Shown one piece after another: positions 1-64,000 of a stretch of DNA of 64,000 bases. The stretch lies in assembly GCA_026390795.1 (NCBI GenBank), contig JAPLFG010000003.1:186001-250000 (forward strand). The letters are read 5' to 3'. Under the pieces are notes generated by a model. That model saw only the letters and a program-made list of their open reading frames with translations. It searched no databases and was not told the origin of the DNA. Positions within the stretch are counted from its first letter, which is position 1, and each line of letters begins with the position of its first letter. The position numbers and the translations under genes are program-made. This DNA comes from Ignavibacteriales bacterium. Its GTDB lineage: Bacteria; Bacteroidota; Ignavibacteria; Ignavibacteriales; Melioribacteraceae.

Positions 1-435
1 GCGCATCGCCACACCAGAATTGTTATAACCGGCATTAGGAATATATTCCTTTATGTTGGAACCCCAAAGTCTGGCGTTGACAAGATAATTCTCGTATGAT
101 TGATTTAGAACTAAGTCACCGACGGGTAAAGAGTAGTTTCCAATCTGAACTTTCAATGTACCGTTTACAAAGTCGTTGAATTTTTTAATCTCCGGTCTAA
201 CCGGAACAGGGTCAGATGAAATTAGTAATGGGAGTTCTTCTGGTGCGATTTGCGGAGTAAAAAAATCCCTTGATAATGTTGAAATAAAATCCGGTTTCTT
301 TTTGACTGCAATAGGAACATTAACGTTTTGTTTTCCGGTAATTACAAAATCCGGGAGTTCAATGTTTTGCTGTTCAGTCTGCGCGAACAGCAGGCTGGAT
401 AATAAGACAAAAATTGTTATTGTTATTTTTTTCAT
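1..435 (-). CDS. N-terminus of a secreted or outer-membrane protein (cut by window edge)
   Basis: The first 145 residues are visible and the reading frame runs off the left edge without a stop. The start is a hydrophobic signal peptide (MKKITITIFVLLSSLLFAQ) followed by a mature N-terminus with the phrase PDFVITG, a style common at the start of Bacteroidota-type outer-membrane proteins. The ATG overlaps the TGA of the large TPR gene upstream (ATGA), so the two are probably translationally coupled and may work together at the cell envelope. No domain can be named from this part; a beta-barrel or TonB-dependent protein is only a guess. Confidence 0.75.
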   Translation of the reverse strand, partial: MKKITITIFVLLSSLLFAQTEQQNIELPDFVITGKQNVNVPIAVKKKPDFISTLSRDFFTPQIAPEELPLLISSDPVPVRPEIKKFNDFVNGTLKVQIGNYSLPVGDLVLNQSYENYLVNARLWGSNIKEYIPNAGYNNSGVAMR

Positions 436-3398
436 AGCTGATTCATTTTTCTTTTTGCTTCAGTTGCCAACTCACCGGTTGGATGTTTGCTTAAAACTGC
501 TCTGTACATTTCCCGAGCTTGTTTCTTGTCTTTCAGCTTAACGTAACAATCACCTAACATCAACAATGATTTCGAATACCACTCATCATAAGCGCCATAA
601 ACAGAACGCACCCGAACTAATGCGCTTATGGCATCTTCAATTTTATTCTGGTTGAACAGCGATACGCCGTAATAATATTGCGCTTGCGCACCGATGTCGT
701 CCGTTCTTTTATCACCGACTTCTTTTAACAATGCTTGAGCTTCTTCGTAATTATTCTGTTTCAATTTCAGAATGCCTAATTCAACTTTTGCTTTAGCGGA
801 AAAAATTGATCCCTCGTAATAATTGATTATCTGATCATAAATAGATGCCGCTTCGGCAATTTTGTTATCTTTTACTTCATTAACTCCTTGTAGAAATAAA
901 AGCTCGGGTACCCGGTTTGAGGTTGGTACCGCATCGGAACTTTCTTTTAACACACTTACGGCAGCAGAGAATTGATTCTTGGAGGAATAAATATTTGCGA
1001 GTTCGATAGCCGATGAAATTCCGATATCGGATTTTGGTGAACGTGCTTTAGCAAACGTAAAATTATTTATTGCCTCGGTTTCATTTTTCATATTAGCGGC
1101 ACTTTTCCCAATCCAGTAATATGCATTCGCTATCAATGTGCTGCTGGGATACTTATCAATAAATTCTTTATAAATTTTCATAGCTTCATCATATTTCTGA
1201 ATGCTGTAGTATAGATCGCCCTTTTTAAAAAATAATTGGTCGTTGTATTTTGAACTCGGGTTTGCCGCAATGAATTGATCGATAAAATTAATTGCTTGTT
1301 CCGGTTTCCCTTCGGCAACGTACGCATACTGGATTCCGCTAACCGCATCAAATATATATTGTGTATTTGGATATTCAGTTAATACTTTGGAATAAAACAC
1401 AATCGAAGAATCATACTGCCCGAGATTGAAATACGAATCTCCAATTGAATAATAAGCTACCGGTTTTAAGTTAGACCGAGAAGACGATTCGATCAATTTC
1501 ATATAACTTTTAATTGCTTCATCGAATTTATTTTGCTGAAAATTAATCCAGCCAATTACATATTGCGATTCATCACGATACTTTGAGCGTGGAAATTTTT
1601 CTTGAAGGTTTTGGAACACTTCAATTGCCTCGCTCGCTTTTCCCGCTTTGAATAACGATTGACCGTATTGGTAATAAGCCAAATCGTTATTGAGATCAAC
1701 TTTTTCCTTAGAAAAGATTTCCCGGTAAATACCGCTTGCCTTGTCAAAATTTTTATTCCCAAAATAGCTGTCCGCAAGACGGAGTTTCACTTCGTTTATA
1801 TTTTTATCGGATTTATATTTTGCTAAAAATTCATTGAAATAATAGATCGAATTAGGAAAATCTTTCAAATTGAAATACGAATACCCTTTACCGAGAACAG
1901 ACTGCCTAATTAAATCTTCGGAAGATGATTTAATTGAGTTATAATTTTTTAGTGAAGCAGCATACTGTCCTTTGGAAAAATATGATTCTGCTAAATAAAA
2001 ATTAACTTTATCGTTTTCAAAATTTTTAGCTCGTAGTTTCAATTCTTCCAAATTCTTTATTGCTGTGTCATAATTGTTTAAGTAATATTCCGATACTGAA
2101 AGCCCGAATAGCGCCCTATTATTAAGTTCAGATTGATTCGATGTCAGCTTTAGGGCTTCAGAAAAGTATTTTTTCGCCTCATCAAATAATTTTCGGTTTA
2201 GGCGGATTTCGCCAAGCAGGGTATAAGCTCTGCCGCGTGTTGGCTTATCTTCCGAAATAGTCGCATTAAGTAAAGCCTTCTCTGCATCTGCTGTATTACT
2301 GTTGTTGAATAACAAAGATCCGATTCCAAGCTGTGCTTTGGATGCTAAAGGATGCTCGGGATATTTTTCTATAAGAAGTTTAAATATTGCATTTGCCGAA
2401 TTGATATCTCCAAGATACCGTTTACACTCACCGCTCCAATATAACGATTGGATTTTAAGTGAATCGCTTGGATTTTCGGATAGTTGATTAAAAATTTTAT
2501 ATGCTTCATCATACTTATTTTGCTGAAAATAGATCCACGCCAGGCTAAAATTTATTTTATTCTTTATCGATTCGTCTTCCGGATTGTTGAGTAGATTGGT
2601 ATACACTTGCTCGGCATTATTATAATCTTTCAATCTACTATAAGAACTTGCCAAAAAGTATTTTGCTTCAATTAATTCCTTCGGCTGTAATTTATTAACT
2701 AAAGGATCGGTCAATTCGAGAATTGCATTATCATAATCCTTCAGAATAAAGTAGCAGACTCCAATTCTCATCTGAGATTTGGGAGCCATCGGATCGTCTT
2801 TGTAATAAGCAAGTAATTCATCATAACTTGCAACAGCAAGCGAGTAATCATTTGTTTTTTCATAAACTTGACCGAGCGAATAGTAACTATTAACAATAAA
2901 CCTATTTGTTAGTTTTTGAGATATCGCTTCTTTAAAATTTTCTATAGCATCTATAAATTTACTTTCGGCGAAGAAAGCTTCTCCAATCCAGTAGTATGCC
3001 GAACCGTAATATTCGCCATTCTTATATTCCATTAGTAAAGTTGAAAGCCGTTCACGGGCTTTACGATATTCCCCCTTTTGAACATAAATTGTTCCCAGTT
3101 TATATAAAGCGGCGTCTCGGTAATTGGAATATTTATATTGATCAATAAAGGATTCAAGTTCACTTGCGGCACCATCCAGCTGGTTTAGATTAAGTAAACA
3201 ATCCGCAGAATAAAATTTTGCGGAAGCAAGATTTTGTTCATCAAGTTTATTTTCAGAAATAATCTCTTTGAATATTTGAAACGCTGTTCCAAAATTATGA
3301 TCATTATAAAAACCGACAGCTGAGGAAAATTTATCGCTTATCTGCTGTGCGGAAATAGAGGCCGTAATTAATAAAATGATTAATATTTTTTTTCTCAT
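432..3398 (-). CDS. Large secreted tetratricopeptide-repeat protein
   Basis: This 988-residue protein starts with a signal peptide (residues 1-17, ending SISA) without a lipobox Cys. The rest is an almost unbroken run of about 25 tetratricopeptide units, with recurring phrases such as AYYWIGEA, AQYYYGVSLF and ALYKLGTIY. TPR solenoids of this kind are protein-interaction scaffolds, and the motif style resembles YbgF/CpoB and BamD-type envelope repeats. It follows the DUF92 gene by 6 nt and overlaps the next secreted protein by ATGA, so it lies in an envelope-related operon. The precise role is unknown; a periplasmic scaffold for the downstream exported protein is an inference. Confidence 0.9.
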   Translation of the reverse strand: MRKKILIILLITASISAQQISDKFSSAVGFYNDHNFGTAFQIFKEIISENKLDEQNLASAKFYSADCLLNLNQLDGAASELESFIDQYKYSNYRDAALYKLGTIYVQKGEYRKARERLSTLLMEYKNGEYYGSAYYWIGEAFFAESKFIDAIENFKEAISQKLTNRFIVNSYYSLGQVYEKTNDYSLAVASYDELLAYYKDDPMAPKSQMRIGVCYFILKDYDNAILELTDPLVNKLQPKELIEAKYFLASSYSRLKDYNNAEQVYTNLLNNPEDESIKNKINFSLAWIYFQQNKYDEAYKIFNQLSENPSDSLKIQSLYWSGECKRYLGDINSANAIFKLLIEKYPEHPLASKAQLGIGSLLFNNSNTADAEKALLNATISEDKPTRGRAYTLLGEIRLNRKLFDEAKKYFSEALKLTSNQSELNNRALFGLSVSEYYLNNYDTAIKNLEELKLRAKNFENDKVNFYLAESYFSKGQYAASLKNYNSIKSSSEDLIRQSVLGKGYSYFNLKDFPNSIYYFNEFLAKYKSDKNINEVKLRLADSYFGNKNFDKASGIYREIFSKEKVDLNNDLAYYQYGQSLFKAGKASEAIEVFQNLQEKFPRSKYRDESQYVIGWINFQQNKFDEAIKSYMKLIESSSRSNLKPVAYYSIGDSYFNLGQYDSSIVFYSKVLTEYPNTQYIFDAVSGIQYAYVAEGKPEQAINFIDQFIAANPSSKYNDQLFFKKGDLYYSIQKYDEAMKIYKEFIDKYPSSTLIANAYYWIGKSAANMKNETEAINNFTFAKARSPKSDIGISSAIELANIYSSKNQFSAAVSVLKESSDAVPTSNRVPELLFLQGVNEVKDNKIAEAASIYDQIINYYEGSIFSAKAKVELGILKLKQNNYEEAQALLKEVGDKRTDDIGAQAQYYYGVSLFNQNKIEDAISALVRVRSVYGAYDEWYSKSLLMLGDCYVKLKDKKQAREMYRAVLSKHPTGELATEAKRKMNQL

Positions 3399-3404
3399 GA
3401 TTAT

Positions 3405-4205
3405 TCAGAATTTTAATAGACTTTTCAAAATGACGATTAGGACTGCACCCATGATTCCAGTGAATAAATTAACAACATCGTTGTTAATCCAGCCGATCCC
3501 TCTCAACCGATTCGTTCTTATACCGCAATGAATTTTTCTCTCAGTTACTTTATTACACACAAGACATACATATTGCACTTGAACAGAAGCACCCAGAATG
3601 CTGTCAAAAAGACTTCCCAAACACCCTGCCAATAAAATTAAAATTACAAATTGAATATAAGAAATCTCTACCCATCCAATCGCCGAAAGTGCGATGCAAA
3701 GAGATCCCAGCAATGAGCCAATTAAACCAATGAATGAGATTCCTCCGGAAGTTCCCTGTTCAACGGGCTTCAGATTTATTAGATTATACGTAGCAGTTTT
3801 TCTCCAAGTTCCAAATTCAGTAGCCCATGTATCCGCACAAACCGATGATAAACTTGCAATATAAATCAAATAGAAAAGCTCATTGTTAGAAAATGTATTT
3901 AAAAGTACAAGAATTCCGCCTATTCCGCCATTTGCAATTACTTGGAGATAATCGCGAGCACCATTTTTCTCAAAATAATTTCTCACCTCTTTATTTTTTT
4001 GATTATTATATTTTGTAAGAATGCTCGATGAAATAAAAAATATGATAATAGGAATGGACCATTTCATACCTCCGAAATCAAAGATCAATTGAGCCAGAAT
4101 AAATGTGGCTATTGCCCCGCTCCACGTCAATAATCTCATTCTATACGAGAGATATGAGATCAACGAGGCGAAGAACAATCCTATTAAATAATTTTGAAAT
4201 AGCAT
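3405..4205 (-). CDS. DUF92/TMEM19 family integral membrane protein
   Basis: This 266-residue protein is very hydrophobic, with about six to seven membrane segments. It carries the conserved DUF92 features: an N-terminal TWSGAIAT segment, the loop SVCADTWATEFG near residues 121-132, the GTSGGIS segment and the C-terminal GIGWINNDVVNL. Members of this family include plant VTE6, reported to act as a phytyl-phosphate kinase, so a role in polyprenyl or isoprenoid phosphate metabolism is possible but unproven here. It is the first gene of a tight set with the TPR gene. A small Cys pair (CLVCNK) followed by a third Cys near residue 229 lies in a loop. Confidence 0.85.
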   Translation of the reverse strand: MLFQNYLIGLFFASLISYLSYRMRLLTWSGAIATFILAQLIFDFGGMKWSIPIIIFFISSSILTKYNNQKNKEVRNYFEKNGARDYLQVIANGGIGGILVLLNTFSNNELFYLIYIASLSSVCADTWATEFGTWRKTATYNLINLKPVEQGTSGGISFIGLIGSLLGSLCIALSAIGWVEISYIQFVILILLAGCLGSLFDSILGASVQVQYVCLVCNKVTERKIHCGIRTNRLRGIGWINNDVVNLFTGIMGAVLIVILKSLLKF

Positions 4206-4368
4206 GTACTTAAGGAATTCATGATCAAGCCGAATTGAGTTAATAATGTCATAGAATTTTTTCTCGACATTATGAATCGGAAAAATTTTTAGTGAAAATA
4301 GTCAAATCATATTGTATCTAAAAGTGAATTTCAATGGTATTAAGTGGGGAATGTGAGGTAAATCTCAG

Positions 4369-4452
4369 TGCGGAAGAGGGGACTTGAACCCCTACGCCCT
4401 AACGGGCACTACCCCCTCAAAGTAGCGTGTATACCAATTTCACCACTTCCGC
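4369..4452 (-). tRNA. tRNA-Leu (anticodon GAG)
   Basis: The minus strand folds into a class II tRNA: acceptor GCGGAAG paired with CTTCCGC, an anticodon loop TTGAGGG giving anticodon GAG, a long variable arm (TGCCCGTTAGGGCG) as expected for leucine, and a TTCAAGT loop in the T arm. The 3' discriminator is A. The next bases are CTG rather than CCA, so CCA must be added after transcription. It stands alone between the DUF92 gene and the LTXXQ gene. Confidence 0.95.
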
Positions 4453-4526
4453 AAAAATCTGAGCCAAAAATATCCCAGAACTAATCAAAATGCAATAGCA
4501 TACACGGAAGAATTGTTTAAATGGTA

Positions 4527-5009
4527 TTAATCATTCGGTCGTTGTCGCGCGCGCCCCATCAATGTTTCTCTAACTTGCTTTCGGAACCTACTTTCGAACA
4601 CTACCAATTTGGCAATTTGTTGCGGAGTTAGAATATCACTTAATGATTTTAAGAAATTTCCTCTTTCGGTTGTAATACGTTCTTCCAAAGCCATAAGTTT
4701 GCTTACTTGATCTTTATAAATCGCATCGCTTTTCTGAGTATTATTATTTATCTCATCTTCAATTTTCCTCAATGCAGTATCTCGTTGATCAAGAAAATCC
4801 CTTACCTTTACTTGATTTTCATGCCTTCTTGCAAAGAACCGTACCGAGGTCTCCTCATTAAGTCCTAAAGCATCGATCAGTTTCAATTTTTCCCATTGCT
4901 CAATTCGTTGAAGTGGTTTTGAATCTTTTCCCATCTTCATTCTATTTTGTGCGATTATAGAAGAAAAGAATAAACAAGTTATAAGAAAAGGTAAAAATAC
5001 TTTTTTCAT
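4527..5009 (-). CDS. LTXXQ-type (Spy/CpxP-like) periplasmic protein
   Basis: This 160-residue protein has a signal peptide (residues 1-20) and a mostly helical, charged body with LTPQQ at 127-131, the LTXXQ signature of Spy/CpxP-like periplasmic proteins. Family members sense or chaperone misfolded envelope proteins, or bind metals. The gene overlaps the anti-sigma gene by 4 nt (ATGA) and follows the ECF sigma gene, so it is likely the last member of a sigma-regulated envelope-stress operon. By analogy with other Spy-like proteins near ECF factors it could modulate the anti-sigma factor; this is an inference. Confidence 0.8.
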   Translation of the reverse strand: MKKVFLPFLITCLFFSSIIAQNRMKMGKDSKPLQRIEQWEKLKLIDALGLNEETSVRFFARRHENQVKVRDFLDQRDTALRKIEDEINNNTQKSDAIYKDQVSKLMALEERITTERGNFLKSLSDILTPQQIAKLVVFESRFRKQVRETLMGRARQRPND

Positions 5010-5629
5010 TTTATCACCTTTTGAGCGTTTGCTGAATTTAATTTTTCATATACTATTTCCAATTCTTTATCGGAAAGCCTGTTTAATGTTGAATAATCTT
5101 CTGAAACCGGGTTGTCTATTAATTTTGTATATGACTCGCTGTTAATATCCAAATCGGACGGGATTTGAATATTAAGTTCATCGTTGTTCGGTGTTAAAAG
5201 GTCATCCGCTGGATTACTTTCCAGGTCAGCAAAATAGTTGTCAGAGACATCATGATCGGAAAAATTATTTACAACTTCATTAGCCAAATCTTTATAACTC
5301 GCATCGAAATTTTGTTTTGGATTTACCATCAATAAAGTGAAAACGAGTATCGCTGCCGCAGTCGGTACAGTATAGTAAACAGTCTTCCACGAAAAAAATT
5401 TATTTCTTTTTTCCATTTTTTTATGAATGCGGGGTAAAAGATTTACAAAATATCTTTCATCAACCGGTGTAGATTCTGCCATCACCGCATTATTAATTTG
5501 ATTCTTTATCAAATCGAAATAATTTCTAAGCTCTTCCGAATTTGACAATTCCTTCTCAAATTCAGCCCGTCCATTAAGATCCATCAATTCCGATAGATAC
5601 TTAAGAATTCTATCATCATTATTTTTCAT
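5006..5629 (-). CDS. Anti-sigma factor-like single-pass membrane protein
   Basis: This 207-residue protein has an N-terminal cytoplasmic part of about 80 residues, one membrane segment at about 84-102 (TVPTAAAILVFTLLMV) and an acidic periplasmic part. There is no Cys/His zinc anti-sigma motif. The position directly after an ECF sigma gene (11-nt overlap) and the topology support an anti-sigma role. The downstream LTXXQ protein would be exported to the same side as its periplasmic domain. The assignment rests on context and topology, not on a conserved motif. Confidence 0.7.
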   Translation of the reverse strand: MKNNDDRILKYLSELMDLNGRAEFEKELSNSEELRNYFDLIKNQINNAVMAESTPVDERYFVNLLPRIHKKMEKRNKFFSWKTVYYTVPTAAAILVFTLLMVNPKQNFDASYKDLANEVVNNFSDHDVSDNYFADLESNPADDLLTPNNDELNIQIPSDLDINSESYTKLIDNPVSEDYSTLNRLSDKELEIVYEKLNSANAQKVIK

Positions 5630-6185
5630 TTGACAACTCCAACACTTTCTTCAATGCATGAAAATAATTCGCTTTTAATCCACCAATACTTTTACCCGTT
5701 ATTTTGGAAATCTCCTCATATGTCAGCTGATCGTAATTTCTCATAATAAATATTTCTCTTTGCTTAGGAGGAATTTTTTGTAAAATTTTTTCGACTCTTT
5801 CCAACTTTTCCTTATTGGAATAATCTTCTATAATGTCAGTGTTATCTTTTAATTCGAAATCATTATCTGCCGAGTCAATAGAAAAAAATTTCTGTATTTG
5901 TCTCTTACGGATCTGATTTAGACTTCTTGTGCTCACAATCTTATAGATCCATGTATAAAGAGAGCTGTTAAAATTAAAACTTCTCAATTTGTTAAAAAGA
6001 ACTATCAAAACTTCCTGTGTTACTTCATCTGCTTCTAAATGATTACCTAACATTTGTCTCGCATGCCAATAAATTTTTTTCTGATATTTTTTAACAATCA
6101 AATTAAACGCGACTTCTTCGCCGGCTAAAAATCGATTAATCAGTTCAAAGTCGTTATCCTGCACAGTTCCCATACAATGTTTCAT
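5619..6185 (-). CDS. ECF-type RNA polymerase sigma factor
   Basis: It has the region 2 helix around DEVTQEVLIVLFNKL and SLYTWIYKIVSTRSLNQIRKR, and the region 4 helix-turn-helix LTYEEISKITGKSIGGLKANY, the two domains of ECF sigma factors. Translation from the ATG at 6185 gives 188 residues. An upstream in-frame TTG at 6209 and a later ATG at 6173 are alternatives, and none has a clear Shine-Dalgarno site. It is the first gene of the sigma/anti-sigma/LTXXQ operon and is divergent from a second LTXXQ gene, which it may also control. Confidence 0.9.
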   Translation of the reverse strand: MKHCMGTVQDNDFELINRFLAGEEVAFNLIVKKYQKKIYWHARQMLGNHLEADEVTQEVLIVLFNKLRSFNFNSSLYTWIYKIVSTRSLNQIRKRQIQKFFSIDSADNDFELKDNTDIIEDYSNKEKLERVEKILQKIPPKQREIFIMRNYDQLTYEEISKITGKSIGGLKANYFHALKKVLELSNEK

Positions 6186-6209
6186 ATTATAGACACATAT
6201 TATACACAA

Positions 6210-6300
6210 GGGGTTTAACTAAACAATTAAACCCTGCGGGTATTACCTTTGTCAAAATAATGAAAAGAAAATATTTCAACATAATTAAAAAGAGGTCTTT
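6210..6300. promoter_or_regulatory. Divergent promoter region between ECF sigma and Spy-like genes
   Basis: This spacer separates two divergent genes. On the minus strand TTGACA (6255..6250) lies 18 nt from TTTAAT, a plausible -35/-10 pair for the sigma operon. On the plus strand TACCTTTG (6244-6251) fits the Bacteroidota -7 pattern TAnnTTTG for the Spy-like gene, but no matching -33 TTTG is seen. An AGAGG ribosome site lies about 6 nt before the ATG at 6301. Both promoter calls are by eye. Confidence 0.35.
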
Positions 6301-6825
6301 ATGAAAAAGCTAAGTATTTACTTCATCGGGTTGTTGCTTTTGGGAAGTTATTCGATTTTCGCGCAACCAGCCAAAGAAGGTCCTCCATTTGGACAAAGAG
6401 GAGACCGAATTAAAACGGCGTTAAAACTTACTCCGGAACAGGAAAAAAAGTTCGATGATCTGAAGTACCAGCATCAACAGGGAGTAGTAGATATTAATGC
6501 TAAGATTCAAAAAAACCGTCTTGAGTTAAAAAAGATGATTGCAGACGGAAATATTGATGATAAGAAAATTTTACAACTCGTCGAAGATAACAGTAAATTA
6601 CAAGGTGATATTAAATACTCGGCAACAAAACATTGGCTAGATGTTTACAAGATTCTCAACGATGAACAAAAAGCTATTTTCACAAAATTTGTTTCTCGGA
6701 TGACTGATTCCAGAGCAGGTATGGGAAGGATGAAAGCAGGTATGAGAAATTGGATGGGTAGAAAAGGATCCGGAATGATGATGCAACATGGAAAAGGAAT
6801 GCCAAAACAAGATGAAATGAAGTGA
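6301..6825 (+). CDS. Spy/CpxP-like periplasmic protein with Met-rich tail
   Basis: This 174-residue protein has a signal peptide (residues 1-21) and an LTPEQ motif at 43-47 in a helical body that ends in a second related motif, LNDEQ, near 119. The C-terminus (from about 133) is rich in Met, Gly, Lys and Arg with MMMQH and repeated GM pairs, a composition that often binds copper or other soft metals. It is divergent from the ECF operon that holds a second LTXXQ protein. A role in envelope or metal stress, with expression driven by the neighbouring ECF factor, is an inference. Confidence 0.8.
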   Translation: MKKLSIYFIGLLLLGSYSIFAQPAKEGPPFGQRGDRIKTALKLTPEQEKKFDDLKYQHQQGVVDINAKIQKNRLELKKMIADGNIDDKKILQLVEDNSKLQGDIKYSATKHWLDVYKILNDEQKAIFTKFVSRMTDSRAGMGRMKAGMRNWMGRKGSGMMMQHGKGMPKQDEMK

Positions 6826-6841
6826 TAAAGCCATTGTTAAA

Positions 6842-6879
6842 AACAAAAACCCTCGTGAATTTTAACGAGGGTTTTTGTT
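6842..6879 (+). terminator. Strong rho-independent terminator
   Basis: A perfect 15-bp stem (6842-6856 with 6865-6879, ACCCTCGT/ACGAGGGT core) with an 8-nt loop and an oligo-A/oligo-T base follows the Spy-like gene by 16 nt. Because the stem base is A-rich on one side and T-rich on the other, it can also work for minus-strand transcripts. Confidence 0.85.
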
Positions 6880-6901
6880 AATATTATTGACCGATATTAA
6901 T

Positions 6902-7060
6902 TTATAGCCGCTTAAATCCTTTTGATAAACTCCCAAGTATCAACAAAGCCGATGCGAAAATAAAACCGCCAACTATTGGTGAAATTACCTGTGTTAGTAA
7001 TAGAATTGCAATCAAAACACAAATGCACAAATAAATTAATTTAGCTGGTTTACCTCTCAT
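6902..7060 (-). CDS. Small membrane protein, 52 residues
   Basis: A short open frame on the minus strand (ATG at 7060, TAA at 6902) encodes 52 residues. It has a basic start (MRGKPAK), a first hydrophobic stretch at about 8-23, a second at about 26-45 and a basic end (SKGFKRL). The two-helix hairpin with positive ends looks like a genuine small membrane protein. It lies 36 nt downstream of the SDR gene on the same strand. The Shine-Dalgarno site is weak and no family is recognised, so it remains a candidate. Confidence 0.45.
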   Translation of the reverse strand: MRGKPAKLIYLCICVLIAILLLTQVISPIVGGFIFASALLILGSLSKGFKRL

Positions 7061-7096
7061 ATTTATCTCGCATCATTACAATATATAATCATCCAA

Positions 7097-7810
7097 TTAT
7101 AAATCACCTTTGATGGGGCGAATAATAAGTTCTTCAATGACCATATTGCTCTTTTCCGAATAAATCCGGAAAATAAGGTTAGCAATATTTTCGACACTCA
7201 TCATTCTATCTGAATATTTTTTAAGTGTTCCTTCCGGCCAGATGTTTGTTGCGGTTGCGCCCGGTGATACATTAATAACTCTAATATTTTGATCACGAAC
7301 TTCTTCACGCAACACGTTTGTATAAGCGTAAAGTCCGGCTTTGGAAGCAGAGTAAGCACTGCTTGCAATAAATATTTTTCGAGTGACAACTGAAAGTATA
7401 TTTATAATCGTTCCGGATTTTTTATCAATCATTTCCGGAAGGACGGTTTTAATCGCGTATATGGAGCCGAGAAGATTTACCTGGATAATTTTCTCTATTT
7501 CTTCAATTGAATCATCAACAGCATTTTTAAAAGAAGTAGTCCCGGCATTATTTATGAGGCAATCAATTTGGAATTTAGAAGAAATTTCATTGTGGAATTC
7601 TATCAATGAATCGAAACTGGAATGATTTAGTTGATGTCCCTCAAAGTTTTCACTAAACTCGCCTAAAGAAGATTTCAATTCATCTAATAAAGATTTTCTT
7701 CTTGCTGTGCCTAAAACAAAAACTCCATTCTTGGCAAACTCAATCGAAAGAGCTCTGCCAATTCCGGAACTTGAGCCTGTAATCCACACAGCTTTTTTTT
7801 TATCAGTCAT
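7097..7810 (-). CDS. Short-chain dehydrogenase/reductase, possible sepiapterin reductase-like
   Basis: This 237-residue classical SDR has the cofactor motif TGSSSGIG at 11-18, two arginines at 37-38 that favour NADP(H), NNAG at 87-90, Ser140, and the catalytic Tyr153 and Lys157 in YSASK. The ATG at 7810 shares one base with the TGA of folE (TGATG). An in-frame TTG lies one codon earlier, but the ATG is preferred. Its position after GTP cyclohydrolase I and 6-pyruvoyl-tetrahydropterin synthase makes a role as the reductase finishing tetrahydrobiopterin likely. The SDR fold alone does not prove the substrate. Confidence 0.85.
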   Translation of the reverse strand: MTDKKKAVWITGSSSGIGRALSIEFAKNGVFVLGTARRKSLLDELKSSLGEFSENFEGHQLNHSSFDSLIEFHNEISSKFQIDCLINNAGTTSFKNAVDDSIEEIEKIIQVNLLGSIYAIKTVLPEMIDKKSGTIINILSVVTRKIFIASSAYSASKAGLYAYTNVLREEVRDQNIRVINVSPGATATNIWPEGTLKKYSDRMMSVENIANLIFRIYSEKSNMVIEELIIRPIKGDL

Positions 7811-8376
7811 CAAATTCGCTCTTGCGATATGAGCTTTAAGAATTCATTTCTTGTGCGTGCATCCTTCGTAAAAACACCGTGCATTGCGCTGGTTGTTGTA
7901 ATTGAATTTTGTTTTTGAACACCGCGCATCATCATGCACATATGATAAGCATCAACAACAACAGCAACGCCGCGCGGTTTAACAAAAGTATCAATCGTAT
8001 CTGCAATTTCCTTTGTCATTCTTTCCTGTACTTGTAACCGCTGAGCGAAAACATCTACAATCCGGGGAATCTTACTTAATCCAACTATTTTGCCATCCGG
8101 TATATATGCAACGTGAACCTTACCGAAAAATGGAAGAAGGTGATGTTCACACATACTATAAAAATCAATATCCTTCACAATCACCATTTCGTCATATTTT
8201 TCATCAAAAACAGCACCATTTAGAATTTCTTTAATGTCTTTATTATATCCTTGAGTAAGAAATTCAAATGCAGTTGCAACTCTGTTGGGGGTTCTTTTCA
8301 ATCCTTCCCTATTTGGATCTTCACCAATTTCTTTAAGAATATTAAGTACACTATTTTCAATTAATTCGTAGTTCAC
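7810..8376 (-). CDS. folE: GTP cyclohydrolase I
   Basis: The 188-residue protein matches the FolE core. The zinc ligands are Cys76 and His79 in MCEHHLLPF, and Cys147 in [10 protein letters not shown]. The substrate-binding GLSKIPRIV and the QERMT and QKQNS segments are present. It converts GTP to 7,8-dihydroneopterin triphosphate, the first step of folate or biopterin synthesis. Translation begins at GTG (8376), overlapping the TGA of the upstream pterin synthase gene (GTGA). The tight fusion to a PTPS-type gene and an SDR favours a biopterin role, possibly shared with folate. Confidence 0.96.
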
Positions 8377-8789
8377 AACTTTTCCTTACCTTTATATTCA
8401 ACATAGTTATTTTCCGTTTCATAAAGTTTGACCGAGTAAAGTTTTCCGGAAGGAATTTTATCAATCAGCTGGTTCCAAATTCCGAGGCAAATATTTTCCG
8501 CTGTAGGAATTTTCCCACTCAAAAAATCAACATCCAAGTTGAGATTTTTATGATCAACTTTTTGAATCACATTCTCAATTATAATTTCTTTGAGTAGTTT
8601 AAGATCAATTACATAACCGGTTTCGATGTTGATGTCACCGACAATAATAACTTCCAGTGTGTAGTTATGCCCGTGTCCATTTAAGTTGCTGCATTTTCCA
8701 AAAATTCGTTCGTTCTCACTATCGGAAAAATTTGGATTAAAAAGACGGTGAGACGAGCTGAAAACTTCACGACGGGTTACATAAATCAT
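8373..8789 (-). CDS. 6-pyruvoyl-tetrahydropterin synthase family protein (PTPS/QueD)
   Basis: This 138-residue protein has the zinc histidines His14, His39 and His41 and the catalytic Cys33. The spacing CSNLNGHGH (Cys, five residues, HGH) matches the animal-type PTPS motif rather than the shorter Cys-three-residue spacing of QueD, the queuosine enzyme. This supports conversion of dihydroneopterin triphosphate to 6-pyruvoyl-tetrahydropterin. The stop overlaps the folE GTG start, and the start abuts the stop of the Bcp peroxiredoxin gene with GGGGAATAA as ribosome site. A queuosine role is the main alternative. Confidence 0.88.
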
Positions 8790-9251
8790 TTATTCCCCTT
8801 TTATTGCATTCATCACTTCATCTACATGTCCCGCAACTTTAACCTTGGGGAAAATGTTTTGAATTTTTCCTTCTTCGTCAATTATAAAAGTAGTACGTTC
8901 AATTCCCATATATTTTTTACCGTACATACTTTTTTCTTTCCATACACCGTACTTTTCAACAACTTCTTTTTTTTCATCACTAAGGAGTGTGAACGGTAAT
9001 TCATATTTGTCCGCAAATTTTTTATGAGATGCCGTTGAATCAATACTAATACCCAGCACAGTTGTTTTAATTTTTTGGAAATTTGGAAGCGCATCGCGAA
9101 AATCGCATGCTTCCTGCGTACAACCAGAAGTCATATCTTTCGGATAAAAATAGAGAACAACTTTCTTTCCTTTAAAATCATTTAAGGAAACATTTTTCCC
9201 GCTTCCGTCCAGAAGAGAAAAGGAAGGTGCTTTTTTCCCAATTTGCAACAT
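8790..9251 (-). CDS. bcp: Thioredoxin-dependent peroxiredoxin, Bcp/PrxQ type
   Basis: This 153-residue peroxiredoxin has the PrxQ signature FYPKDMTSGCTQEAC, with peroxidatic Cys44 and resolving Cys49 five residues apart. It reduces hydrogen peroxide and organic hydroperoxides with electrons from thioredoxin in the cytoplasm. It is the gene immediately before the pterin cassette and follows a second peroxiredoxin. Tetrahydropterins oxidise easily, so protection of the pterin pool is a reasonable but unproven link. Confidence 0.95.
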   Translation of the reverse strand: MLQIGKKAPSFSLLDGSGKNVSLNDFKGKKVVLYFYPKDMTSGCTQEACDFRDALPNFQKIKTTVLGISIDSTASHKKFADKYELPFTLLSDEKKEVVEKYGVWKEKSMYGKKYMGIERTTFIIDEEGKIQNIFPKVKVAGHVDEVMNAIKGE

Positions 9252-9275
9252 ATCTGAACTCCAGAACAGAATTGA

Positions 9276-9302
9276 GAAAGGAAGATTTTTAATCTTCCTT
9301 TC
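9276..9302 (-). terminator. Hairpin between the two peroxiredoxin genes
   Basis: A perfect 12-bp stem (9276-9287 with 9291-9302, GAAAGGAAGATT) has a 3-nt loop. On the minus strand it lies just after the stop of the upstream peroxiredoxin gene and is followed by a weakly T-rich stretch. It may be a terminator, or may only reduce read-through into bcp. Confidence 0.6.
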
Positions 9303-9320
9303 ATTTTTACTTAAATGTAA

Positions 9321-9803
9321 TTAAGATAATTTTTTCAAAGTCTCTTGAACTGCGTTGTAATTTGGTTCCTCTCCGGCATTTTCTAAAACTTCTACATACT
9401 GGAGAATGCCCTTCTTATCAATTACAAAAGCGGCACGTTTAGCCACTCCTTTAAGATCCCACTTTCCGGGAAGCCATAAATCGTAGAAGGCACCATACGC
9501 AGGAGCAACATCCTTATTGAAATCACTGAGCAATGGAAAATTAAATTTATATTTATCAACCCACAATTTTTGAGAGAAGGGACCATCAACACTTATTGCA
9601 AATACCTGAGCATTTAATCCTTCATAATCTTTCATACTATCTCTTGTTGAACATAGCTCTTTCTCGCAAACTCCTGTTCCAACAGCAGGAAAAAATAAAA
9701 GAACAACATTACTTTTTCCTTTGAAATCGCTCAAGGTAACTGCAGCGTTATTTGTGTCCTTCAAGGTAAAATTTGGTGCAATATCGCCTAATTTCAACGA
9801 CAT
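9321..9803 (-). CDS. Peroxiredoxin, AhpE-like
   Basis: The 160-residue protein has the AhpE/Prx5-like active site FFPAVGTGVCEKELC, with peroxidatic Cys46 in the PxxxTxxC pattern and a possible resolving Cys51. It has the usual thioredoxin-fold order, including a SDFNKDVAPAYG loop and RAAFVIDKKG near the end. It should reduce peroxides in the cytoplasm. It lies 21 nt after the dodecin gene, with a hairpin between it and bcp. Confidence 0.92.
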   Translation of the reverse strand: MSLKLGDIAPNFTLKDTNNAAVTLSDFKGKSNVVLLFFPAVGTGVCEKELCSTRDSMKDYEGLNAQVFAISVDGPFSQKLWVDKYKFNFPLLSDFNKDVAPAYGAFYDLWLPGKWDLKGVAKRAAFVIDKKGILQYVEVLENAGEEPNYNAVQETLKKLS

Positions 9804-9824
9804 AAGTTTCTCCTTCCCTAAATA

Positions 9825-10028
9825 TTAGTCATTAAGTTTTCGACCAATTCGAACTTTGATTTGGAATTCCACTTTGTCATCAGAAGTAACTCTGCCCCGT
9901 TCTTCAATAATTTCAAACCAGCCGACTTTTTTTTCGGCATTTGCTTCAAGAACTACATCTTTAACCGCTTGGGCAATACTTTCAGTTGATATTCCAACTC
10001 TTTCTATAACTTCGAATGTCTTTGACAT
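9825..10028 (-). CDS. Dodecin family flavin-binding protein
   Basis: The 67-residue protein matches the dodecin length and pattern: an N-terminal strand KTFEVIERVG, the helix SIAQAVKDVVLEA, the Trp-containing strand KVGWFEIIEERGRV and a final strand EFQIKVRIG. Dodecins assemble into hollow dodecamers that store or buffer riboflavin, FMN or similar isoalloxazine compounds, with the Trp stacking on the ligand. It appears to head the peroxiredoxin-pterin gene set, with an AGAGG site upstream of the ATG. Confidence 0.93.
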   Translation of the reverse strand: MSKTFEVIERVGISTESIAQAVKDVVLEANAEKKVGWFEIIEERGRVTSDDKVEFQIKVRIGRKLND

Positions 10029-10254
10029 ATAAACCTCTATATATGATTGAAAAGTTCAATTAAAGTGAAAATTATCTAAATGCGTTATTAAAATAACTTA
10101 TTCGGCGCTAAGATTAAAGAGAGGATTTTACAATACAAGGATGAGAGAATTAATTGCTATATAGCGGTCAGCTATTCTTCTTTAATATACAGTAAGATTG
10201 TTTTTGATCAGAGATGCGAAACAAAAATTTTGCTTATACATATTTTTTATAAAA

Positions 10255-12645
10255 TCACAATACATTAGACAGACCAACTCTAATAACAAATTTGTCGTTA
10301 GATCCGTAGGAGAAATCAAGCCGAAGAACTCCTAAAATTTTGCCAAAGCTCAAATATGCTTCCCAATAAACAGAATTAAGATTGTTGCTGCTAAAGTAAC
10401 TGTTTATAGTCCACATCTTAAGGAGATTAATCCCTGTAATGAAATCAATATTAAGATCGGTAAGAAAATTAAGACCGAGAGCTTGATACGGAACCGAGCG
10501 CCAGTTATGTTCGGCATGAATTGCAATCATTTTATCACCGTAATATTCGTAAGGAGATAATCCTTTGAATGATAAGAATGGAGAATAAATATTAAGAGCT
10601 GTATTCGGGGTGAAACGATGTTGCGGCCAGAAATCTCCTAAAACAAATCCTCCTTCCATTCCTAACAAGAAGTATGGGGAAGAAAACAATTCTTCATAAA
10701 GAGTTTTGGTAGTGATTTGAGAGATAAATCTTAGACGCTTATAATTAAAGTCACTTCCCAAAATAGGATTTGATACATCGAGTTGAGCTATAAAGCCGTC
10801 ACTCGCTATCGGCTGATATTCATTCGGGTTCTTCCCTATCCGAATATTAAATGATATTCTATTATCATTTCCTTCTGCAATAATTGGATTAACTCTTACA
10901 ATTCTATTTGTATTAAAAAGGCTGTTGTACTTAAGCTCCGGCAGAGATTCCTGTTTATCGAAAACAAATTTTATATTCGATAAAATATTTGCGCCGAAAT
11001 ATTTTCCAAATCCAAGACTGAAACTTCTTGATCTGTAATAATTAAATTGATCATTGAAACCGAGCAATACATTGGCACCGTTAAGCCAATCGGGATAAGG
11101 ATTGAGCATCTGCCACTGTACAGCTTCATCAAACAATTCTAATTCAATATTGTCAATAATAAAATTCTTTGGACTGTACGAAACATTTGTATTCCACTCA
11201 AAATTCTTTCTTCCGAATGCGTACCCTAAATTAACTTTATATTTTATTGAGTTATCAAACATATCATTGCCGTAATGACCACCCAACAATATTCCATCCA
11301 CTCTATTGTCTCTGAAACTAAGAACTGAAAATACTTTTCCAACATACTTGAGCAAACCGCTATCCGAACTACTATTCTGATCCTTATTTACTGCATCCTT
11401 GACAAGTCCACCAAATACACCGGTAAATTTAATTTGAGTAACAACCGTTTTTGTACTATCAAGTTCATTGTACGCTTTCAATTCATCACCGGTAAGAGGG
11501 ATAGGTCGAAGAGAATCAATTTGCGTTCTACTTAACATATCTGTCTTAACATATTTATTTTTTTTATTCTTACTGGAATCATCTTTAATAGTTGAATAAA
11601 GATTATAAATCGAATCCGGGATAGTTGGATTGATTTTATAATTTGTGAACATACTGACCTGGTTCATGGAAATAGCGTCGGTTCCTATCAATCCGGCAAA
11701 GCTGAATTTTAGACCGGATTCAACTTTGAAATATGTAGGGAGCCAATAATTATTAAAACGGTCTCTGTTTTGAATGAACTCTATTTTCAGATCTTGAACA
11801 TATGGAAACCTTAAGCCGTCGTTGTTCTTAAGGTCAACATTTTTCAATGAGTAAGTCGAATCTTCAATTACAATTTTTCCTTTAAGAAGAGGTTGTATTT
11901 TGGATTTAGGAATCACTTCGATATAACACTCATGAACGGATCCGGATTGCTTCACTTCCAGAAGTTTGTAATCGTACCAATCAAAAGCATTCTTTGCAAG
12001 AGGAAGAAATACTTTGTTACCTATGATTGACAATGTATCGTCTGCAAAGTCAACATACATTTTATCAAGAATATTCTGATCAAAACTGAGAGCGTTTTTC
12101 TTTTCATTTTCTGATATATGCACCGAATGTGTAATTACTTTCTCCTTTTTATCCGGTCGGAAATAACCGGTAGAAAATCTTTCCGATACCATCGCAACAT
12201 TCCCGGCAGAAAGAAAAATATCTTTGGAAAAGAAATCATACTCAATACTATTCAAACCGGCTCTATTTTGATCTTTCCTCTTGATTGCTTCTCTTACAAT
12301 TCTGTATGCCGGGTCTTCATCGCTGCCAACAACGATTTCCATAAATTGAATCGGTTCCGGTTTCAGTGATACTTTTAATTCTTTGGAAACCGTAGCATCA
12401 ATTTCCAGCACTTTCTTCTTAAAACCGACAACTGTAAAAATCAATTTTGACTTGCCCTTTGGTGGAATCAAAACAAACTTTCCTTCAACGTTTGTTGAAG
12501 TGCCTTGTGTTGTTCCTGCTATTCTAATACTTGTAAAAGGAATCGGTTCGTTAGATTCTTCGTTAAATACAATACCGGTTACTTTAAGGCTTTGTGAAAA
12601 AAGCGAAGAAACTATGAGGAGAGTTAATAAAAATATTCTTATCAT
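10255..12645 (-). CDS. DUF5686 and carboxypeptidase-regulatory-like domain outer-membrane protein
   Basis: This 796-residue protein has a signal peptide (1-17), then a carboxypeptidase D regulatory-like beta-sandwich at about 22-105 (VTGIVFNEESNEPIPFTSI, then NVEGKFVL). A long C-terminal part is rich in alternating aromatic strands and matches DUF5686, an outer-membrane barrel-like family of Bacteroidota relatives. It ends in aromatic beta strands (FVIRVGLSNVL), as an outer-membrane barrel does. It is a single gene with 225 nt of apparently empty sequence downstream. The function of the family is not established; surface or transport roles are only suggested. Confidence 0.85.
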   Translation of the reverse strand: MIRIFLLTLLIVSSLFSQSLKVTGIVFNEESNEPIPFTSIRIAGTTQGTSTNVEGKFVLIPPKGKSKLIFTVVGFKKKVLEIDATVSKELKVSLKPEPIQFMEIVVGSDEDPAYRIVREAIKRKDQNRAGLNSIEYDFFSKDIFLSAGNVAMVSERFSTGYFRPDKKEKVITHSVHISENEKKNALSFDQNILDKMYVDFADDTLSIIGNKVFLPLAKNAFDWYDYKLLEVKQSGSVHECYIEVIPKSKIQPLLKGKIVIEDSTYSLKNVDLKNNDGLRFPYVQDLKIEFIQNRDRFNNYWLPTYFKVESGLKFSFAGLIGTDAISMNQVSMFTNYKINPTIPDSIYNLYSTIKDDSSKNKKNKYVKTDMLSRTQIDSLRPIPLTGDELKAYNELDSTKTVVTQIKFTGVFGGLVKDAVNKDQNSSSDSGLLKYVGKVFSVLSFRDNRVDGILLGGHYGNDMFDNSIKYKVNLGYAFGRKNFEWNTNVSYSPKNFIIDNIELELFDEAVQWQMLNPYPDWLNGANVLLGFNDQFNYYRSRSFSLGFGKYFGANILSNIKFVFDKQESLPELKYNSLFNTNRIVRVNPIIAEGNDNRISFNIRIGKNPNEYQPIASDGFIAQLDVSNPILGSDFNYKRLRFISQITTKTLYEELFSSPYFLLGMEGGFVLGDFWPQHRFTPNTALNIYSPFLSFKGLSPYEYYGDKMIAIHAEHNWRSVPYQALGLNFLTDLNIDFITGINLLKMWTINSYFSSNNLNSVYWEAYLSFGKILGVLRLDFSYGSNDKFVIRVGLSNVL

Positions 12646-12705
12646 ACATTACTCTGGTCTTTGATACTATAGACGAATTTACTAACAACATTGTTACACC
12701 GAATA

Positions 12706-12740
12706 AAGTTAAGGCGAATCAAAATGATTCGCCTTAACTT
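12706..12740 (-). terminator. Terminator hairpin with GGCGAATC core
   Basis: A perfect 16-bp stem (12706-12721 with 12725-12740) with a 3-nt AAA loop lies 4 nt after the stop of the TonB receptor gene. The inner part GGCGAATC/GATTCGCC is shared with the hairpin at 15556-15576. The stem ends in a T-containing tract on the minus strand. Confidence 0.8.
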
Positions 12741-12744
12741 AGAA

Positions 12745-14886
12745 TTAATAACCAATTGAAATTGATAGAACAATATTTCTCGGCATTCCGGGTTCAAGAA
12801 AGACTGCTTCCTTGTTCACAATGTCCGGGTTGATAAATGCCGATGAAGCGTATTTAAGATCGAAAAGATTATTTGCCGTCAAAAATCCTCGTATTGTAAA
12901 ATCACCCGCAATTACTATCGGTCTATTTAATCCAATTGTTGCGTTCAACACATTAAACGAAGGTACGGACAATGTATTCGCATCATCGACAAAATATTTT
13001 CCAATTCCGTTTAGCCCAATAGAAATGAATGCGCCGTTTAGTTTGGATGGAGAGTAAGTTAAACCGAAGTTGTAAAACAATTCCGGTATTCCGGCTGCTT
13101 TATTACCTGAATAGTCTGCAAACTTTCCGGCTTTCTGCAAATCGTAATGGACCGAATCAACGCGGTATTCTTGATACTTATTATTAGAAAACGTGAACGC
13201 ACCATTGAATGAAAAACCATTAGTGAATTGAATAGTTGTACCAAGTTCTATTCCGCTGCGCTCCGTTTTTCCGGCTGTAAAATAAAATCTTCCGCCCCGG
13301 TATGGAATAATATCATTCTTAACATTTATTAGATAAAGAGCAACATCGTAATAGACAGACCTAACAAAATCATTTTTTTCAAATGAGACCAAATGCTTTG
13401 TACCAAGTTCATATGTGGTAGAAACGATCGGTTCGAGGAGAGGATTGATCAAAAATACTTTGTCTTGTCCGTAAGTGCTTGACGGATCAGTTTCATTTCC
13501 CGCCGGTACTTCAATACCGCCGCCAAGATTTGCATATAGACTTTGAGTTTCTGATAAACGGTAAGTAATACCTGCTTTAGGTGTAATGCGCTCAAATATT
13601 TTAGATTGCAAACCATATCCGGAAGTTATAAAACTTTCGCTGTAATATGAAATCATGTCGTATCGCCCGCCAAAAATCAAACTTAGTTTTTCATTGAGCA
13701 CGACTTCATCTTGTACAAACGCACCGAAGGTATTGGCACCTTCCCTCTTGTTATCTTTAAGCTCATTGCCTCGTGAGTTTGTTGAAGATAAACTGTAAAA
13801 TAAAATTGCACCATCTTGATAAGCTTCATCTACACCAACAACTAATTTATTTTGTATGGAGGATGAAAACGAAGAGTGATTACTGTAAATAAAATTTCCG
13901 CCAAGATGATAACGTGTAAAATCACGGAATGTACCTCGTTCCGAACGTTGTAAATATTTCGGATTTACAAAGATCATTCCTGAAATTCCGTTTGAATTGT
14001 CAAATTCATGGTTTAATGTCAACCCAACTTTTCCCAGACGGTTGAATCGTCTTTCGTCTCGCTGTTCATAAATAAGATTAGATTGAGTAGGATCTGCATC
14101 AAATTGTTTTTGTGTAAGTGGTCCTGGGATATGAAACATATTCGAAGTTCCCGAGACAAATAAACCTAGTTTTGTTACGTCATTCAAAAATGATACAATT
14201 CCGAAATTAAGAAGTGTTCTAAAACTACTTGAATGTTTTCTCCATCCTTCTAAATTACTATTAGAAAAGGATGAAAATATTTTTCCATTCCGGAAATTCG
14301 CATTACCAATTAGTTGAACTTGATTGAAGCCAAAACTTCCTGCAATTGTACGAAGAGAATAAACGTTTTCAGTCCCGGTTGGAACTGTTGATAAATTTAC
14401 AACACCGCCTGCAGCATTTCCCCAAATTGCGGAAGCATTAGAGCGAATAACCTCTATGTTATCAGCAATACTCAAGTCAATCTGATCGAATGATGTTCTT
14501 CCGTCAGGTTCAGTTTCCGGAATTCCGTCAATCATTACGCGTATACCGCGTGATGTTCCGGAGTTTGACCGATCGCCAGCACCACGTGCACCAAATCCTC
14601 GTATTACAAGCCTGACATCTTGATTTCCCGAACGTGATTGAGCTAAAACTCCCGGTATTGTTGAAAGCGCTTCGTCCAATCCGTATCCGCGTAAATTTTT
14701 CAGCTGTTTTGCTTGAAGTATTGTAACTGCGTAAGGAAGTTCTAAAATTTGTTCTGCATACCGAGTTGCCGATACAGATATTTGTTTAAGCTCGTATGTC
14801 AAAGTATCCGGCTGAGAACTCGATATTGCTTGCTGTGCATTTATAAATGGAGTCACTGCAATTAATAGCAATAATAATTTTTTCAT
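12745..14886 (-). CDS. TonB-dependent outer-membrane receptor
   Basis: This 713-residue protein has a signal peptide (1-17) and a plug domain at about 38-165 with the classic order ISVSATR, DEALSTIPGV, LVIRGFG, VMIDGIP, IEVIRSNAS and WGNAAGGVVNL. A long beta-barrel ends in the aromatic strand NIVLSISIGY. It resembles FecA-type siderophore receptors, so uptake of a ferric chelate or other scarce ligand across the outer membrane with TonB energy is likely; the ligand is unknown. It is preceded by a small membrane-anchored gene and followed by a strong terminator. No Fur box or riboswitch was recognised in the 88-nt leader. Confidence 0.93.
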   Translation of the reverse strand: MKKLLLLLIAVTPFINAQQAISSSQPDTLTYELKQISVSATRYAEQILELPYAVTILQAKQLKNLRGYGLDEALSTIPGVLAQSRSGNQDVRLVIRGFGARGAGDRSNSGTSRGIRVMIDGIPETEPDGRTSFDQIDLSIADNIEVIRSNASAIWGNAAGGVVNLSTVPTGTENVYSLRTIAGSFGFNQVQLIGNANFRNGKIFSSFSNSNLEGWRKHSSSFRTLLNFGIVSFLNDVTKLGLFVSGTSNMFHIPGPLTQKQFDADPTQSNLIYEQRDERRFNRLGKVGLTLNHEFDNSNGISGMIFVNPKYLQRSERGTFRDFTRYHLGGNFIYSNHSSFSSSIQNKLVVGVDEAYQDGAILFYSLSSTNSRGNELKDNKREGANTFGAFVQDEVVLNEKLSLIFGGRYDMISYYSESFITSGYGLQSKIFERITPKAGITYRLSETQSLYANLGGGIEVPAGNETDPSSTYGQDKVFLINPLLEPIVSTTYELGTKHLVSFEKNDFVRSVYYDVALYLINVKNDIIPYRGGRFYFTAGKTERSGIELGTTIQFTNGFSFNGAFTFSNNKYQEYRVDSVHYDLQKAGKFADYSGNKAAGIPELFYNFGLTYSPSKLNGAFISIGLNGIGKYFVDDANTLSVPSFNVLNATIGLNRPIVIAGDFTIRGFLTANNLFDLKYASSAFINPDIVNKEAVFLEPGMPRNIVLSISIGY

Positions 14887-14974
14887 TATCTAATCCTATT
14901 TTCAGTTATAAGGAGGAATATTATTTCCTATTCAAATTTTATGAATAGAATTGCACTGAATATATCTAAGTTTA

Positions 14975-15514
14975 CTAAAGATTAGACTTTGGAGGAGGCG
15001 TCAATATTTTTGAAATATCTAAAAGATAGCTGCTTGCGAGGAAGATTGGATAAGATGTTTTATGAAACGGGGAAATGAGAGTAATCTTTTCCTTTTCGTT
15101 TGTGTTTTGTATTTGTTGATTAAATTGTATTTGAGTATTGGTTACAGATCTGTGGTTTATATTTTTTTGAAGATTATTTGAAAATTCTTTTTCAAGTTTA
15201 TCTTCTTTTTCATCATGGATACAATAGAACGTAATTACATCCAAGTGTCGTTCTACTTTTACCAGATCATACATCTTGCCATCATATCGTATCTCTCTGT
15301 TATTAATCCTTTCTATTCCTATTCCACTTTCCAGTTGTGAAATTGAGACGGAAATAACCTCGACTTTCTCATCACCTTCCAACTTTATTACCTTTTCAAA
15401 AGCATTTTCTTTTGTATTCTCTACTTCAAGAATGAAATAGATTATAAATCCAAACGAATTGAATGCGAATGCAAGCGCTATTAAAAACAGAAAAATATTT
15501 TTTAATCTGTTCAT
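14975..15514 (-). CDS. Unknown membrane-anchored or exported protein upstream of TonB receptor
   Basis: The 179-residue protein has a hydrophobic N-terminus (residues 5-29), either an uncleaved anchor or a signal peptide, then a strand-rich polar region (RYDGKMYDLVKVERHLDVITFYCIHDE) and a Gln/Asn-rich linker. It ends with LTPPPKSNL after a second hydrophobic patch. No family is recognised. It is immediately upstream of the TonB-dependent receptor on the same strand, 88 nt apart, so a shared envelope or uptake role is possible. Confidence 0.65.
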   Translation of the reverse strand: MNRLKNIFLFLIALAFAFNSFGFIIYFILEVENTKENAFEKVIKLEGDEKVEVISVSISQLESGIGIERINNREIRYDGKMYDLVKVERHLDVITFYCIHDEKEDKLEKEFSNNLQKNINHRSVTNTQIQFNQQIQNTNEKEKITLISPFHKTSYPIFLASSYLLDISKILTPPPKSNL

Positions 15515-15555
15515 TTACATTTTAGTTGAGAAATATTTCTCTATAAAAATACAAA

Positions 15556-15576
15556 AGGCGAATCAAAGATTCGCCT
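15556..15576 (-). terminator. Terminator hairpin after HDOD gene
   Basis: A 9-bp stem (15556-15564 with 15568-15576, AGGCGAATC/GATTCGCCT) with an AAA loop is followed on the minus strand by TTTGTATTTTT. It lies 39 nt beyond the stop of the HDOD gene. Its core is the same as that of the terminator at 12706-12740. Confidence 0.75.
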
Positions 15577-15615
15577 CGGTTATAGAATTATTATATAAAA
15601 AAATAATTTATGGTT

Positions 15616-16800
15616 TTATATCTCTAATTGAAGTGTGTTTCTTTCATCTGATTTTAGGAGCTGATCCCATTCATTGTATTTTTCGAGACCAAATGATTTG
15701 GAAATGTTCAACGACATGTCTTCAAATCTATTGGTAAACGAGTTTGCTATAAAAACGGCTTCATTCAATGAAACGGCACTCCCTTTTATAATACTTGGAT
15801 CGTGATGCGAGGCAACAGCATCAATAATTTCATCGCGGAAACCCCATAATTTCAAAATATAAACGCCGGTATTAATATGTGAAACCCCAAATAAATTTAT
15901 TTCTACTTCGGGTGAATTAAAATCATGAAGACAATTGAAATAAGTTTTCTGCTTTTGTTTATCATTCAATTGCAACAAGACTATTTTGCCAATATCATGA
16001 ATTAGCCCGGAGATATAAGCAAGTTCAATTTGTTCTTTATCACCGGACTCTTTTTCCATAATTGCCTTTGCAAGTTTGGCAACGTTCATAGAATGTGCTT
16101 TGATTTCTTTAAGTCTATGCTTGGTTTCTTCCGAAACATTGCTTAAAGAAAAAATCTTAACATAGAGCACAAGAGTTTTAATAATATTTATACCCAAGAA
16201 ATTGATCGCCTGTAAAAGATCAGTAACACCGGATGGAATGTTGAAAAAGGATGAATGGGCAATATGAAGGACGCGGGCAACAACTAAAGGGTCTCTCTGA
16301 ATTATCTCCGCAATTTTGATCATTGAAAGGGAGGATTTGTTAATCTCTCTTTCAAGCTTTTGGTAAATATCTGGCAATATTGGAATAGCTCCAATTCCAT
16401 TAATTTTTGAAACTAATTTCGCATCTAAATTAATCTTTAGAAGATTTCCTAATTCGGTAATGGTTACTAGGAGCTTGTTAGAATCCAAAGGAGTATTAAC
16501 AAATCTATGCACACTTTTAGCAAGGAAAATCGTTCTTTCTTTATCAAAAGGCGTTGATAGACAAACTCTAAAAACTTTTGGAAAGTTTGTTTGAAGCAGA
16601 CTTAAAAATTCAGAGTTATTCAACCTAGGAGTACTGAAATCGGTCACAACGATATCAACATCATTTCTTGATACAAAATTTATTGCTTCTACATTGTTCC
16701 GTACGAAGAAAAATTCAATCTCCTTATTAGTCAATTCAATTTTTTCAATTTCTTGAATTGTATCAGGTAAGACAGCCACAAATAATACTTTTACATTCAT
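15616..16800 (-). CDS. Receiver-like plus HDOD-domain signalling protein
   Basis: The 394-residue protein has an N-terminal receiver-like domain (1-120) with a possible phospho-acceptor Asp54 in DIVVTDFSTPRL. The acidic pair usually found after the first strand is absent (VLFVAVLPD), so phosphorylation may be lost. An HDOD domain follows at about 130-330: GIGAIPILPDIYQKL, RDPLVVARVLHIAHSSFF, a GLIHDIGKIVLL segment and VASHHDP near 330. HDOD proteins regulate stress or motility and are related to HD hydrolases without always being catalytic. It appears to be a single-gene unit with a terminator behind it. Confidence 0.88.
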   Translation of the reverse strand: MNVKVLFVAVLPDTIQEIEKIELTNKEIEFFFVRNNVEAINFVSRNDVDIVVTDFSTPRLNNSEFLSLLQTNFPKVFRVCLSTPFDKERTIFLAKSVHRFVNTPLDSNKLLVTITELGNLLKINLDAKLVSKINGIGAIPILPDIYQKLEREINKSSLSMIKIAEIIQRDPLVVARVLHIAHSSFFNIPSGVTDLLQAINFLGINIIKTLVLYVKIFSLSNVSEETKHRLKEIKAHSMNVAKLAKAIMEKESGDKEQIELAYISGLIHDIGKIVLLQLNDKQKQKTYFNCLHDFNSPEVEINLFGVSHINTGVYILKLWGFRDEIIDAVASHHDPSIIKGSAVSLNEAVFIANSFTNRFEDMSLNISKSFGLEKYNEWDQLLKSDERNTLQLEI

Positions 16801-17086
16801 TATATTTTCCGAATCAGATATTTAAACTCTATAAAGTGAAAAAACTATAAAGTTAGACGATCATTAGAACAAAATGTTCATATGTATTATCGAGAAAACT
16901 CTACTAAATTTTAGAACTAAAGAAAATTTTTATTTAACGTAAAATTTTCTTGTATCCAAGATCCGGCTCTAAAAAGTGTTTGGTTAGATCTCTTTCTGAA
17001 GAAGATTTAATAAGTATGCTATTCGATATAAAAGTGGCTGGTACTGAATTTATCAAGCTATTAAATAAAAATTTATTCTTTCAATC
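16801..17086. other. AT-rich intergenic region between nuoF and the HDOD gene
   Basis: No gene is supported in these 286 bases. Two copies of CTATAAAGT lie 16 nt apart (16829-16837 and 16845-16853), about 30-50 nt before the HDOD start, possibly part of its promoter or an operator. A 10-bp AT-only stem (16921-16930 with 16941-16950) may be a weak terminator behind nuoF. The function of each is a guess. Confidence 0.3.
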
Positions 17087-18409
17087 CTATTTATATAAAT
17101 CTGCTAAAGGTGTAGCTGTTTCTCTCATAGAGTGAACTTTATTTGGGACCGGAATGGAAATCTCTTTTTTAACATACTTTTCAAATTCATCTCTGAACCG
17201 GGTAATCATAAACTTGACAGGCCAAGCCGCTGCATCACCTAATGCGCAAATTGTATTTCCCTCAATATTATTAGCAACACTTATAAGAAGATCTAAATCT
17301 TGAGATGTTCCGTTTCCTTCATCAATTCTGCGCAAAGTCTTTTCCATCCAGCCTGTTCCCTCTCTGCAAGGTGTGCATTGCCCGCAACTTTCATGATGAT
17401 AAAAATGAGCAATGCGGATCAATACTTTTAATAGATTAGTATCTTCATCCATCACCATCACACCGCCGGTACCGATTGCAGAGCCGGCTTCCTTGAGAGA
17501 CTCGGCATCCATTCTGATACTTTCAAGCTGTTCACCGCGTAATGGAGGCATTGATGATCCACCCGGGATGACACATTTAATTTTTTTGTTTCCGGGAACT
17601 CCGCCTGCAACATTGTAGATCAAATCAGTTAGTAGTGTTCCAGATGGAAATTCATAAACACCGGGTTTATTAACATGCCCGCTAATTCCGAATAAAATTG
17701 TGCCGGGATGTTTCGGCGCACCAATTTTCGAAAACCATTCCCATCCATTCTTTATAATAGCCGGAATGTTTGTAATTGTTTCTACATTATTAATTGTTGT
17801 AGGACTACCCCACAATCCGCGTTGTGCCGGAAACGGCGGTTTAACTCGAGGATAACCCCTCAATCCTTCTAAGGAATTCATAAGAGAGGACTCTTCACCG
17901 CAAATGTAAGCGCCCGCACCTTTATGAATAAAAAGATCGCAGCTGAAATCGATTCCGAAAGTTTCTTTCATCTTCTCGCCAACAAATCCGCGGGCATAAG
18001 TTTCATCAACGGCTTTCTGCATCAGCTTAATCCATTTATGATATTCACCGCGGATATAGAGATATGCAACCTTTGCACCAATAGCGTAACATGTTATAAT
18101 TGCGCCTTCGATAATCTGGAATGGATTGTCTTCAAAAATTTGTCTGTCTTTAAATGAACCGGGTTCGCTTTCATCGCCATTAATACAGAGATACTTCGGC
18201 TTATCGGTCGTCTTAGGCATGAAACTCCACTTTAGACCGGCGGAAAATGCAGCGCCGCCTCTACCGCGCAATCCGGATTTTTTTACTTCATCTATAATTT
18301 CATCCGGAGTTCTGGTAAATGCTTTTTTGGCAGATTCAAATCCGCCGTTATCAAGATAAACTTCGATCTGATTAAAATCCGGTATTTCGGGAAGGACAAT
18401 TTTTTCCAT
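17087..18409 (-). CDS. nuoF: NADH-quinone oxidoreductase subunit F
   Basis: The 440-residue protein shows the FMN and NADH site of complex I: GLRGRGGAAFSAGLKW, DESEPGSFKDR, and GAGAYICGEESSLMNSLEG. The C-terminal 4Fe-4S site is SCGQCTPCREGT with a later Cys in TICALGDAAAWP. It is the entry point for NADH electrons in the peripheral arm. The gene begins at the stop of nuoE and is the last of six nuo genes here; nuoG does not follow, as 286 nt of non-coding sequence comes next. Confidence 0.97.
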   Translation of the reverse strand: MEKIVLPEIPDFNQIEVYLDNGGFESAKKAFTRTPDEIIDEVKKSGLRGRGGAAFSAGLKWSFMPKTTDKPKYLCINGDESEPGSFKDRQIFEDNPFQIIEGAIITCYAIGAKVAYLYIRGEYHKWIKLMQKAVDETYARGFVGEKMKETFGIDFSCDLFIHKGAGAYICGEESSLMNSLEGLRGYPRVKPPFPAQRGLWGSPTTINNVETITNIPAIIKNGWEWFSKIGAPKHPGTILFGISGHVNKPGVYEFPSGTLLTDLIYNVAGGVPGNKKIKCVIPGGSSMPPLRGEQLESIRMDAESLKEAGSAIGTGGVMVMDEDTNLLKVLIRIAHFYHHESCGQCTPCREGTGWMEKTLRRIDEGNGTSQDLDLLISVANNIEGNTICALGDAAAWPVKFMITRFRDEFEKYVKKEISIPVPNKVHSMRETATPLADLYK

Positions 18410-18883
18410 TTATTTCAGCGAGTCTAAAATTTCAAAAACTTTTTCTTTATTTAGATTTTCGAAGTAGTCTTCGTTTACAGCAATCATAGGCGCATAACCG
18501 CATGCGCCCATACATTCAACTTCTTCCAAAGAAAATTTTGCATCTGGAGAAACCTGCATGTGATCCAGTCCTAATTTCTCTTTTACCCCGTCAAAAATTT
18601 CATAAGCTCCGCGCAGCATGCATGAAACATTTGTACAAACTTGAACGTGGTATTTCCCCATCGGCTTTGTATGATACATTGTGTAGAATGTAACAACACT
18701 AAGTACATTAACTTTGTCAATACTGAGAACGCTTGCAATTTCTTCCATCACTTCGTTACTGATGTAACCGTTCTGTTCCTGGGCAATATAGATCGTATCC
18801 ATTATAGCAGCTAATGCAGTAGGATATTTCTTCCGTGCGTTTTCTATTCTTAAAATATTTTCTTCAGTAAACTTAAATTCCAT
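18410..18883 (-). CDS. nuoE: NADH-quinone oxidoreductase subunit E
   Basis: The 157-residue protein is a thioredoxin-like 2Fe-2S subunit with cluster ligands Cys83 and Cys88 (CTNVSC) and Cys124 and Cys128 (ECMGAC). The N-terminal helical part is typical of the 24-kDa subunit of complex I, which carries the N1a cluster near the flavin. It lies between nuoD and nuoF, directly abutting nuoF. Confidence 0.96.
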   Translation of the reverse strand: MEFKFTEENILRIENARKKYPTALAAIMDTIYIAQEQNGYISNEVMEEIASVLSIDKVNVLSVVTFYTMYHTKPMGKYHVQVCTNVSCMLRGAYEIFDGVKEKLGLDHMQVSPDAKFSLEEVECMGACGYAPMIAVNEDYFENLNKEKVFEILDSLK

Positions 18884-18930
18884 TTTCTCTTCTATTTTTT
18901 CTTGCTCTGAATCTTATTCATGTCGTTAAA

Positions 18931-20181
18931 CTATTTATCCGCTTCACCCATTACCGGATCGAGACTTCCAATAATTGCAATAACATCAGAAACCATAGCG
19001 CCTTTACACAACAGTGATAATGTTTGCAAGTTACAGAATGAAGGTGAATGAATTTTCAACTTCCACGGCTGACCGGTTCCGTTGCTAACAATGTAAAATC
19101 CTAATTCGCCTTTTGGATTCTCTACGGAAAAATATGTATCACCGACAGGTGGATTAATTCCATAATTGATTATCATAAAATCATGTATAAGCTCTTCCAT
19201 CTTGGAATAAATTTCTGTTTTATGAGGAAGAACTTTCTTTGGTTCATTTGCATTAACTTCGCCTTGCGGCATTTTATCCAGACACTGAAACAATATTTTA
19301 ACGCTCTCGCGAACCTCATCACCTCTTAAGAAATAACGGGAAAGCGCGTCACCTTGCTGATATGTTGGAATTTTGAAATCAATTTCATTGTAGAATAAAT
19401 ATGGTTTCGCACGACGAATATCATATTCAACACCACTTGCACGCAGGTTAGGTCCGGTAACTCCAAGAGCAATTGCATTCTCTTTAGATAAGATTCCAAT
19501 TCCTTCGAGGCGTTCAATGAAAATTCTGTTGCTTAGAAGAAGTTTATCCATTTCAACGAGAGAAGGTTCCAGCTCTTCCAAAAATTTTCTTGTCATCGCA
19601 ATCGCTTCATCATCCATATCTGATGCAACGCCGCCGATACGAGTATAACTTGTTGTGAATCTTGCACCTGCAAGCCGATCGAAAATATTTTGCAGTTTTT
19701 CACGTTCTCGGAATGTCCACATAACCATAGTAACGGCACCAACGTCCATCGCAAATGTTCCTATTGCAACCATGTGCGCTGCAATTCTGGAAAGTTCAGC
19801 AACAATCATTCGAATATATTGTGCACGTTTCGGTGCTTCGATACCAATAAGTTTTTCAACAGCAAGAACATATGCAACATTATTGCACATTGTTCCGGTG
19901 TAATCAAGCCGGTCCGTATGAGGAATATATTCGATATAACTCATGTTCTCAGCCATCTTTTCGTACCCGCGGTGGAGATAACCGAGTTCAGGCACAATGC
20001 CAGTCACAGTTTCGCCATCAAGCCGTAATACCAAGCGCAGGACGCCGTGTGTTGCAGGATGCTGGGGACCCATATTGATCACCATCTCATTTTCTAATGC
20101 ATCATCAATGGTGATGTTTTTATCTTCGAGAAGTCTCTTGTAAATTTTCTCTTCGTTATATATTTGTGTAATTCGATCCAT
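18931..20181 (-). CDS. nuoD: NADH-quinone oxidoreductase subunit D
   Basis: The protein matches the 49-kDa subunit of complex I, with the N-terminal motif GPQHPATHGVLRLVL, the quinone-site region ELGYLHRGYEK and HTDRLDY, and the C-terminal VIAIIGSLDPVMGEADK. It helps form the quinone-binding cavity next to NuoB. The ATG at 20181 (416 residues) lies one base after the nuoC stop (TAGAATG) and is preferred over an upstream ATG at 20196 that would overlap nuoC by 14 nt. Confidence 0.96.
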   Translation of the reverse strand: MDRITQIYNEEKIYKRLLEDKNITIDDALENEMVINMGPQHPATHGVLRLVLRLDGETVTGIVPELGYLHRGYEKMAENMSYIEYIPHTDRLDYTGTMCNNVAYVLAVEKLIGIEAPKRAQYIRMIVAELSRIAAHMVAIGTFAMDVGAVTMVMWTFREREKLQNIFDRLAGARFTTSYTRIGGVASDMDDEAIAMTRKFLEELEPSLVEMDKLLLSNRIFIERLEGIGILSKENAIALGVTGPNLRASGVEYDIRRAKPYLFYNEIDFKIPTYQQGDALSRYFLRGDEVRESVKILFQCLDKMPQGEVNANEPKKVLPHKTEIYSKMEELIHDFMIINYGINPPVGDTYFSVENPKGELGFYIVSNGTGQPWKLKIHSPSFCNLQTLSLLCKGAMVSDVIAIIGSLDPVMGEADK

Positions 20182-20182
20182 T

Positions 20183-20677
20183 CTATTCAGCTTCATGTGG
20201 AAGTGGTAAAGAGCCCGGAATGCCGAGCACAGGAAAATCTTTTCTTAACGGATGATGTTCGAATCCTTCCGGCATATACATTCTTCTTAAATCAGGATGA
20301 TTGATAAATTTGATTCCATACATATCCCATGTCTCACGCTCGTACCAATCGGCACTCTGCCAAACCGGCGTAACACTTTCTATAGCTGGCGGATCATCAT
20401 CAATATTAGCTTTGATGCGAAGTGTATAATTCATTTTGAAAGAGTAAACATGATAAACTGTTGTGAATCTCTTTTTGCGGGTCGCCCAATCGATCGCGGT
20501 AACATCTTTCAACATTACAAATTCAAGTGCGGGATCTTCTTTCAAAAATTTTGAGAGTTGCACTATCTGATCAGTTTTTATAGTAAGACAAAGATCGTCT
20601 CTGAAATCGGAAACTTCTTCCAGCGCTGCGCCGAATTTCTCTTTTACTTTATCTGCAATGAGTTCTTTGGGATTCAT
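20183..20677 (-). CDS. nuoC: NADH-quinone oxidoreductase subunit C
   Basis: This 164-residue protein is the 30-kDa subunit of complex I. It has the family signature ERETWDMYGIKFINHPDLRRM and HPLRKDFPVLG near the end. It bridges NuoD and NuoB in the peripheral arm. Unlike the fused NuoCD of E. coli, it is separate from NuoD here, as in most bacteria. It begins 4 nt after the nuoB stop. Confidence 0.95.
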   Translation of the reverse strand: MNPKELIADKVKEKFGAALEEVSDFRDDLCLTIKTDQIVQLSKFLKEDPALEFVMLKDVTAIDWATRKKRFTTVYHVYSFKMNYTLRIKANIDDDPPAIESVTPVWQSADWYERETWDMYGIKFINHPDLRRMYMPEGFEHHPLRKDFPVLGIPGSLPLPHEAE

Positions 20678-20681
20678 AAGA

Positions 20682-21200
20682 TTAGATTTGTGAAAGTTCG
20701 AGTTCTTTAAGAGATCTGTTTTTAAAGTCGCGCGCTTTTGTTTTTCCGATTTTTTCTTGAATAGTCATTAACGCGTTCAATAAATTTTCCGGACGCGGCG
20801 GGCAACCGGCAGTATAAACATCGACAGGCAGAAATTGATCTATCCCTTGAACTACATTGTATGAACGATACATTCCGCCGGACGAAGTACAAGCGCCCAT
20901 GGCAATCACCCATTTTGGTTCCGGCATCTGATCGTAAATTCTTCTTACTACTTGTGCCATTTTATAAGTAACCGTACCGGCAACAATCATTAGATCGCAT
21001 TGACGCGGTGTAAATCGCATAACTTCTGAGCCGAAACGAGCAATATCATATTTTGGATCTGCAGCGGCAATCATCTCAATGGCACAGCAGGAAATTCCCA
21101 TGGGCATTGGCCAGACAGAACTTTTGCGAGCCCATGCAATAACAGAATCTATTGTGGTTGTTATAAATCCGTCTTGAGTGAGTTTAGCTTCTAATCCCAC
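20682..21200 (-). CDS. nuoB: NADH-quinone oxidoreductase subunit B
   Basis: The 172-residue protein carries the N2 cluster ligands Cys38 and Cys39 (GISCCAIEM), Cys104 (GACTSSGG) and Cys133 (AGCPPRPE), and so passes electrons to quinone. The GTG start at 21200 overlaps the nuoA stop by 10 nt and has a GGAGG site 6 nt upstream, which supports this start. Confidence 0.96.
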
Positions 21201-21559
21201 TTAAGTCCTCCTTTCATAAAGACATAAAAAAATCCTAGTTCAAGCACTATCAAAAAGATAAACATCGGTAGAAAAGCAAAAATTCCATGCTGAACAAAAA
21301 GAGTTTTGAATTCAACTGCCCATGGATAAACGTAAATAACTTCGATATCAAAAATGATGAATAGCATTGCGACCAAATAGTATTTAATCGAGATTCTCTC
21401 GTGAGTCGTTCCTACGGGATCTTTGCCGCTTTCGTAAGTCATCTGTTTAACTCTATTTGGGCGCTGCGGACCGAATAATGTAGATGAAAATACTACTATT
21501 CCACCAAATAGTGCGGCAACAATTATCACTAGAAAGATTGGTATATAATCAATTATCAT
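21191..21559 (-). CDS. nuoA: NADH-quinone oxidoreductase subunit A
   Basis: The 122-residue protein has three membrane helices and the family loop [20 protein letters not shown] followed by [16 protein letters not shown], the conserved acidic membrane segment of NuoA. It links the membrane and peripheral arms of complex I at the quinone cavity. It is the first gene of the nuoABCDEF operon, with 125 nt and the lysine-operon terminator upstream. Confidence 0.96.
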
Positions 21560-21635
21560 TTATTATAATTAGATTTTTGCTGGCGAAAAATAATTCAAAT
21601 GGGGGTAGAAAGCAAAAGAAGAGATTTTTAAAAAT

Positions 21636-21674
21636 AGAATGTAGAATTAAGCGTTAAGACTAACTCTACACTCT
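21636..21674 (-). terminator. Terminator of the lysine operon
   Basis: On the minus strand a 14-bp stem with two G-U pairs (21636-21649 with 21661-21674, core TGTAGA/TCTACA) and an 11-nt loop is followed by ATTTTTAAAA. It lies 10 nt beyond the lysJ stop and before the nuoA promoter area. Confidence 0.65.
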
Positions 21675-21684
21675 AAATTGTACT

Positions 21685-22839
21685 TTATTTAAGCACTTCT
21701 TGCAACTTTTCAACAACTTTATCTAAATCTTCATAACTAATTACCAACGGCGGAAGCATACGTAAAACAGTCGTTCCTGCCGGAAGTGAAATAATTCCTT
21801 TGCTTAGTAATTCAAGAATAACCGGTTGAACTTTGTCTTTCAGTTCAATACCGATCATCAATCCAAGAATTCTTATTTCACGGACTTTTGAGAGTTGAAG
21901 TTTTTCCAGTTTTTCTTTGAAATATTTTCCTTTTTCATCGGCTTCTTTCCAAAGTTTATTTTCAATCATAAAATCGATCGAAGCGATTCCGGCAACGCAG
22001 GCGAGAGGATTACCACCGAATGTTGAACCGTGTTTACTTTTTTCAATTTTTATTTTATCGGAACATAAAAGCGCACCCATCGGGAATCCGCCTGCAATTG
22101 ATTTAGCGACGGTCATCATATCTGCTTCAATACCAAGATGCTCAATCGCAAACATTTTTCCTGTGCGGCAAAATCCGCTTTGTATTTCATCAATGATAAG
22201 AAAAATATTTCTCTCATCGCACAACTGTCTAACTTTTTGAAAATATTCTTTATTTCCGACATTTATTCCACCCTCGCCTTGAACCGGCTCAAGAATAATT
22301 GCAGCAGTATCATTATCAACTGCTTCGGCAAGTTTTTCAAAATTATTGTAAGGTACAAAAGTAAAGCCCGGAACTAGCGGTTCAAATCCTTCTCTGTATT
22401 CTTTCTTGTATGTAGCACTTAAAGCGCCCATAGTTCTTCCATGAAATCCTTTCATTGCCGCAATAAATTTTGTTTTCCCGGAATTAAGTCGCGCAAACTT
22501 GAATGCAGCTTCTACCGCTTCCGTACCGCTGTTGGTAAGAAACGCACGTGTTAAATTTTTAGGTACAATTTCAAAAAGTTTTTCTAAGAAGAGTGCTTTT
22601 TTATCATTGTAAAAAGTATTTGGACAAGTAACAAGTGTCGCTGCTTGATCGGAAATAGCTTTAGCAAGTTTTTCGTTTCCGTGACCTATGTTGGCTACAC
22701 TTATGCCGGCAGCCATATCAATGTATTCATTTCCTTGATCGTCCCATAGATGAGCGCCTTTACCTTTTACAAGTACAACATCCCGCCTTGGGTATACGTC
22801 AACTTCATATTTTTGAATTAACTCTTTGTAATTTTTCAT
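21685..22839 (-). CDS. lysJ: LysW-aminoadipate semialdehyde aminotransferase (LysJ/ArgD family)
   Basis: This 384-residue class III PLP aminotransferase has the signatures NSGTEAVEAAFKFAR, GFHGRTMGALSATYK, EPVQGEGGIN, LIIDEIQSGFCRTG and the PLP lysine in TVAKSIAGG. The family transaminates acetylornithine or LysW-bound aminoadipate semialdehyde. Its place at the end of the LysW operon, with a 4-nt overlap to lysZ, points to lysine synthesis, where it would turn the bound semialdehyde into LysW-lysine. A dual role in arginine synthesis is possible and cannot be excluded from sequence alone. Confidence 0.9.
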   Translation of the reverse strand: MKNYKELIQKYEVDVYPRRDVVLVKGKGAHLWDDQGNEYIDMAAGISVANIGHGNEKLAKAISDQAATLVTCPNTFYNDKKALFLEKLFEIVPKNLTRAFLTNSGTEAVEAAFKFARLNSGKTKFIAAMKGFHGRTMGALSATYKKEYREGFEPLVPGFTFVPYNNFEKLAEAVDNDTAAIILEPVQGEGGINVGNKEYFQKVRQLCDERNIFLIIDEIQSGFCRTGKMFAIEHLGIEADMMTVAKSIAGGFPMGALLCSDKIKIEKSKHGSTFGGNPLACVAGIASIDFMIENKLWKEADEKGKYFKEKLEKLQLSKVREIRILGLMIGIELKDKVQPVILELLSKGIISLPAGTTVLRMLPPLVISYEDLDKVVEKLQEVLK

Positions 22840-23627
22840 AGTATTGTTGTTCCTTTACCATTTAACGCATCTTTAATTGGATTTTCTGTTCTTCCGTCAG
22901 ACAGAATTACTGTTGTATCACCGGCAGAAAATAACTTTCTAAGAGAAAGAATTTTTCTTTTCATTCTGCCATCAACTTTCTGTTCCATTTCTTCCAGTTC
23001 CGATTTCGACATTTTTGACACAAGTGAAGATGAATCGTTTTTATCCAGAAGAAAACCGGGAGCTTCTATAAGTGAAATAATTTTATCTGCTTTGAATTCA
23101 GATTGAAGCAATGCGATTATGTCATCGTTCTCAGAATTGATAGCGAAATTATTTTCATCAATCAGAGGCACACTTAATACAGGTGTATAACCGTTATCCA
23201 GAAGCAAATCAAGAAGTTGTTTGTTAATTGCTTTTGGTTTTCCGGAAAAATCTCGCAGCAGAAGAGTTTTACCGCCCTCGCGCACTTTTATTCCGCTGTT
23301 TCGTTTTCCTTGAATAACTTTTCCATCTAAACCGGAAAGTCCAACAGCATTAATTCCATTCTTCTGACAAAGTTCTACAATGCGTTTATTTTTCAAACCT
23401 GCATAAGCCATCATAGCAAGATCAATTGTTTCTTCATTACTTAAAACAGAATCGTAACCCGATAGCGATGTAACGACTTTCTTCTTATAACCAAGTTTAT
23501 TTGCCAGGTCGTCACGCAACGCATTTGCGCCGTGAACGATAATAAATTTTTCTTGAGTCGCGGCAAGATCGGAAATGATTCCGCTAAGATTTATTTCTTT
23601 TCCGCCGCCGATTTTAATTAGAAACAT
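22836..23627 (-). CDS. lysZ: LysW-aminoadipate kinase (LysZ/ArgB family)
   Basis: The 263-residue amino-acid kinase has the N-terminal KIGGGKE, the substrate loop IVHGANALRDDLANKLG, the GLSGLDGKVI segment and a C-terminal GRMKRKILS helix followed by TVILSDGR. It resembles acetylglutamate kinase but has the LysZ-style loop. It would phosphorylate the delta-carboxylate of LysW-bound aminoadipate. Its start overlaps the amidotransferase-like gene by 10 nt and its end overlaps lysJ by 4 nt, so the three are tightly coupled. Confidence 0.9.
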   Translation of the reverse strand: MFLIKIGGGKEINLSGIISDLAATQEKFIIVHGANALRDDLANKLGYKKKVVTSLSGYDSVLSNEETIDLAMMAYAGLKNKRIVELCQKNGINAVGLSGLDGKVIQGKRNSGIKVREGGKTLLLRDFSGKPKAINKQLLDLLLDNGYTPVLSVPLIDENNFAINSENDDIIALLQSEFKADKIISLIEAPGFLLDKNDSSSLVSKMSKSELEEMEQKVDGRMKRKILSLRKLFSAGDTTVILSDGRTENPIKDALNGKGTTIL

Positions 23628-24262
23628 TTATACTCCGTTAAGGAATTATTTTGAATCGGCTGCCAATCATTTTCTCCGACAAAAGATTCCGAACAAATGA
23701 CAATTGAATCATCAGAAATTTTAGCACGCATTGTAAAGTAATCTACTGCATCATTAAAATGAGAATAAACATAAGCCGCTTTTGAATCAGTCATAATTAT
23801 ATTCATCGCACGGATAAAACTTGATTTCTTTTTTATGATCTCAGTTCCCTTTTTCAATGCGTCCTTGATACTGCCTTTATCAAAGCGTTTTATATAATTA
23901 AAAATTTTCTCGGCTCCGATTCTCCCTTCCTCTTTTATTTTCACACCGCTTAACTGCCCGTTAAAAACGAAAATATATTTATCATCATAAAACGGCATGT
24001 TGTTTTCTACTACAATTCCTTCATCTTTGAACGCGCTTCTTGTGTGAGCGATCAATCGAGTTGAAGAACTAAAGCGGGTAAGATCATCTTTCCAAATCGG
24101 ATTAACATTTTTATAATAGATCCACTCACCTTTTTGCAAATAAGCGCATCCCCATCCGTGTCCTTGGTATTCTCTACTCTTTTTAGATATTTCAGAAAAC
24201 TTGGATAAGTATTCTGAAATAGAAATATTTGTTTTTGAGTTAACGTAAAGTAGTCTGCACAT
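23618..24262 (-). CDS. Class II glutamine amidotransferase (Ntn hydrolase) inside the lysine operon
   Basis: The 214-residue protein starts MCRLL, so removal of Met exposes Cys2 as the N-terminal nucleophile of class II amidotransferases. Other conserved parts are GWG at 36-38, the HTR motif at 73-75, NNMPF at 87-91 and the oxyanion-hole pair Asn101-Gly102 in FNGQLSG. It is a stand-alone domain, like the YafJ and EgtC families, with no synthase domain attached. It sits between lysY and lysZ and overlaps lysZ by 10 nt. EgtC-like enzymes cleave gamma-glutamyl amides. A role in cleaving the gamma-glutamyl link that holds lysine on LysW is an attractive inference, because no lysK gene lies in the cluster. 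Confidence 0.85.
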   Translation of the reverse strand: MCRLLYVNSKTNISISEYLSKFSEISKKSREYQGHGWGCAYLQKGEWIYYKNVNPIWKDDLTRFSSSTRLIAHTRSAFKDEGIVVENNMPFYDDKYIFVFNGQLSGVKIKEEGRIGAEKIFNYIKRFDKGSIKDALKKGTEIIKKKSSFIRAMNIIMTDSKAAYVYSHFNDAVDYFTMRAKISDDSIVICSESFVGENDWQPIQNNSLTEYKCF

Positions 24263-24300
24263 ATTGTATTCTTGCTTTTATTGATTCACATGCTCAGATA

Positions 24301-24336
24301 GATCATGATCATGATTAAGATCAGGATTATGATTAT
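24301..24336. repeat. Tandem degenerate hexamer array (GATYAN)6
   Basis: Six consecutive 6-bp units can be read directly: GATCAT, GATCAT, GATTAA, GATCAG, GATTAT, GATTAT. The array fills part of the 90-nt spacer between lysY and the amidotransferase gene. Related units occur as two inverted arms at 37577-37650. The role is unknown; it is not coding. Confidence 0.75.
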
Positions 24337-24352
24337 TGGCAAGAAAATGATT

Positions 24353-25396
24353 TTAAATTGGATGAAGCCCGGGAAAATTTAATCCTGTTCTTTCATCAAA
24401 ACCATGCATTATATTAAATGCCTGCAGAGCTTGACCGGCAGCGCCTTTCATCAAATTATCAATTGCAGAAATAACAACTAGTCTGTTCGAGAATTCATCT
24501 TTCTTGAATCCTATATCGCAGTAATTCGTTCCGCTTAATAATTTCGGTTCGGGGAATCTGTAAATTCCATCACTCTCTTTTACAATTCGTATGAACGGCT
24601 CATTTCCATAGGCATCCCGGTAAATCTTCCAGATCTCTTTTTCCTGTAGATCTTCTTTTAGAAAAACATGACAGGTAGCAAGCAAACCGCGGACCATATC
24701 AATCGCAGTAGCTGAAAAGTGAATTTGTATCTTTTTCCCAAATGACATTTCTTGAAGCATTTCTGCAGTGTGTCTATGCTGAGTCGGTTGATATGAACGC
24801 ACAACTCCCGCACGTTCCGGATGATGCGAACCTTCATTGACTTTATTACCACCTTCGCTTGAACCAACTTTAACTTCAATAACAGTTCTATCCAATTCCA
24901 CCAATCCATTTTTGTAAAGCGGATATAAACCAAGAATACTTGCAGTTGCATTACATCCGGCACTTGAAATGAAATTAGCTTTTTTCATCTCTTCGCGGTG
25001 AAGCTCCGGAATTCCATAAACGAACTCATTTAATAATTCTGGACGCGCGTGTTTATGCCCGTACCATTTTTCATATTCGTTCAAATCTTTTAACCGGAAG
25101 TCTGCGCTGAGATCAATAATTTTGGGTGCTAATTTTTTGTAATCATCAATTTTATTTTGAGAACTATTGTGAGGCAGACATAAGAATAAAAGGTCGCACG
25201 ATTCCAGTTCACCGGCGGATACAAATTTTAATGTAGTTGATTTTCGCAAGTTCGGATGAATCTTATGAACAAATTTTCCAGTATAACTTTCCGATGTAAC
25301 TTGTTTCACTTCAACGTTTGGATGGAATAGTAAAAGCCGCAGTAACTCTCCACCAGTATAACCGGACGAACCAACAATCGAAACATTTACTTTCAT
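24353..25396 (-). CDS. lysY: LysW-aminoadipyl-phosphate reductase (LysY/ArgC family)
   Basis: The 347-residue protein matches the ArgC/LysY reductases: the NADP-binding [16 protein letters not shown] at 7-22, CLPHNSSQ at 73-80, the catalytic Cys148 in SAGCNATAS and the C-terminal [15 protein letters not shown]. It reduces the acyl phosphate on LysW-bound aminoadipate to the semialdehyde. The stop of lysX overlaps its start (ATGA). A hexamer-repeat spacer separates it from the amidotransferase gene. Confidence 0.92.
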
Positions 25397-26244
25397 TGCT
25401 TTCTTCCCTCTGCAACTTGTAAAACGTATTCAACCATTTTCTGCGGAATATTTACACCTGTAGTTGCGATACTATTTTTATACTCCATTGTGTAGTTCAC
25501 TTCATTAATCATTAGACCTTGTGCAGACTCAAACACATCGATCGCAACAATTCCACCGCCAACAGCTTTTGCAGCTCGGACGGAGATATCACTCAATTCA
25601 TCGGTTACCTCACATTTTGTGGCAACCCCGCCTCTAGCAGTATTTGTAATCCAATGCGGAGAAGTTCTATAAATTGCTGCAATACATTTATCACCAACGA
25701 CAAAACTTCTAATATCTTTTCCCTTCTTCTCAATATATTTTTGTATGTAGAAGATCGAATGATGGTATGAACCGAGAACAGTTTTATGTTCAAGGATTGC
25801 TTCTGCGGCATCACGGTCATTTACTTTTGAAAGAAGTCTTCCCCATGAACCGACTGCAGGTTTCAGGACTACAGGGTATCCCATCTCTTCAATTGCTTCG
25901 AGTGCAGATTCTTCAGTAAACGCAACTCTTACTTCCGGTTGAGGAACATTATGTTCCGCTAGAGCACATGATGTAAGAAGTTTATCGCCGCATATTGTTG
26001 CAACATTATATGTGTTAACGCATTTAACTCCAGCCGATTCGAATAATCTCAATCCATGAAGAGCCCGCGAGTGATTTATGCATCTTTCAACTACAATATC
26101 GAGATCAAATTTATTTTTACCAAGATTGAAAGTGATCTCGCGGTCGTCAATCATTTCTAATTCAATCCCTTTAATAGCTTTGAATTCATCTATTAAAAAT
26201 TTTTCATCTTTTCTAATCAACGAATGAAGCAGACCTATTTTCAT
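25393..26244 (-). CDS. lysX: LysW-aminoadipate ligase (LysX, RimK/ATP-grasp family)
   Basis: This 283-residue ATP-grasp ligase has the phosphate and substrate loops [33 protein letters not shown] and the C-terminal [13 protein letters not shown], close to the LysX pattern. It joins the alpha-amino group of 2-aminoadipate to the gamma-carboxylate of the C-terminal Glu of LysW. Operon context with lysW and homocitrate synthase supports LysX rather than an ArgX that takes glutamate, though bifunctional use is possible. Confidence 0.92.
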
Positions 26245-26295
26245 TTTTCCTTCTCCACCTATTATGAAATTTTAGAAGTAGAGCTGATATATATC

Positions 26296-27462
26296 TCAGC
26301 TATTATAAATTTTATGATGCTTTACAGCTTCAAGGATATGTTTCAGTTCGGCAAGATCAACTGTACGACCGCGTTGACCGACAGATTTGACTTCTTTGAG
26401 AACATCCATCTGATGAGAATCGTCCAGCGCTTCTTCACCGATTAATTTCAATGCGTATCTAAGAGATGCAATTCCAGACATATGATCAAGCGAGAATGTT
26501 CTGGTTCTTCCAAGAATATCCGGACTCAGACTTTCATAATGCATAGGATTAACAGAAGCGGCGTGAGTGTGAACACCGGCACAGTGTGTAAAAGCATTCT
26601 TCCCCGTGATTGGATAATTTGCAGGAATTGGAATTCCGGAATGTTTGCTTACTAAATCATAGAGTTCAACAAGTTTTTTAAGATTCCATCTATTCTGATT
26701 ATAATCAACAGTTAATACAGTTAAAAGTTGAGCAAGATCTACTATGCCTGCTCTTTCACCAAGTCCTAATGCCGCGGCGTCAATAATATTCGCACCGGCG
26801 CGGTAAGCATCTAGAGCATTTGCTAGAGCAAGTCCCCGATCGTTGTGGCAGTGTACCGCAATCTTTGGATGCAAATTTCTATTATCTAATTCTTCAATCA
26901 AGCGGGAAATGTAATCGTACATGCTTCTGGATGTACCGGGTACCATGAAACCAGTTGTATCGGCAACGCTGATTATATCGGCTCCGGCTTCAACTGCGGC
27001 GGTTGCAGCCTTAACAACATTTTCAAATTGCGATCGAACTGTGTCTTCCGGTGTGTAACGTATCAACAAATTTGGATTTTGACTTTTCGCGTATTTGATA
27101 ACGTCGGTAATCAATTTAATCGCAGAATCGAGATCCTTCTTAAAAACAGATTCAAGTCTTTCATCCGAAACACAATAAAATATTCCAAGAAATTTCACAC
27201 CGCATTCAAGTGCAAGATCAACATCACTTTGAAGTGATCTCGAATGTGCGCCGACAATTGATTTAAATCCTTTTTGAGCAATCGCTTTTACAGCAGCATG
27301 GATTTCAGGAGTTACCATCGGATGTCCCGATTCAATAATATCAATGCCAATTTCATCTAACAGACTTGCGATAGCCAGTTTGATATGCTTATCAAAATAA
27401 ACGCCGGGTGTTTGTTCGCCTTCGCGAAGAGTTGAGTCTAATACCCAGACCAAATTACTCAC
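26296..27462 (-). CDS. Homocitrate synthase
   Basis: The 388-residue protein belongs to the HMGL/LeuA family, with LDSTLREGEQTPG at the start, metal and substrate motifs such as VADTTGFMVPG and HCHNDRGLALANAL, and GERAGIVDLAQLL. It lacks the long C-terminal regulatory domain of LeuA, which fits homocitrate synthase. It condenses acetyl-CoA with 2-oxoglutarate to begin the aminoadipate route to lysine. It starts at GTG (27462), overlapping the lysW stop by 8 nt, which supports both the start and coupling. Confidence 0.9.
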   Translation of the reverse strand: MSNLVWVLDSTLREGEQTPGVYFDKHIKLAIASLLDEIGIDIIESGHPMVTPEIHAAVKAIAQKGFKSIVGAHSRSLQSDVDLALECGVKFLGIFYCVSDERLESVFKKDLDSAIKLITDVIKYAKSQNPNLLIRYTPEDTVRSQFENVVKAATAAVEAGADIISVADTTGFMVPGTSRSMYDYISRLIEELDNRNLHPKIAVHCHNDRGLALANALDAYRAGANIIDAAALGLGERAGIVDLAQLLTVLTVDYNQNRWNLKKLVELYDLVSKHSGIPIPANYPITGKNAFTHCAGVHTHAASVNPMHYESLSPDILGRTRTFSLDHMSGIASLRYALKLIGEEALDDSHQMDVLKEVKSVGQRGRTVDLAELKHILEAVKHHKIYNS

Positions 27463-27622
27463 CCCAATCCTCTTCTTCTTGTGGAGCTTCTTGTACTTTC
27501 GGAGGATCTACCGAAACAACTTCCAATTCAGTTCCACATTCTGCACACTCGATCAATTCTCCTTGAACTGCATCTTTTGCTAATGCTATCTCTGCACCGC
27601 AGACAGGGCATTCTGTTTTCAT
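27455..27622 (-). CDS. lysW: Amino-group carrier protein LysW
   Basis: A 55-residue open frame too short for many gene finders begins at the ATG at 27622 with AAGGA 9 nt upstream. It has a zinc-ribbon pair CPVC (5-8) and CAEC (26-29) and ends in the diagnostic EDWGE. The C-terminal Glu carries aminoadipate and then lysine during synthesis. It is the first gene of the operon and overlaps the homocitrate synthase gene. The C-terminal motif makes the identification very secure. Confidence 0.97.
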   Translation of the reverse strand: MKTECPVCGAEIALAKDAVQGELIECAECGTELEVVSVDPPKVQEAPQEEEDWGE

Positions 27623-27653
27623 TTTTTGTCATCCTTAGTTATATAAAGTGATG

Positions 27654-27684
27654 CAAAAGTAGGAAACAATTTTTTCCAACGCAA
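27654..27684 (-). promoter_or_regulatory. Candidate Bacteroidota-type promoter of the lysine operon
   Basis: On the minus strand TACTTTTG (27661..27654) matches the -7 pattern TAnnTTTG, with a TTG (27684..27682) 20 nt further upstream where -33 is expected. It lies about 32 nt before the lysW start codon. Read by eye only. Confidence 0.45.
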
Positions 27685-27816
27685 TATTTTTAAGTATAGA
27701 TTAAGAAAAATTAATTTTTCTCTCACGAAGGGATTTGGAGGTAAAAACGCTGATGAATAATTATTCACAAGAATGGAAGTTAATGCATTAAAGTTTTTGG
27801 TCTCTTAAAATTGTTT

Positions 27817-29091
27817 TTAGTTCTTAGATTCTGTTTTGGGGTCGTTAATATTTGAGGGTTGCTCGTTAACAGCAGCTATTTTTTCCATCCAAGTTTTTCC
27901 GACTTCATTAAAATCCGCTTTATTCTTTTTACTTACAGGATCTGCGGATTGATTTTTTTCTTTTAACGGATTCACCTGCTTTCCATTCTTCCAAAATCTG
28001 AAACAAACATGTGGACCGGTCGCTAAGCCGGTCATTCCAACATAACCAATTGTCTGCCCCTGAATTACATGAGAACCGCGTCGAATACCTTTAGCAAAAC
28101 GCGACATGTGCAAGTATTGTGTTGTATATGTACCGTTATGTTTTACTTTAACATAGTTTCCATTGCCGCTTGTATAACCTGCCTCTATAACCACACCGGT
28201 AGCCACAGTCATTATTGGTGTTCCGGTAGCGGCAGCGTAATCTGTTCCAAGATGAGCTTTATTTCTATGCAGTATTGGGTGAAATCGATTGGATGAATAA
28301 CGAGATGTAATTCTGTATCTGAATTTAATTGGAGCCGTTAGAAACATTCCTTGCAGACCATTACCATGTTCGTCAAAATACTGTCCTTCTCTTTCTTTAT
28401 CGAAACGGAATGCATAATAATCTTTTTTCCGATAATTGAATTTCGCCGCAAGAATTTTTCCGATTTGGACGGGTTCATTATCTACATTTATTTCTTCATA
28501 AATAATTGTAAAGCTGTCATTTTCCCGTAAAGTACCGAAATCAATTTGGCTTTCATAAATATCAGCTACATTAAATCCAACTTCTTTTTTGACGCCTTTA
28601 TCCAACAGAGTTTGAATTAAATTATCCTTGATATTTCCGTTGACAGTAGCCTGTTTGATTGAAAATGGCTTTTGTTTTTTATAAATGTTAATCGCGTCAC
28701 GTAAATCGAAAACGACATAGTTTACAGGATCTTTCTTATACACAAGATACTGCACAGTTTCAACGGAATCCCATTGTGCATAAATATACAATTCATCATT
28801 AGCTCTGAAACTTCTGAGTGGAAATACGTTGAGTGATTTTTTTTCTATTTCATTAATTTTTTGCTGTGTTACTCCGTGAGGAATTAAAATATCGGTAAGT
28901 GTCTGGTTGGTTTCAATTGTATCACGTACTTCTATTAGATTGTTAACGGTTAAGCCAAATTGATTAGGTTTCGGTTTTTCTTCTTGAATTTTTGTTTGCG
29001 TTTTTTCTGTGCAGCCAGTGAAGGTGAAAATTAAGATTGTTAGACTTATCCCAGTAAGGAATAGTTTTCGGAAGTATTTATTTAGCGCCAT
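27817..29091 (-). CDS. M23-family murein metallopeptidase lipoprotein
   Basis: The 424-residue protein has a signal peptide with a lipobox-like FTGC near residue 27, a middle OapA/LysM-like region, and a C-terminal M23 peptidase domain at about 265-385. Zinc motifs are His280 and Asp284 (HLGTD) and GPHVCF, where His361 is kept but the usual HxH second histidine is Cys363. The family cuts peptidoglycan cross-bridges. The Cys could still bind zinc or the enzyme could be inactive. It stands after the MoxR gene on the same strand. Confidence 0.88.
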   Translation of the reverse strand: MALNKYFRKLFLTGISLTILIFTFTGCTEKTQTKIQEEKPKPNQFGLTVNNLIEVRDTIETNQTLTDILIPHGVTQQKINEIEKKSLNVFPLRSFRANDELYIYAQWDSVETVQYLVYKKDPVNYVVFDLRDAINIYKKQKPFSIKQATVNGNIKDNLIQTLLDKGVKKEVGFNVADIYESQIDFGTLRENDSFTIIYEEINVDNEPVQIGKILAAKFNYRKKDYYAFRFDKEREGQYFDEHGNGLQGMFLTAPIKFRYRITSRYSSNRFHPILHRNKAHLGTDYAAATGTPIMTVATGVVIEAGYTSGNGNYVKVKHNGTYTTQYLHMSRFAKGIRRGSHVIQGQTIGYVGMTGLATGPHVCFRFWKNGKQVNPLKEKNQSADPVSKKNKADFNEVGKTWMEKIAAVNEQPSNINDPKTESKN

Positions 29092-29156
29092 TCACACTCA
29101 CTTCAATATTGTTTGTTTCGGTTATAATATTCGATTTGTTAGAAAATCTTTAATAC

Positions 29157-30140
29157 TTACATCAACTTATTAATTATCTCCACGGAATTAATTCCTTCTG
29201 CTTCGGCAGAAAAGTTTGGAATAATTCTATGTCGTAGAACCGGAATGAGGAAAGTACTTACATCATCGATCGAGGGAGTGAATCTTCCTTCCATGACAGC
29301 TTTTGTTTTTGCTGCGAGAATAAGATATTGCGAGGCACGAGGACCGGCACCCCAGGCAACATGTTCTTTTATAAATTCATTTGCATTATTTGTTGGACGA
29401 GTGGAATCAACAAACTTTACAGCAAACTCGATTACGTTTTCTGCAACGGGAACCCGCTTAATTAATTTTTGGAAGCCGATCAATTCATCTGCCGTTAATA
29501 CTTTTTTAAGTTCAGGTTGATAATCACTAGTTGTCGATTTAATAATTTCTATTTCTTCTTTTAGATTGGGATAATCCAGCCACAAATTGAACATGAAGCG
29601 ATCCAGCTGCGCTTCCGGTAAAGGATATGTTCCTTCCTGTTCAATTGGATTTTGAGTAGCCAAAACGAAAAATGGTTCATCAAGTGTACGTGTTACTCCT
29701 GCAGCAGTAACTTTATGCTCCTGCATTGCTTCTAAAAGTGCACTTTGAGTTTTAGGCGGTGTGCGGTTAATTTCATCCGCTAAAATTAAATTCGCAAATA
29801 CAGGTCCTTGAATGAAGCGGAAATCTCTTTTCTTTGTAATTGGATCTTCATCAATTATCTCGGTTCCAGTAATATCACTCGGCATGAGATCGGGTGTAAA
29901 TTGTATTCTACTGAATTTAAGGTCCAGCACTTCGGCAACCGTCTTAATAAGTAATGTTTTTGCAAGTCCTGGAACTCCAACCAGCAAACAATGTCCGCGT
30001 GCAAGTAAACTGACTAGTAATTGGTCTATAATTTTATCCTGACCGATTATAACTTTTGCAATTTCCTTTTTGATCCTCTTAACTGCGTCGGCAAGCTGTT
30101 GCACCGCTTGAACATCGTTTGTAGGAATTTTTTCAGTCAA
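29157..30140 (-). CDS. MoxR-family AAA+ ATPase
   Basis: The 327-residue protein has a Walker A GVPGLAKTLLIK, Walker B ILADEINRTPPKTQSALLEAMQE and sensor ATQNPIEQEGTYPLPEAQLDRF, the standard MoxR pattern. These ATPases act as chaperones, often for metalloproteins with von Willebrand domains, but no such partner is next to it here. It starts at TTG with an AAGGA site 7 nt before it. Its usual DUF58 partner is not visible downstream, where an M23 peptidase gene lies instead. Confidence 0.93.
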   Translation of the reverse strand: MTEKIPTNDVQAVQQLADAVKRIKKEIAKVIIGQDKIIDQLLVSLLARGHCLLVGVPGLAKTLLIKTVAEVLDLKFSRIQFTPDLMPSDITGTEIIDEDPITKKRDFRFIQGPVFANLILADEINRTPPKTQSALLEAMQEHKVTAAGVTRTLDEPFFVLATQNPIEQEGTYPLPEAQLDRFMFNLWLDYPNLKEEIEIIKSTTSDYQPELKKVLTADELIGFQKLIKRVPVAENVIEFAVKFVDSTRPTNNANEFIKEHVAWGAGPRASQYLILAAKTKAVMEGRFTPSIDDVSTFLIPVLRHRIIPNFSAEAEGINSVEIINKLM

Positions 30141-30237
30141 AGTTGTTTCCTTATAGTAAAATAATAGAACATGAATAAAAGGAACAGAAAAGAAAATCTC
30201 AATTCAATTTCGCAATATCTTTAGTGTTTATGAATTG

Positions 30238-31506
30238 CTAGAGCCGAACTTGCCAATATATTCTACTTTTAATATCCTCAATCCACTTTGCAAAGAGTTT
30301 CTGCTTTTTATAGTATTCCGTCATTCGCTTGAGTTCCGCAAAATCCAAGTCCATATTAGCTTTATGCTGTGGAATTCTCTTTTCCAATTTAACTATATGA
30401 TAGCCATAAACATTCTTATCTACATCAAGTCGTTTAGGAAAACTAATTTCGCCTTCTTTCAATTTATAAATAATATCGAGAAGCTGCTTATCAAGCTGAC
30501 TGGCTTCAAATGTTCCAAGGGATCCTCCAAACTTTGCAGTTTCTTTATCATCACTATAAAGTTTTGCATAATGTTCAAAAGTGTTTTTACCTTTTACAAT
30601 ACTATCGCGAATATCCGTTAGGAACTCAATAGCTTTTAGATCCGATTCATCATCACTTTTTACTTTTATAAGTATATGTCTTGTATGTATTGCTTCACCC
30701 CGTCTTTCCAGCAATTGAATTATATGAAATCCCACGGGAGATTCTACAACACCGGAAATTTGATTTGGAGCCAGTGCAAAAGCAGCTGCTTCGAATTCTG
30801 GGAAAAAGACACCGCGTTTTACAGATCCTAGATCTCCACCTTGAGCCGCACTGCCCGGATCATCCGAATATTTCGTTGCAAGTTTTGCAAAATCGGCTCC
30901 GTGTTTTAAAGAATCCAATAACGATTCTGCAAAATCTCTTGCTTTCTTTTTCACTCTCTCGCCGGTTTTAGGATTCTGGAAGATATGTGCAATTGTAAAT
31001 TTTTCCGCTACTACTCCCAGCGAATCTTTATATGTATCATAAAACTCTTCAATTTCTTTTCTTGAAGGATCCAGCTGTCCAAACTTTTTTTGTTTGAGCA
31101 TTTCAGCCATCAAATTCTTTTTAGTATCATCTTGCAATGATCTTTTTAATTTTTCGATCGGCATACCGTACACCTGTTCAAGGCGTTCGCGCGAACCATA
31201 CTGTTGTATAAAATAATTAATCTGGTATTCCAGCTGTTGTTTTACTTGGTCGTCTGTTACTGTTATTGAATCAAGCTCCGCCTGGGCATATAGGAGTTTT
31301 TCTTCAATCATCGCGTTTAGAACCTGTCTTCTAAAAGTTGTATCGGCAGGATTAATATTTCTCTGTTGCGCTTCCAGGTTTGCTCTAAATTCAAATTCTG
31401 ATTGTAAGATTATTTCGTTATCTACAACAGCTACAATTTTATCTAATGCTTGCTGAGCATTTAATAATCCAGCAAAAACAAATAATAATAACAAAATTTT
31501 TTTCAT
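30238..31506 (-). CDS. SurA-like periplasmic peptidyl-prolyl isomerase
   Basis: The 422-residue protein has a signal peptide (1-17), an N-terminal SurA-type region (DKIVAVVDNEIILQSEFE, NAMIEEKLLYAQAE) and two parvulin domains around 165-265 and 270-375 (AHIFQNP, GGDLGSVKRGVFFPEFE and HTRHILIK, AKFGGSLGTFEASQLD). It should escort outer-membrane proteins across the periplasm. It overlaps the preceding parvulin gene by 4 nt (ATGA) in a three-gene foldase set. Confidence 0.92.
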   Translation of the reverse strand: MKKILLLLFVFAGLLNAQQALDKIVAVVDNEIILQSEFEFRANLEAQQRNINPADTTFRRQVLNAMIEEKLLYAQAELDSITVTDDQVKQQLEYQINYFIQQYGSRERLEQVYGMPIEKLKRSLQDDTKKNLMAEMLKQKKFGQLDPSRKEIEEFYDTYKDSLGVVAEKFTIAHIFQNPKTGERVKKKARDFAESLLDSLKHGADFAKLATKYSDDPGSAAQGGDLGSVKRGVFFPEFEAAAFALAPNQISGVVESPVGFHIIQLLERRGEAIHTRHILIKVKSDDESDLKAIEFLTDIRDSIVKGKNTFEHYAKLYSDDKETAKFGGSLGTFEASQLDKQLLDIIYKLKEGEISFPKRLDVDKNVYGYHIVKLEKRIPQHKANMDLDFAELKRMTEYYKKQKLFAKWIEDIKSRIYWQVRL

Positions 31507-32348
31507 TCGGAATACCTCTTTATCTCCAAATTGTGATCTTCAATTAATTTATCTATGTACAATCTTAAAAAATCTTTTCTCTTGATCATCGTCAATCTTT
31601 CTCTTACTTCTTCTTTAGAATCATCAAAAGAAGGGATCGTATCTTTATCCAGTTTTTCAGTAAGTTGAACAACAGCAAACTTTGACGGTTCCGTTTCGAT
31701 TACTAAGCTTACCTCATCTTTTTGAAGTCCGGCCACGCTCCTTAAAAGTGAGGTTGGCTGAAGCTGATATTTCTTATATAATTGACCGGATTGATAAGAA
31801 ATAATTGATGATTCCATCCTATACTTATTTAGAGAGCTATTCCAGCTGTTTTCAATTGCCATATTACGAAACTGAATAGCTGTATTGAAATCATTTAGAT
31901 AAGCAATGTTGAAACGAAAAAGATCATCGGTCAATCTAAATTCTTCTTTATTAGCCTCATAATATTTTCTAAGTTCGTCTTCGGTCGGCTCAATTTTATT
32001 TTCAGACAATAATTTATTTATGAATAAGGCCGCCGCAATTTCTTTTTTACTTTGCTCAACAATGGAGTTGAATTTTTTTTCTTCTAAAATTCCTTCCTTT
32101 GCGGCTTGTTGATAAAGGATTTCATTTTCAATCCAGTCATGAATAAACTCGGATCGATATTTTCCTCTGTTGCTCTCTTGAGAAAGTGCCGATTTAATTT
32201 GCTCTTCAGTTAAAACGGCATCGTTAACTTTTACAACATATTTATCAGGCGTCTCTTTCTTAGAGCATCCCGTAAAACTGAAGCAGCCGATACAAATAAT
32301 AACCGCAAAGTTATTGAGGCTGCTTAAATGCTTGCTGCAATTCTTCAT
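31503..32348 (-). CDS. Parvulin/SurA-related lipoprotein
   Basis: The 281-residue protein has an N-terminal lipoprotein signal with lipobox FTGC near residue 28 and a SurA N-terminal-type helical region (VNDAVLTEEQIKSAL, WIENEILYQQAAKEGI, PTEDELRKYYEANKEEF). A clear parvulin active domain is not evident, so it may be a chaperone without isomerase activity. The ATG at 32348 overlaps the upstream foldase gene by 38 nt and no later Met precedes the lipobox. It lies between two parvulin genes. Confidence 0.85.
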   Translation of the reverse strand: MKNCSKHLSSLNNFAVIICIGCFSFTGCSKKETPDKYVVKVNDAVLTEEQIKSALSQESNRGKYRSEFIHDWIENEILYQQAAKEGILEEKKFNSIVEQSKKEIAAALFINKLLSENKIEPTEDELRKYYEANKEEFRLTDDLFRFNIAYLNDFNTAIQFRNMAIENSWNSSLNKYRMESSIISYQSGQLYKKYQLQPTSLLRSVAGLQKDEVSLVIETEPSKFAVVQLTEKLDKDTIPSFDDSKEEVRERLTMIKRKDFLRLYIDKLIEDHNLEIKRYSE

Positions 32349-34299
32349 AATACATCTTGGGATGATAGATATTTTTTAATTTATTCATATACTCATCTTC
32401 AAGGCGCTTGCTTTCTTTTTCTTGAAGAAGGCTTGAAGCTTCGGCTCTTGCTTCCTCAAACGTTTTAGCACGAGCGGGTTCACGTTTTAATAATTTTACA
32501 ATTGACCATCCATCTTCGAACTTGAAAGGTTTCGATATATCGTCAATGTTTTTAAGTGAATTTGCCTGCTTGGCCAGTTCATTGAAATCAACGGCAGTCA
32601 AACCATTATAACCAATTTTATTTTCATATCCCGACCGGCGATTATATTTAGCGACTAAACTATCATACGAATAACCGGAAATTGCCATTGAGTAGCAGTT
32701 ATTCATTAATGAATCACTTTGATTGTATATTTCTTTCAATTCGACCCGGTCTTTCCATCTATAATTCTCTTTTGTCTGCTGCCAGAATTCATAAGTTTTT
32801 ACACTATCAATTGAGATCTTGGACCAAACTTCATCTTCCAGAATTTTGAATAAATACATTCCGTTCTCATAATCTTCAAGTAACTTTGCGAACTCTGGGT
32901 TTTCTTTATCATATACCAAAGCTTTTTCCCTAAACAATACAACCCCCGCATATTGATCTATTGCATCCTGAAGAATTTTGCCGTTGACAGTCATGTTAAG
33001 GTTCGAACCAACTTTTATCATATTATTAAATAGACTATCACATGAATAAGGTTTGTTGTTAATTTTAAAAAGTTCATCACTGCCGGCCTGTTTTCTCAAA
33101 TTACTTGTCCAGTAAGATGGACCAATTTTAAGTGTGTCGCTGTTAGCAAGGATTTTATTATATGTAACCTGGTTTTGCACAAAACTAAATTCGGTTTTCA
33201 AATCTTGCATCAGTTTTTCTAAATCAAATTTATACCGGGTGCGGTCGTACATATCTTTTAACTCATTTTTCTCCTCATCATAAGATTTTAATGGAGAAAT
33301 TGCATTCACGCGAATCAGATGAAATCCAAATTTTGTTTTTACAATTGAGGAAACTTCTCCAACTTTAAGATTGAATGCAGCTTCATCAAATTCTCTTACC
33401 ATTTGACCGCGTTGAAAGGAGCCTAGTTCACCATTTTTTGCTGCACTCCCTTTGTCTGCTGAATACTTAGCTGCCATTTCACCAAAATTTTTACCGTCTT
33501 TAATCTGTTTTTCAATATCACTTATTTTATTCAATGCTTTTACTGTATCAACAACTCCCGTTGAATCTGCAAAAGGAATAAGAATATGAGCTGCTTCTAT
33601 TGAAGGTTTGCGCGGTTGTCTAACAGTAACTTTGAGAATGTGATAGCCGAAGCCAGAAGAGACAAGTTGAGGATAAATATTTCCAGGTTCGGTGCTGTAA
33701 ATTGCATCTTCAATTGCCGGAATATTTATTTGTCCCGCAGTAACAAAGTAAACATCACCACCTTGCTTGCTTGTATATGGATCGTTTGAATATTGTTTAG
33801 CAAGTTCTGCAAAATCTTCACCGTTCTGGATCCTTTTAATAAGTTGGTTTCCAAGATCGATAATTTGCTGCTGACTGTGAGTTGAATCGGGTAGAAGAAA
33901 GATATGGCTTACCCGGTATTCTGTTTTTCTTCTCTCGTAAAGTTGATGCAAGTTCGGATCATACAATTTATTCTCAAGAAAAAGAGTCTTCCCGATATTC
34001 ATTTTATAATCGAGGTACTCTTTCTTCATATCCTCATCTGATTTTAATCCGCGAACAGAAGCATCGCGTAATTTCATTTTATAATTAACGTAGAGATCAA
34101 GAAATTGTTTAAGTGATGATAAAGAATCATTCTTTGCTTTTTCAAAACCGCCTGAATTCTTAGCGTATGCTTTTTCAAACTCATCTAAGTAAATCTTATT
34201 ACCGCCAAATTCTGCAACAACTATATTTGAATTTTGGGATGTGCAGGAGATAAGAATGATTAATGGTAAAAGAAGAAGAATAAGCTTCGCGCTGCGCAT
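32311..34299 (-). CDS. Peptidyl-prolyl isomerase lipoprotein with two parvulin domains
   Basis: The 662-residue protein starts with a lipoprotein signal (LISC) and an N-terminal SurA-like part, then two PpiC-type rotamase domains (RVSHIFLLPD with GGDVYFVTAGQ; AAHILIPFAD with GELGSFQRGQMV). The C-terminal third is unassigned and includes a repeated foldase-like helical part. A GGAGG site lies 8 nt before the ATG. It is the first gene of the foldase set, likely anchored to the inner face of the outer membrane. Confidence 0.9.
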   Translation of the reverse strand: MRSAKLILLLLPLIILISCTSQNSNIVVAEFGGNKIYLDEFEKAYAKNSGGFEKAKNDSLSSLKQFLDLYVNYKMKLRDASVRGLKSDEDMKKEYLDYKMNIGKTLFLENKLYDPNLHQLYERRKTEYRVSHIFLLPDSTHSQQQIIDLGNQLIKRIQNGEDFAELAKQYSNDPYTSKQGGDVYFVTAGQINIPAIEDAIYSTEPGNIYPQLVSSGFGYHILKVTVRQPRKPSIEAAHILIPFADSTGVVDTVKALNKISDIEKQIKDGKNFGEMAAKYSADKGSAAKNGELGSFQRGQMVREFDEAAFNLKVGEVSSIVKTKFGFHLIRVNAISPLKSYDEEKNELKDMYDRTRYKFDLEKLMQDLKTEFSFVQNQVTYNKILANSDTLKIGPSYWTSNLRKQAGSDELFKINNKPYSCDSLFNNMIKVGSNLNMTVNGKILQDAIDQYAGVVLFREKALVYDKENPEFAKLLEDYENGMYLFKILEDEVWSKISIDSVKTYEFWQQTKENYRWKDRVELKEIYNQSDSLMNNCYSMAISGYSYDSLVAKYNRRSGYENKIGYNGLTAVDFNELAKQANSLKNIDDISKPFKFEDGWSIVKLLKREPARAKTFEEARAEASSLLQEKESKRLEDEYMNKLKNIYHPKMYYEELQQAFKQPQ

Positions 34300-34335
34300 T
34301 CGTAAACCTCCATTAGAGTGATTTTTTGGTGTGCT

Positions 34336-34364
34336 ATTTTACCCATTGAGGGTCTGAAAATCAA
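34336..34364 (-). promoter_or_regulatory. Candidate promoter of the foldase operon
   Basis: On the minus strand TTGATT (34364..34359) and TAAAAT (34341..34336) are 17 nt apart, an E. coli-like -35/-10 pair, about 37 nt before the start of the 662-residue foldase gene. Seen by eye; strength unknown. Confidence 0.4.
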
Positions 34365-34376
34365 GAAATGAAACGG

Positions 34377-35381
34377 TTAATAACACTCATTACCGCTTCT
34401 TTTTTCCGGTTTTATACTCACCGGAACTGTGTTGCGTTCCCAGAAAACTCCATATTTATAACCTTGAATTGCATTGATTTTTTCAGATGCTTCAAGACGT
34501 TTTTCCGCAAGGCACGCATAATATTTATCGATTTCAATACCGACATATTTTCTTTCAAGTTTTTTTGCAACAACCGATGAAGTTCCGCTCCCAAGAAACG
34601 GATCCAGAACAATCTTGCCTTTCTTAGTACTGGCAAGAATAAGTTTAGCAATCAATTTTTCCGGTTTCTGCGTCGGGTGATCTGTATTTTCAGCCATCGA
34701 CCAGAATGGGACCGAAATATCATTCCAGATATTTGACGGATGCGTCAAACGATAATCGCCGTCTAAATTAGAATTCCAGTCTTTCGGTTTGCCGTCCGAA
34801 TCCCGGTATGGCGCTAGAACTTTTCTTTTCAGTTTTACTGTGTCGGTATTGAAAGTAAACTTATTTGAAACTGTGCAGAACCAGATATCTTCTGAACTGT
34901 TCTTCCAATTTTGTTTAGCGCCCCGCCCCTTTTCACGTTCCCAGGTAATTCTATTTCTGATAATAAAATGCTTCTCAAGAACCAACGGGATAGAAATGGA
35001 GGTGTGCCAATCTCCGCAGAAATAAATTGATGCATCCGGCTTCAGAGTCCGCTTCAGCTTAATAATAAAACTCTCGATCCATTCGGCATAATCATGGATC
35101 GATTTTTCTTTGAATGAAGTGGTATTGAATTTTTTTGAGAGATTATAAGGCGGATCAACTATAAGCAAATCAACAAATTTGTCCGGCAGAAATTCAAGTG
35201 CGGAGAATAAATCTTGGTTGATAGTTTTATTTATTATTTCTTTTACAGAAATCTTTTCATTCAACTTAACAATCCGTTTGGAGTACTCGTCGATTTCCTT
35301 TTTAGAAAGTTGAAGAGTTTTATTTCTTGTTGATTTTGGTTTATTCAATTTAGATGTACAGTTGAATGGAACGCTGGTCAT
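34377..35381 (-). CDS. Site-specific DNA methyltransferase (N4-cytosine or N6-adenine, beta class)
   Basis: The 334-residue protein has the catalytic motif IV DPPY at 76-79 before the SAM-binding motif I DPFLGSGTSS, the order of beta-class methyltransferases. The target-recognition part lies between them (RITWEREKGRGAKQNWKN). DPPY is compatible with either N6-adenine or N4-cytosine methylation. No restriction endonuclease gene is visible on either side: metG lies upstream and the foldase genes downstream. It therefore looks like an orphan methyltransferase; its target sequence is unknown. Confidence 0.9.
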   Translation of the reverse strand: MTSVPFNCTSKLNKPKSTRNKTLQLSKKEIDEYSKRIVKLNEKISVKEIINKTINQDLFSALEFLPDKFVDLLIVDPPYNLSKKFNTTSFKEKSIHDYAEWIESFIIKLKRTLKPDASIYFCGDWHTSISIPLVLEKHFIIRNRITWEREKGRGAKQNWKNSSEDIWFCTVSNKFTFNTDTVKLKRKVLAPYRDSDGKPKDWNSNLDGDYRLTHPSNIWNDISVPFWSMAENTDHPTQKPEKLIAKLILASTKKGKIVLDPFLGSGTSSVVAKKLERKYVGIEIDKYYACLAEKRLEASEKINAIQGYKYGVFWERNTVPVSIKPEKRSGNECY

Positions 35382-35444
35382 TATAATTGCTTATGATATC
35401 AACGAGCTTTAGCTATCATAAATACCAGCGTAATGTTTTAAAAT

Positions 35445-37487
35445 TTATTTAGCTGTAGTGCCAAGATTTATTGATTCGTCAATCTCAATAATTTTTACTT
35501 TTCCCTCTTCCGGTGTATCTACGGCCAGAATCATTCCTTGGGATTCAACTCCAAAAAGTTTAGCCGCTTTTAAGTTCGCTACTATCATAACTTTTTTTCC
35601 GATCAATTCTTCCGGAGAATAACTTTTAGCGATACCTGCAACTAATTGGCGTTTCTCGGTTCCTAAATCAATTTGCAATTTTAAGAGTTTATCGCTTTTC
35701 TTAACATTTTCCGCTGCAATAATTTTTGCGACACGTAATTTAACCCGCTTGAAATCATCAATTGTAATCTCTTCAATTACTTCTTTTGGAGTTTCATCGC
35801 TATGAGGTAATTTGTGCACCAGCTCTTCAATCACTTTATCTTCAATCTTTGTGAAAAGAATTTCCGGCTCATTAAGCACGTGCCCGGCTTGCATATTTAC
35901 ATTACCGCACTTTTCCCAAATAGTTGGTCTAATATTTAACATTTTAAAAATCTTAACGCTTGAAAACGGAATCACCGGTTCGAATACTTCAGCAAGAGTA
36001 AAAATTGTATTCAAGCATATATTAACTGTAGTTGCACATTGTTCCATGTTTTTTTTCGAGTTTAACCATGGTTCGGAATCATTGAAATATTTATTTCCCG
36101 CACGCGCAAGATTCATCATTTCAAAAACAGCATCTTTAATTTTATAACGCTCAAGAAGATCAGCAATTTTGAGCGGTTGCGTTTTCAAATATTCGAGCAT
36201 ATCAGAATCAATCTTCTCAAGTTTTCCAAGAACCGGGACTTTACCTTCAAAATGCTTGTGTGCAAATGTGAGAGTTCGGTTTACAAAATTTCCTAGAATG
36301 TCGGCAAGTTCATTGTTTGTACGCCCTTGAAACTCTTTCCAGAAAAAGTCTGTATCCTTATTTTCAGGTAGATTTGCCGCAAGAGTATAACGAAGCAGAT
36401 CGGCTGGGAATAAATTTAAAAATTCATCAACATCAATTCCCCATCCTCGTGATTTAGAAAACTTCTTTCCTTCAAAATTCAAAAATTCATTAGCCGGAAC
36501 GTTCTGCGGTAAAACAAACTTATCCTCATTTGCATCGTTCCAGGCCATTAGCATTGCAGGAAAAATAATTGTATGAAATACAACGTTATCTTTTCCAATG
36601 AAAGCGACGTATTTTGTATTGAGATCTTGCCAATACGATTTCCACAAATCGGGTTCGTTGCGTTTATTAGAGAGTTCTTTTGCAGCAGAAATATATCCGA
36701 GAACCGCTTCAAACCAAACGTATAGAACTTTATTATTAACTCCGTCGAGTGGTACTTTTACACCCCAATCAAGATCGCGTGTTACAGCACGGTCTTTTAG
36801 TCCGTCATTAAACCAACTCTTACAATATTGAAGAACGTTATCTTTCCAACCGTACTTTTCATTCATCTCATCTACATATTTAACTAATCTTTCCTGGTAT
36901 TTACCCAAAGGGAAAAACCAATGAGAAGTTTCTTTCAAAACTGGAGTCTCGCCGCTAATTTTGCTTTTCGGATTTTTCAGTTCGGAAGGATCGTAAAGAG
37001 AACCGCATCTTTCACATTCATCGCTTCGGGCTTCTTCATTTCCGCAACGAGGACAAGTTCCTTCTACATACCGGTCAGGCAAAAACATTTTCGCTTTTTC
37101 ATCGTAAAACTGCATTGATTTTTTTTCAACCAATATTCCTTGATCGTGAAATGATTTGAAAAATTGCTGCGCGGTTTCATGATGAATCGGCAAACTTGTG
37201 CGCGAATAGATATCGAAACTCATTCCGAATTTTTCAAAAGCATTTTTGTTCATGTTATGGTAACGGTCAATAATTTGTATTGGTGTTACTTTCTCTTTGT
37301 CCGCAGTGATTGTTATCGGGACACCGTGTTCATCCGAACCGCATACATAAAGGATGTCATCACCCTTCAAGCGTTTATAGCGGACGTATATATCAGCAGG
37401 TAGATATGCACCGCTTAGATGTCCTAGATGAATATTACCATTCGCATAAGGGAGCGCTGAAGTAACAAGGATTTTCTCATTAGCCAA
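35445..37487 (-). CDS. metG: Methionyl-tRNA synthetase
   Basis: The 680-residue enzyme has the HIGH-type NGNIHLGHL, a zinc-knuckle with four Cys (CPRCGNEEARSDECERCG), KMSKS-type KFSKSRGWG, an anticodon-binding domain and a C-terminal tRNA-binding domain (IDDFKRVKLRVAKI to VEIDES-like end). It charges tRNA-Met. The start is TTG with no other Met in frame near the HIGH motif. A TATATTTG box precedes it. Confidence 0.96.
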   Translation of the reverse strand: MANEKILVTSALPYANGNIHLGHLSGAYLPADIYVRYKRLKGDDILYVCGSDEHGVPITITADKEKVTPIQIIDRYHNMNKNAFEKFGMSFDIYSRTSLPIHHETAQQFFKSFHDQGILVEKKSMQFYDEKAKMFLPDRYVEGTCPRCGNEEARSDECERCGSLYDPSELKNPKSKISGETPVLKETSHWFFPLGKYQERLVKYVDEMNEKYGWKDNVLQYCKSWFNDGLKDRAVTRDLDWGVKVPLDGVNNKVLYVWFEAVLGYISAAKELSNKRNEPDLWKSYWQDLNTKYVAFIGKDNVVFHTIIFPAMLMAWNDANEDKFVLPQNVPANEFLNFEGKKFSKSRGWGIDVDEFLNLFPADLLRYTLAANLPENKDTDFFWKEFQGRTNNELADILGNFVNRTLTFAHKHFEGKVPVLGKLEKIDSDMLEYLKTQPLKIADLLERYKIKDAVFEMMNLARAGNKYFNDSEPWLNSKKNMEQCATTVNICLNTIFTLAEVFEPVIPFSSVKIFKMLNIRPTIWEKCGNVNMQAGHVLNEPEILFTKIEDKVIEELVHKLPHSDETPKEVIEEITIDDFKRVKLRVAKIIAAENVKKSDKLLKLQIDLGTEKRQLVAGIAKSYSPEELIGKKVMIVANLKAAKLFGVESQGMILAVDTPEEGKVKIIEIDESINLGTTAK

Positions 37488-37518
37488 AATAAATCTCGCA
37501 AATTGATTTTATTGAGTG

Positions 37519-37526
37519 CAAATATA
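37519..37526 (-). promoter_or_regulatory. Candidate -7 element upstream of metG
   Basis: The minus strand reads TATATTTG here, fitting the Bacteroidota TAnnTTTG pattern, about 32 nt before the TTG start of metG. A -33 TTTG could not be placed with confidence. Confidence 0.35.
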
Positions 37527-37576
37527 AGAAAATTCGCAGAAAGGATTAAGTTATTGATAGTGCCGTTTTAGAATGA

Positions 37577-37650
37577 AATCTTGTTCAAGCTCTTAATCGT
37601 AATCTTGATCTCTAAATAAAGAGCAAGATCACGATCAAGAGCGAGATTAC
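37577..37650. repeat. Inverted pair of GATYAN-type hexamer arrays
   Basis: The right arm (37621-37650) reads GAGCAA, GATCAC, GATCAA, GAGCGA, GATTAC. The left arm (37577-37612) holds similar units on the opposite strand, including GATCAA, GATTAC and GATTAA. The arms can pair into a long stem with G-U pairs around an 8-nt spacer. Located between the acyl-CoA synthetase stop and the metG promoter. The same unit type forms the array at 24301-24336. Confidence 0.7.
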
Positions 37651-37669
37651 TAAATACATTTGTAAAATA

Positions 37670-39493
37670 TTAACCTTCGAGACCTTTATACATATCTTCA
37701 ATCAAATCCTTGTACCGTTCTTCCACAACTTTCCGTTTGATTTTGAGTGATGGCGTAAGTTCTCCTGTTTCGATTGTAAACGGTTTATCGAGAATGGCGA
37801 ACTTGCGAACGCGTTCAAAGTTGGCAAGCTTCTTTTGAAAAATATCTAATTCTTTATCGAGCAGTTCATAAATTTGTTTCATCTCAACAAGTTCTTCGAG
37901 AGATTTGTACTGAATTCTGTTTGCATCGGCATATTCTTTCAAAGCTTCATAATCCGGAACTATCAATGCGCTCAAAAACATTCTGCGGTCGCCTATCAGA
38001 ATAAATTGATCAATATATTTACTCGCGAGGAACATATTTTCAATCGGAGTCGGGGCAATATATTTTCCACCGGAAGTTTTAAACAAATGTTTTTTTCTAT
38101 CAGTAATTATCAGAAATCCTTCGGCATCAAAAACACCGATGTCTCCGGTGTAAAGCCAGCCGTCCTTAATTGTTTCTTCGGTTTCTTTTTTATTCTTGTA
38201 ATATCCTTGCATTATATTTGGACCGTATGCAAGAATCTCACCGTCTTTCGCGATTTTAATTTCAACACCGGGCATGGTTTTGCCGACTGTTCCGAATTTG
38301 TAATCGTTTACTCTGTTAGCAGCGATTACCGGTGATGATTCTGTCAGCCCGTATCCTTCAATAATTAATATTCCCGCAGCTTCAAAGAACAATCCCAATT
38401 CTCTTGCAAGCGCGGCACCGCCGGAAATAAAGAAGCGTAATTTACCGCCGGTCTTTTCTCTCAATTTATGAAAGACAAGTCGATCGGCAAGTTTGTGTTT
38501 GAGCGATAAAAATATTGGGATAGGATTACCGGATTTTTTAGCGACTTGAAATTCTTTTCCGATCTCAATTGCCCAATTAAAAATTTTCTGTTTCTTTTCC
38601 GGCTGGGTTTCAACGTTCCGTTTTATCTTACTGTACATCCGCTCGAATAGACGCGGTACAGCAGTTAAAATTGTCGGATGAATTTCTTCCATATTACTTG
38701 CGATCTTTTCAATACTTTCAGCATATGCAATCAAACCGCCACAAGAGAACGCTGTATAATAACCGCCCATTCTCTCAAAGATATGACATAGCGGTAGAAA
38801 CGAAAGAAAGATGTCGGTCTCTCCGATATCAAAAATTTCGTGAGCGCCTTTTATGTTGGAACAAATATTTTTATGAGTGAGCATAACACCTTTTGGTTCA
38901 CCGGTTGTACCGGAAGTGTAAATGATTGTGCATAGCTCATTTTCTCTAGTAAGCATACAGTTTTCAGAAAAATAATTTGAATGATCTTTCCCGAACTCTA
39001 AACCTTTGGATTGAATTTCCGAAAAGCTGAATACGTCTCTTTCATTTCCATTTTCCGCATTATTCATAACTATAATGAAGCGGAGATTTTTGCAATTATT
39101 TCTTACCTTCAAAACCTTATTGAGCTGAAACTTGTTCGAAACAATTATGCCGACAGATTCCGAATTGTTAAGACAAAATTCAATTGTCTCAGAAGTTGAG
39201 ATCGGATAAAGAGGAACATCAACTCCGCCCAAACCAAGAATTGCCATATCGGAGTATACCCATTCTGGTCGGTTCTCAGCAATGATTGCAACTTTATCGT
39301 TTCGTTTGACGCCCATTGCAGCAAGTCCCAACGCAAAGTTTTCTGTTTCTCTGAAGAGCTCATCATAACTTATCCCGATCCATTGATCGCCGGTTTTATA
39401 TTTTAATACAGCCCGGTCTTTCCCCTTTGCAAAATCCTTTGTAATAATCTGAAAAAGTTGCGGAATGGTCTTGAAATCTTTATAGATAGCCAT
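37670..39493 (-). CDS. Long-chain acyl-CoA synthetase (AMP-forming)
   Basis: The protein has the AMP-binding signature YTSGTTGEPKGVMLTH, the FACS-type motifs EGYGLTESSPV, DGWLYTGDIG and KKHLFKTSGGKYI, and the FLSFLPLCHIFER segment typical of long-chain fatty-acid CoA ligases. It activates fatty acids to acyl-CoA at the membrane. The ATG at 39493 (607 residues) has a GAGGG site about 9 nt upstream and is preferred to a TTG 15 nt earlier. Confidence 0.94.
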   Translation of the reverse strand: MAIYKDFKTIPQLFQIITKDFAKGKDRAVLKYKTGDQWIGISYDELFRETENFALGLAAMGVKRNDKVAIIAENRPEWVYSDMAILGLGGVDVPLYPISTSETIEFCLNNSESVGIIVSNKFQLNKVLKVRNNCKNLRFIIVMNNAENGNERDVFSFSEIQSKGLEFGKDHSNYFSENCMLTRENELCTIIYTSGTTGEPKGVMLTHKNICSNIKGAHEIFDIGETDIFLSFLPLCHIFERMGGYYTAFSCGGLIAYAESIEKIASNMEEIHPTILTAVPRLFERMYSKIKRNVETQPEKKQKIFNWAIEIGKEFQVAKKSGNPIPIFLSLKHKLADRLVFHKLREKTGGKLRFFISGGAALARELGLFFEAAGILIIEGYGLTESSPVIAANRVNDYKFGTVGKTMPGVEIKIAKDGEILAYGPNIMQGYYKNKKETEETIKDGWLYTGDIGVFDAEGFLIITDRKKHLFKTSGGKYIAPTPIENMFLASKYIDQFILIGDRRMFLSALIVPDYEALKEYADANRIQYKSLEELVEMKQIYELLDKELDIFQKKLANFERVRKFAILDKPFTIETGELTPSLKIKRKVVEERYKDLIEDMYKGLEG

Positions 39494-39619
39494 ACAATTT
39501 TCCCTCAAAATTTAAATTCAAGATAAGGCGGTAAGCCAAAATATGCAAACAGAAGAGAGCTATTAAATGTGGAGCCGGAATCGATTTAGAATTAATCCCG
39601 GCTCTGTTATGAATGGAAT

Positions 39620-40819
39620 TTATTTATCGCTTTCGAGTGAGAGGATAATATAATCGTTTACGTATTTGTTATAATCAGTATCTGCATTTAGAAGTAGTCT
39701 TTCTCCATCAACATTTTCTTCCCAGGTCCAATGTACTGAGGGAAGTTCAATTTTAATTCTTTCGTCAACTCCGAGCTCAATTTTTTTCAAAGAAAACATT
39801 CGGCTGTCTGCAACACCTTGACAAATTACTAATTGAATTGTGTATTTATTATTCTCTTTTTTGATCGGTGCTCCAAGGATAGAATAAAATACCTTTTTTT
39901 CTCTGCTTTTTTGTGATTCATTTAGAAGGCTCAACTTTTCGGGATTATAGATACGAAACGGAGCTGTAACTAATCCCGAATAAAAACTAGTGTTGAAATT
40001 TTCTTCTCCCCCTTTGGTATTAATTTGAGAAAGCACTTTCAATGGTGAGTAAGTCCTCTTCATTAATATTTGGTCACCATTTTTGTTAGTTCTGATCCAT
40101 TCCATACCCATCGAGAAATTTGTTTTAACCAGTTCTGATAACTTTGCTAAAAATTGGAAGTTCGATAGATTATAGACCTCAGCAGGGTCATAAGTATCTT
40201 CATTCACATCGCTCAACAGACGTTCACGTTTACTAGTCACTAGCTTTTCCTCATTTCGAGAACATTTTATATTCATTTTTAAAGTCGGAAATTCGTTTTC
40301 CCAAATCTTTAACTCTTCATCTTTCTCTAATTTGATTTTTACTAAACATTCATCGAAGGTGATTTCATAATTAAACCGGTTCGGAGATTCCACTGATTTT
40401 TTCTTGTAAAGATTATATTTGCAATATAAGAGCACTGAATCTGTACCAGCTTTCTGTGGGGAAAAACTGAAATCTACAATTTTATCTGCTGTATCAAATT
40501 CATTGTCTTTCGAAATTAATTTCAGATATTCTTGTTCATCTAGCTTGAGGGGTCGATTCTTTGCATTCAACCAGAAATACTCCGAAAATGAGTTAAAGAA
40601 TGAGGAATTTAAGTTGGCAGAAACACCAAACAATCCGGACCTTCCCCAATAAAATGACCCGGTGATAAATCCACTTTCATTTTGCTCTCTGGAATAAGCC
40701 GTCTGACCAAAATCAGATTTGCTCTCAATTTTTATTCCAATTAAATATTTGGTATAATCTTTTTTTTGTGCGGATACACAAATATTAATAAGTATAATGA
40801 CTACAAATATTTTTTTCAT
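39620..40819 (-). CDS. Secreted protein of unknown function, co-encoded with an ECF module
   Basis: The 399-residue protein has a signal peptide (1-17) and a strand-rich mature part with YWGRSGLFG and a C-terminal HWTWEENVDGERLLLNAD segment. No family is recognised. It starts 2 nt after the anti-sigma gene stop, so it forms an operon with the ECF sigma and anti-sigma genes and may be the periplasmic or outer-membrane element linked to that pathway. An imperfect hairpin at about 39572-39604 follows the stop. Confidence 0.75.
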   Translation of the reverse strand: MKKIFVVIILINICVSAQKKDYTKYLIGIKIESKSDFGQTAYSREQNESGFITGSFYWGRSGLFGVSANLNSSFFNSFSEYFWLNAKNRPLKLDEQEYLKLISKDNEFDTADKIVDFSFSPQKAGTDSVLLYCKYNLYKKKSVESPNRFNYEITFDECLVKIKLEKDEELKIWENEFPTLKMNIKCSRNEEKLVTSKRERLLSDVNEDTYDPAEVYNLSNFQFLAKLSELVKTNFSMGMEWIRTNKNGDQILMKRTYSPLKVLSQINTKGGEENFNTSFYSGLVTAPFRIYNPEKLSLLNESQKSREKKVFYSILGAPIKKENNKYTIQLVICQGVADSRMFSLKKIELGVDERIKIELPSVHWTWEENVDGERLLLNADTDYNKYVNDYIILSLESDK

Positions 40820-40821
40820 TT

Positions 40822-41325
40822 TTAGCTCCCGTTTCTTGTTTTGATTACATCTGCGTCGGTAATTTTCACAGTACGCAAACTCATTAGATAATGCAGATAA
40901 GCTTTTTGTGATGATTCTTCAATCAACTCTTTCTTCCCGGGAGTTAAAGAGTTGTTCTTTACATTTTGGTTCTGTGCAATTGGTATTTCTTTTTGAACAA
41001 AGACAGTGTCGACTCTGACTTCGTTTTTAGTGATATATGTTTGTGCCGGTTTGTTTGTGATCATGATGACTAAAAGGATCACAGCCGCAGCGGCACTTGT
41101 GTAAAATCCAACTTTGTAGATGACATTTTGTTTTGATGGTTTGTTCATAATATGAGAAATATTCTTAGAACAAAATTCTCTCGATCTTTCTTTCATGAGT
41201 AAATAGTCAGATAAAGTTTTTCGGCATTCGGCACATTCGGCAAGATGGGCGAACAATTCTGTTTGATCTCCTATAGGCAATTCACCATCTGCAAATAGAT
41301 TTATTTCATATTCATAATGTTTCAT
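40822..41325 (-). CDS. Anti-sigma factor with zinc-finger motif
   Basis: The 167-residue protein has an N-terminal zinc anti-sigma motif HLAECAEC (pattern HxxxCxxC, residues about 27-34) and one membrane segment around 71-89, followed by a periplasmic tail. This is the classic layout of ECF anti-sigma factors. It lies 8 nt after the sigma gene on the same strand. Confidence 0.88.
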   Translation of the reverse strand: MKHYEYEINLFADGELPIGDQTELFAHLAECAECRKTLSDYLLMKERSREFCSKNISHIMNKPSKQNVIYKVGFYTSAAAAVILLVIMITNKPAQTYITKNEVRVDTVFVQKEIPIAQNQNVKNNSLTPGKKELIEESSQKAYLHYLMSLRTVKITDADVIKTRNGS

Positions 41326-41333
41326 AGTAACCT

Positions 41334-41804
41334 CTACTCTAAATATTTTCTAAGATGCTTTCTCACACGGAAGAGTTTCACTTTTATGTTATCGACTGTA
41401 ACACCAAGTATCAAAGCCATTTCATGGTACGTATGGCATTCATAATCTCTTAAGTAAATAAGTTCATACTCTTCTGCAGTTAGTTTATCAAGGGCGTCAT
41501 TTAAAGAAATTTTTGTTTCGATGCTGGATTCGTTCGCTTCGATAAAATTATCATCTAATGTTTCGGTTTTGCTTGATCTTCCGTTCAGTTTTTTTAGACA
41601 ATAGTTCCGTGTAATGGTGAGAAGCCATGTTTTGTAACTGCAGTCCCCCCTAAAATTCTCTTCATTTTTTATATAACGGATAAAGACTTCCTGAACGGCA
41701 TCTTTCGCTTCATCATGATCTTTAAGAATGCTCATTGAATAATTGAGGACATCGTTCGAGTAAGAGTTGAATAATTCCGTAACCGATTTATCTTTGCTGA
41801 TCAT
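41334..41804 (-). CDS. ECF-type RNA polymerase sigma factor
   Basis: The 156-residue protein has region 2 (LNYSMSILKDHDEAKDAVQ, then SYKTWLLTITRNYCLKK) and region 4 (AEEYELIYLRDYECHTYHE, MALILGVTVDNIKVKL) and no further domain. It heads a three-gene operon with a zinc-finger anti-sigma factor and a secreted protein. This is a second module distinct from the one at 5-6 kb. Confidence 0.92.
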   Translation of the reverse strand: MISKDKSVTELFNSYSNDVLNYSMSILKDHDEAKDAVQEVFIRYIKNEENFRGDCSYKTWLLTITRNYCLKKLNGRSSKTETLDDNFIEANESSIETKISLNDALDKLTAEEYELIYLRDYECHTYHEMALILGVTVDNIKVKLFRVRKHLRKYLE

Positions 41805-41871
41805 AACCCCAACTAAAATAAATGAGCTTTACAATTAGACCCCATTAGGAATGAAATGTTACAAGCAGTTT

Positions 41872-42201
41872 TTAGTTAGCCCAGACATCGCCATCAACAA
41901 CCGGAGTAACACATACCATCGGTTTTTCCGGTACGTGAAATTTTTCGAATATTTCTTCAAATAATTTGTATTGCAGTCCTTGCGATTCAATCTTTGAAAA
42001 TTTTTTATATGACATGAATTCGCCCCTTTTATTTTGAGGCGCATCAAAATGATATGAGTTAGAAAAATCTTCTTTTGCTTGTTCTTTCAAAAATTTAATT
42101 TTTTCTTCATCGCTTCCATCCTGTTGATAAGCTTTGCATTTGTAAGCGGTGACAATATTCTTATCAATGATCAGATATATATTTAAAATTGTTTCTTGCA
42201 A
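41872..42201 (-). CDS. Unknown 109-residue protein
   Basis: The protein has a mixed helix/strand pattern with an N-terminal hydrophobic strand (ILNIYLIIDKN), a charged central helix (EEKIKFLKEQAKEDF), and an end rich in PVVDGDVW. No signal peptide and no family is recognised. Translation starts at TTG with AGGG 7 nt before it, inside the end of the preceding gene. It follows a seven-helix membrane protein by 1 nt, which suggests they work together. Confidence 0.6.
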   Translation of the reverse strand: MQETILNIYLIIDKNIVTAYKCKAYQQDGSDEEKIKFLKEQAKEDFSNSYHFDAPQNKRGEFMSYKKFSKIESQGLQYKLFEEIFEKFHVPEKPMVCVTPVVDGDVWAN

Positions 42202-42202
42202 T

Positions 42203-42871
42203 TTATTTCCCTTCTAATTTATGTTTATTCTTTAACGCAAAATAAAATAAGAATGATGCGAATACGAACGCAAGTTTGCATAACAAACTTTCGACCGCGG
42301 TTAAAAATGTCGGAATTGCGATTGCAAGGATCATTGAGGGTATAAATGTGAATAGGAAACCGAACAGAAATGTTCTTGTAAGAGATTTCTGAAGCGGATC
42401 TCTTTCCGCCCCCCATTTTTTGTTCAGAATTATAATTGAAAAGATAATTGGCAGATAATAAAAGATTCCGTATAACTCGCCCAATGGATAATGGTATGAT
42501 GCATAAAGTACAGTACACTTTGTAACTGCAAATTGATCAAGCACGAACGGATAGTAAACGATGAAAAAGAGAGCCGGAATAAAAACAAGTTTGCTGAATT
42601 GAGTTTCTCTTGCCGAAAACTTTAGAACAGCGTATAAGCAAAGAGGCGGTAAAAGAGTTATATCAAAAAATGCGAGATAGATAATAATTTGTTTTTGAAT
42701 ACCGACAAAACAGATAAGAAATTCAAAAAATTGATAGCCGAACAGAAGTGCAATTATTCCAATTGTGTATCTGTTGATTGTATTCTTCTCGGCAAAGATC
42801 AAGAGATTGATAATGTAAACAAGTTCAATGCATGCGATTAATAACGAAATTATTCCATCAAAATTATTCAT
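42203..42871 (-). CDS. Unknown seven-helix membrane protein
   Basis: The 222-residue protein has about seven predicted membrane helices with short loops, including LIACIELVYIINLLIF near the start and FVFASFLFYFALKNK at the end. No clear family signature is seen; histidine-kinase-like 7TM sensor domains have similar layout but no kinase follows. It lies 30 nt after the nitrilase-family gene and is directly followed by the 109-residue protein. Confidence 0.7.
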   Translation of the reverse strand: MNNFDGIISLLIACIELVYIINLLIFAEKNTINRYTIGIIALLFGYQFFEFLICFVGIQKQIIIYLAFFDITLLPPLCLYAVLKFSARETQFSKLVFIPALFFIVYYPFVLDQFAVTKCTVLYASYHYPLGELYGIFYYLPIIFSIIILNKKWGAERDPLQKSLTRTFLFGFLFTFIPSMILAIAIPTFLTAVESLLCKLAFVFASFLFYFALKNKHKLEGK

Positions 42872-42901
42872 CTCTTATAGCTCGGTTAATTAGAATCTTT
42901 T

Positions 42902-43729
42902 TCACTTGCGGTGCTTAAACCAATCTTCGTACAGCTCCGGTCTTCTGTCTCTGAGAAATAATCTCTTTGCATGAGAAGTTTTGCATTTATCAAGTTCAAC
43001 ATCACAATACAAAATTTCTTCGGTTCCTAATCCCGCTCGGGCAATAACGTTTCCCTCCGGATCGCATACAAACGATTCACCCGAGAAAGTCAAACATTCT
43101 TCTTCACCAACCCGGTTGCATAACGCTGTGTAATATCCGTTCTGAAACGCCGCGACGCGCATTTCGGCTTCATACAAACCATCCGGCCACTCGCCCTCAG
43201 CACCGGCTTGAGGCACAAAAACAATCTCAGCGCCATTAATTGCAAGTTCACGCATATATTCAGGGTAATGTCTATCATAGCAGATTGCCACACCGATTTT
43301 TCCAAATTTAGTTTTATAAACCGGAGTGCCGTTATTACCGGGAGTATAAAAATCTTTTTCGTGAAAGCATTGATAATCTGTAATGTGAATCATCCTCGTA
43401 GTGCCGAGAATTTTTCCGTCCGCATCAATGACCGGAGATGAATCGTATGTTCCGTCTTTATCTATTTCATATAGGTTCAGAATTATAACGACATCTAATT
43501 CTTTGGCTAGTTTAGAAAATATATTTGTAGTCGGACCAGGAATTGATTCAGCAATTTCTAATGGTTTTGCTGATGAAGATTTCTGAGGGAAGAAAGGAAC
43601 AAATGCCAGTTCCGAAAATGAAATTATCTTAGCTCCGGAGTGAGCGGCTTTCTTAACGGCATCAACACCATTCTGAATATTTTGTTCTCTGTTTGCAGTT
43701 GCCTTCTGCTGGACTAGTGCGATTTTCAT
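42902..43729 (-). CDS. Carbon-nitrogen hydrolase (nitrilase superfamily)
   Basis: The protein (275 residues from the ATG at 43729; a TTG 9 nt upstream is less likely) has catalytic Glu40 (FSELAF) and Cys150 (VAICYDRHYPEYM). At the place of the usual catalytic Lys the sequence reads RMIHITD, with Met113. Substrates in the family include carbamoylputrescine, ureido acids and amides. The Lys substitution may mean altered chemistry or a subfamily difference. It is followed by unknown membrane and small proteins. Confidence 0.9.
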   Translation of the reverse strand: MKIALVQQKATANREQNIQNGVDAVKKAAHSGAKIISFSELAFVPFFPQKSSSAKPLEIAESIPGPTTNIFSKLAKELDVVIILNLYEIDKDGTYDSSPVIDADGKILGTTRMIHITDYQCFHEKDFYTPGNNGTPVYKTKFGKIGVAICYDRHYPEYMRELAINGAEIVFVPQAGAEGEWPDGLYEAEMRVAAFQNGYYTALCNRVGEEECLTFSGESFVCDPEGNVIARAGLGTEEILYCDVELDKCKTSHAKRLFLRDRRPELYEDWFKHRK

Positions 43730-43762
43730 AAATACCAATAAATGTTAGATCAATTAAAAAGC

Positions 43763-44062
43763 TTATCTCAGTTCTTTGATTTCAATAATTTCGATTATCT
43801 TTCCCCACATGTGGAAACTTGCCATTTCTTTTTTCTCAATATACTTGAATAGAATTCGTTTTCCATCAGTTTGAAATTCTTTAGAAAGATTTAAGGGATC
43901 TAAACTTTTCCCATCATCGGTTACAATACCGTAAAATCCTCCCTCAAATGAAAGAAATTTTACCGTTCCAATTGTGTAATTCGATTCGGATTCAGTCGCG
44001 GAACAAAAACTAATAAGTGTAAAACAAAAAACTAATATGAAAATATTAGTGAGCGTTTTCAT
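43763..44062 (-). CDS. Small exported protein of unknown function
   Basis: The 99-residue protein has a hydrophobic N-terminal signal (residues 1-22, with FCSATES, possibly cleaved after SA or acting as a lipobox-like Cys) and a short strand-rich body. It has no recognised domain. It lies 33 nt upstream of the nitrilase gene on the same strand. Confidence 0.65.
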   Translation of the reverse strand: MKTLTNIFILVFCFTLISFCSATESESNYTIGTVKFLSFEGGFYGIVTDDGKSLDPLNLSKEFQTDGKRILFKYIEKKEMASFHMWGKIIEIIEIKELR

Positions 44063-44112
44063 AGTTCTTAAAACGAATAGTAAACGAAGCTATTTCAGAG
44101 TTTAGATTATCA

Positions 44113-44177
44113 CTTAGAGTCTTAGTGCCTTCGCGGCAAAATAATTTTATCAGCCGCCAAGACACAAAGACACTAAG
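44113..44177. repeat. Imperfect 25-bp inverted repeat
   Basis: CTTAGAGTCTTAGTGCCTT at 44113 and its near-complement ending ACAAAGACACTAAG at 44177 pair across a 15-nt spacer with a few mismatches, with GCGGC/GCCGC at the inner ends. It lies in the 147-nt gap after fumC and could be a terminator-like structure or a copy of a dispersed repeat. Confidence 0.65.
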
Positions 44178-44209
44178 ATTCAATTTTATTTACAACTTGA
44201 TGATCTTTA

Positions 44210-45601
44210 TTATTTTCTGAGACCAATCATTTTTTCCGGACGAACTACTTCATCAAATTTTTCCGATGTAAGAAGTCCAAGTTCCATTGCTGCTTCTTTT
44301 AGAGTTTTATTTTCTTTGTGAGCTTTCTTTGCAACTTTTGCCGCGTTATCATATCCAATAACCGGATTGAGCGATGTAACAAGCATCAAAGAATTTTCAA
44401 GATGTTTTTTGATGTTCGCTGCGTTTGCAGTAATTCCTTCAACACAATGTTCGCTGAAACTTTCACACGCATCCGCTAATAATTTAATTGATTGAAGAAC
44501 ATTGAAAGCGATAACAGGCATGAAAACATTTAATTCAAAATTTCCGCTCGAGCCGGCAATATTAATTGTAACATCATTGCCAAAAACTTGAGCACAAACC
44601 ATCGTCATTGCTTCCGATTGAGTTGGATTAACTTTACCCGGCATGATTGAACTTCCCGGTTCATTTTCCGGCAATGAGATTTCGCCAATACCGCAACGTG
44701 GACCTGAACCGAGCCATCGTATATCATTCGATATTTTTAATAATGAAGTGCCAATAGTTTTTAACACACCGCTCATTTCAACAAGCGCGTCTTTGGCAGC
44801 CATAGCTTCATATTTATTAGGCGCTGTTTTAAAAGGTTTACCGGTCAACTTGGAAATTGTATCGGCTACTTTTACCGCGTATTCCGGATGAGCATTTAAA
44901 CCGGTTCCTACTGCAGTTCCGCCAAGAGGAATTTCATATAAGCGCTTTAATGAATCGCTAATTCGTGCTAATCCATTAGTCAATTGCATTGCATATCCGC
45001 TGAATTCATCTCCAAGAGTAAGTGGAGTTGCATCCATTAAATGCGTACGGCCTATTTTTATTATGTCTTTAAACTCTTTTGCTTTTTCATCTAATGAATT
45101 TCTCAATTTAGTAACCATTGGAATCAAACGGCGGTGAATTTCTTCGACAGCGGCAACATGTATTGCTGTGGGAAATGCATCGTTAGTAGATTGAGCTTTA
45201 TTAACGTCGTCGTTAGGATGGATTGGTTTTTTGCTGCCCATTACTCCTCCAGCCATTTCAATTGCGCGGTTGGAGATAACTTCATTGCAATTCATGTTGG
45301 TTTGAGTTCCGCTGCCGGTCTGCCAAACTACAAGAGGAAAATGATCATTCAATTTTCCGTCAATCACTTCATCGGCAGCTTTAATTATCAAATCCAATTT
45401 TTCTTTAGGTAAACTTCCTAATTCATGGCTTGTAAGAGCGGCTGCTTTTTTTACAATTCCAAGTGCTCGTATCAACTCGGCTGGAAATCTTTCACCGCCG
45501 ATTTTAAAGTTCATTAATGATCTTGCTGTCTGTGCGCCATAATACTTATCTACCGGCACTTTCATTTCACCCATAGTGTCAGTTTCAATTCTAAATTCCA
45601 T
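44210..45601 (-). CDS. fumC: Fumarate hydratase, class II
   Basis: The 463-residue protein carries the class II signature [13 protein letters not shown] and family segments [31 protein letters not shown] and [16 protein letters not shown]. It interconverts fumarate and malate in the TCA cycle without iron-sulfur clusters. It is followed downstream by a long inverted repeat and stands alone. Confidence 0.96.
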
Positions 45602-45700
45602 TGTTCACTCCGAAATGTTTTAGTTGGTAATTAAAATTAAGGCAAACTGATCTTAATTTCAATTTGGATTGAAAAGGATATTGACGCGAAATGGTCACAA

Positions 45701-46399
45701 TTATTGTTCGATTTGATCTACTCTTCTTGCCCCAATGTACCGTTTTTTATAATAAGCTTCATCGAGAGATGAGACTGTAACACCAAGAGAGCGGCTTGCA
45801 TGAACAAATTGGTTTTCGCCAAGATAAATTCCAACATGACCCGGATTAGAAGCACGGCGAGTATTAAAAAATACTAAATCGCCGAATCTCAGATCATCTT
45901 TTGATATTTTCTCTCCTACAGAATATTGCTCTCTTGCAGAGCGTGGAAGGTCAATTGAAAGTGAGCTCTGAAAAACTTGTAATGTGAAAGCAGAACAGTC
46001 TATTCCGTTTTGTGTACTTCCGCCATATTTATAAGGAGTATCTAAAAATTTTATCACTTCCAATAATACTTTTTCACGCGAAGTAAGCACAACGCTAAAT
46101 TCTTTCAGTTTATCGATATTAAACGCGAACTTGGATTTATCAATTGGGGTTCCAGCCGGAGGCGGTTCGTCAAACTCATCGTCGGTTGATGATGAATCTG
46201 CAGGATCATTAAATATTATTCTTTCATTCTTTGAATTAGATTTTTTTACTGTGTCTTTTGAATGAGTTTTTAATGGTGCTGCCGGTTTTTCTTTATTTTT
46301 TTTATAACGCTGCGCGTTTGACGATGCGGAACAACTCACAAAAATTGCAAGAACAAGAAGTCCCAGAAGTAAAGTTCTAGTCAAATATATTAGCCTCAT
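45701..46399 (-). CDS. NlpC/P60 family peptidase lipoprotein
   Basis: The 232-residue protein has a lipoprotein signal (VSCSA, Cys about 23), a charged linker rich in Lys and Asp, and an NlpC/P60 domain at about 112-230. The catalytic Cys lies in GIDCSAFTL, His in NPGHVGIYLG and a third polar residue in FVHASRS. It would trim peptidoglycan stems. It is the last gene of the operon containing two EutN-like genes and the primary sigma factor, 12 nt after the latter. Confidence 0.92.
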   Translation of the reverse strand: MRLIYLTRTLLLGLLVLAIFVSCSASSNAQRYKKNKEKPAAPLKTHSKDTVKKSNSKNERIIFNDPADSSSTDDEFDEPPPAGTPIDKSKFAFNIDKLKEFSVVLTSREKVLLEVIKFLDTPYKYGGSTQNGIDCSAFTLQVFQSSLSIDLPRSAREQYSVGEKISKDDLRFGDLVFFNTRRASNPGHVGIYLGENQFVHASRSLGVTVSSLDEAYYKKRYIGARRVDQIEQ

Positions 46400-46411
46400 T
46401 TGTATGGCCGG

Positions 46412-47266
46412 TCAGCCTAAGTATGATCTTAAATTTTTACTGCGAGAAGCATGTCGTAATCTTCTAATTGCTTTCTCTTTAATTTGGCGTACGCGTTCAC
46501 GTGTAAGATTAAATTTTTCACCAATCTCTTCAAGAGTGAGTGAATGTTCCTTATTCAAACCGAAATAAAGTTTTATCACTTCGGCTTCCCTTTCGGATAA
46601 TGTTGACAATGCTCTTTCAATTTCACGCCTGAGTGATTCTGACATTAGAGATTGATCGGGAGAAGGTTCTTCATCGTTTTCTAAAATATCCAGCAGCCGG
46701 TTTTCTTCACCTTGTGCAAATGGAGCGTCCATAGAAACAGCGCGACCGGAAATTTTTAAAGTATCGGAGACTTCACTGATATCCATATCAAGTTCTTGGG
46801 CAAGTTCTTGAGCGCTTGGTTCACGTTCATATTCTTGTTCAAGATTACTGTAAGCTTTTCCAATTTTATTTAAAGCACCGACTCTATTCAAAGGAAGGCG
46901 TACAATTCTCGATTGTTCGGCAAGTGCCTGCAGAATTGACTGGCGAATCCACCACACAGCATAAGAAATAAATTTGAATCCGCGCGTTTCATCAAACCTA
47001 CGCGCAGCTTTTATTAGACCTAGGTTTCCTTCATTAATTAGATCACCAAGTGTAAGACCTTGATTCTGATACTGTTTTGCAACCGAAACCACGAAACGCA
47101 AATTTGCCTTGACTAATTTTTCCAGAGCAAGCTGATCATTTTTTCTGATTCGAATAGCAAGTTCAATTTCTTCATCAGGTGTAAGAAGATCAACTTTTCC
47201 GATCTCTTGAAGATATTTATCTAACGATTGACTTTCTCTGTTAGTGAACTGTTTTGTGATTTTCAA
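46412..47266 (-). CDS. rpoD: Primary RNA polymerase sigma factor (RpoD/SigA type)
   Basis: The 284-residue protein has sigma region 1.2 ([14 protein letters not shown]), region 2 with [32 protein letters not shown] and region 4 with [18 protein letters not shown]. It lacks region 1.1 and is short, as primary sigma factors of Bacteroidota relatives are. The start is TTG at 47266 with AGGAG 8 nt before it. It lies downstream of two EutN-type genes; the second gene's stop is close to the ribosome site. Confidence 0.95.
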
Positions 47267-47277
47267 AACTACTTCTC

Positions 47278-47550
47278 CTACACGGATTGAACATTAATAG
47301 AATCAACAATCCCAACAATTGAAGCATCAACTGGAGCCATTTCAACATCAAGCGGAATTACGGCTTCGCTTGCAGTAACATAAAAAATAATTTCTCCCGC
47401 CCCGGCACCCACTGTATCTAACGCCACAATCGGTCCGCCAAGGTCTTTATACTCTGCATTAATCGGCTGAACAAAAAGCATTTTGTAACCGGCAAGAGTC
47501 TCATATTTTCTTGTCGCCCATATTGTTCCTATTACTCTGCCAAGATGCAT
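47278..47550 (-). CDS. EutN/CcmL-type microcompartment vertex protein
   Basis: The 90-residue protein follows the BMC-P vertex pattern: [19 protein letters not shown] at the start, [23 protein letters not shown] in the middle and SIVGIVDSI at the end. Such proteins form pentamers that cap the corners of bacterial microcompartments. It shares one base with the upstream copy (TAATG). It precedes the primary sigma factor gene by 11 nt. No shell hexamer gene is seen in this window. Confidence 0.92.
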
Positions 47551-47849
47551 TAGACCTCAACCGCCTCTTTCTTTTTTTCTTTCACTGAAATATCGAGCTT
47601 ATCCACAATTGCCATAATTACAGCATCAACCGGTTTATTTTTTGTAAACGTGGTTTGACGCGCAGAGCTTCCCTGTGCTACCAATACAACTTCTCCAACA
47701 CCGGCTCCAACCGAATCCACAGCTATTACTGTTGCTTCTTTCGGCTTGTATTCAAGATCTAGCTGCCGGACAATTAAAAATTTTGCGCCTACAAGATTTT
47801 CGTCTTTTCTTGTTGACCAAACTGTTCCGATAACTTTTCCAAGTACCAA
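47550..47849 (-). CDS. EutN/CcmL-type microcompartment vertex protein
   Basis: The 99-residue protein has the same fold signature, LGKVIGTVWSTRKDENLVG, then VIAVDSVGAGVGEVVLVAQGSSAR and AVIMAIVDKLDI. It is closer to the classical EutN/CcmL consensus than its neighbour. It starts at TTG with GAGG 5 nt before it. With the following copy and rpoD it forms a tight operon. Both may act as pentameric proteins with or without a shell. Confidence 0.92.
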   Translation of the reverse strand: MVLGKVIGTVWSTRKDENLVGAKFLIVRQLDLEYKPKEATVIAVDSVGAGVGEVVLVAQGSSARQTTFTKNKPVDAVIMAIVDKLDISVKEKKKEAVEV

Positions 47850-47921
47850 TTCATCCTCGCTGTTCTTTATATGAAATATTTTTTTACTACGATCTTTCTT
47901 TCTGGTTAAGTAACTGTCTAC

Positions 47922-47950
47922 TATATATACTAATACTATTCAAAAGACAA
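47922..47950 (-). promoter_or_regulatory. Candidate promoter of the vertex-protein and rpoD operon
   Basis: The minus strand has TTGTCT (47950..47945) and TATATA (47927..47922) 17 nt apart. The start codon of the first EutN gene lies about 73 nt downstream. This is an E. coli-like pattern read by eye. Confidence 0.4.
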
Positions 47951-48055
47951 TTTTTGCTGAATGTTCGGTCGCAACTTTATTAAAAATATTTGTAAGGGTC
48001 AAACCATCGTCAAAATGATTTCTCCAATTAACGGAGGATAAATAGAGTCGGCTAT

Positions 48056-49219
48056 TTACTCTTCTAAAAAACTTGTTCCGTGCAGATCATTGTTGATCTT
48101 GAAAAAATGCGCCGCTGTCTGCGCTACATCAGCAAAAGTCCTGCGGATGCCTAGATTCTTACCGCCTATATTTTTTTTGTAGAAAAGAAGCGGCACATAC
48201 TCGCGCGTATGGTCTGTGCTGATATCGGTCGCATCGTTACCATGATCAGCCGTTAATATCAAACAGTCCGTTTCATCCAATGAATTCAATATCTCCGGTA
48301 ATCGTTCATCAAATTCTTGAAGTGCTTTGTGAAATCCCTCAGGATCATTTCTGTGCCCGAAATAAACATCGAAGTCGACTAGATTTGTGAAAATTAATGA
48401 ACCTTTAACACTTTTTGCAACTTCTATAATTTTGCTGATTCCTTCTTGATTGGATTTTGTCTTTAACTGATGTTTAATTCCTTTGTAGTTGAAAAGGTCA
48501 TTAACTTTCCCGATTGCATAAGTCTCTATTCCATTACTCAAACAATAATCAAGAATCGTTGGATCGGGTGGATCTAATGAAAAATCTTTTCTATTAGTCG
48601 TACGTTTAAAATTTCCTTCAGATCCTTCGAACGGACGGGCAATTACTCTTCCGCAAGAATCTTTTCCAATCAGAACTTTCTGACGGGTAATTGAACAGAT
48701 CTCGTACAATCTTTCTAAAGAAATTACATCCTCGTGTGCCGCAATTTGAAAAACAGAATCTGCCGATGTATAAACAATTGGAAATCCAGTTCTTACATGC
48801 TCAGCGCCAAGATCTTTAATAATTTCAGTTCCGGATGCGGCGTAATTACCAAGAATTCCTTTAACACCGGTTTCTTTCATAAACCGATCAATAAGTTCTT
48901 TAGGAAATCCTTCAGGATAAAAAGGAAATTCAATTTCAACTTTTAATCCACCAAGTTCCCAGTGACCTGTAGTTGAGTCTTTGCCGGGAGAGATTTCTGC
49001 AAGCTTACCAAAAGAAGCAATTGGTGAAACTTGCGGTTCAATTCCTTTGATTGGATGGATATTCCCTAAACCGAATTTTTCTAAGTTCGGCAGATTTAAA
49101 CCACCGAGACGTTCTGCCATATTCCCGAGAGTATCACTTCCCTCATCGGAATAATTTTTTGCATCAGGCAGTTCACCTATCCCGACACCATCGAGCACTA
49201 TTATAAAAAAATTATTCAA
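48056..49219 (-). CDS. deoB: Phosphopentomutase
   Basis: The 387-residue protein belongs to the alkaline phosphatase-like DeoB family, with IVLDGVGIGELPDA, a metal-bound DSTTGHWE segment and LVDFDVYFGHRNDPEG, then ILTADHGND near the end. It interconverts ribose or deoxyribose 1- and 5-phosphate. Its start is TTG, with no earlier in-frame ATG. It follows the GAF/GGDEF gene by 15 nt. Confidence 0.95.
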   Translation of the reverse strand: MNNFFIIVLDGVGIGELPDAKNYSDEGSDTLGNMAERLGGLNLPNLEKFGLGNIHPIKGIEPQVSPIASFGKLAEISPGKDSTTGHWELGGLKVEIEFPFYPEGFPKELIDRFMKETGVKGILGNYAASGTEIIKDLGAEHVRTGFPIVYTSADSVFQIAAHEDVISLERLYEICSITRQKVLIGKDSCGRVIARPFEGSEGNFKRTTNRKDFSLDPPDPTILDYCLSNGIETYAIGKVNDLFNYKGIKHQLKTKSNQEGISKIIEVAKSVKGSLIFTNLVDFDVYFGHRNDPEGFHKALQEFDERLPEILNSLDETDCLILTADHGNDATDISTDHTREYVPLLFYKKNIGGKNLGIRRTFADVAQTAAHFFKINNDLHGTSFLEE

Positions 49220-49234
49220 AGATTAACCCGGGTA

Positions 49235-51106
49235 TTAACTGATACTTTTAACAGAGTTACCGCCCTTCTCAATCGCTTTTTTTAATGCGAGCTCTGCGTT
49301 AGTTAAGATTTCCTGAACATCGGTTTTATTTGTCGTTGTAGCAACACCAATCGAGACTGTAAAAGTTGTCTGTTTAGATGCAACTGCAATCGCTTTGCGA
49401 GCAATTTTAATTCTTAATTTTTCAGCCCATAAAAAAACATCTTTGGGAGACATATTGAAAAAATAAACCGCAAAAACTTTTTCGCTTATTCGTCCAAGTA
49501 AATTCAGCGGTGTCATTTCATCTTTTATCATTTGCCCGATAGTCCGGAGAACTTTAGGAAATGGATCTCCTTCAAAAAGAGTTTCCTGCTCCAAGAATTC
49601 ATCAAGTTTAATAACTGCTATAGCACCTTGAATTCCGATCTCTTTGCTGCGCACAAGATCAATTGTGAACCGTTCAATAAACGCATCGTAGTTCAATGTT
49701 TTAGTTTCGATATCTACGGAGAGCAATCCTTTTAAAATATTTATCGTCGAGTAAGAATGAAGTATAAAAGCAAATATTTTGGTAGCATTTTTTATATAAG
49801 AAACTTCATTGTTTGAATAGACATTTTTCTTTAGACTTTCAAAACAAAGAACTCCGTAATTATGTTCATCATACACAAGAGGTATCGCAAGGAAAGAACC
49901 GTCAAAACTTACATCTTCGGTTTTTGCAAAACGCGGTATCTCCGATGAAGATGTATCGTCAATCTTTACTGGTGTGGCGCTTAATATCGCTCTTCCAACC
50001 AATGTTCCGTTCAAGTCGATCTCTAAATTTTCGCCGACATACTTTAGCGATGTTTTATTAATGATTTTTGTAGTCTTAAATTTTTGTTCTGAAGGATTAT
50101 ATGAAACCAAGGTAAAAGAATCCCAATCGAGCAAACCTTGCATTGAAGATTCAATGGTCTGATGAACATCTACTTCCGATTCAAATTTTTTGTCGGCACC
50201 TAAAATGCTGAGAAGCGTTTTCAACCGTTGATCCGCTTGCGATTCTGAAAATTTTTCTTCGAATAATGAGATGATTATTGAAATGACACGGACAATTCTA
50301 CCTAATGAATAGACTTGTTCAATACCGAACGCGTCGTTCATTTTTGAATCTAAAGCCAGAATTCCAGTCAAATGTTTTCCGTAAAATAATGGAACGCCGA
50401 CAAAACTTTTAATTCCTTGGGGAACGCCGTAATAACGAATTACATCAATCTCTGCATTGGTAGCGATATCGGTTAAAAGTTCAGGCTCTTCTCTTTGAAC
50501 AATTTTACCAAGGATGTCATCTTCGAGATCGAACTTCTGCTGTTTGATTTGTGATGAACTCGTTACGTAACGTTCAAGCGTTAGACGTTTTCTGTTTTTA
50601 TTGTACCAGAAGAATGCCGCTGTGTGAGCCATATAAGAATCTTTAACAACACTTAGAATTTTTTCAAGAACAAAACCGAATTGTTCATCGTGATTAACAT
50701 CTTCCGGCAATTCTTCCAGAGCAATTTTATCGTAATTTGTTTTAAAATCCGGCGGTTTGAAAAAATCTTGCTTGCCTTTGCTGAATGAACTTCCAAAATT
50801 TTCGGAAGTAATTATTTCAATATTCTTAGTTGGTGAAATTATTTTAAAATCTTCACCGGTATCAGTTTCATAAGAATCTCTTTCGTTTTTTTCTTCATCT
50901 TCAAAAAGATCTGGTTCGTAGGTCTGATCAAACGATTCACCCCGCATTGAATCACGAAGAAATATTATAAATCCGGCATATATTAAAAGAACGACACCGG
51001 AAATAATACGTATGTATGTATCTTCTGTAAAAAATGGAATGGCGATGAGAATGGGAATAAACAAGAAAATGAAGACTCTCTTTTTAATTTTTTCTTTGAT
51101 TCCCAT
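49235..51106 (-). CDS. Membrane protein with two GAF domains and a degenerate GGDEF domain
   Basis: The 623-residue protein has two membrane helices in residues 8-52, an acidic linker, a GAF domain at about 140-275 (FVGVPLFYGKHLTGILAL), a second GAF at about 310-440 (FLAIPLVYDEHNYGVLCF) and a C-terminal GGDEF-fold domain at about 450-620. The active-site GGDEF is replaced by RISEK in GRISEKVFAVYF, so cyclase activity is unlikely. It may be a sensor that binds a ligand and interacts with partners. It precedes deoB and follows engB. Confidence 0.85.
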   Translation of the reverse strand: MGIKEKIKKRVFIFLFIPILIAIPFFTEDTYIRIISGVVLLIYAGFIIFLRDSMRGESFDQTYEPDLFEDEEKNERDSYETDTGEDFKIISPTKNIEIITSENFGSSFSKGKQDFFKPPDFKTNYDKIALEELPEDVNHDEQFGFVLEKILSVVKDSYMAHTAAFFWYNKNRKRLTLERYVTSSSQIKQQKFDLEDDILGKIVQREEPELLTDIATNAEIDVIRYYGVPQGIKSFVGVPLFYGKHLTGILALDSKMNDAFGIEQVYSLGRIVRVISIIISLFEEKFSESQADQRLKTLLSILGADKKFESEVDVHQTIESSMQGLLDWDSFTLVSYNPSEQKFKTTKIINKTSLKYVGENLEIDLNGTLVGRAILSATPVKIDDTSSSEIPRFAKTEDVSFDGSFLAIPLVYDEHNYGVLCFESLKKNVYSNNEVSYIKNATKIFAFILHSYSTINILKGLLSVDIETKTLNYDAFIERFTIDLVRSKEIGIQGAIAVIKLDEFLEQETLFEGDPFPKVLRTIGQMIKDEMTPLNLLGRISEKVFAVYFFNMSPKDVFLWAEKLRIKIARKAIAVASKQTTFTVSIGVATTTNKTDVQEILTNAELALKKAIEKGGNSVKSIS

Positions 51107-51197
51107 TGTCCTTCTTAGAGATTATGTAGAAATATTTGGCTAGAAGCTTAAAAAGTATCAACTGCCAATTCAATAATAAGAAAGATTTAAGATATTT

Positions 51198-51779
51198 TCA
51201 TATAAGGAAGAGCGAAGTGAGATGTTTTACAATTTCTTTTTTACCGGTCGCTTTTATAGTCGAATAGAAAAGCATGTTCTCCCCGGGTATAATTTCCGGG
51301 AAAAATTGTACAACCCGTTTTTTAGCCGAAGCCATTTCGGCCTGCTTCAACTTATCGGACTTGTTCATAAGCAGAAAATAAGGAATCTCTTTGTTCCGCA
51401 GAAAATTATTAAGTTCAATATCAAGCTGCATTGGATCGTGCCGGCTGTCAATAATGTGAATTGCCAACTTAATGTTTTCGTTCATTGAAAAATATTTTTC
51501 AAGTAAAAGCTGCCACGCATCGCGTTCTTTCTTCGAAACTTTTGCGTAACCAAAGCCGGGTAAATCAACAATGAAGAATTTCTTTTCTACGAGATAATAA
51601 TTTATTGAGCGGGTTTTTCCCGGTGAGGAGGAAGTCTTTGCCATCTTTGTATTAAAAACGGAATTTATGAAAGAGGATTTTCCAACATTGGAGCGACCGC
51701 AAAGGACAACCGTTGGCAAGTTTTCTTTTGGTAATTCACCAAGATTAAAAACGGATTTAATGAACTCAATTTTTTTCAT
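51198..51779 (-). CDS. engB: GTP-binding protein EngB/YsxC
   Basis: The 193-residue GTPase has G1 GRSNVGKSS, G2/G3 regions PGKTRSINYY and VDLPGFGYAKV, and G4 NKSDK. It helps assemble the large ribosomal subunit. It follows the alpha operon with a terminator hairpin whose T run ends at the ATG, so ribosome binding here is unusual; see the hairpin at 51790. Confidence 0.95.
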   Translation of the reverse strand: MKKIEFIKSVFNLGELPKENLPTVVLCGRSNVGKSSFINSVFNTKMAKTSSSPGKTRSINYYLVEKKFFIVDLPGFGYAKVSKKERDAWQLLLEKYFSMNENIKLAIHIIDSRHDPMQLDIELNNFLRNKEIPYFLLMNKSDKLKQAEMASAKKRVVQFFPEIIPGENMLFYSTIKATGKKEIVKHLTSLFLI

Positions 51780-51789
51780 AAAAATAAAA

Positions 51790-51815
51790 AAGAGTAACCG
51801 AACCCGATTACTCTT
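51790..51815 (-). terminator. Terminator behind rplQ, abutting the engB start
   Basis: An 8-bp stem (51790-51797 with 51808-51815, AAGAGTAA/TTACTCTT) is followed on the minus strand by TTTTATTTTT that runs directly into the engB ATG at 51779. It probably ends the ribosomal transcript; the abutting start leaves no room for a Shine-Dalgarno site. Confidence 0.7.
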
Positions 51816-51840
51816 CTCAAATTAATCTATAATCCTAAAA

Positions 51841-52416
51841 TTAACTGCCTTTTTTCTGCGGAGTCTTTGTAGTCTTGGTAATCTTTTCTTTTGTGATTTT
51901 TTCTTTTGGTGATTTTTCTTTTTTTGGTTTTGGAACTACCGCTTTTTTAGCAGCCTTTTCCTTTTTCTCTTTCTTTTCTTCTGCTTTAACTTCTTCTGCA
52001 GTTTCAGTTGGTTTTTCTTCGCCCTTTGTTTTCTTAGGAGCTTTAGGTTTAATAACACCGCTGTAATCGACCAATTCGATTATTGCCATGTGAGCGCCGT
52101 CGCCTTTTCTCTGTCCGAGATGAACTACGCGGGTGTAACCGCCGGGTCTATCGCCGACTTTGGTTACAATGTCACTAAACAGTTCTGAAAGAACAGCTCT
52201 ATCATTAATTTTTTCAGCAATTATTCTTCTCGCATGAACGGAATCTGTTTTTGCTCTTGTAATGATAGGTTCAACGAATCTGCGCAGCTCTTTGGCTTTT
52301 GCTGCGGTTGTTTTAATTTTTTTATGCTGAAGTAAAGATGTTGCCAACAATTTTAATGTAGCTAATCTGTGACTTGCAGTTCTACCTAATTTTCTTCCTT
52401 TTACGCCATGTCTCAT
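51841..52416 (-). CDS. rplQ: Large-subunit ribosomal protein L17 with Lys-rich tail
   Basis: The first about 120 residues match L17 (MRHGVKGRKLGRTASHRLATL, then RPGGYTRVVHLGQRKGD). The remaining about 70 residues are a low-complexity tail of Lys, Glu, Pro and Thr with repeats such as KEKITKEKITK, longer than the usual L17 of about 120-130 residues. It is the last gene of the alpha operon. Confidence 0.96.
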   Translation of the reverse strand: MRHGVKGRKLGRTASHRLATLKLLATSLLQHKKIKTTAAKAKELRRFVEPIITRAKTDSVHARRIIAEKINDRAVLSELFSDIVTKVGDRPGGYTRVVHLGQRKGDGAHMAIIELVDYSGVIKPKAPKKTKGEEKPTETAEEVKAEEKKEKKEKAAKKAVVPKPKKEKSPKEKITKEKITKTTKTPQKKGS

Positions 52417-52435
52417 TCTTCAACCTTATGGAATA

Positions 52436-53431
52436 CTAATTGTTTTCTGGTTTATCTTTTATGTATTTATCAACGTCCATACCGAATTCGAGCCCGTGAT
52501 TATCAACGATCTCAATTAATTCGGCTAAAGATTTTCTTCCGAAGTTTCTGAACTTCAGCATTTCGCTTTCATCTTTTCTAACTAGGTCAGATAAATTTTT
52601 GATGTTAGCGGCTTTCAAGCAGTTATGAGAACGAACACTTAATTCAAGATCATCAACACTTGTCAATAATATCTTTTTGATTCTCTCTGCTTCGGCGTCT
52701 TTTTCATTTTCAACTTTTTCTTCTTCAGGCTCAGCGTCAAAGTTGATGAACATCTGAATGTGATCTTTCAAAATTTTTGCAGAACTTGAAAGAGCTTCTT
52801 CAGGAGTTATGGAACCATCGGTTTGAATTTCGAGTGAAAGTTTTTCGAAATCATTCTTCTCACCTATACGAACATTTTCTACATCGTAGCGGCAATTGAC
52901 AATTGGTGTATAGATGGAATCAATTGGAATGGTTCCAATCGTCATTTCGAGAATTTTTTGTTCTAATGAAGGGACATAACCTTTGCCAATTCCAAAACGT
53001 AATTCCATATTTAGCTTTGCATCGGAATTCAATCTTGCAATGTGAAGATCGGGATTTAATATTTCTATATCCGGGCAATATTTTTGAATATCACCTGCTT
53101 TAAATTCTTTTGAACCGCTGAGAGAAATTTCGCAGCCTGTAGTTTTTTTATTCGTAATTCTCATTCTAACTTGCTTCAAGTTAAGAATAAGTTCTGTAAC
53201 GTCTTCAACAACACCAGGAATTGTAGAAAATTCATGAAGAACGCCTTCAATTTTAACAGCATTAATTGCAGCACCGGTTAAGGATGACAATAATACTCTT
53301 CTAAGGGCATTGCCCAGTGTAACTCCGAAACCTCTTTCGAGAGGTTGAACTATAAATCTTCCAAAATTCTCTTTGGATGAAGACTCATCGAGAATAACGC
53401 CATCAGGCATTTTTATAAATGGATAGCTCAT
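52436..53431 (-). CDS. rpoA: DNA-directed RNA polymerase subunit alpha
   Basis: The 331-residue protein has the N-terminal assembly domain (RGFGVTLGNALRRVLLSSL) and a C-terminal alphaCTD (SVDDLELSVRSHNCLKAANI and FRNFGRKSLAELIEIV) joined by an acidic linker. It dimerises to begin polymerase assembly and contacts promoter elements. Placed between rpsD and rplQ. Confidence 0.97.
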   Translation of the reverse strand: MSYPFIKMPDGVILDESSSKENFGRFIVQPLERGFGVTLGNALRRVLLSSLTGAAINAVKIEGVLHEFSTIPGVVEDVTELILNLKQVRMRITNKKTTGCEISLSGSKEFKAGDIQKYCPDIEILNPDLHIARLNSDAKLNMELRFGIGKGYVPSLEQKILEMTIGTIPIDSIYTPIVNCRYDVENVRIGEKNDFEKLSLEIQTDGSITPEEALSSSAKILKDHIQMFINFDAEPEEEKVENEKDAEAERIKKILLTSVDDLELSVRSHNCLKAANIKNLSDLVRKDESEMLKFRNFGRKSLAELIEIVDNHGLEFGMDVDKYIKDKPENN

Positions 53432-53457
53432 TTAGTATCCTCTTTAATTTTTATTAA

Positions 53458-54084
53458 TTACTTAGAATACAACTCAACAATTAATTGTTCGTTAGCATTC
53501 AATGGAATGTCTTCTCTCTCCGGAACATTTAAGAAAGTACCGGATAAAGTTGCTTTATCTACAGACAACCAATTGTAAACGTTGTCTTTTGTTCTTCTTA
53601 AGGAATTATGAATAGCATCCAGCTTTTTGCTCTTTTCGCGAACTGAAATTAAATCTCCAGGTGCGAGAGTATATGATGGGATGTCAACAGTCTTTCCGTT
53701 TACCCAGAAATGTCCATGAAGAACTAATTGACGAGCTGATTTTCTAGAGGGGGCAAATCCAAGACGAAATACAACATTGTCCAATCTTCTTTCAAGTAGC
53801 TTAATCAAATTACCGCCGGTAATACCTTTCTGGCGGTTAGCCGTTTCAAAAATATTATGGAATTGGGTTTCCATTAAGCCGTAAATTCTCTTAACTTTTT
53901 GTTTTTCTCTAAGCTGTACGCCGTATTCAGAAAACTTTGCTCTGCGTGTCAAACCATGTTGACCCGGAGCGTAGTTTTTTTGTTCAAGCGGACATTTTTC
54001 CGATAAACATTTAGTTCCCTTTAAAAATAATTTCTGTTTTTCCCTTCTGCATAATTTGCAGCTGGGACCAGTGTATCTTGCCAT
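53458..54084 (-). CDS. rpsD: Small-subunit ribosomal protein S4
   Basis: The 208-residue protein has the S4-type RNA-binding domain ([21 protein letters not shown]). It also has an N-terminal cysteine cluster CKLCRR with CLSEKC, fitting a zinc-bound form of S4. It nucleates 30S assembly. Confidence 0.96.
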
Positions 54085-54099
54085 CTAAAGTTTCTCCTA

Positions 54100-54486
54100 T
54101 TAAACTCTTCTTCGTTTTGGTGGTCGGCATCCGTTATGCGGTATTGGAGTTTGATCTTTAATTGAAAGAATATCCAAACCTGCAGTACTTAACGCTCTAA
54201 TTGCTGCTTCTCTTCCGGATCCGGGTCCTTTTACGAACACATCAACCTTTCTCAATCCTAAATCGTGCGCTTCTTTAGCAGCAGCTTCTGCTGTAACCTG
54301 GGCAGCAAACGGAGTATTTTTTCTTGAGCCTTTGAAACCGTTTTTACCGGCTGAGGACCAAGAAATTGTATTTCCGTAAATATCAGTTAGCGTAACCAAC
54401 ACGTTATTGAATGAGGCTTTAATATGAGCCACGCCAACAGCATCAACGTGAACTTTCTTTTTAGTCTTTTTTACAACCTTTGCCAA
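54100..54486 (-). CDS. rpsK: Small-subunit ribosomal protein S11
   Basis: The 128-residue protein has the S11 core [38 protein letters not shown] and [13 protein letters not shown]. The start is TTG with GAGGAG 5 nt upstream, with no other Met in frame. Part of the alpha operon. Confidence 0.96.
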
Positions 54487-54512
54487 TTTTACTCCTCAAA
54501 AAAAATTATTAA

Positions 54513-54896
54513 TTACTTCTTAGCCGGAGTTTTCTTTTTACCGGCAACAGTTCTACGTTTACCTTTACGAGTTCTTGAATTAGTTCTAGTACGCTGACCG
54601 CGGACAGGCAAACCTCTTCTGTGACGAATACCGCGATAAGAACCAATATCCATTAATCTCTTAATGTTTTGTTGGACTTCGCTTCTAAGCGCACCTTCAA
54701 CTCTATACTCAGAAGTCATTACGGAACGAATCTTTGCAATTTCTTCTTCGGTCAGTTCAGAAACTTTTTTATCGGGGTTTACACCGGCTTTGGTTAAAAT
54801 CTCCATAGAAGATTTATCACCGATGCCAAAGATGTAGGTCAATCCGATATAAGCTTTTTTATTTTTTGGTAAATCAACACCAGCTAAACGAGCCAA
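54513..54896 (-). CDS. rpsM: Small-subunit ribosomal protein S13
   Basis: The 127-residue protein has [19 protein letters not shown] and the [19 protein letters not shown] motif, with a Lys-rich tail. The start is TTG at 54896 with AGGAGG 8 nt upstream. It contacts the P-site tRNA and 50S head bridge. Confidence 0.96.
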
Positions 54897-54914
54897 ATCT
54901 ATAACCTCCTAGGT

Positions 54915-55028
54915 TTAACCTTGTCTTTGTTTGTGTTTAGGGTTTTTGCAGATCACTCTTACAACCCCTTTTCTTTTAATGATCTTACAGTTCTCACAAA
55001 TCTTGCGAACAGATGAGCGGACCTTCAT
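54915..55028 (-). CDS. rpmJ: Large-subunit ribosomal protein L36
   Basis: A 37-residue gene, [19 protein letters not shown] at the start with the zinc CENC pair, then [13 protein letters not shown]. It is in the usual place between infA and rpsM. It retains the zinc-binding ligands (two Cys, a further Cys and His). Confidence 0.95.
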
Positions 55029-55043
55029 TTTATTTCTTCTCCG

Positions 55044-55262
55044 TTATTTATATCTGTATGTAATTCTACCTTTATTCAAATCGTACGGCGAAAGTTCTAT
55101 TGCTACTTTATCGCCAACCAAAATTTTTATGAAGTGCATTCTCATTTTACCGGAAATATGAGCAAGGATTTCATGACCGTTATCTAGGCGGACTTTAAAA
55201 TGCGCATTTGGTAATGTATCTGTTACAACTCCGTCAACCTTTATCGGTCCTTGTTTTGCCAT
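55044..55262 (-). CDS. infA: Translation initiation factor IF-1
   Basis: The 72-residue OB-fold protein has the segments [32 protein letters not shown] and [18 protein letters not shown]. It binds the ribosomal A site during initiation. It begins just after map. Confidence 0.96.
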
Positions 55263-55268
55263 CTATTT

Positions 55269-56033
55269 TTATTCACACTTCGTTAAAATTTCTGGTTTAC
55301 CATCAATAATTGCAATTGTATGTTCAAAATGTGCCGAAGGTTTTCCGTCAGCGGTTAAAATCGTCCATCCATCTTCAGCAACAATAACTTTATATGATCC
55401 CATGTTAACCATCGGTTCAAGAGCCAAGGTCATACCGTTTTTAAGAACAGCTCCGTTTCCTTTTTTTCCATAATTTGGAATCTGAGGATCTTCATGAAGA
55501 TGTTTTCCAACTCCGTGTCCGCACAAATCTCGAACAACTGAAAATCCGTTTTCCTCAACATAAACTTGGACAGAATTTGAAATATCTCCAATCCGGTTCA
55601 ATTCAATTGCTTGCTCGATACCGAGATATAAAGATTTTTCGGTTACATCCATCAGTTTCTGTTTTGAGTCGGAAATTTTACCTACTGCTACCGAAAGAGC
55701 TGCATCTCCAAAGTATCCGTCCTTTTCGACTCCAACATCAATGGAAAGAATTTCACCTTCTTTCAAAACTCTGTTGCCGGGAATCCCGTGAACAACCTCA
55801 TCATCAATAGAAGAACAAATTGAGCCTGGAAAATCGAACGATCCCGCTTGCGAATAACCTTTGAATGCGGGACGAGCGTTATTGCTTAAGATATAATCTT
55901 CGGCAATTTTATCCAGCTCTTGTGTCGTTACGCCAATTTTGACGTTACGCTTCACTAATTGTAATGTCTCTGCTACTATTTTGCAACTTTCACGAATGTA
56001 ATCTATTTCGCGTTTGCTTTTTATTAATATCAC
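55269..56033 (-). CDS. map: Methionine aminopeptidase, type I
   Basis: The 254-residue enzyme has the five metal ligand regions of the family: DVGVEKDGYFGDAAL, GHGVGKHLHEDP, ALEPMVNMGS and EDGWTILTADGKPSAHFEHT. It removes the initiator Met. The start is GTG at 56033, after secY. No adk gene lies between secY and map. Confidence 0.95.
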   Translation of the reverse strand: MILIKSKREIDYIRESCKIVAETLQLVKRNVKIGVTTQELDKIAEDYILSNNARPAFKGYSQAGSFDFPGSICSSIDDEVVHGIPGNRVLKEGEILSIDVGVEKDGYFGDAALSVAVGKISDSKQKLMDVTEKSLYLGIEQAIELNRIGDISNSVQVYVEENGFSVVRDLCGHGVGKHLHEDPQIPNYGKKGNGAVLKNGMTLALEPMVNMGSYKVIVAEDGWTILTADGKPSAHFEHTIAIIDGKPEILTKCE

Positions 56034-56041
56034 TATCTAAT

Positions 56042-57379
56042 CTAGAATCTTCTGCCTTTTAGTTTTCCGGATTTCATGAATCCGTCGTAATGCCTCATCA
56101 ATAAATGAGATTCAACTTGCTGCAAAGTATCTAATGCAACGCCTACAATAATTAATAAGCTTGTTCCTCCAAAGAATGAACCGAAGCTTTGCGAAACTCC
56201 GAATCTCATAATGAACGTTGGCAAAATTGCAATGATAGCTAAAAATACTGAGCCTGGTAATGTAATCTTGGTTAAAATATTATCAACAAAATCTGCAGTT
56301 TGTTTACCCGGTCTTATACCCGGAATAAAACCGCCCTGCTTCTTCATATTTTCCGCAACATCCTGCGGATTGAACGCAATTGCTGTATAAAAATAAGTGA
56401 AGAAGATAATCATCAAAGCATAAAAGAAAGAGTACGTTAAACTTCTAGGTGTAAAATATGTTGCAACAGATGCAATAAATTCATTATTCGGAAAAAATGA
56501 GAACAATGTTGCCGGTATAAACATAATTGACTGTGCAAAGATAATAGGCATAACACCCGCCGTATTAACCTTTAACGGAATATATTGAGTAACTCCACCG
56601 TAAACTTTTCTGCCGACAACTCTCTTGGCATATTGAACAGGAATTCTCCTAGTTCCTTGCGTAACAAGAACCACCCCGGCAATTATTAAAACCATGAATG
56701 CAAGAATTACAACTTCAATAACGATATTGCGCTGACCGCTTGCAATTAATCTGTATTCATCAAGTAATGCAAATGGGAAACGATTAATGATGCCGATAAA
56801 AATTATGAGTGAAATACCGTTTCCAATTCCTTTATCCGTTATTTGTTCACCAAGCCACATAATGAACATTGTTCCGGCAACAAGAATTACAACTGCAGAA
56901 AGGGTCCAGAGAATACCTCTAACAGCTTCTGGAACGATGGGTGCATTATTGGAATGAATACTCAGAAGATGAATAGTAACTCCCCAAGCCTGAAAAGCTG
57001 AAATTACAACTGTTCCATAGCGTGTAAGCTGGGTTAATTTTTTTCTTCCCTCTTCACCTTCCCGCTGAAGTTTCTGGAAATACGGAATTACCGCACCGGC
57101 AATCTGTAAAATAATAGAAGCCGATATGTAAGGCATAATTCCGAGAGCAAGTATTGCCGCATTAGAAAATGCACCGCCTACAAATAAATCATATAGACCG
57201 AATAAATTATCGGTGGATTGATTTTTAGTTGCCTCATGCAGTAATGAAGTATCAATACCCGGTAAGGTAATATGAGTTCCAATTCTTACAATTACGAGCA
57301 GAGCTAAAGTGTAAAGTATTCTCTGACGTAATTCATGAATCTTGAAAATATTCCGGAATGTTTCTTGAAATTTAGCCAT
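56042..57379 (-). CDS. secY: Preprotein translocase subunit SecY
   Basis: The 445-residue protein has ten membrane segments, the GIMPYISASIILQ motif, the TQGTRRIPVQYAKRVVG loop and the C-terminal LLMRHYDGFMKSGKLKGRRF, the usual SecY end. It forms the central channel for protein export. It starts one base from the rplO stop. Confidence 0.97.
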   Translation of the reverse strand: MAKFQETFRNIFKIHELRQRILYTLALLVIVRIGTHITLPGIDTSLLHEATKNQSTDNLFGLYDLFVGGAFSNAAILALGIMPYISASIILQIAGAVIPYFQKLQREGEEGRKKLTQLTRYGTVVISAFQAWGVTIHLLSIHSNNAPIVPEAVRGILWTLSAVVILVAGTMFIMWLGEQITDKGIGNGISLIIFIGIINRFPFALLDEYRLIASGQRNIVIEVVILAFMVLIIAGVVLVTQGTRRIPVQYAKRVVGRKVYGGVTQYIPLKVNTAGVMPIIFAQSIMFIPATLFSFFPNNEFIASVATYFTPRSLTYSFFYALMIIFFTYFYTAIAFNPQDVAENMKKQGGFIPGIRPGKQTADFVDNILTKITLPGSVFLAIIAILPTFIMRFGVSQSFGSFFGGTSLLIIVGVALDTLQQVESHLLMRHYDGFMKSGKLKGRRF

Positions 57380-57843
57380 TAGAATTTAATCTCTTTAATA
57401 GTTCCGCCAACGGATTCAATTTTTTCTTTTGCAGCAACGCTAAATGTGTGTGCTTCAACATTCAATTTTGCTTTTAATTCACCTTGAGCAAGAATTTTAT
57501 AAGGAGCTGCAGCTTTAGAAATTGCGCCGCTCTTGTATAAAGAAACTGCGTTTATTTCTCCATCCTGAATTTTCTTCTCATCAACTAATCTCTGTAGAGT
57601 AGTAAGATTAATTACTTGATTAACAATCTTAAACGGGCTGTGAAATCCTCTCTTTGGAATTCTTCTTTGAAGCGGCATTTGACCGCCCTCAAACCACGTA
57701 GGGAATTTAGCACCGGCGCGTGAACGCTGACCGTTCTCTCCGCGTGTTGCAGTTCCACCATGACCGGAACCTTCACCGCGTCCAATTCTTTTTACTTTTT
57801 TGTTCGAACCTTTTGCAGGTTTCAGATTACTTAGAATATTCAT
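57379..57843 (-). CDS. rplO: Large-subunit ribosomal protein L15
   Basis: The 154-residue protein has the Gly-rich N-terminal region (RIGRGEGSGHGGTATRGENG), FEGGQMPLQRRIPKRGF and a globular C-terminus. The start ATG overlaps the rpmD stop by 4 nt. Confidence 0.96.
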   Translation of the reverse strand: MNILSNLKPAKGSNKKVKRIGRGEGSGHGGTATRGENGQRSRAGAKFPTWFEGGQMPLQRRIPKRGFHSPFKIVNQVINLTTLQRLVDEKKIQDGEINAVSLYKSGAISKAAAPYKILAQGELKAKLNVEAHTFSVAAKEKIESVGGTIKEIKF

Positions 57844-58040
57844 TTATCACCTAACGCTTCAATTTCTTCAACTTTTACAAGATGTTGTACTTTTTTGATC
57901 ATTCCTCTAATCTGAGGTGTATCGTTCTTAATAACAAAATGCATCGGTCTTGCAAGACCCAACGCTTCGATTGTTCTCTTCTGCGGAACGGGACGATCAA
58001 TAACACTTCCTGTTTGAATAATTTTTATTTTCTTTAACAT
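57840..58040 (-). CDS. rpmD: Large-subunit ribosomal protein L30
   Basis: The 66-residue protein has the L30 core IQTGSVIDRPVPQKRTIEA and PQIRGMIKKVQHLV. Two adjacent ATG codons occur; the second (58040) has the better GAGG spacing (5 nt). It overlaps rplO by 4 nt. Confidence 0.95.
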   Translation of the reverse strand: MLKKIKIIQTGSVIDRPVPQKRTIEALGLARPMHFVIKNDTPQIRGMIKKVQHLVKVEEIEALGDK

Positions 58041-58053
58041 CATAACCTCAAAA

Positions 58054-58566
58054 TTACAGATTGAATAACTCAGTTACTTTTAATCCGCGTTTACGCGCCA
58101 TAGCTCTTGCATCAACAAGATTTAACAAAGCATTCAAAGTTGCTTTAACTTGGTTATGCGGATTGCTTGAACCGAGTGATTTAGTAAGAATATCTTGAAC
58201 TCCAGCAGCTTCAAGTACAGCACGAACTCCGCCGCCAGCAATCAAACCAGTACCGGGTGTTGCCGGTTTTAATAAAACCGATCCGGCGCCAAACTTTCCG
58301 GTGATTGCATGAGGAATAGTTCCCTTGATGATTGAAACTCTATAAACATTTTTCTTAGCGTCGTCTATGCCTTTCGAAATTGCATCGGTAACTTCGTTTG
58401 CTTTACCAAGACCAACACCAACGTGACCATTTGAATCTCCCACAACAACAATTGCATTAAAGCTAAATCTACGACCGCCTTTAACAACTTTTGCAACTCT
58501 ATTGATGTGAACAATCTTTTCTTTAAGATTCTCAAGACCCGATACTTTTTTGTACTTGAAATTCAA
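58054..58566 (-). CDS. rpsE: Small-subunit ribosomal protein S5
   Basis: The 170-residue protein has [29 protein letters not shown] and [20 protein letters not shown], the S5 motifs. The start is TTG with GGGAG 6 nt upstream. A tRNA-Gln gene lies between this gene and rplR, so the leader of its message is cut by tRNA processing. Confidence 0.96.
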
Positions 58567-58623
58567 TTTTAACTCCCTTGTTAACTAACTTATTTAATCT
58601 TTTTTATTGATCGTCTAATTTCT

Positions 58624-58697
58624 TGGCTGCCGGGAGAGGAGTCGAACCTCTACAGACGCCTCCAAAGGGCGTTGTCCTGCCATTAGACGACCCGGCA
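58624..58697 (-). tRNA. tRNA-Gln (anticodon TTG)
   Basis: The minus strand folds into a complete cloverleaf: TGCCGGG/CCCGGCA acceptor stem, a three-pair GTC/GAC D stem, an anticodon stem ACGCC/GGCGT with loop CTTTGGA (anticodon TTG), a T stem AGAGG/CCTCT with TTCGACT, discriminator G and an encoded CCA. It lies 4 nt after the rplR stop and 57 nt before rpsE, within the spc operon. Confidence 0.96.
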
Positions 58698-58701
58698 ATC
58701 C

Positions 58702-59067
58702 TTACAACTTCATGCCGCCTTCGCGGGCACCTTCCGCAACAGCTTGAACTCTGCCATGATAGCGGTAACCGCTTCTGTCAAACACAGCTGTCGTAATTCC
58801 TTTTTCAATTGCTTTCTTTGCTAGCAATTTTCCAACTGCTTTACTTTTAGAAAGTTTACCTTTAGAATCTTTTAATTCTTCAGCAAGTTCTTTTGCAAGA
58901 GAATTAGCTTCAAGTAAAGTTGTTCCTTTTACATCGTCAATTAATTGAGCGTACATATTTTCGTTGCTTCTAAAAATTGATAGACGCGGACGTTCAGCAG
59001 TGCCGGAAATCTTTCTACGAATTCTTGCTTTCTTTGTAGCTCTATGTGTAGTGTCTTTCAAAAACAT
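58702..59067 (-). CDS. rplR: Large-subunit ribosomal protein L18
   Basis: The 121-residue protein has [20 protein letters not shown], then [18 protein letters not shown] and [23 protein letters not shown], typical of L18. It helps 5S rRNA bind. Its stop is 4 nt from the tRNA-Gln gene. Confidence 0.96.
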
Positions 59068-59083
59068 TTTTCAATTTCTCCTA

Positions 59084-59620
59084 TTACTTACCGGCTGTCT
59101 TGCCTGCTTTACGAACAATAACTTCGTTTGAGTATTTAATACCTTTACCTTTATACGGTTCAGGTTTTCTGAATGATCTGATCTTAGCCGCAATTAAGCC
59201 AACCAATTCTTTATCATAACCCGAAATTTTTACTTGCGTCGGGGCCGGAACTTCAATTTTAATACCTGCCGGAGGCATAAATAAAATTGGGTGCGAGTAG
59301 CCAATTGTAAATAAAACAGCTTCGCCTTTTAATTCTGCTTTATAACCAACACCAACTATATCCAAAGATTTCATATATCCTTGAGTAACGCCAAGGACCA
59401 TATTATTAATCAAAGCGCGTGTTAATCCGTGAAGCGCTCTGTTCTCTTTGAAATCGTTTGGTCTTGTAACAACAATTTCTTCTTTTGTAACATCAACTGT
59501 GATGTTCGGATGTATTTTCATTTCCAGTTCGCCGAGTTTGCCTTTTACTTTTATGGCATTACCGGTTTTGGTAACGGTTACATCTTTAATGGGAATTGGT
59601 TTTTTACCTATACGTGACAA
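59084..59620 (-). CDS. rplF: Large-subunit ribosomal protein L6
   Basis: The 178-residue protein starts SRIGKKPIPIKDVTV and ends with GKGIKYSNEVIVRKAGKT, the L6 pattern. The start is TTG at 59620 with GAGG 8 nt upstream. Between rpsH and rplR in the spc operon. Confidence 0.96.
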   Translation of the reverse strand: MSRIGKKPIPIKDVTVTKTGNAIKVKGKLGELEMKIHPNITVDVTKEEIVVTRPNDFKENRALHGLTRALINNMVLGVTQGYMKSLDIVGVGYKAELKGEAVLFTIGYSHPILFMPPAGIKIEVPAPTQVKISGYDKELVGLIAAKIRSFRKPEPYKGKGIKYSNEVIVRKAGKTAGK

Positions 59621-59642
59621 TTTCTTTTCCTCTTAAAATTTT

Positions 59643-60038
59643 TTACCAAACGTGGCAGATAACTTCACCGCCGACTGCTTCTCGTTTTGCTTGTTTATCT
59701 GATAACAATCCTTTCGGTGTAGAGAGAACTGCAATTCCAAGTCCGTTCAACACGCGCGGAAGTTTTTCTTTGCTTACATATCTTTTCAAGCCCGGTGTCG
59801 AAATTCTTTTAATACCGGTAATTGAAGGAGCTCCGTTAACATATTGAAGATGAACCCTTAGAACATTCTGTTTATCGTCTTCAACAACGTTATAGTCTCT
59901 AATAAATTTATTGTTTTTTAAAATTTCTGCTAAGCTGATCTTCATCTTTGAAGAAGGAATATCAACAAATTTCTTTTTTGCTTTAACAGCATTTCTAATT
60001 CGAGTTAAAAAATCCGCAATCGGATCGGTAGTATGCAT
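59643..60038 (-). CDS. rpsH: Small-subunit ribosomal protein S8
   Basis: The 131-residue protein has [20 protein letters not shown] and the C-terminal [20 protein letters not shown] and EVICHVW, typical of S8. It binds the central domain of 16S rRNA and can regulate the spc operon. Confidence 0.96.
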
Positions 60039-60055
60039 TTACATTTCTCCTTCGG

Positions 60056-60325
60056 TTACCAACTTGCTTTTTTAAGACCAGGAATCAAACCGCGTAAAGC
60101 CATTTCGCGTAGAACTAAACGAGAGACGCCAAATTTTCTGTAATAAGCTCTCGGTCTTCCGGTCATTTTACATCTGTTATGTAAACGGGTCGGGGCAGAA
60201 TTTCTTGGAAGTTGCTGTAAGCCCTCATAATCACCCTTCTCTTTCAATTCTTTTCTACGCGCCGCAAATTTATCTACAAGAGCTTTTCTTTTATCTTCGC
60301 GCGCGAGCAAACTTTTTCTTGCCAT
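60056..60325 (-). CDS. rpsN: Small-subunit ribosomal protein S14
   Basis: The 89-residue protein has [20 protein letters not shown] and [19 protein letters not shown], the non-zinc form of S14 (no CxxC pair). Located between rplE and rpsH. Confidence 0.96.
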
Positions 60326-60334
60326 AACTTCCCT

Positions 60335-61003
60335 TTAATTAATTTCTTTTTTTCTAAACGGCATACCGAAAGCAGTCAATAATTCAAGAGCTTCTTTATC
60401 TGACTTAGCCGTTGTTACGAATGTAATATCCATTCCTAAAATCTTTGTTACTTTATCAACGTTGATTTCCGGAAAAATAATTTGTTCTTTAAGTCCCATT
60501 GTATAATTACCGCGTCCGTCAAAAGATTTATCGGGGATGCCGCGGAAATCTCGCATACGAGGCAGAGCAAGAGAAATAAATCTGTCTAAAAATTCATACA
60601 TCATTTCTTTTCTTAGTGTAACCTTTGCGCCAATCTTCATACCTTCACGCAACTTGAAATTAGAGATCGCTTTTTTAGCAATTCTCACCGAAGGTTTCTG
60701 TCCGGAAATTGTTTCAAGATCCCGAATAGCTTCATCTAAAATTTTCGCATCGGAAGCAGCCTGACCAACACCCATATTGATAACAATTTTTTCAAGCTTT
60801 GGAACTTCCATAATGCTTTTATAAGCAAATTGCTCTCTTAATTTTGGAACAATCTCTTTCTGATATTTTTCTTTTAATCGAGCCGGTATTTTAGGTTGAA
60901 TGACTTTGACTGCGGGTTTTTTTTCTTCAACAGCCTTAACCTTTTTCTCTTTACCTTCTTTTTGCTCTTTCTTTTCTTTTGGTTCTTTTTGTTCTTTTGC
61001 CAT
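60335..61003 (-). CDS. rplE: Large-subunit ribosomal protein L5 with Lys-rich N-terminal extension
   Basis: Residues from about 42 match L5 ([20 protein letters not shown], then [32 protein letters not shown]). The first about 40 residues are a Lys/Glu-rich low-complexity stretch ([19 protein letters not shown]). Typical L5 is about 179 residues; this is 222. It binds 5S rRNA. Confidence 0.95.
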
Positions 61004-61046
61004 CGTAATTACATATCCTTAAAATTTATTCGCCGCGGCGAATTTA

Positions 61047-61373
61047 TTAAGCAATCATTTCTCCGCTAACTCTGCTGATTCTAGCGCTTCTCTTCTTGCC
61101 TGTTTTTTCATCAATAATAAGTTTAGCGCCGATTCTTGTTTTTACATTTGTCTTAGGATCCAAGATCATAACGTTTGAAACATTTATTGGTGCTTCTTTT
61201 TCAGTAATTCCACCTTGAGGTGATTTCTGACTCGGTTTAGTATGTCTTTTACGAAGATTAATTCCTTCGACAATAACACGGTTCTTTACAGGAAATACTT
61301 TTAATACTTTTCCAGTTTTGCCCTTACTATTTCCGGTTATAACAACTACTGAATCATTTTTTTTAATCTTCAT
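61047..61373 (-). CDS. rplX: Large-subunit ribosomal protein L24
   Basis: The 108-residue protein has the KOW motif [20 protein letters not shown] and [20 protein letters not shown], as in L24. It helps begin 50S assembly. The rplN gene precedes it by 11 nt. Confidence 0.95.
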
Positions 61374-61384
61374 TTTCTCTATCC

Positions 61385-61753
61385 TTATAATACTTCTGGA
61401 GCTAGCGAGATAATTTTCATGAATTTCTTATCTCTGAGTTCTCTTGCAACGGGACCAAAAATACGGGTACCTTTAGGTTCGCCTTGTGCGTTTAAAAGAA
61501 CCGCAGCATTTTCGTCGAAGCGAATATAAGAGCCGTCGTTTCTTCTAACTTCTTTTTTTGTTCTAACAACTACCGCACGGCTAACTTCACCTTTTTTAAC
61601 TCCGCCGCCAGGAATTGCAGATTTTACGGCTACAACAATTACATCGCCAACACTTGCATAACGACGATCGCTGCCGCCAAGTACACGAATGCATTGTACC
61701 TTTTTAGCGCCGGAATTATCCGCTACAATTAAATTAGTTTCTTCTTGTACCAT
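61385..61753 (-). CDS. rplN: Large-subunit ribosomal protein L14
   Basis: The 122-residue protein has [40 protein letters not shown] and [20 protein letters not shown], the L14 pattern. It contacts the 30S subunit. Confidence 0.97.
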
Positions 61754-61778
61754 TGTTTACCTGCTCCTCAAACTTTTA

Positions 61779-62036
61779 TTACTTGGCTTTTTCAACAATT
61801 TGAACCAAGCGCCAATTTTTTCTTTTACTCAAAGGACGTGTTTCCATAATCTTTACAACATCACCGATCTTACACTCCTGTTTTTCGTCGTGAGCCATTA
61901 GTTTAGTGGTTTTCTTAAAATATTTTTTATAAATCGGATGAGCCACCTGTCTCTCGATTGCAACGGTAATACTTTTCTGCATTTTGTTACTAACAACAGT
62001 ACCGATCCTGGTTTTTCTTAGACTTCTTTTCTCCAT
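61779..62036 (-). CDS. rpsQ: Small-subunit ribosomal protein S17
   Basis: The 85-residue protein has [39 protein letters not shown] and [18 protein letters not shown], the S17 core. In the normal S10 operon position between rpmC and rplN. Confidence 0.96.
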
Positions 62037-62052
62037 GGAACTCGAATACTCC

Positions 62053-62271
62053 TTATTTTTTTGCCTTTGAGGTTTTTGCTTCCTGCATTTCTCGCTCTTT
62101 CAAAATAGTTTTCAACTTGGCGATATCTTTTTTGACCGAATGCAGTTTAGCAGTGTTTGTTAAGTTTTTTAATTCCTGCTGAAAATTTAGATCCACAAGA
62201 CTTTTTTGATCTTCAAAAATTCTTTTCTTGATCTCTTCTGTGGCCATTTCTCTAATTTCAAAAATCTTCAT
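62053..62271 (-). CDS. rpmC: Large-subunit ribosomal protein L29
   Basis: The 72-residue helical protein reads [20 protein letters not shown] at the start, with [20 protein letters not shown], the L29 pattern. It sits at the polypeptide exit site. It contains a Lys-rich tail. Confidence 0.94.
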
Positions 62272-62286
62272 TTTCTATAAATCCTT

Positions 62287-62706
62287 TTATGCTTCTAAGT
62301 CCGGACGTTGACAAATTTTAGTTTTAATTGGCAGTTTGTGAGAAGCAATAGCCATTGCCTCGTGAGCAGTTTTTTTATCAATACCGCCAATCTCGAACAT
62401 GATTCTACCGGGTTTAACAACGGCAACCCAAAATTCTGGAGCGCCTTTACCTTTACCCATTCTTGTTTCAAGAGGTTTTTTGGTAACCGGTTTATCTGGA
62501 AAAATTCTGATCCACATTTTTCCGTCTCTTTTCATATGACGTGATAAAGCAACACGGCAAGCTTCAATTTGTCTGCTTGTGATCCATGCTGGTTCCAATG
62601 CTTTTAAACCGTAATCACCAAAGTTCACAAGATGACCGCGTGTAGCTTTACCGGCTCTTCTACCTCTATGTGCTTTACGAAACTTTACTCTTTTGGGCAT
62701 TAACAT
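62287..62706 (-). CDS. rplP: Large-subunit ribosomal protein L16
   Basis: The 139-residue protein starts [15 protein letters not shown], then TWI-type [18 protein letters not shown] and [20 protein letters not shown], the L16 pattern. The first ATG is kept because the GAGG site is closer to it than to the ATG two codons later. It borders the A-site region. Confidence 0.96.
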
Positions 62707-62727
62707 GAAAAAAATTCCTCAAACTTA

Positions 62728-63369
62728 TTATTCGGTTGAACGTTTACCTAAAATTTCTCCGCGGCAAATCCAGACTTTAACTCCTAGTGAACCGTAGATT
62801 GTCTGCGCAGTTGCTGTACCGTAATCTATATCGGCACGTATCGTATGCAAAGGAATTCTACCTTCTTTGTATTGTTCTGTACGAGCCATTTCAGCGCCGC
62901 CTAATCTTCCGGCACACATAATTCTAATTCCTTCAGCACCCATTCTCATTGCTGTAGTAATTGATTGTTTCATAGCTCTTCTAAACGATACTCTTCCTTC
63001 GAGTTGTCTTGCAATATTTTCCGCTACTAAATTTGCATCTAGTTCCGGTCTTTTAATTTCCGTGATCTGAATCTTAACTTCTTTATCAGTCAATTTTTTT
63101 AATTCTTCTTCAAGCTGAGCAATTTCTTTACCGCTTTTTCCAATAACTACGCCAGGTCTAGAAGTATGTATAGTTAGAACAATATTTTTAGAAGTTCTAT
63201 CAATTACGATGGAAGAAATTCCAGCGTTCTGTAATCTTTTTCTTACATAGGTTCTAAGTTTCTTATCTTCAACAAGCTTAACCGCATAGCTTTTGTTTTC
63301 ATACCAGTTCGATTCCCAGCCTTTGATGACGCCAACTCTAAAACCGATTGGATTAACCTTCTGACCCAA
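62728..63369 (-). CDS. rpsC: Small-subunit ribosomal protein S3
   Basis: The 213-residue protein has [20 protein letters not shown], the KH domain with [20 protein letters not shown] and [20 protein letters not shown]. The start is TTG with AGGAGG 5 nt upstream. It lines the mRNA entry tunnel. Confidence 0.96.
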
Positions 63370-63384
63370 AACTTCCTCCTGAGA

Positions 63385-63732
63385 TTACTTTTTTGTAGCT
63401 ACTACAATAGTTACGTGATTAGATCTTTTTCTTATTTTGTACGCACGGCCCATCGGTGCAGCCGAAATTCTTTTCAAGGTCGGACCTTGATTCACAAATG
63501 CTTCTTTCACAAAGAAGTCGGAGACTTCATGCTTTGTGTTTTCGTCCTTGTTCATTAAATTCGATACAGCGGAACGCAAAACCTTAACTGCATCAGCAGA
63601 AGAATGCTTTGGCGAAAAGTGAAGTATCTCGATAGCTTGTTCTACCGATTTACCTCTGATAAGATCAATAACTAATCTCATCTTTCGCGGTGAAGTTCCA
63701 ATGTATTTGTGAGTTGATTTTGCTTCCATCAT
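63385..63732 (-). CDS. rplV: Large-subunit ribosomal protein L22
   Basis: The 115-residue protein has YIGTSPRKMRLVIDLIRGKS, VEQAIEILHFSPKHSSADAV and GRAYKIRKRSNHVTIVV, the L22 pattern. Two ATGs lie next to each other; the first is kept, with AGGG 5 nt upstream. It lines the exit tunnel. Confidence 0.95.
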   Translation of the reverse strand: MMEAKSTHKYIGTSPRKMRLVIDLIRGKSVEQAIEILHFSPKHSSADAVKVLRSAVSNLMNKDENTKHEVSDFFVKEAFVNQGPTLKRISAAPMGRAYKIRKRSNHVTIVVATKK

Positions 63733-63745
63733 TATTTCCCTAGAA

Positions 63746-64000
63746 TCACTTTACTTTAGATGCTTTTTCAGCTTTAGTTCCCGGATGACCTCTGAAAATT
63801 CTTGTTGGTGCAAACTCTCCGAGTTTATGACCAACCATATTTTCAGATACATAAACGGGTATCATTTTGTTGCCGTTATGAACAGCAATTGTGTGACCGA
63901 CAAAGTCAGGAGTAATTGTACTTGTACGGGACCAAGTTTTAATTATTTTCTTCTGGTTTGTGTCGTTCAATTTTTGAACTTTTGACATTAACTTCAGGTC
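63746..64000 (-). CDS. rpsS: Small-subunit ribosomal protein S19 (start cut by window edge)
   Basis: 84 residues are visible, with [19 protein letters not shown] and [13 protein letters not shown] of S19. The frame stays open upstream of the Met at 63988 to the window edge, where it reads [13 protein letters not shown], matching the usual S19 region before that Met. The true start thus lies beyond 64000, and the Met at 63988 is internal. Confidence 0.92.

Follow-up and report, generated by a model that had tools for sequence, protein, structure and literature searches.

Which enzyme releases lysine from its carrier protein in a LysW operon that has no gene for LysK? In the LysW-mediated route, LysX loads α-aminoadipate on LysW, and LysZ, LysY, and LysJ convert it to LysW-γ-lysine. 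LysK then releases lysine from the γ-carboxylate of the LysW C-terminal Glu. The window, that is, the whole 64,000-nucleotide stretch of Ignavibacteriales DNA analyzed here, contains the components of this α-aminoadipate (AAA) route: a LysW with the tail EDWGE, LysX, LysY, LysZ, LysJ, and a homocitrate synthase. The genes all lie on the minus strand, in the order lysW, homocitrate synthase, lysX, lysY, GATase, lysZ, and lysJ. GATase denotes a class II amidotransferase-fold (Ntn) hydrolase, the “LysW-linked GATase”, for which we propose the functions of [LysW]-lysine hydrolase and LysW deamidase. No LysK-like gene is seen among the cluster’s open reading frames, in agreement with the original prediction from the DNA alone.

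The carrier gene, lysW (27455..27622), encodes a 55-aa zinc-ribbon protein (TIGR01206, 78.3 bits against a cut-off of 53.2; PF21344), and the codon of its C-terminal Glu55, the attachment point, is at 27458–27460. The genes lysX (25393..26244), encoding the LysW:α-aminoadipate ligase, lysY (24353..25396), encoding the ArgC-like reductase, and lysZ (22836..23627), encoding the [LysW]-aminoadipate kinase, have products that, like LysW, pass their NCBIfam cut-offs (TIGR02144, 353 bits, cut-off 275.6; TIGR01850, 408 bits, cut-off 233.6; and NF010659, 245.7 bits, cut-off 223, respectively). Two assignments fall below the equivalog cut-offs. The LysS-type homocitrate synthase (26296..27462), which catalyzes step 1 of the route, scores 343 bits with TIGR02146 (cut-off 413.55), and 2-isopropylmalate synthase models also match it below cut-off. 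The aminotransferase LysJ (21685..22839) has NF042418 LysJ as its best match, at 461.8 bits (cut-off 700), and scores 440 bits with TIGR00707 (cut-off 410).

The GATase reading frame (23618..24262, minus strand, 214 aa) is a real gene. The encoded N-terminus is MCRLLYV, the plus-strand frame at the same coordinates is full of stops, and the product matches Pfam GATase_4 (PF13230) at 27.5 bits, where the gathering score is 23. It carries no fused synthetase. Besides the window’s own copy, 22 orthologues of 51–89% identity are found in an identical gene order, and orthologues in further phyla and in archaea range down to 42% identity. The last 10 nt of the gene (23618–23627) are shared with the start of lysZ, and lysY is 90 nt upstream. 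A stand-alone class II amidotransferase at this position, between lysY and lysZ and overlapping the latter by 10 nt, had been predicted; its coordinates agree with ours, and the residues named then, Cys2, His73-Thr74-Arg75, and Asn101-Gly102, are all correct. The codons are at 24257–24259 for Cys2, 24038–24040 for Arg75, 23957–23962 for Asn101-Gly102, and 23915–23917 for Gly116, a residue discussed below.

The source genome, 4.08 Mb in five contigs and rated 100% complete, contains no LysK over the family cut-off, the best TIGR01902 score being 89.6 bits against 163.1. This outcome of the full-genome search for a LysK/ArgE-type gene, proposed along with the prediction, favors the stand-in reading. 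TIGR01902 is able to find a LysK, since the LysK of a Deinococcus plasmid scores 329 bits with it, and 420 bits with NF003367, both over cut-off; among 14 control genomes, TIGR01902 exceeds its cut-off in 4. The source genome’s four TIGR01902 matches were considered as a hidden LysK and rejected, as all four are best matched by other families: YgeY (over cut-off), a PepT-like family (264 bits, cut-off 274), and, for two of them, β-Ala-His dipeptidase (over cut-off). M20 enzymes of these other types occur in the source genome and in most relatives and could have a lysine-releasing role; likewise, lysine may be released by an enzyme of some other family encoded elsewhere in the genome. The source genome has no match to LysA (TIGR01048) and no ArgB other than LysZ. 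Since LysA is not matched, the LysW route is the likely lysine source there, without a known release enzyme.

The same pattern holds in relatives. Among 57 genomes, the source genome and 56 relatives, GATase occurs in 23. LysX is over cut-off in 22, all of them within those 23, and the other 34 genomes have neither. The one carrier without a LysX match (G006) has a contig that ends inside lysY. LysK over cut-off is found in 0 of 57, 0 of 40, and 0 of 13 genomes in three sets that overlap, with identical coordinates under different handles, so that the counts are not to be summed; completeness is not given for the genomes reached through loci. Six carriers (G053, G057, G071, G072, G073, and G200) are without any TIGR01902 match at E ≤ 1e-3, and one of these, G057, is the archaeon GW2011_AR15, with a 1.16-Mb chromosome. 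The highest TIGR01902 scores outside the order are 117.4 bits (G146), 106.5 bits (G066), and 100.4 bits (G070). We do not accept these matches as LysK: each lies about 130 nt or less from an ArgB, and therefore they probably represent the ArgE of an arginine operon. Nine of the 23 carriers have a LysA score over cut-off, as do 31 of the 34 non-carriers; thus, in those nine carriers the LysW route is not the sole candidate lysine source. The closest species lineages share ancestry, so these distribution counts are not independent events.

To avoid selecting genomes by GATase itself, a further set was drawn by LysX alone: 20 of 395 genomes of the window’s own phylum, the source genome included, and 5 of 279 of the phylum of GW2011_AR15. 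GATase is present in all 25, of which 10 are within the 57-genome set, 2 correspond to the archaeal loci L153 and L150, and 13 are further genomes. LysK over cut-off is found in none of the 25.

For a wider view of the locus, 84,980 species genomes were scanned with two peptide patterns; this gave 254 GATase relatives, the best 80 of which were analyzed. These 80 come from Ignavibacteria/Melioribacter, Calditrichota, KSB1, Gamma- and Deltaproteobacteria, Planctomycetota, Binatia, SAR324, Woesearchaeota, and others. LysW-pathway genes adjoin GATase in 80/80 of these best-matching loci. LysZ is present in 78, at a distance of 30 nt or less in 76, and overlaps GATase in 58 of the 78, as judged by alignment ends. 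LysY is found in 75 of the 80, LysX and LysJ in 72 each, LysW in 58, and homocitrate synthase in 39, and many of the missing genes are accounted for by contig ends. Three loci with 6–8 kb available upstream (L119, L141, and L151) contain only GATase, lysZ, and lysJ, without LysX or LysY there, and hence the gene order is not universal. Queries for LysK, a Streptomyces M20 enzyme, YgeY, and PepT match nothing in the best 80 of the 254 loci. A gene flanking L161, at 1405–2595 on the opposite strand, appears by eye to encode an M20 amidohydrolase of another kind. The expectation that GATase would be kept beside lysY and lysZ in relatives without LysK is thus borne out, both in the 57-genome set and in the wider loci.

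Two archaeal operons are the most complete. In L150 and L153, the genes run in one direction as follows: lysW, homocitrate synthase, two homoaconitase subunits, an isocitrate-type dehydrogenase, lysX, lysY, GATase, lysZ, and lysJ, where the homoaconitase and the dehydrogenase were named by eye from sequence. All the pathway steps are encoded except that of LysK. Two other archaeal operons, L188 and L189, each combine two LysX paralogues with a single GATase copy.

The reverse case is provided by plasmids. A search of 72,556 plasmids for LysX and LysW gave nine records in all, eight of which have both: one from Deinococcus, five from Streptomyces, one from Staphylococcus, and one from Pseudalkalibacillus. 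In the ninth, from Thermomicrobium, the stretch examined has a lone LysX. All eight LysW–LysX clusters have a LysK-like M20 gene in the region, no GATase, and a LysW that ends in Glu, although of the eight M20 proteins only the Deinococcus one scored as LysK. Each of the clusters seen thus has either GATase or such an M20 gene. The gene content of the Streptomyces and Bacillales plasmid clusters resembles that of secondary metabolism. As a control, TIGR03442, the EgtC model, was run on genomes with a classical LysK, and it has matches in Thermus, Deinobacterium, and Sulfolobus; it follows that only the plasmid clusters and, weakly, Haloferax demonstrate the absence of GATase from classical LysK organisms.

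An AlphaFold2 model of GATase, made from a 60-sequence alignment (pLDDT 93.2, pTM 0.91), has the predicted fold of class II glutamine amidotransferases (Ntn). The closest solved fold is EgtC, with Z 25.6 and 1.9 Å over 201 residues; GlmS and PurF are next, with Z of 21–22, the GlmS glutaminase domain giving Z 21.6. Nine residues, Cys2, Arg3, His73, Arg75, Asn101, Gly102, Gly113, Gly116, and Glu118, are invariant in 84/84 GATase sequences. Seven comparators were used, namely E. coli GlmS, PurF, and YafJ and four plasmid-borne class II enzymes; one of the latter, from an Enterobacter plasmid, is nearly identical to YafJ, so that two of the seven are near-identical orthologues. The GlmS and PurF columns are from MAFFT, hhalign being useful for YafJ and not for single GlmS or PurF. 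GATase residues Cys2, Arg75, Asn101, and Gly102 align with GlmS Cys1, Arg73, Asn98, and Gly99. The N-terminal Cys nucleophile, the Asn-Gly oxyanion hole, and the Arg for the α-carboxylate that characterize class II enzymes are thus found in all 84 sequences. In the part of a PurF simulation study that we draw on (PMC7953260), Arg73 is hydrogen-bonded to OXT and O1 of the ligand, and Gly102 to OD. We read the OXT and O1 atoms contacted by Arg73 as the carboxylate.

The Gly116 column differs. It is Gly in 84/84 GATases versus Asp in 7/7 comparators, and the comparators’ motif (T/S)D(S/T)E is (I/T)GAE in the GATases. The Asp of this column in GlmS, Asp123, is presumably the residue that binds the glutamine α-amine. 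An Asp for the α-amine, as in GlmS, PurF, and YafJ, is expected of an amidotransferase that uses free glutamine, and GATase does not have it. The terminal Glu of LysW has a free α-carboxylate, and its α-amine is in a peptide bond. Since the LysW end offers a free carboxylate but no free amine, an Arg that is kept and an Asp that is lost are what a LysW-directed enzyme needs. It had been objected to the stand-in reading that class II enzymes bind a free α-amine; the replacement of that Asp by Gly, with the Arg and the Asn-Gly kept, answers the objection. The GATases also keep basic residues at positions 108, 114, 119, 126, and 151, in 82–84 of the 84 sequences. At positions 114, 126, and 151, Arg and Lys are absent from all seven comparators; two of them carry Lys at 108 and 119, position 126 is His in two, and position 151 is His in one and a gap in two. 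To judge from the alignment, the conserved basic residues would suit the acidic LysW tail.

The tail itself varies. In the 58 LysW-bearing loci among the best 80 of 254, it is EDWGE in 46 and EDWGQ in 12. Three further archaeal loci, in two of which LysW ends in Gln, bring the total to 47 Glu and 14 Gln of 61. Among the own-phylum LysX loci, which overlap the 61-cluster set, 6 of the 30 with LysW (of 32 loci given) have the Gln end. A quick LysX+LysY tree with 62 rows, one of them the window, requires no fewer than 10 changes between Glu and Gln; 14 of its 59 inner branches are open. An isolated Gln call might stem from an assembly error, but this is hardly to be expected in ten lineages. The Gln type includes a named strain, Stygiobacter electus (L130). 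LysX is intact in 14/14 Gln clusters and has the motif GSWGR, which is given as the LysW-recognition motif in the portion of a LysX study used here (PMC10433800). According to the same portion (PMC10433800), LysX attaches the amine of its substrate to the γ-carboxyl of the LysW terminal Glu; if so, a Gln-ending LysW must first be deamidated. The repeated tolerance of Gln thus implies a deamidase in those cells. Because deamidation and lysine release are one reaction with different leaving amines, GATase, with its glutaminase fold, is the obvious candidate. The contrast in Gln-ending LysW between GATase clusters (14/61) and M20 clusters (0/8) is too small to count alone.

We regard it as very probable, on comparative grounds, that GATase is a non-homologous replacement for LysK that releases lysine; in the lineages with a Gln-ending LysW, it would first deamidate the carrier. 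The proposal of a LysK stand-in made for this gene is thereby supported: LysK is absent, GATase tracks LysX, and the Asp for the α-amine is replaced. We also favor, with less assurance, a fuller proposal, in which one Ntn hydrolase would have two roles, deamidation of LysW from Gln to Glu and release of lysine (and, in the operons with two LysX paralogues, probably also of ornithine), as a convergent counterpart of Dop working in place of LysK in several bacterial phyla and in Woesearchaeota-type archaea.

From the observed linkage of the genes, the lack of LysK, the replaced residue, the predicted fold, and the Glu/Gln variation, we infer the reaction, the residue roles, and the deamidation as follows. 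Cys2, freed by removal of the Met, would attack the γ-amide carbon of the LysW C-terminal Glu. Lysine would leave LysW-γ-lysine, and the γ-glutamyl thioester on the enzyme would be hydrolyzed to give LysW-Glu. Arg75 would hold the free α-carboxylate of the last LysW residue, and Asn101-Gly102 the oxyanion. Gly116, in place of the α-amine-binding Asp, would let the preceding LysW chain pass, and the basic residues at 108, 114, 119, 126, and 151 would hold the acidic EEEDWG tail. Where LysW is encoded with Gln, GATase would deamidate it to Glu before loading by LysX.

Four other roles for GATase have to be weighed against lysine release. GATase might only mature LysW, converting Gln to Glu, with another peptidase, e.g., a YgeY-type M20 enzyme, releasing lysine. 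The Gln-ending LysWs that coexist with an intact LysX in 14 of 61 clusters would fit, as would the other M20 types present in many of the genomes. However, LysW already ends in Glu in the remaining 47 clusters and in the window, yet GATase is found in every LysX-drawn genome, and the six carriers without a LysK-family match at E ≤ 1e-3 also speak against maturation alone, which we consider unlikely. An editing role, in which GATase clears LysW of misloaded glutamate or of stalled intermediates and another hydrolase releases lysine, would involve the same chemistry at the same substrate end, and side reactions of an ATP-grasp ligase are plausible by inference. It is nonetheless quite improbable: so strict an exclusion of LysK, with none over cut-off and 8/8 M20 clusters without GATase, is not expected of an editing enzyme, and the archaeal operons L150 and L153, which encode the other steps, hold no second candidate for release.

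The class II fold is that of an ordinary glutaminase, and GATase might accordingly feed ammonia to a pathway enzyme. Against this stand the Gly at the α-amine position in 84/84 sequences, the lack of a synthetase fusion, and the pathway itself: we know of no step in the LysW route that uses free ammonia, LysJ being a transaminase. We hold ammonia supply to be very improbable. Both of the alternatives named in the original prediction, ammonia supply and the editing of side products, are thus disfavored, by Gly116 and by the mutual exclusion of LysK and GATase. Finally, unrelated genes can sit in operons, but that GATase is a hitch-hiking gene outside the pathway is scarcely credible when LysZ adjoins it in 78 of the 80 loci (best 80 of 254), across several bacterial phyla and archaea and with overlap in 58 of the 78, and when among the 57 genomes GATase occurs only where LysX does, save for one cut contig. 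On this evidence, maturation only, editing only, ammonia supply, and hitch-hiking are all rejected.

Release of lysine by GATase would make this operon a variant of the known LysW pathway, with an enzyme that would work like LysK without belonging to the LysK family. LysK (M20/ArgE/DapE; NF003367, TIGR01902) shares with GATase the proposed reaction and the position in the pathway. In contrast, LysK is an M20 metallopeptidase of unrelated fold and chemistry, whereas GATase is a predicted Ntn-fold Cys enzyme, and it has no match to the LysK models TIGR01902 and NF003367. EgtC hydrolyzes the γ-glutamyl amide of a small molecule with a free α-amine. As the closest solved fold, EgtC (TIGR03442; PDB 4zfj, 4zfk, and 4zfl) has an N-terminal Cys, as indicated by a PDB title that names a C2A variant. 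It differs in that identity with GATase is 16–18%, that GATase, at 46.5 bits, falls far short of the TIGR03442 equivalog cut-off (218.65), and that the alignment ends before the Gly116 column. Three archaeal and one gammaproteobacterial GATase orthologue score 28.8–55 bits with this model, all below the cut-off. Among stand-alone class II amidotransferases (PF13230), of which GATase reaches the gathering score, E. coli YafJ aligns with it over the full length in hhalign, with a probability of 98%; YafJ and the four plasmid-borne relatives differ in keeping TDSE where GATase has IGAE.

Dop of the Pup system, a glutamine synthetase relative, converts the C-terminal Gln of its carrier to Glu and also cleaves the amide linking this Glu to the amine of a lysine, acting on proteins joined to Pup. 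The likeness to GATase is a functional analogy, and no homology is claimed; by this analogy, GATase may also deamidate and so activate LysW, as Dop does for Pup. With a Glu/Gln switch at its functional end, LysW would be comparable to Pup, and the switch bears directly on whether GATase recognizes the LysW γ-glutamyl end. If the proposal is true, the last step of the LysW route has two unrelated solutions, a function is assigned to a family now matching only general amidotransferase models, and lysine synthesis is complete in organisms without detected LysK and LysA. In the literature searched, which leaves most subscription papers outside, nothing relevant links LysW with an amidotransferase, glutamine-dependent or otherwise. 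The passages of the Caldithrix abyssi genome paper that concern us describe a LysWXZYJ-Hcs locus, with other pathway genes placed elsewhere; these passages do not mention the GATase gene.

Homocitrate synthase is absent from the locus in 22 of 58 LysW-bearing clusters, the product of which is uncertain. An ArgB match (TIGR00761) exceeds the cut-off in 23 of 33 GATase carriers, and a separate ArgB is present in 21. The ArgB match of one carrier (G075) has the coordinates of its cluster’s own LysZ (L143), and the sole match of another (G074) is probably LysZ too. For the 22 loci without homocitrate synthase, 18 genomes were tested: a separate ArgB is present in 14 and not in G065, G074, G075, and G081. 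We therefore reject a plain arginine route for most of these clusters.

In the genome of the Ignavibacteriales bacterium, no ArgB-like kinase other than LysZ (window positions 22836–23627) came near the ArgB score, and no match to ArgB, the counterpart of LysZ in the arginine route, exceeds the cut-off. Ornithine may also be made by the LysW route in this organism, or the organism may require arginine. The LysZ proteins of two Planctomycetota loci, L143 (3606–4403) and L159 (6138–6935), are divergent, with 37–39% identity to that of the window, and in both cases the match exceeding the ArgB cut-off is probably the divergent LysZ.

Clusters encoding LysW, LysX, LysY, the amidotransferase and LysZ, with no homocitrate synthase gene on the locus, were found at L116, L125, L131, L152, L161 and 17 other loci. 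A separate ArgB is present in 14 of the 18 genomes tested among those whose locus lacks homocitrate synthase. In two archaeal loci, L188 (7193–8859) and L189 (7081–8965), two LysX paralogues lie in tandem alongside a single LysY, amidotransferase and LysZ, an arrangement that probably reflects a lysine and ornithine route in common.

The LysW clusters of a Staphylococcus epidermidis plasmid, L241 (7001–14168), and of L242 (6995–14165) contain genes for an M20 peptidase, the family of LysK, together with a DegT aminotransferase and a transketolase; they probably produce some special amino acid and not lysine. The Ignavibacteriales genome encodes a YgeY-type M20 hydrolase (L001, 1402–2649), and farther downstream lies a gene that by eye resembles an ornithine carbamoyltransferase relative.

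Upstream of lysW, five loci, from archaea and one Calditrichia MAG, carry a divergently transcribed gene for a protein of ~220 residues (L150, 806–1462; L153, 1064–1723; L127, 3885–4535; L188, 13241–13903; L189, 5642–6295). Four of the five proteins have near-cut-off matches to DUF7523 and three have weak matches to the ACT domain, with neither match in the L127 protein; the protein is perhaps a lysine-sensing regulator.

The LysW tail is EDWGQ, with Gln replacing the terminal Glu, at 14 loci (L109, L114, L116, L117, L122, L126, L127, L130, L131, L135, L142, L160, L187 and L189), and on the LysX+LysY tree this terminal residue has changed state at least 10 times.
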